A stretch of DNA of 14,510 nucleotides from Nostoc sp. GT001. Its GTDB lineage: Bacteria > Cyanobacteriota > Cyanobacteriia > Cyanobacteriales > Nostocaceae. A program made the position numbers and the translations under genes. A model generated the notes under the pieces. That model did not search any database, had not been told where the DNA came from, and saw only the letters and a list, made by a program, of their open reading frames with translations. Location: the NCBI RefSeq assembly GCF_030382115.1, contig NZ_JAUDRJ010000003.1, forward strand, positions 7,265,162 to 7,279,671, given 5' to 3'. Positions 1 through 14,510 of the stretch are shown in pieces (the first letter of the stretch is position 1; every line of letters starts with the position of its first letter).

Positions 1-107
1 CAGCGCTCGGTCATCGCTTCTCTACAACTGGCTAGTAATGTACTAGAAAATACATAGTAAATGTGCAATGGCAATGCCTGCGGCCGTAAACTACGCTCTT
101 TTTCTAC
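1..107. other. Non-coding left edge
   Basis: No supportable gene lies here. The stretch at about 70-100 resembles fragments of the GC-rich 'gcaatgcctgcggc...ctacgc' repeats that litter Nostoc-type spacers. It is the 3' flank of the DUF4112 gene; no convincing hairpin with a T-run is visible. Confidence 0.4.
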
Positions 108-512
108 TTAAATTTGGCTGAATTTTTGAGAGTAAAGTTCATCAGACACTTTTTTTAGTTCTGGTTCAACTACTGTCAAATGTTGCTCCAAAATTGCCAA
201 ATTCCGAATGTTGGACTTATAGAAAGCATCAAACAAATCACCCACTAAAGGCACAGTACCAACGACTGTTTCCAAACCTACATTAAAAATCATTTTGGCT
301 AAGTCTTGACGCGGGATGCCAAACTGAGTCGCTAAAAATATAATGTAAGCTGAAAACGCTGTACTGATTAAATCACCAGCACCTGGAACTAGACCAATGA
401 TTGGGTCTATGCCAATGCGAAAACCTGTCAAAGGGATACGTATTGATGTATCCATCAGACGGCTAAGTTTGCGAATGCGATTTAGAGTAGCAAGGCGTTT
501 GGCAGCGTCCAT
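108..512 (-). CDS. DUF4112 domain-containing small membrane protein
   Basis: This 134-residue protein matches the DUF4112 family over almost its whole length. The family is common in cyanobacteria and proteobacteria and has no established function. A basic N-terminus (residues 1-20) is followed by 'TSIRIPLTGFRIGIDPIIGL' (22-41), then two hydrophobic stretches at about 36-62 and 74-92. Each carries a similar turn motif, VPGAGDL (42-48) and VPLVGDL (87-93), so the core looks like an internal duplication that probably sits in the membrane. The C-terminal 40 residues are polar and helical. The ATG at 510-512 fits the family's usual start, but no clear Shine-Dalgarno sequence precedes it. The gene lies 376 bp downstream of the caspase/STAND/WD40 gene on the same strand; co-transcription is possible but not shown. 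The family call is firm; the membrane topology is inference. Confidence 0.92.
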   Translation of the reverse strand: MDAAKRLATLNRIRKLSRLMDTSIRIPLTGFRIGIDPIIGLVPGAGDLISTAFSAYIIFLATQFGIPRQDLAKMIFNVGLETVVGTVPLVGDLFDAFYKSNIRNLAILEQHLTVVEPELKKVSDELYSQKFSQI

Positions 513-818
513 AATTGACCATATTTACACTACTTTTAAATTGCACCATTTTTAGTTCTTTGTCTTGTACCGTTAGAAATAACAAGTATGAATAAAAATC
601 CTGAATACTGCCTAAAAAAGCATTATAACTAACTAGCCAGACATGATATAAGACGTTTTTTCCATAAGTTTGCATACTTTCTAACATCTCTGCCGCCCAG
701 TCATCTTTACCCCCCGTACCAATGCATAGATATATTGCAAATCCAGGAAGGCGATCGCCTGTTCGTGTATTCGTAGGTGCAGGTAAACAGCAAGTTCCTG
801 CCAGCGCAAACCGACACT

Positions 819-888
819 TACTGCTTTGATAGCCGTTTGCAATTGAATCGAGTACAGACCTTCTTAGAGGCACGGCAATGCCGTGTTT
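819..888. repeat. 70-bp repeat shared with 7835-7904 (3' flank of both WD40 paralogues)
   Basis: Reading on the + strand, 'tactg(c)ttgatagcc.tttgcaattgaatcgagtacagaccttcttaga' recurs almost unchanged at 7835-7904, and in both places it abuts the stop codon of a WD40 gene. This shows that the duplicated block reached at least 70 bp past the coding region. It could also be a mobile interspersed repeat attached to both genes. Confidence 0.8.
871..885. repeat. Perfect short palindrome CACGGCAATGCCGTG
   Basis: Seven-base arms around a single A, followed on the + strand by five Ts (886-890). The T-run is on the wrong side to terminate the adjacent minus-strand gene. The matching position after the second paralogue (about 7887-7901) has a decayed version. 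'GGCACGGCAATGCCGTGCC'-like palindromes are widespread interspersed repeats in Nostoc-type genomes, so this is more likely repeat than dedicated terminator. Confidence 0.6.
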
Positions 889-3800
889 TTACCCACTTTT
901 ACTCCAAACATATTTTTGGCAGACTTCGCAAGCGGCTTTTGCCTCCTCTGTTTGCGGATTGGTGAAGATGGGATGGTAACGTAACCTGTTGCAACAGACT
1001 TGCAACCATCCACGCCAACCACCCCGCCACAACCTTATTGTTCCATCATCGCTGCCACTAACTATCTTTTGCCCATTGGGGCTAAAAGCTACTGACCAGA
1101 CAGAATCTTCATGTCCCCTAAACGGTTGACCAATGGGGTTACCTGCTAAATCCCATAACTGCAATGTGTTATCGTCGCTACCACTAACAATTATCTGCCC
1201 ATCAGGACTAAAGGCGACTGACCAAACATAATTCTCGTGCCCCCAAAATGGTTGACTGATGGGGTTACCTGCTAAGTCCCATAACCGCACTGTGTTGTCA
1301 ATACTGCCACTAACTATCTTTTGCCCATCGGGACTAAAAGCAATGGCGGTGACAGAACCTTCGTGATCCTGTAAGGAGTGACTGAGCAGGTTACCCTTGA
1401 TATCCCATAACTCCACTTTCCCTTCACGACTGCCAGTACCGATCTTTTGCCCATCGGGACTAAAGGCAATGGCGGTCAGTTCACCTTCACCTACCCGTAA
1501 AAGTTGAGCGATGGAGTGACCCTGCATATCCCATAACCTTACTGTCCTGTCATCACTGCCAGTAACTATCTTTTGCCCATCAGGGCTAATAGCGACTGAA
1601 AAGATAACATTCTCATGACCACGCAAGGGTTGAGCGATGGAGTGACCCTGCATATCCCATAACCTTACTGTCCCGTCATCACTGCCAGTGACTATCTTTT
1701 GCCCATCGGGGCTAATAGCGACTGACCGCACAGAATACTCATGCCCCTGAAAAGGTTCACCAATAGGTTTGCCCTGGATATCCCACAAACGCACTATACC
1801 ATCACTGCTGCCGCTGACTATCTTTTGCCCATCAGGACTAAAGGCGACTGAATTGACTGAACTTTCATGCCCCTTGAAGGGATAAGTAAGCGGATTGCTC
1901 GTTAAATCCCATAACCGCACTGTTTGGTCACGACTGCCACTAACTATTTTTTGCCCATCAGGACTAAAGGCCACTGACCAGACAACATTTTTATGCTCCC
2001 TAAACGGTTGACCGATGGGGTTGCCCATTAAATCCCACAACCGAACTGTGTTGTCGCTACTGCCACTAACTATCTTTTGCCCATCAGGACTAAAGGCCAC
2101 TGATAAAACAGAATTTTCATGTCCACTAAGCGGTTGACCAATGAGGCTACCCGCTAAATCCCATAACCGCAGTGTTCGGTCACGACTGCCACTAACAATT
2201 TTCTGTCCATCGTGATTAAAGGCAACTGAATAGACTTCATGCTCATGTCCCCAAAATGGTTTACCTATAGGGTGACCTTGAATATCCCACAAACGCACCG
2301 TCTTGTCCCAACTGCCACTGGCTATCATTTGACCATTGGTGCTAAAAACAACTGAAAAGATAACATCTTCATGACCGTAAAAGGGTTGACCGATAGGTTG
2401 GCCTATTAGATTCCATAGCCGCACTGTCTTGTCCCAACTGCCACTGGCTATCATTTGACTATCGGCACTAAAAGAGACGGCAGTAACATAAGCTTCATGC
2501 CCGTAAAAGGGTTCACCTATAGGATTGCCCTGGATGTCCCACAAACGCACCGTCTTGTCCCGACTGCCACTGACAATTATTTGACCATCCGGGCTAATAG
2601 CAACTGAATATACGGAGTCTTCATGCCCCTGAAAGGGTCGATCGATAGGATTGCCTAGTAGATCCCATAAGCGTACTGTTCCGTCAAGACCGCCACTGAC
2701 AATCATTTGACCATCCGGGCTAATAGCAACTGAATTGACAGTACCTTCATGTCCCAGGAAGGGAATGGATACTCTAACTGTTTCCATCACTCTATGCAAG
2801 CTGTTTTGAACTGGGGTGAGAATCTGATCTGGCATTTTGTCAAGATTCTCACCTATTGCCTGAATCGCCAAAACTAGACCATCTAATGGTTTGAAAGGTA
2901 GTAAATTCAATACCCTTGTAGCTTTTTCTCGCAAAGTAGCTTGGGTGAGTGCCCGTTCTAAAATATTGATTCGGTCTTTTTCATACGCATCACTGCGTTG
3001 ATAAAAATTTTTGGCTTGAGGTGATGATAAAAACTCCAGCTTTTCCCAATTTTCCCGCACCTCTGCCAATAATCCCCCCTGCATTAAGTATTTTTCATTC
3101 TCTCCTTTTCTCAACCACTCGCGTAATGCATCTGCTAACCTATCACTCAACCGCCGCAAATCTCGGTCTTGTTGTCGCCATTGGGCAAACCTCTCCCAAA
3201 CCTCAATTAAGGCTTCATGGGCTAAATCAATCCAAGCTTTTCCTTGTTCATCTTTCCCAGCTACCAACAAACGTCCTTTCACCAATCCTTCATCTAGCAA
3301 TTCACTTAATGCTTCCTGCTTTTCTTGGTCATTACCACCAATGGCTAACAATTCAGCTTTTGCTTGGCGCTGTCGCGTATCCTTTTCTCCCTCTCCAGTT
3401 CGCAATAATCGCAGGAAAATTTGCCCAATCCAGTCCTTCTCCTGTTCATTTCGTTCTTGAGTCGGAGAATCCTGCTGATAATCTTCGTAAAGATAAACAT
3501 TTTCTGCATGAAGATTCAGCGCCCCTGTCAATCCTTGGAAGTTTTCATACTGTTCTAAGGTGAGTTGATGCTTTTGTTGGTCGCGTTTTTCCCAGAGTCT
3601 AGTTAAAGCAAACTCCATTAACGGCAAATATCCCGGTTCTTTACCAACATCTTCTAAAATTTTCAGTACTAGTCTTTCTTCAACACTATGACCTTGAAGT
3701 TTAGCAGGTTCGGTTATTGTCTCTTTTAAATCAATTCCTGTGATCCGCGGCATCAAAACAAGCTGATTTTCAATTAATTTATTTAAAGACGGATAATCTG

Positions 3801-5076
3801 AACATAGTTCGAGAAAATCCGATCGCATGGTAATCACAACTTTCAACCGCGAATCGGTTATCTCTCCTACCTGAGTCAGCAATTCAATAAATCTCTGCTT
3901 TTGTTCAGCAACAGCAACAGTAAATAGTTCCTCCAACTGATCTACTACCAATAAAAATTTTTCTGCACCTGTGAGATGCTCCAGAATTACAGGTAAAGGA
4001 TTCGGTTCATTAGTAATCAACTCCCACAGCAATTTTTCTTTTCTCGCCCCTGGAAAAAATGCTTTCAGAATTGCTCTCAATTCCTGCAACGGCTGAAATC
4101 CTGGCTTGATTGGCGGTAAAATTTGCCAGACTCTATCATCTAATTCTGGAATTAAACCTGCCTGAACTACAGAAGATTTACCACTCCCGGAAGCGCCAAT
4201 AATTGGGACAAAGGGATTTTGTGCCAGTTTCGCCAGAATCTTCCTTACAACCTGCTTGCGCCCAAAGAAAAACTGTTTTTGTTCCGCTTCAAAGGCTTTT
4301 AAACCTTGATAAGGACATTCTTCCTTTACCTCAAAGGTCTGAGCTTGTGTTTGAATGTTGTGGGTAATTAGAGTAATCGAACGCCCCCAACCCATGCGGA
4401 TTGGTTCTTGACCACTCTTTTTAAGTTCTGTGGCAAGTATATCGAAGAGGCGATCGCCTGTCACCTGTCCGCGATCGTTAGTGTTGTCTGGTGACAAACC
4501 AGCCAGCAAAGCTGTTGTAAAAATACTGTGTTGTTCGCTTTTTTTGGCATAAGCTTGTTGAAAACCTCTACAAGCAGCAATAAAGTAGTAATCGCGCTGT
4601 GAAATAAAGGCAGTAAGAGTTTTTTCGATGAGATTGCGTTCTAAAAATTCACCACTATGACAGCAATCTAACAGCACTACTAGACTACTCAAGTCGGAGT
4701 CTCTAATTAAATTGTTGAGACTTAAAAGACTAATCCCGCCTGTTTGCTCAATAATCTGATTGCCTTGAGTGACAATTGTCAAGTCAGAGGTTGCTAAATA
4801 TGCTTGTTGTGTTCCTAAGCTGTCAGATACGGTGATGCCATGCCCTGTAAAGTAAATTAGCGCTTCGTTTTTAACTGCTTGTTGTTGCAAAAGTGTTTTG
4901 AAAGCTTTAGCCAACTTAGTTGTACTAACTTTCCCTTTGAGAACAGCGATATCCTCAAAATCACCATGCGCTTTTAGTACCTGCGCGACTGCTTCGGCAT
5001 CCGTAGCTGGTTTTGTGAGATTGGAAAGCTGATTTGTATAATCCGTAATGCCAACTACAAGCGCGTAACGAGCCAT
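889..5076 (-). CDS. Caspase-like peptidase / STAND NTPase / 14x WD40 protein
   Basis: A 1395-residue signalling protein in three parts. Residues 1-240 form a peptidase C14 (caspase/metacaspase-like) domain: H79 in 'LIYFTGHG' and C139 in 'LLDCCHSG' are the expected catalytic pair. From 'CPYQGLKAF' (254-262) begins a STAND-type P-loop NTPase (nSTAND1-like), with Walker A GASGSGKSS (294-302), Walker B 'FLLVVDQLEELF' (374-385) and 'TMRSDF' (416-421). Helical arms follow to about 770. Residues 775-1350 hold 14 WD40 repeats of exactly 42 residues, enough for two seven-bladed propellers. A 45-residue tail has four cysteines (CC and CEVC). No signal peptide is seen, so it is probably cytoplasmic. By family knowledge, ligand binding to the propellers would trigger NTP-dependent assembly and peptidase activation; the ligand and peptidase targets are unknown. 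The ATG at 5074-5076 gives the normal caspase N-terminus. A divergent Trypco1 gene lies 67 bp upstream. Confidence 0.95.
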   Translation of the reverse strand: MARYALVVGITDYTNQLSNLTKPATDAEAVAQVLKAHGDFEDIAVLKGKVSTTKLAKAFKTLLQQQAVKNEALIYFTGHGITVSDSLGTQQAYLATSDLTIVTQGNQIIEQTGGISLLSLNNLIRDSDLSSLVVLLDCCHSGEFLERNLIEKTLTAFISQRDYYFIAACRGFQQAYAKKSEQHSIFTTALLAGLSPDNTNDRGQVTGDRLFDILATELKKSGQEPIRMGWGRSITLITHNIQTQAQTFEVKEECPYQGLKAFEAEQKQFFFGRKQVVRKILAKLAQNPFVPIIGASGSGKSSVVQAGLIPELDDRVWQILPPIKPGFQPLQELRAILKAFFPGARKEKLLWELITNEPNPLPVILEHLTGAEKFLLVVDQLEELFTVAVAEQKQRFIELLTQVGEITDSRLKVVITMRSDFLELCSDYPSLNKLIENQLVLMPRITGIDLKETITEPAKLQGHSVEERLVLKILEDVGKEPGYLPLMEFALTRLWEKRDQQKHQLTLEQYENFQGLTGALNLHAENVYLYEDYQQDSPTQERNEQEKDWIGQIFLRLLRTGEGEKDTRQRQAKAELLAIGGNDQEKQEALSELLDEGLVKGRLLVAGKDEQGKAWIDLAHEALIEVWERFAQWRQQDRDLRRLSDRLADALREWLRKGENEKYLMQGGLLAEVRENWEKLEFLSSPQAKNFYQRSDAYEKDRINILERALTQATLREKATRVLNLLPFKPLDGLVLAIQAIGENLDKMPDQILTPVQNSLHRVMETVRVSIPFLGHEGTVNSVAISPDGQMIVSGGLDGTVRLWDLLGNPIDRPFQGHEDSVYSVAISPDGQIIVSGSRDKTVRLWDIQGNPIGEPFYGHEAYVTAVSFSADSQMIASGSWDKTVRLWNLIGQPIGQPFYGHEDVIFSVVFSTNGQMIASGSWDKTVRLWDIQGHPIGKPFWGHEHEVYSVAFNHDGQKIVSGSRDRTLRLWDLAGSLIGQPLSGHENSVLSVAFSPDGQKIVSGSSDNTVRLWDLMGNPIGQPFREHKNVVWSVAFSPDGQKIVSGSRDQTVRLWDLTSNPLTYPFKGHESSVNSVAFSPDGQKIVSGSSDGIVRLWDIQGKPIGEPFQGHEYSVRSVAISPDGQKIVTGSDDGTVRLWDMQGHSIAQPLRGHENVIFSVAISPDGQKIVTGSDDRTVRLWDMQGHSIAQLLRVGEGELTAIAFSPDGQKIGTGSREGKVELWDIKGNLLSHSLQDHEGSVTAIAFSPDGQKIVSGSIDNTVRLWDLAGNPISQPFWGHENYVWSVAFSPDGQIIVSGSDDNTLQLWDLAGNPIGQPFRGHEDSVWSVAFSPNGQKIVSGSDDGTIRLWRGGWRGWLQVCCNRLRYHPIFTNPQTEEAKAACEVCQKYVWSKSG
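1027..2754 (-). repeat. WD40 array of the first paralogue: 14 units of 126 bp
   Basis: Fourteen uninterrupted 42-residue units, typically starting GHE and containing 'SVAFSPDGQ', 'IVSGS.D.TVRLWD' and 'GNPIGQPF'. Units 7, 11 and 12 have lost the leading GH in part (EH, VG and DH). Unit 11 is the most divergent, with 'GTGSREGKVELW'. The units are more diverged from each other than in the paralogue at 8046-9773, which suggests an older array or less recent homogenisation. Confidence 0.92.
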
Positions 5077-5143
5077 CTATACGTATTTAAATTGTCTGTT
5101 ACAGAATAAGATAACTTAAATACACCTAAACTCTGAGGGCTTG
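5077..5143. promoter_or_regulatory. Divergent promoter region between the caspase and Trypco1 genes
   Basis: This 67-bp AT-rich spacer must hold both start regions if each gene has its own promoter. Two overlapping palindromes, ATACGTAT (5079-5086) and ATTTAAAT (5085-5092), sit just before the caspase-gene ATG, where a ribosome binding site would be; no Shine-Dalgarno sequence is visible for that gene. On the + side, GAGGG (5135-5139) precedes the ATG at 5144. I cannot place -35/-10 boxes with confidence. Confidence 0.4.
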
Positions 5144-5521
5144 ATGTCGAACATAGAACGTTTAGTCTTTGAAGAAGACGGGGAAATCTATACAATTCTG
5201 TTCGAGTCAAAGGAAACGCCAAATATACCAAAAGTTGTCACACCGGAGGTTGATGAGGAGAAGGAATCCTACGGCTTTCGGGAAGAGGCATTTGTCAAGA
5301 TTGAAGAAGTTCACCATCAAATTCGAGCTTATACCAAATATGCCATTGGCGCTTTTAAAAATTTAGGTGCTGCTGAAGTCGAAGAGGTGACTTTGAAGTT
5401 TGGCTTGAAGATAGGCGGAAAAACTGGTATCCCCTTTGTGACTGAAGGTTCGGCGGAGAGCAATTTTGAAATTGAGGTGAAGTGTAAGTTTCCTGAAAAT
5501 AAGCAAAATTCCAGCACTTAA
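5144..5521 (+). CDS. Trypsin-co-occurring domain 1 (Trypco1) family small protein
   Basis: A 125-residue protein of the Trypco1 / CU044_2847-type family. An N-terminal beta-rich part ('IERLVFEEDGEIYTILFES', residues 4-22) is followed by a helical middle. The diagnostic C-terminal block (79-115) contains 'EEVTLKFGLKIGGKTG' and 'ESNFEIEVKCKF', as in family members with 'VEFGVKL...ANFKV'. The family is known from genomic association with trypsin-like and caspase-like peptidases in predicted conflict systems; its biochemical role is not established. An upstream in-frame TTG (5141) would sit 1 nt from the GAGGG box, whereas ATG 5144 sits 4 nt away, so the ATG is preferred. It is transcribed divergently from the caspase/STAND gene, which makes a functional link plausible (inference). 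Confidence 0.82.
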   Translation: MSNIERLVFEEDGEIYTILFESKETPNIPKVVTPEVDEEKESYGFREEAFVKIEEVHHQIRAYTKYAIGAFKNLGAAEVEEVTLKFGLKIGGKTGIPFVTEGSAESNFEIEVKCKFPENKQNSST

Positions 5522-5671
5522 GGTTTTGCTTTGCCAAAGATAAGCTTTGTACTTTCAACTCTGCTAAGAATTATGGAAGCGATGTCTAAGAGGTTGGTTG
5601 AAAAATCGTAAAGTATACCAGAGACCCCTCTCCAAACCTCTCCCCGAAACGGAGAGATGCTTTAAAACCCC
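5522..5671. other. Spacer with cyanobacterial interspersed repeat
   Basis: No gene is seen. From about 5620 a common Nostoc-type repeat begins ('acccctctccaaacctctcccc'), including a small hairpin CTCTCC...CGGAGAG near 5637-5656. The repeat resumes at 6748 after the insertion sequence ('ggggggctaggggggttagg'), so the IS landed inside it. Confidence 0.5.
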
Positions 5672-5690
5672 CATTCCCTTGTAGGGAAGG
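5672..5690 (+). repeat. Left copy of 19-bp direct repeat flanking the IS
   Basis: CATTCCCTTGTAGGGAAGG directly abuts the left IS end (CAGGG at 5691). An identical copy follows the right IS end at 6748-6766. The sequence is itself palindromic at its core (TTCCCT TGT AGGGAA). Confidence 0.8.
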
Positions 5691-5726
5691 CAGGGTGGAT
5701 TAATTGTCGGGAGAGAAAAAGTTTTC

Positions 5727-6659
5727 TCACTCGACCATTGGACTCACAGGCATTGGGCAAAAGGAGTCGGAGTGGTCAAATAGCGCATCAAAAAAGCTAC
5801 TTAAATAAAAGTGTTGTTCATGATAGTCAACAATCTGGCGACGACAATTCTATCCTTGAGGTCGAGTTCCATATCTGTTAACCTCAATTAAACTTTTAGC
5901 GCCAACCCAATCAGGTAGTGACTCAAATGGAATTGGATAGACTTTGACTTGACGAGTAGTCTTTCGTCCATGTAAATTTTCATCATGGTAATTGGTATCG
6001 ATAGCGATTGAGGATTCAGCTAGCTCAGTAGCTACTTTCAGGAGATTTGGCTGGTTTCTTTTAATAGTAATAATGTAGTCATTTTCTCCCTCGATAATCA
6101 GCTCAACAGTTTTTTTTGGCAATGTAGTGCATCGGCTGTAATCACGATATGATGCCCATAAAGCTTTTTAATTAGCTCTTCTACCACACTAATCTCACTG
6201 TTTTTGTTATTTTCCATAGCTTGATGTCTGATTACCCATCCTTGCTGATGACTATAAACTGAAAACTGAAACGATACTCACAAAGTTTTGATAGGATTGA
6301 TTTCCCCCGGTTACAGTACTTTTAATACATTTCCCATCGATGGCAAATAATTCTTTGAAATTAATTGGCAAACTCTTTTCTGCCCAGACGTTAAACAGTT
6401 CAGCTAATATCTGAAAATCAATTGACATCATAATATTTCTGAATGTTGATGCTGACGGAAATTGAATATCTGGAGATAAATCTAATAATTTGATTAGAGA
6501 TAATCGATGATTTTTTGTGAACTCAGCTAAAGGTTTATACCCCCAATATCCTGTACAACTACCTAACAAAACTATAGTTAGTATTATCCAAAGTCTATGT
6601 CTAATACCTCTAGCATGTCGATAATCGGGAACCCCTTGGATTGCTTCGATTAAATTCAT
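5727..6659 (-). pseudogene. Broken ISAs1-family transposase
   Basis: The first 135 codons (6659-6252) match the ISAs1 N-terminal domain: 'IQGVPDYRHARGIRHRLW', and the first DDE aspartate in 'ELFAIDGKCIKST'. The frame then ends at a stop near 6252 ('SVFSL'). One base shift restores 'SHQQGWVIRHQAMENN', continuing to 'VITADALH' with the second aspartate. A run of eight As (minus strand; 6110-6117) causes a second shift into 'KKTVELIIEGENDYIITIKR', which ends at an amber codon (5850-5852) after 'RYGTRPQG'. Read past that codon, the same frame continues 'NCRRQIVDYHEQHFYLSSFF' and stops at 5727. The 'HWgIEN.LHW' region carrying the last catalytic Glu is absent. Two shifts, one nonsense codon and a truncation make this a pseudogene. 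Confidence 0.85.
6110..6117 (-). other. A8 homopolymer at a transposase frame break
   Basis: On the minus strand the sequence is GCC-A8-CTG. With nine As the frame would run from 'ADALHCQKK' into 'TVELIIEG'; with eight it shifts. Transcriptional slippage at such runs is known in some IS elements, but the other lesions make simple decay more likely here. Confidence 0.5.
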
Positions 6660-6718
6660 TCCTAACTTTCCTCTGGGAGAACCGTGTTTTTCTTAAGGAA
6701 TCATCCTTCTATGTTATA

Positions 6719-6747
6719 TTTTCTCTCTCGACAATTAATCCACCCTG
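6719..6747 (-). repeat. Right inverted repeat of the IS
   Basis: The reverse complement begins CAGGGTGGATTAATTGTCG and matches the left end at 5691-5719 with one mismatch over about 29 bp. Confidence 0.85.
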
Positions 6748-6871
6748 CATTCCCTTGTAGGGAAGGGGGGCTAGGGGGGTTAGGTTTCCAAGGTCTAGAA
6801 GTTACCAAAAATACTTTTCAAACATCCTCTAAGGGCGAGCTACGCCTACACCTTTCACTCACCATAATTCA
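6748..6871. other. Spacer: repeat remnant right of the IS
   Basis: It starts with the second copy of the 19-bp direct repeat (6748-6766), then 'ggggggctaggggggttagg', the continuation of the interspersed repeat split by the IS. At 6835-6870 lies 'gcgagctacgcctacacctttcactcaccataatt', a copy of a dispersed repeat also present at 7715-7751. No gene is seen. Confidence 0.5.
6835..6870 (+). repeat. Dispersed repeat, copy 1 (second copy at 7715-7751)
   Basis: The core 'ctacgcctacacctttcac' followed by 'tcaccataatt' matches 'ttacgcctaagcctttcgc' followed by 'tcaccataatt' at 7715-7751, same orientation. The two copies bracket the 21-bp tandem array and the 157-residue gene. Confidence 0.6.
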
Positions 6872-7165
6872 CCCTTGAATCTCGGCCGTTGCAGTTCAAA
6901 ACACGAAGTTCCGAGTTTAAAAGGAGAGCGATCGCCTTCTACTCTCCATTATTCACTCTTGGATTTCGGATATTGCTGTTCAGAGCTTCAATTTTCGTGT
7001 TCTTATCTCGAAATTCCATGTTCTGAGGGTGAAGTTTCGAGTTCAGAACTCGGAACGTCGAGCAATTTACTCCAACATCCGAGTTCTGAACCTCAACATT
7101 GCACGTTAGAAGTACAATCGCCGAGTTATTTTCTACAATGCTGCTGCTTGAGGCTTGGATTTCCG
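6872..7165. repeat. Degenerate 21-bp tandem repeat, about 14 units
   Basis: Split into successive 21-mers from 6872, the sequence aligns in one register for 14 units with no indel. Most units begin AGTT or TGTT and end in TCG, CCG or TGC, with a purine-rich AAC/CGAA middle. Examples of unit starts are AGTTCAAAACACG (6893), AGTTTAAAAGGAG (6914), TGTTCTGAGGGTG (7019), AGTTCAGAACTCG (7040) and AGTTCTGAACCTC (7082). Identity between units is low but the phase is strict. The last two units overlap the 3' end of the 157-residue gene. Read on the + strand it gives a heptad-periodic open frame, which I take as a by-product of the 21-bp period. Confidence 0.65.
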
Positions 7166-7606
7166 AGATTTACGGGCGAACCTTTGCCCCATTTCCTCAA
7201 CTACCCCATCTAAACCAGCGCCTTGTCCACTAGCTTTGGCATAGTTATACACCTGCAACGCGGCTGCATAAGCTTCACTGCCCACTGCTATAGATGTATC
7301 ATCCAGCAACTCTTGTAATTGTGACAAAGATAGCAATACTGGATACAAAGCTTCAAATAATTGAACGTCTTTCCGCATCTCATTGAGGTCAAACGATCGC
7401 GGTAAAAACTCTGGGTTCTGTGTCGCCACCTCTAATGCTTTGCTTACAAAGGCGCGGCTTTTATCTCCCATCTTGGGTAAAGCTTTCCGCTCCTCGTTAC
7501 TTAAATCAATCAAAAATGGTAGCTTTTCTTTAATGGTGGCAATGGCTTGCAACACAGCATCTCTATCTGATTGCGCTAATGTTGCACTAATTGGGGCTGT
7601 GGACAT
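7133..7606 (-). CDS. Conserved hypothetical protein, 157 residues
   Basis: I do not recognise a named domain, though the sequence resembles a short, mostly helical conserved protein I associate with cyanobacteria (from memory). Residues 10-115 are amphipathic helices with 'REKLPFLIDL'-like text ('IKEKLPFLIDLSNEERKALP', 26-45) and 'LLSLSQLQELLDDTSIAVGS' (about 90-109). The C-terminus is basic and low-complexity (RKSRKSKPQAAAL) and may bind nucleic acid or be disordered. There is no signal peptide or membrane segment. ATG 7604-7606 is supported by GGAGA (7616-7620 on the minus strand), 9 nt upstream. The last codons overlap the 21-bp tandem array, so the end of the protein may have been altered by repeat growth. 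The gene stands alone between repeats. Confidence 0.8.
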   Translation of the reverse strand: MSTAPISATLAQSDRDAVLQAIATIKEKLPFLIDLSNEERKALPKMGDKSRAFVSKALEVATQNPEFLPRSFDLNEMRKDVQLFEALYPVLLSLSQLQELLDDTSIAVGSEAYAAALQVYNYAKASGQGAGLDGVVEEMGQRFARKSRKSKPQAAAL

Positions 7607-7904
7607 AGAAATTAGTCTCCAGTATGTTGCTTAATTTTAGAGTGCCCACATATACAAACTAAATTTCAAGAACACCAATAAAAATTCCACGGACAAAAGG
7701 TGAGCGTTGTCAAAGTGCGGGTTACGCCTAAGCCTTTCGCTCACCATAATTTATACCAATTTGAAAAAAGAATGCGACAAATAGACCACTTGTAGAGACG
7801 CGATGAATCGCGTCTTTACCCAAGGATGTGTTGCTACTGCCTTGATAGCCATTTGCAATTGAATCGAGTACAGACCTTCTTAGAAGCACAGCAATACTGT
7901 CTTT
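7607..7904. other. Spacer made mostly of interspersed repeats
   Basis: No gene is seen. It holds a stem GGTGAGCG (7699-7706)/CGCTCACC (7738-7745) overlapping the dispersed repeat copy at 7715-7751, a perfect inverted repeat at 7796-7815, and the 70-bp block 7835-7904 shared with the 3' flank of the first WD40 gene. Confidence 0.55.
7796..7815. repeat. Inverted repeat AGACGCGAT-GA-ATCGCGTCT
   Basis: Perfect 9-bp arms. The wider sequence 'gtagagacgcgatgaatcgc' followed by 'gtctttaccc' is a familiar Nostoc-type interspersed repeat. It could also act as a hairpin at the 3' end of a transcript, but the T-run is too short to call a terminator. Confidence 0.6.
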
Positions 7905-10900
7905 TTACCCGCTTACTTTACTCCAAACATATTTTTGGCAGGTTTCACAGGCGGCTTTTGCTTCCTCTGTTTGCGGATTGGTGAAGACGGGATGGTAACG
8001 TAACCTGTCACAACAGACTTGCAACCATGCACGCCAGTCACCGCGCCACAACCGTACAGTGCCATCTTCACCACCGCTAACAATCGTCTGCCCATCAGCG
8101 CTAATGGCAACAGAATAAACCCAACCTTCATGACCACGTAAAGGTTCCGCTAAAGCAAGACCTTGCAGGTTCCACAACCGTACAGTGCCGTCATCACCGC
8201 CGCTAACAATCGTCTGCCCATCGGTGCTAATGGCCACAGAATAGACCCAACCTTTATGACCACGCAAGGGTTCAGCTAAAGCAAGACCTTGCAGATTCCA
8301 CAACCGCACAGTGCCATCAGTACCACCACTAACAATCGTCTGCTCATCAGCGCTAATGGCAACAGAATTGACAAAACCCTGATGACCACGCAAAGGTTCA
8401 GCTAAGGCAAGACCTTGACGATTCCACAACCGCACAGTGCCGTCATCACCGCCACTAACAATTGTCTGCCCATCGGCGCTAATGGCGACAGAATTGACAT
8501 AACCCTGATGACCACGCATAGGTTCAGCTAAGGCAAGACCTTGACGATTCCACAACCGCACCGTACCATCACTACCACCACTGACAATCGTCTGCCCATC
8601 GGTACTGATACCAACAGAATAAACCCAGCCCTCATGACCACACAAAGGTTCAGTTAAGGCAAGACCTTGGTGATTCCACAACTGCACCGTACCGTCAGTA
8701 CCGCCACTGACAATATTCTGTCCATTGGCACTGATAGCGACAGAATAAACCCAACCCTTATGACCACGCAAAGGTTTCGCAAAGGGAAGACCTTGGTGGT
8801 TCCAAAACCACACTGTGCCGTCAGTACTACCACTAGCAATTGTCTGACCATCGGTGCTGATAGCAACAGACCTAACATTGCCTTCATGACCACGCAAAGG
8901 TTCAGTTAAGGGAATACCTTGGCGATTCCACAACCGCACCGTGCCGCCATCGCTGCCACTGACAATCGTCTGCCCATCGGTACTGATGGCGACAGAATTG
9001 ACATTACCCTGATGACCACGCAAAGGTTCAGCTAAGGAAAGACCTTGGCGATTCCACAGCCGCACCGTACCATCAGCACCGCCACTGACAATATTCTGTC
9101 CATTGGCGCTGATGGCTACAGAATTGACATAACTCTCATGACCATACAAAGGTTCAGCCAAGAGAAGACCTTGGTAGTTCCACAACCGCACCATACCATC
9201 AGCACCACCACTGACAATCGTCTGCCCATCGGCACTGATGGCGACAGAAAAGACATCATTTTTATGCCCACGCAATGGTTTAGCTAAGGGAAGACCTTGG
9301 CGGTTCCACAACCGCACAGTGCCGTCAGCACCACCACTGACAATCGTCTGCCCATCGGCACTGATGGCGACAGAAGAGACATCATTTTTATGCCCATGCA
9401 ATGGTTTAGCTAAGGCAAGACCTTGGTAATTCCACAACCGCACCGTGCCGTCAGCACCGCCACTGACAATCGTCTGCCCATCGGCACTGATGGCGACAGA
9501 ATTGACATTACCTTGATGACCGCGCAAAGGTTCAGCTAAGGAAAGACCTTGGTGGTTCCACAACCGCACCGTGCCGTCAGCACCGCCACTGACAATCGTC
9601 TGCTCATCGCCACTAATGGCGACAGAATTAACATAACCCTGATGACCACGCAAAGGTTCAGCTAAGGAAAGACCTTGGTAATTCCACAACCGCACCGTAC
9701 CATCAGCACCACCACTGACAATCGTCTGTCCATCGGCACTGATGGCGACAGAATTGATATAACCCTCATGACCACAGAAGGGAATCGAGACTCTTGCTTT
9801 ATTAACCACCCGATTCAAACTGTTCTGAACTGATGCAAGAATCTGCTGGGGTAGTTTCTCTTGATTCTCCCCCATAGCTTGAATTGCCAAAACTAGACTA
9901 TCTAGGGGTTGTAAGGGCAATAAATCGTCTACTCTAGCCGCTTTTTCTCGCAACTGGGATTCAGTAAGCGCCCTTTCCATCTCGGCAATCCGGTCTTTGT
10001 CATCGGCATCGCTACGCTGGTAAAAATCCTCATCTTGTTGGGGTGATTGCAAATCAGGCTGCAATTGTTGCCAGCTATCCCTCACTTGGGCCAGCAATCC
10101 CTTTTGCATTAAATATTTGTCATCCGACCTTTCGCTCAACCATTCCCGTCGCGTATTTTCTAATGTCTCGTTCAACGGTCGCAAGTCTCGGTCTTGTTGT
10201 CGCCACTGGGCAAACTGCTGCCAACTTTCAATTAAAGCTTCATGGGCTAGATTAATCCAGACTTCTCCTTTTTCATCTTTCCCAGTAATTAATAAGCGTC
10301 CCTTAACCAATCCCGCTTCACCATCTAGCAACTCACTAAGTTGTTGCTGTTGATTGGCATCATTACCTGCAATATTTAATAATGTGGCTTTTGGTTGGCG
10401 CTGTTGGGTATCCTTTTCTCCCTCTCCTGTTCCCATTAACCGCAGAAAAATCTGCTTAATCCATTCCTTTTCTTGCTGACTGCGTTCTTGAGTTGGATAT
10501 TCTTGCTCATAATCTTGGTAGTGATAAACATTTTCTGCATGGAGATTTAACACCGCAGTTAATCCTCCCAAATTTTCATACTCTTCTTGGGTAAGTTGAT
10601 GTTTCTTTTGCTCGCGTTTCTCCCACAGTTTAGTTAAGGCAAACTCTAACAATGGTAAATTCTCTGGTTCTTGTTGAAGATTTTGGAGAATTTGTAATGC
10701 TCCTGCTTCTTCAACACTATGAACCTGAAGCTGGGCAGGTTTGGCGATTATGTCCTTGAAATCAACTCCAGTTAAAGGCGGTATAACAACTACTGGGGTT
10801 TGAATCAGGTGAGCCAGAGAAGGATTATCTAAACAGGATTCCAGAAAATTGCCTCGCATAGTAATTACAACTGCTAACCGCGAATCATGAATCTCTACTA

Positions 10901-11096
10901 CCCCAGTCAGTAGTTCAATAAATCTCTGCCGTTCTTCCTTATCTATACAAACTGTAAATACTTCCCCAAACTCATCTACCAGCAGCAAAAATTTTTCTGT
11001 GCTAGCCACAGCCTCTGTATCATCAATAGGTTTAGTCAGGCTGCCGAAACTGTTGTCATCCTGAGCAATTTCAACCACAAGGGCGTATTGTGTCAT
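7905..11096 (-). CDS. Caspase-less, P-loop-less STAND/WD40 paralogue, 14x WD40
   Basis: This 1063-residue paralogue of the gene at 889-5076 starts with a recognisable caspase N-terminus (MTQYALVVEI, TKPIDDTEAVA). At residue 32 it jumps straight to the Walker B region ('STEKFLLLVDEFGEVF', 32-47). Relative to the paralogue it lacks residues 32-369: the caspase His and Cys, the linker and Walker A. The remaining switch is also altered: first Glu of 'DQLEELF' is Gly44, and RSD (418-420) has become RGN (81-83). The helical arms (about 90-440) are well conserved. Residues 442-1017 hold 14 WD40 repeats of 42 residues, far more alike than in the paralogue. The tail again carries CC and CETC. The long open frame with well-formed repeats argues it is still under selection. 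Neither peptidase nor normal NTPase activity is expected. Likely roles are a regulator, decoy or sensor partner of the full-length protein (inference). Confidence 0.9.
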   Translation of the reverse strand: MTQYALVVEIAQDDNSFGSLTKPIDDTEAVASTEKFLLLVDEFGEVFTVCIDKEERQRFIELLTGVVEIHDSRLAVVITMRGNFLESCLDNPSLAHLIQTPVVVIPPLTGVDFKDIIAKPAQLQVHSVEEAGALQILQNLQQEPENLPLLEFALTKLWEKREQKKHQLTQEEYENLGGLTAVLNLHAENVYHYQDYEQEYPTQERSQQEKEWIKQIFLRLMGTGEGEKDTQQRQPKATLLNIAGNDANQQQQLSELLDGEAGLVKGRLLITGKDEKGEVWINLAHEALIESWQQFAQWRQQDRDLRPLNETLENTRREWLSERSDDKYLMQKGLLAQVRDSWQQLQPDLQSPQQDEDFYQRSDADDKDRIAEMERALTESQLREKAARVDDLLPLQPLDSLVLAIQAMGENQEKLPQQILASVQNSLNRVVNKARVSIPFCGHEGYINSVAISADGQTIVSGGADGTVRLWNYQGLSLAEPLRGHQGYVNSVAISGDEQTIVSGGADGTVRLWNHQGLSLAEPLRGHQGNVNSVAISADGQTIVSGGADGTVRLWNYQGLALAKPLHGHKNDVSSVAISADGQTIVSGGADGTVRLWNRQGLPLAKPLRGHKNDVFSVAISADGQTIVSGGADGMVRLWNYQGLLLAEPLYGHESYVNSVAISANGQNIVSGGADGTVRLWNRQGLSLAEPLRGHQGNVNSVAISTDGQTIVSGSDGGTVRLWNRQGIPLTEPLRGHEGNVRSVAISTDGQTIASGSTDGTVWFWNHQGLPFAKPLRGHKGWVYSVAISANGQNIVSGGTDGTVQLWNHQGLALTEPLCGHEGWVYSVGISTDGQTIVSGGSDGTVRLWNRQGLALAEPMRGHQGYVNSVAISADGQTIVSGGDDGTVRLWNRQGLALAEPLRGHQGFVNSVAISADEQTIVSGGTDGTVRLWNLQGLALAEPLRGHKGWVYSVAISTDGQTIVSGGDDGTVRLWNLQGLALAEPLRGHEGWVYSVAISADGQTIVSGGEDGTVRLWRGDWRAWLQVCCDRLRYHPVFTNPQTEEAKAACETCQKYVWSKVSG
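8046..9773 (-). repeat. WD40 array of the second paralogue: 14 near-identical 126-bp units
   Basis: Fourteen 42-residue units share 'SVAISADGQTIVSGGADGTV' and 'RLWN.QGL.LAEPLR'. Differences concentrate at the three residues after GH (EGY, QGY, QGN, KND, ESY, EGN, KGW, EGW, QGF), the residue two before SV or next to it (N, S, F, R, Y), the residue after SGG (A, T, S, D, E) and the residue after WN (Y, H, R, L). The rest is close to invariant. This is the pattern of recently amplified or homogenised propellers with a variable binding face. Confidence 0.92.
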
Positions 11097-11169
11097 CTTG
11101 TTTTGTTAAAACTATTGAGAAAATTAACTCTGTGCTTTAAAATACCCAAATTAACTAGTGATTTACCCA

Positions 11170-11188
11170 CTAGAGTTAAAAACTCTAG
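11170..11188. repeat. Perfect hairpin CTAGAGTT-AAA-AACTCTAG
   Basis: Eight-base arms and a 3-nt loop, 74 nt upstream of the minus-strand WD40 start codon. It could be an operator, a leader hairpin or a weak terminator; an AT-rich stretch follows on the + side (atttaaaatt). Function is not determined. Confidence 0.5.
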
Positions 11189-11236
11189 ATTTAAAATTCA
11201 ATTAGCGGTTGGAGCAACACGCGGTAGAAGCACAAT

Positions 11237-11347
11237 ATGAAAGTCTTCGTGACTGGGATAAACTCTATACCTTGTAGTCCAGTAGTAATTACGGGAGCGA
11301 TGTCTAAGGGCGGGCTACGAACAGTTGAAAATTTCAGCTTAAGTTGA
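11237..11347 (+). pseudogene. Possible N-terminal fragment of an NAD-dependent epimerase/SDR gene
   Basis: A 36-codon frame starts MKVFVTG, the usual beginning of extended-SDR epimerases (MKVFVTGATGFIGSAVV in relatives), and continues 'INSIPCSPVVITGA', which lines up in spacing with the Rossmann turn although the GxxGxxG glycines are lost. It then runs into an interspersed repeat and stops. This looks like a decayed remnant whose remainder is gone. The match is short, so coincidence cannot be excluded. Confidence 0.3.
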
Positions 11348-11351
11348 CACC
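11339..11351 (+). repeat. TTAAGTTGACACC, copy 1 of 3
   Basis: The same 13-mer occurs inverted at 13961-13973 and direct at 14128-14140. See the candidate element at 13961-14140. Confidence 0.6.
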
Positions 11352-11480
11352 AATGGCTAGAAGCCCATCCCACAAGAGTTTGCTAATGCACTATTTTAGT
11401 TGTGCCACGCCACTACCTTGAGAAAAATCTCACATCGCGCTAGTCTTCATTCACGTAACTGCACGCTGTAACATTAGGCG

Positions 11481-13910
11481 ATGACAAATCAACTCTCTCC
11501 AGAAATTCCTTCTTGTACTTGGAGCCGTCCCATCGGCTTAGGCTGGGACAAACCTTATACCGTCCGCTACGCAAGTAATATCGATGATGGCCCTTGGCAT
11601 GGTATGCCTTTAGGTGGCTTTGGTGCAGGTTGCATCGGTCGTTCTTCACGGGGAGACTTTAACCTGTGGCACATCGACGGCGGTGAGCATACCTTCAAAA
11701 ACATTCCCGCTTGTCAGTTCAGTGTGTTTGAATCCAATAGCACATCTTTCCAAGCCTACGCTTTGTCTACGCAAGCGCCCGATGATGGCACTCTCAAAGC
11801 GTGGCAGTGGTATCCTACAACTCCCGGCACAAAGGGGACGGGCAATTATCACGCGCTATATCCACGTAGCTGGTTTGTATACGAAAATGTATTTCAAGCA
11901 CAGTTGACTTGTGAGCAATTTTCCCCAGTCTGGGCGGGTAATTACCAAGAAACTAGCTACCCTGTGGCAATATTCCTCTGGAATGCTCATAACCCCACAG
12001 ATGCACCGATTACTCTCAGCATTATGCTCACTTGGCAAAATATGGTGGGCTGGTTTACAAACGCTCTCAAATCTCCCGAAGTGCGGGTACGCGATGATGG
12101 TAGTCCGGTTTATGAATACCAACCGCGCTGGGGCGAAAGTCAAGGAAACTACAACCAAATAGTTGAAAATACACAACAGTTTGGCTGTGTTTTAGGCCGG
12201 GTTGGTAGTAATGAACCTTTGCAAGAAGGTGACGGAACTTGGTGTATTGCGACGCTGAAACATCCCCAAGTGGAAGTATTTCATCATAGCCGCTGGAATC
12301 CTGAAGGGACGGGTGAGGAAATATGGCAAAGCTTTGCTAAAGATGGCTCTTTGCCCAATTATGTTGATACTACTCCAGCAACAGAGAATACACAATTAGG
12401 GGCTGCGATGGCTACGCCGGCCGCAGGCATCGCAATCCGTTTCACTCTCCAACCAGGCGAAACTCTCGAAATACCCTTTGTCCTCGCTTGGGATTTGCCG
12501 ATTACAGAATTTGCCGCCGGAGTTAACTATTACCGCAGATATACAGACTTTTTTGGTAAAAGTGGAAACAACGCCTGGGCGATCGCATCCACCGCATTAC
12601 AAGAATACCAAACTTGGCGATCGCAAATTCAAAGTTGGCAAAAACCTATTCTCGACCGCGAAGATTTACCCAACTGGTTTAAAATGGCTCTATTTAATGA
12701 GCTTTATGACCTCACCAGCGGCGGTACTCTCTGGAGTGCAGCATCAGAACTTAACCCCATCGGTCAGTTTGCAGTGCTGGAGTGCCTAGATTACCGTTGG
12801 TATGAAAGTCTCGATGTGCGGTTGTATGGCTCTTTTGCCCTGCTGATGCTGTTTCCAGAACTAGAAAAGTCGGTGATTCGGGCATTTGCACGGGCGATTC
12901 CTCAAGGTGATGATACTCCCCGAATCATTGGCTATTACATGACAATTAAGGCAGAAAGCCCGATTGCAGTTCGCAAAGTTGCAGGTGCAACACCCCACGA
13001 TTTAGGCGCACCCAACGAACACGTTTGGGAGAAAACTAATTACACCAGCTATCAAGACTGTAATTTATGGAAAGATTTAGGTAGTGATTTCGTTTTGCAA
13101 GTATACCGTGATTTTTTACTCACGGGTGCTGACGATGTGGAATTCTTAGCAGATTGCTGGAATGCGATCGTTCAAACCCTCGACTACCTGAAAACTTTTG
13201 ATCTCGATGGCGATGGGATTCCGGAAAATTCTGGCGCACCCGACCAAACTTTTGATGATTGGCGATTACAAGGTGTCAGCGCCTATTGTGGTGGATTGTG
13301 GTTAGCGGCACTAGAAGCTGCGATCGCAATTAGCGATATTTTATTAACTTACCAGACAGGTGACACAACAGAGTTGGCAGCGCAAAAATCCATTTATGAA
13401 ACTTGGTTACAACAATCTCTTCCTATTTACCAAGAAAAACTTTGGAATGGTGAATATTACCGACTGGATAGTAAAAGTGGTTCCGATGTGGTAATGGCAG
13501 ATCAATTGTGCGGACAATTTTATGCTCGTCTACTGGACTTACCAGATATTGTACCGAGCGATCGCGCCCTTTCTGCTCTGAAAACTGTTTATGACGCTTG
13601 CTTTTTGAAATTCTGTAATGGTGAATTTGGTGCTGCTAATGGTGTTCGTCGTGATGGTTCACCAGAAAATCCCAAAGCTACTCATCCCTTAGAAGTTTGG
13701 ACGGGGATAAACTTTGGGCTGGCGGCTTTTCTCATGCAGATGGGAATGAAGGATGAAGCGTTGAGGTTGACGCAAGCTGTGGTGCAGCAAATTTATGAAA
13801 ATGGTCTGCAATTTCGCACGCCAGAAGCTATCACCGCAACTGGTACTTTTCGCGCTAGCACTTACCTGCGGCCAATGGCGATTTGGGGAATTTACTTAGT
13901 TATTAATTAA
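11481..13910 (+). CDS. GH116 beta-glucosidase / GBA2-type glucosylceramidase-like enzyme
   Basis: An 809-residue glycoside hydrolase family 116 protein, full length for the family. The N-terminal beta-sandwich shows 'GMPLGGFGAGCIGRSSRGDF' (about 41-60); the C-terminal (alpha/alpha)6 domain carries the active site. By comparison with the characterised Thermoanaerobacterium TxGH116, the nucleophile is E434 in 'VLECLDY' and the acid/base is D592 in 'DQTFDDW'. Glucose-binding residues match too: D445 in 'SLDVR', H506-D507 in 'TPHDLG', E782 in 'TPEA', R791 and R797. It should hydrolyse beta-glucosides by a retaining mechanism; glucosylated lipids are possible because the family includes human GBA2, but the cyanobacterial substrate is unknown. 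There is no signal peptide, so it is likely cytoplasmic. The ATG at 11481 follows a weak TTAGGCG. It appears monocistronic, isolated by repeat-rich spacers. Codon use, including four HIP1 sites, fits the host. Confidence 0.94.
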   Translation: MTNQLSPEIPSCTWSRPIGLGWDKPYTVRYASNIDDGPWHGMPLGGFGAGCIGRSSRGDFNLWHIDGGEHTFKNIPACQFSVFESNSTSFQAYALSTQAPDDGTLKAWQWYPTTPGTKGTGNYHALYPRSWFVYENVFQAQLTCEQFSPVWAGNYQETSYPVAIFLWNAHNPTDAPITLSIMLTWQNMVGWFTNALKSPEVRVRDDGSPVYEYQPRWGESQGNYNQIVENTQQFGCVLGRVGSNEPLQEGDGTWCIATLKHPQVEVFHHSRWNPEGTGEEIWQSFAKDGSLPNYVDTTPATENTQLGAAMATPAAGIAIRFTLQPGETLEIPFVLAWDLPITEFAAGVNYYRRYTDFFGKSGNNAWAIASTALQEYQTWRSQIQSWQKPILDREDLPNWFKMALFNELYDLTSGGTLWSAASELNPIGQFAVLECLDYRWYESLDVRLYGSFALLMLFPELEKSVIRAFARAIPQGDDTPRIIGYYMTIKAESPIAVRKVAGATPHDLGAPNEHVWEKTNYTSYQDCNLWKDLGSDFVLQVYRDFLLTGADDVEFLADCWNAIVQTLDYLKTFDLDGDGIPENSGAPDQTFDDWRLQGVSAYCGGLWLAALEAAIAISDILLTYQTGDTTELAAQKSIYETWLQQSLPIYQEKLWNGEYYRLDSKSGSDVVMADQLCGQFYARLLDLPDIVPSDRALSALKTVYDACFLKFCNGEFGAANGVRRDGSPENPKATHPLEVWTGINFGLAAFLMQMGMKDEALRLTQAVVQQIYENGLQFRTPEAITATGTFRASTYLRPMAIWGIYLVIN

Positions 13911-13960
13911 TTGCCTATCAAAGCGGTTCTCGTTTTGACGCAACACACGTAGATGTCATG

Positions 13961-14140
13961 GGTGTCAACTTAACCTGAAATTTTCTGAATGTATAAGTTT
14001 TACCCCCACCTCCTTTCCCAAAATTAGCACAAGGAAGCAAATTCTCCAGTTCCCCTTCTCCCATATTGGGAGAAGGGGTTAGGGGATGAGGGCAAGCAAC
14101 CCCCCTTACTCGTACCTAACTTCTACCTTAAGTTGACACC
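13961..14140. mobile_element. Candidate 180-bp inverted-repeat element (MITE-like)
   Basis: The ends are perfect 13-bp inverted repeats: GGTGTCAACTTAA (13961-13973) and TTAAGTTGACACC (14128-14140). The interior has no coding capacity. No clear target-site duplication is seen, but outward sequences on both sides (CATGACATCT and TATAACAGAT, both read away from the element) are loosely alike. It may be a small non-autonomous element or two separate copies of a short interspersed repeat. Confidence 0.4.
14052..14078. repeat. Strong hairpin CCCCTTCTCCCA-TAT-TGGGAGAAGGGG
   Basis: Perfect 12-bp arms with a 3-nt loop, followed by 'ttaggggatgagggc', the usual context of a widespread Nostoc-type interspersed repeat. 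There is no T-run. It lies about 140 bp after the GH116 stop and could still stop or stabilise that transcript. Confidence 0.65.
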
Positions 14141-14379
14141 TATAACAGATGTGCTTCCCTGGCAAATTCAACCTGTCTTCATCTGAGAAACCAGACTTTA
14201 GGTTTGCGATTTTATTTTCCGAGTATTTCCGGAAGCGAAGGAAAATTTCAGTAATGGTAAGAGTTGAAGCATTGAGAATTTAAGACTACTGTTTCAAAAA
14301 ATGCAAAGATTACTAGCTTTAGCTATAAATATTGCTAATAGTTCCCAGACTACGTTCACAATCAAAAGCTAGGTTATGA

Positions 14380-14510
14380 CGTGCCTATTTCTTTACTCAA
14401 CAGCAAAGTTCATCAGATTGTGGCGCTGCGTGTTTGGCAGTGATTAGCCAACATTGGGGCATACGCTTAAACCCTTACAATTTGCGTAACTTCACGCCAG
14501 TCAGTTTTAC
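14380..14510 (+). CDS. Partial C39 peptidase domain of an ABC exporter, 5' end broken
   Basis: The frame reads 'YFFTQQQSSSDCGAACLAVI' followed by 'SQHWGIRLNPYNLRNFTPVSF' to the window edge. This is the start of a peptidase C39 domain, which cleaves double-glycine leaders in bacteriocin/HlyB-type (cyanobacterial HetC-like) ABC exporters. The upstream Gln (oxyanion) and the catalytic Cys in DCGAAC are present. The frame has a TGA at 14377-14379 and no ATG, GTG or TTG until codons inside the domain (TTG 14434). The text just upstream that looks homologous (KLGYDVP, 14366-14386) is in another frame. So the 5' end is frameshifted, either a pseudogene or a sequence error. The gene continues past the window. 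Confidence 0.75.

Follow-up and report, generated by a model that had tools for sequence, protein, structure and literature searches.

A selectively retained nSTAND1/WD40 gene of Nostoc lacking caspase and P-loop, and its possible role as a modulator of full-length caspase receptors

Gene B of Nostoc sp. GT001 encodes a 1063-residue nSTAND1/WD40 protein devoid of the caspase domain and the P-loop half of the NTPase found in its full-length relatives, and it has been retained by selection, the constraint on it being looser than in those relatives yet real. Since selection still protects it, B does not look like a dead copy but like a functional gene of a different kind, possibly a brake or a decoy. 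As to its role, the reading we favor, which we hold tentatively and at somewhat below an even chance, is that B is a fixed effector-less, NTP-binding–deficient STAND/WD40 protein that modulates, and most likely restrains, full-length caspase receptors. The window analyzed here, 14,510 nucleotides of contig C3 (7265162–7279671) in a 7.9-Mb genome, contains two large genes on the minus strand, namely B (7905..11096) and gene A (889..5076), a full-length caspase-nSTAND1-WD40 receptor of 1395 residues from a subfamily that differs from that of B's parent.

Architecture and origin of the truncated gene

Global alignment of A and B, which as a sequence-only reading of the window had noted runs from the first residue, contains a single 338-residue gap corresponding to A residues 32–369 (about 3970..4983, minus strand) and otherwise only gaps of one or two residues. 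Inside this gap gene A carries the sequences YFTGHG (residue 75) and DCCHSG (residue 137), which we take to be the caspase His/Cys dyad motifs, and GASGSGKSS (residue 294), presumably Walker A, while the Walker B strand of A, at residue 374, is located outside the deleted part. Thus, the dyad and Walker A are removed, and effector and P-loop are lost together within one alignment gap, as that reading had proposed. Also as proposed, Walker B, the helical arms, 14 WD40 repeats, and the Cys tail are kept. The remaining B protein, encoded throughout on the minus strand, begins with a stub of 31 residues that aligns with the start of the caspase domain of A (11004..11096) and in which residues 1–12 are nearly invariant and residues 13–31 freer. 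The stub is followed by an NTPase core remnant (residues 33–115; 10752..11000) harboring only the Walker B and sensor-1 strands, the winged-helix/helical arms and coiled-coil linker (residues 116–432; 9801..10751), 14 WD40 repeats with a spacing of exactly 42 residues (8016..9779), and a C-terminal CC...CxxC tail (7905..8015). The match of B to the Pfam nSTAND1 profile (PF20703) does not start until position 115 of its 379, compared with position 1 for A, and scores 210.8 bits on B residues 28–326 against a cut-off of 27.1. By descent, B is a STAND NTPase of the nSTAND1 family, with homologous Walker B, sensor-1, and winged-helix arms, but the Walker A/P-loop that defines an active STAND NTPase is absent. 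Apart from the stub, the caspase p20 with its His/Cys dyad is likewise gone, and the PADLOC caspase model matched A and gave no match for B.

Among 16 truncated proteins the Walker B residue Asp41 is retained in all 16, and the CC and CxxC of the tail are retained in 13 of the 13 with an intact C terminus, the other three being left out of that count. The motif changes described earlier, EE to GE (residues 44–45) and RSD to RGN (residues 81–83), are correct for B but vary within the truncated clade, as E44 is kept in 14 of 16 rows, E45 in 9, R81 in 14, and D83 in 13; each of these four residues is present in 108 of 108 full-length rows. More broadly, 50 of 110 near-invariant columns are incompletely retained in the truncated rows.

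Structure models were built from shallow alignments of 27 sequences each, 10 of the rows for B including the stub. The model of an A fragment (residues 250–766; mean pLDDT 71.6) contains the strands before and after the P-loop as well as Walker B and sensor 1, and among its fold matches are plant NRC2 and ORC-type AAA+ proteins and, more weakly (E 7e-3), Avs5 and Avs4, with low TM-scores. In the model of B residues 1–432 the core consists of the Walker B and sensor-1 strands only, and the helical linker is predicted about as well as that of A. The B model fits a loss of nucleotide binding but is not proof of it, and because its confidence is low (mean pLDDT 62) it does not establish that the predicted remnant folds. 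The possibility that a strand from the stub replaces the lost P-loop strand gained no support, as the stub is disordered (pLDDT <50) and forms no strand in this 27-row model. Sequence searches for solved relatives of the arms returned none that was credible.

An arms-region tree rules out gene A as the parent of B. The tree comprises 125 rows, of which 16 are truncated, 108 are full-length, and one is L045, an 827-residue frame without a stub that is counted outside the 16; dropped from it were loci repeating the window or named loci, the short matches L019 and L043, L021 at a contig edge, rows with identical arms, full-length rows below 50% identity, and rows shorter than 370 residues. The 16 truncated rows form one clade (SH-aLRT 99) nested inside a full-length subfamily, and gene A is found in a separate full-length clade of 33 rows with a support of 100. 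A DNA tree of 10 truncated and 14 full-length genes also recovers the truncated clade, with an ultrafast bootstrap of 100. On these trees, B derives from a full-length subfamily other than that of A, and the idea that B was cut from a copy of A does not hold.

The truncated proteins share additional features around the junction. Stub residue 9 is Glu in the 15 aligned truncated proteins and in L030, and Gly in the full-length genes compared. The junction takes two forms, equal in length except for one codon in L009: the window type, with NDAEAV-like residues followed by [ND/S]TEKF, and a second form with TND-LENLPGTEKF or similar (L014, L016, and P0005–P0008). Because P0005 groups with the window type, the second form is paraphyletic in the tree and therefore probably the older of the two.

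The loss may also extend beyond the gap. A Trypco1 (PF19493) gene is arranged head-to-head with A (5141..5521, plus strand), and the same arrangement precedes close full-length genes at 13 of 15 further loci with at least 300 nt of upstream sequence (L023, with 1 nt, is not counted); the two exceptions, L044 and L049, show partial matches only. Three loci with 27–28% identity (L018, L020, and L046) have no Trypco1 gene (0/3). None was found in front of B, and the sequence between the flank of B and its start contained no convincing Trypco1 similarity (best E 0.75, over 24 nt). The 5′ flank of B (11246..11319, minus strand) resembles the sequence that lies past the 3′ end of Trypco1 at full-length loci. 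In four genomes searched with this stretch, matches of at least 60 nt fell on B genes only, except that two of these genomes, G034 (85% identity) and G050 (81%), also gave a match to the Trypco1-side flank of the full-length locus; approximately the first 24 nt of the query are a dispersed repeat. Window A, L008, L010, and L013 show a fainter similarity of this type. The flank similarity suggests, as the less secure step in the proposed origin, that B descends from a copy of the entire Trypco1-receptor unit and that both pieces of the effector side were lost. Hence, of the proposed single in-frame deletion, the single 338-residue gap stands, but there are two junction forms and Trypco1 has apparently been lost too.

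Distribution of the truncated form and selection on it

To find the truncated form elsewhere, B residues 1–120 were compared with 217 family genomes (53 of the genus and 164 others) at E up to 1e-20. The stub-fused form, recognized by a match from residue 1, is present in 10 of the 53 genus genomes and in 0 of the 164 other family genomes at this threshold, and all 10 genome copies are open, with no stop. The remaining matches are full-length kin that align from residue 27–32 (one from residue 12) and come from 14 of 56 genera. When named genomes were scanned, the same open fusion appeared at eight other loci (L008–L012 and L014–L016), in Nostoc strains and Nostocales LEGE 12452, with 76–92% identity to B over the matched frames. 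Six database proteins (P0003–P0008) are also of the truncated type, P0008 being nearly identical to L014. A contig-edge fragment in G036, 86% like the end of B, was excluded from the truncated count. The frames stay open across a synonymous divergence of ∼0.3 (window B compared with L014 and L016). The region upstream of B is common to all 10 copies with DNA (76–95% identity to the window over 205–241 nt) and accompanies B at more than one genomic position. A consensus scan upstream of B gave one terminator-like hairpin (11173–11155; 0.3 expected) and no σ70-like promoter on B's strand.

Selection was estimated with a purpose-written codon model on 10 truncated genes, and 14 full-length genes were added for a joint two-ratio fit. 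In the truncated genes alone, ω is 1.27 in the stub (approximate CI 0.63–2.8), 0.48 in the arms (0.39–0.59), and 0.14 in the tail (0.06–0.29). In the joint fit, ω for the arms is 0.44 within the truncated clade, compared with a background value of 0.26 (p 7.4e-6), so that constraint is ∼1.7-fold looser than in full-length genes. Yet neutrality (ω = 1) is rejected, with p 2e-14 for the arms, 1.7e-4 for the NTPase remnant (whose ω is 0.44), 6.5e-6 for the winged-helix part, and 2.6e-7 for the linker. Taken part by part, the winged-helix part shows a clear loosening relative to full-length genes (p 2.1e-5) and the remnant a weak one (0.043), and for the linker alone the two-ratio fit shows no significant difference (p 0.11), its stem ω estimate having run to its bound.

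The sequence-only reading had argued against simple decay from the open 3.2-kb frame and had proposed a search for junction orthologs in other Nostocales and a dN/dS comparison of the arms, with restriction to one assembly, or dN/dS near 1 with stops in close relatives, as signs of a young pseudogene. Both checks bear out the argument: the deletion recurs in 10 genomes without a stop and ω is well below 1, so B is neither a young pseudogene nor an assembly artifact. A slower process, in which B is a decaying relic gradually becoming a pseudogene, would account for the relaxed arms (p 7e-6), the near-neutral stub, the eroded EE and RSD motifs and incompletely retained columns, and the lack of a promoter-like site on B's strand. 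It is nevertheless an unlikely explanation, given the absence of stops in 10 of 10 genome copies, the rejection of neutrality in the arms, and the strong constraint on tail and WD40 repeats in frames that have stayed open over a synonymous divergence of ∼0.3.

The WD40 sensor and the genomic neighbors of B

In the WD40 region, the repeats of B are internally alike and vary in number, and the most variable positions within the repeat are 34, 25, 9, 7, 38, and 5. Across 120 repeats of 10 B-type genes, seven of the 42 positions, chosen on the basis of fungal work, hold 46% of the nonsynonymous but 10% of the synonymous differences. Unit-by-unit comparison of orthologous repeats in five B genes (L008B left out) gives a pN/pS of 0.97 at positions 7, 9, 25, and 34 and 0.19 elsewhere, or 0.85 against 0.22 when positions 7, 9, 25, and 27 are used. 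Despite the value of 0.97, neither diversifying selection nor positive selection among orthologs is supported, as the codon model assigns the variable positions an ω of only 0.49 (CI 0.35–0.73, seven positions) or 0.34 (CI 0.18–0.68, four positions), which is elevated relative to the 0.16 of the less variable positions.

Between strains, the sensor of B is well conserved. Among five strains the WD40 region and tail of B are 82–93% identical, compared with 54–77% for the WD40 region of A and 78–96% for the A caspase (L012A, cut by a contig end, left out of the A–A comparison). In L008 the gene in the A position has had its NTPase and arms replaced (53–63% identity to other A genes); between L008 and the window these parts of A are 53–56% identical and B is 92% identical. 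Judged by these identities, the conserved gene is the truncated B, adjoining a mosaic receptor. A alleles adjoining B, here with L012A included, differ widely and B does not, a pattern that does not suggest co-evolution.

Such internally similar repeats of variable number beside A receptors with diverse WD40 regions could mean that B is a repeat-donor cassette, passing WD40 variants to gene A by recombination. We regard this as highly improbable and mostly refuted. The longest exact A–B WD40 matches within a genome (25–47 nt, six genomes) are no longer than those between genomes (up to 53 nt) and thus give no sign of A–B exchange, and a donor would not be expected to show purifying selection in its arms and tail. 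B–B exact WD40 matches reach 135 nt.

The genomic setting was surveyed for nine of the ten copies, all except L030. B adjoins a GH116 gene in six (the window, L008, L009, L011, L012, and L015) and is 3.5 kb from one in L010; in L014 it is located behind A and in L016 behind the end of another WD40 gene. The same locus without B is seen in L013. A full-length family gene is found beside B on the same contig in seven of 10 genomes (the neighbor in L011 being cut after 133 residues), and there is probably an eighth, in G034, split over two contigs. Close full-length kin are present in 8 of 10 genomes with B versus 16 of 43 others (Fisher p 0.03, uncorrected for relatedness). In G031, B is intact on a contig that runs 5 kb on and the genome contains no close full-length kin (the nearest is 39% identical), and in G019, where B is at a contig end, no full-length kin of comparable closeness was found. 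The B genes of these two genomes are not relaxed, their terminal branches having an ω of 0.32 against 0.51 (p 0.12). Because B persists without detected kin in two of 10 genomes and the L008 A gene diverges so strongly beside a conserved B, a tight A-specific hetero-oligomer is not favored.

The same two genomes, in which B survives unrelaxed, bear on another reading, in which B has kept its propeller and tail and serves independently as a WD40 sensor or scaffold with other partners, not as a regulator of caspase-STAND receptors. This is a plausible alternative that we rate below even. In keeping with it, constraint is strongest on the tail (0.14) and the less variable WD40 positions (0.16) and weaker on the arms (0.44), and the sensor is conserved between strains. 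However, arms and NTPase remnant reject ω = 1 and should not be needed by a mere WD40 scaffold, and full-length neighbors accompany B in seven, probably eight, of 10 genomes. That association, together with a sensor that is retained and conserved and whose hypervariable positions are still elevated, would suit a co-sensor that feeds ligand recognition positively to caspase receptors through their oligomer, as in a sensor/helper pair. We give this version little credence, since without a P-loop B should not switch alone, the alleles of its partner at the same locus are strongly divergent, and the plant precedent with such a truncation, NRG1C, is inhibitory.

Proposed role and comparison with known systems

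B has been stripped of its effector side. Gone are the caspase and the P-loop half of the NTPase, and the flank points to the loss of a divergently oriented Trypco1 gene as well. Lacking a P-loop, B should neither bind nor exchange nucleotide, so it presumably could not drive its own oligomerization. In the restraining role that we favor, it would act through the parts retained, namely the WD40 propellers, the arms, and the tail: by engaging ligands or partners that full-length receptors also bind, it would raise the threshold of caspase activation or cap it. B may thus work as NRG1C does, a truncated member restraining full-length relatives. B also separates the needs of the retained half (arms, sensor, and tail) from those of the effector side (caspase, P-loop, and Trypco1).

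Several known systems share parts of this organization. The full-length Nostocales caspase-nSTAND1-WD40 receptors have nSTAND1 arms, WD40 repeats that vary at largely the same positions, and a Cys tail, all homologous with those of B, and differ in possessing caspase, P-loop, and the head-to-head Trypco1 gene. Trypco1 is named, in a passage of Kaur 2020 (PMC7159879), for its pairing with trypsin-like peptidases, and a passage of PMC10907252 notes its occurrence in loci with caspase-like peptidases as well. Pseudo-orthocaspases are described in part of PMC6426788 as caspase relatives without the catalytic dyad, with Tyr/Ser replacing His/Cys in a p20 that is present, whereas in B the p20 itself is absent but for the stub. 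The iSTAND of MoxR-vWA ternary systems is, in the relevant passage of Kaur 2020 (PMC7159879), a STAND domain without catalytic activity that belongs to a predicted conflict system, and decoy or dominant-negative functions are suggested there for the inactive domains of such systems. B differs in that it is a member of the nSTAND1 family whose P-loop half was deleted, and Pfam searches of nine of the 18 window ORFs revealed no MoxR or vWA domain (for A and B, among the best 25 families). In the Podospora NWD/HET-E proteins, WD40 variation is focused on codons 7, 9, 25, and 27 at the propeller top, according to a portion of Paoletti 2007 (PMC1805685). B varies at 7, 9, and 25, but position 27 is outside its 12 most variable positions. 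HET-D/E carry NACHT and HET domains, as stated in a section of PMC4986451, and B has neither effector nor P-loop.

For the proposed mechanism the nearest parallel is NRG1C, and inactive or truncated immune receptors that regulate full-length kin are already known in plants. In the literature searched, which covers subscription journals thinly, no description was found of a bacterial effector-less, nucleotide-dead family member that restrains full-length receptors. A passage of PMC12315475 describes NRG1C as a Brassicaceae helper NLR, kin of NRG1A and NRG1B, that lacks the N-terminal signaling domain and the greater part of the nucleotide-binding domain, retains what follows, and is conserved within one plant family. 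B, too, is without effector domain and P-loop half of the NTPase with the rest kept, and purifying selection has preserved it across one clade. Wu 2022, as cited in PMC12315475, uses the words "full-length neighbors" in its title; B has such a neighbor on the same contig in seven of 10 genomes, with one more probable and none found in two. The two proteins also differ. NRG1C is a plant LRR protein, making this an analogy of mechanism and not of descent, and its inhibition is experimental, by competition for EDS1-SAG101 according to the same passage of PMC12315475, in contrast to the inferred inhibition by B. If B does restrain its relatives, this natural case in Nostoc would make the need for brakes in bacterial caspase-STAND systems testable. 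It is possible, if doubtful, that B is the Nostoc counterpart of NRG1C, a near-unchanging sensor beside fast-diversifying caspase receptors that would serve as a built-in brake on filament suicide.

Domain exchange in gene A between strains

The full-length caspase–nSTAND1–WD40 receptor, gene A (889–5076, minus strand; 10774–14934 in the related locus L008), is a domain mosaic across strains. Its caspase and its tail are conserved; the NTPase and helical arms have been exchanged in L008, and the WD40 region shows 54 to 77% identity between strains. The neighboring GH116 gene, orf157, and the Trypco1 gene are 93 to 99% identical, wherever present, in L008, L010, L012, and L014.

Junction and tail of the truncated paralogue

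Gene B (7905–11096, minus strand) lacks the stretch equivalent to gene A residues 32–369. Its orthologues display two junction forms of the same length (about 10998–11020 in the window), and the last residues of the window form (like DAEAV) match the left flank, deleted here, of full-length genes. In two loci, L015 and L009, from genomes G031 and G019, respectively, gene B is intact and close full-length kin were not detected. The near-invariant CC...CxxC C-terminal tail (gene B residues 1028–1063) is present in all 13 truncated genes whose end is intact, and CxxC occurs in 67 of the 68 full-length genes with an intact end; the tail is zinc-site-like.

The intervening ISAs1-family element and orf157

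The ISAs1-family element (5668–6770) has inverted arms of 52 nt each, 88% complementary, and a transposase broken into two frames (6252–6659 and 5850–6122). Two tblastn probes gave no matches to it in the related loci compared. The 157-residue orf157 (7133–7606) is 88 to 99% identical across the eight loci with a tblastn match, and Pfam returned no matches (E up to 0.01).

Trypco1 and its peptidase partners

Trypco1 (PF19493; window copy 5141–5521, plus strand) lies head-to-head with the caspase–nSTAND1 receptor in 13 of the 15 close loci having at least 300 nt upstream. Passages of Kaur 2020 (PMC7159879) describe mainly trypsin-like peptidases as Trypco1 partners, and passages of PMC10907252 also give caspase-like peptidases.
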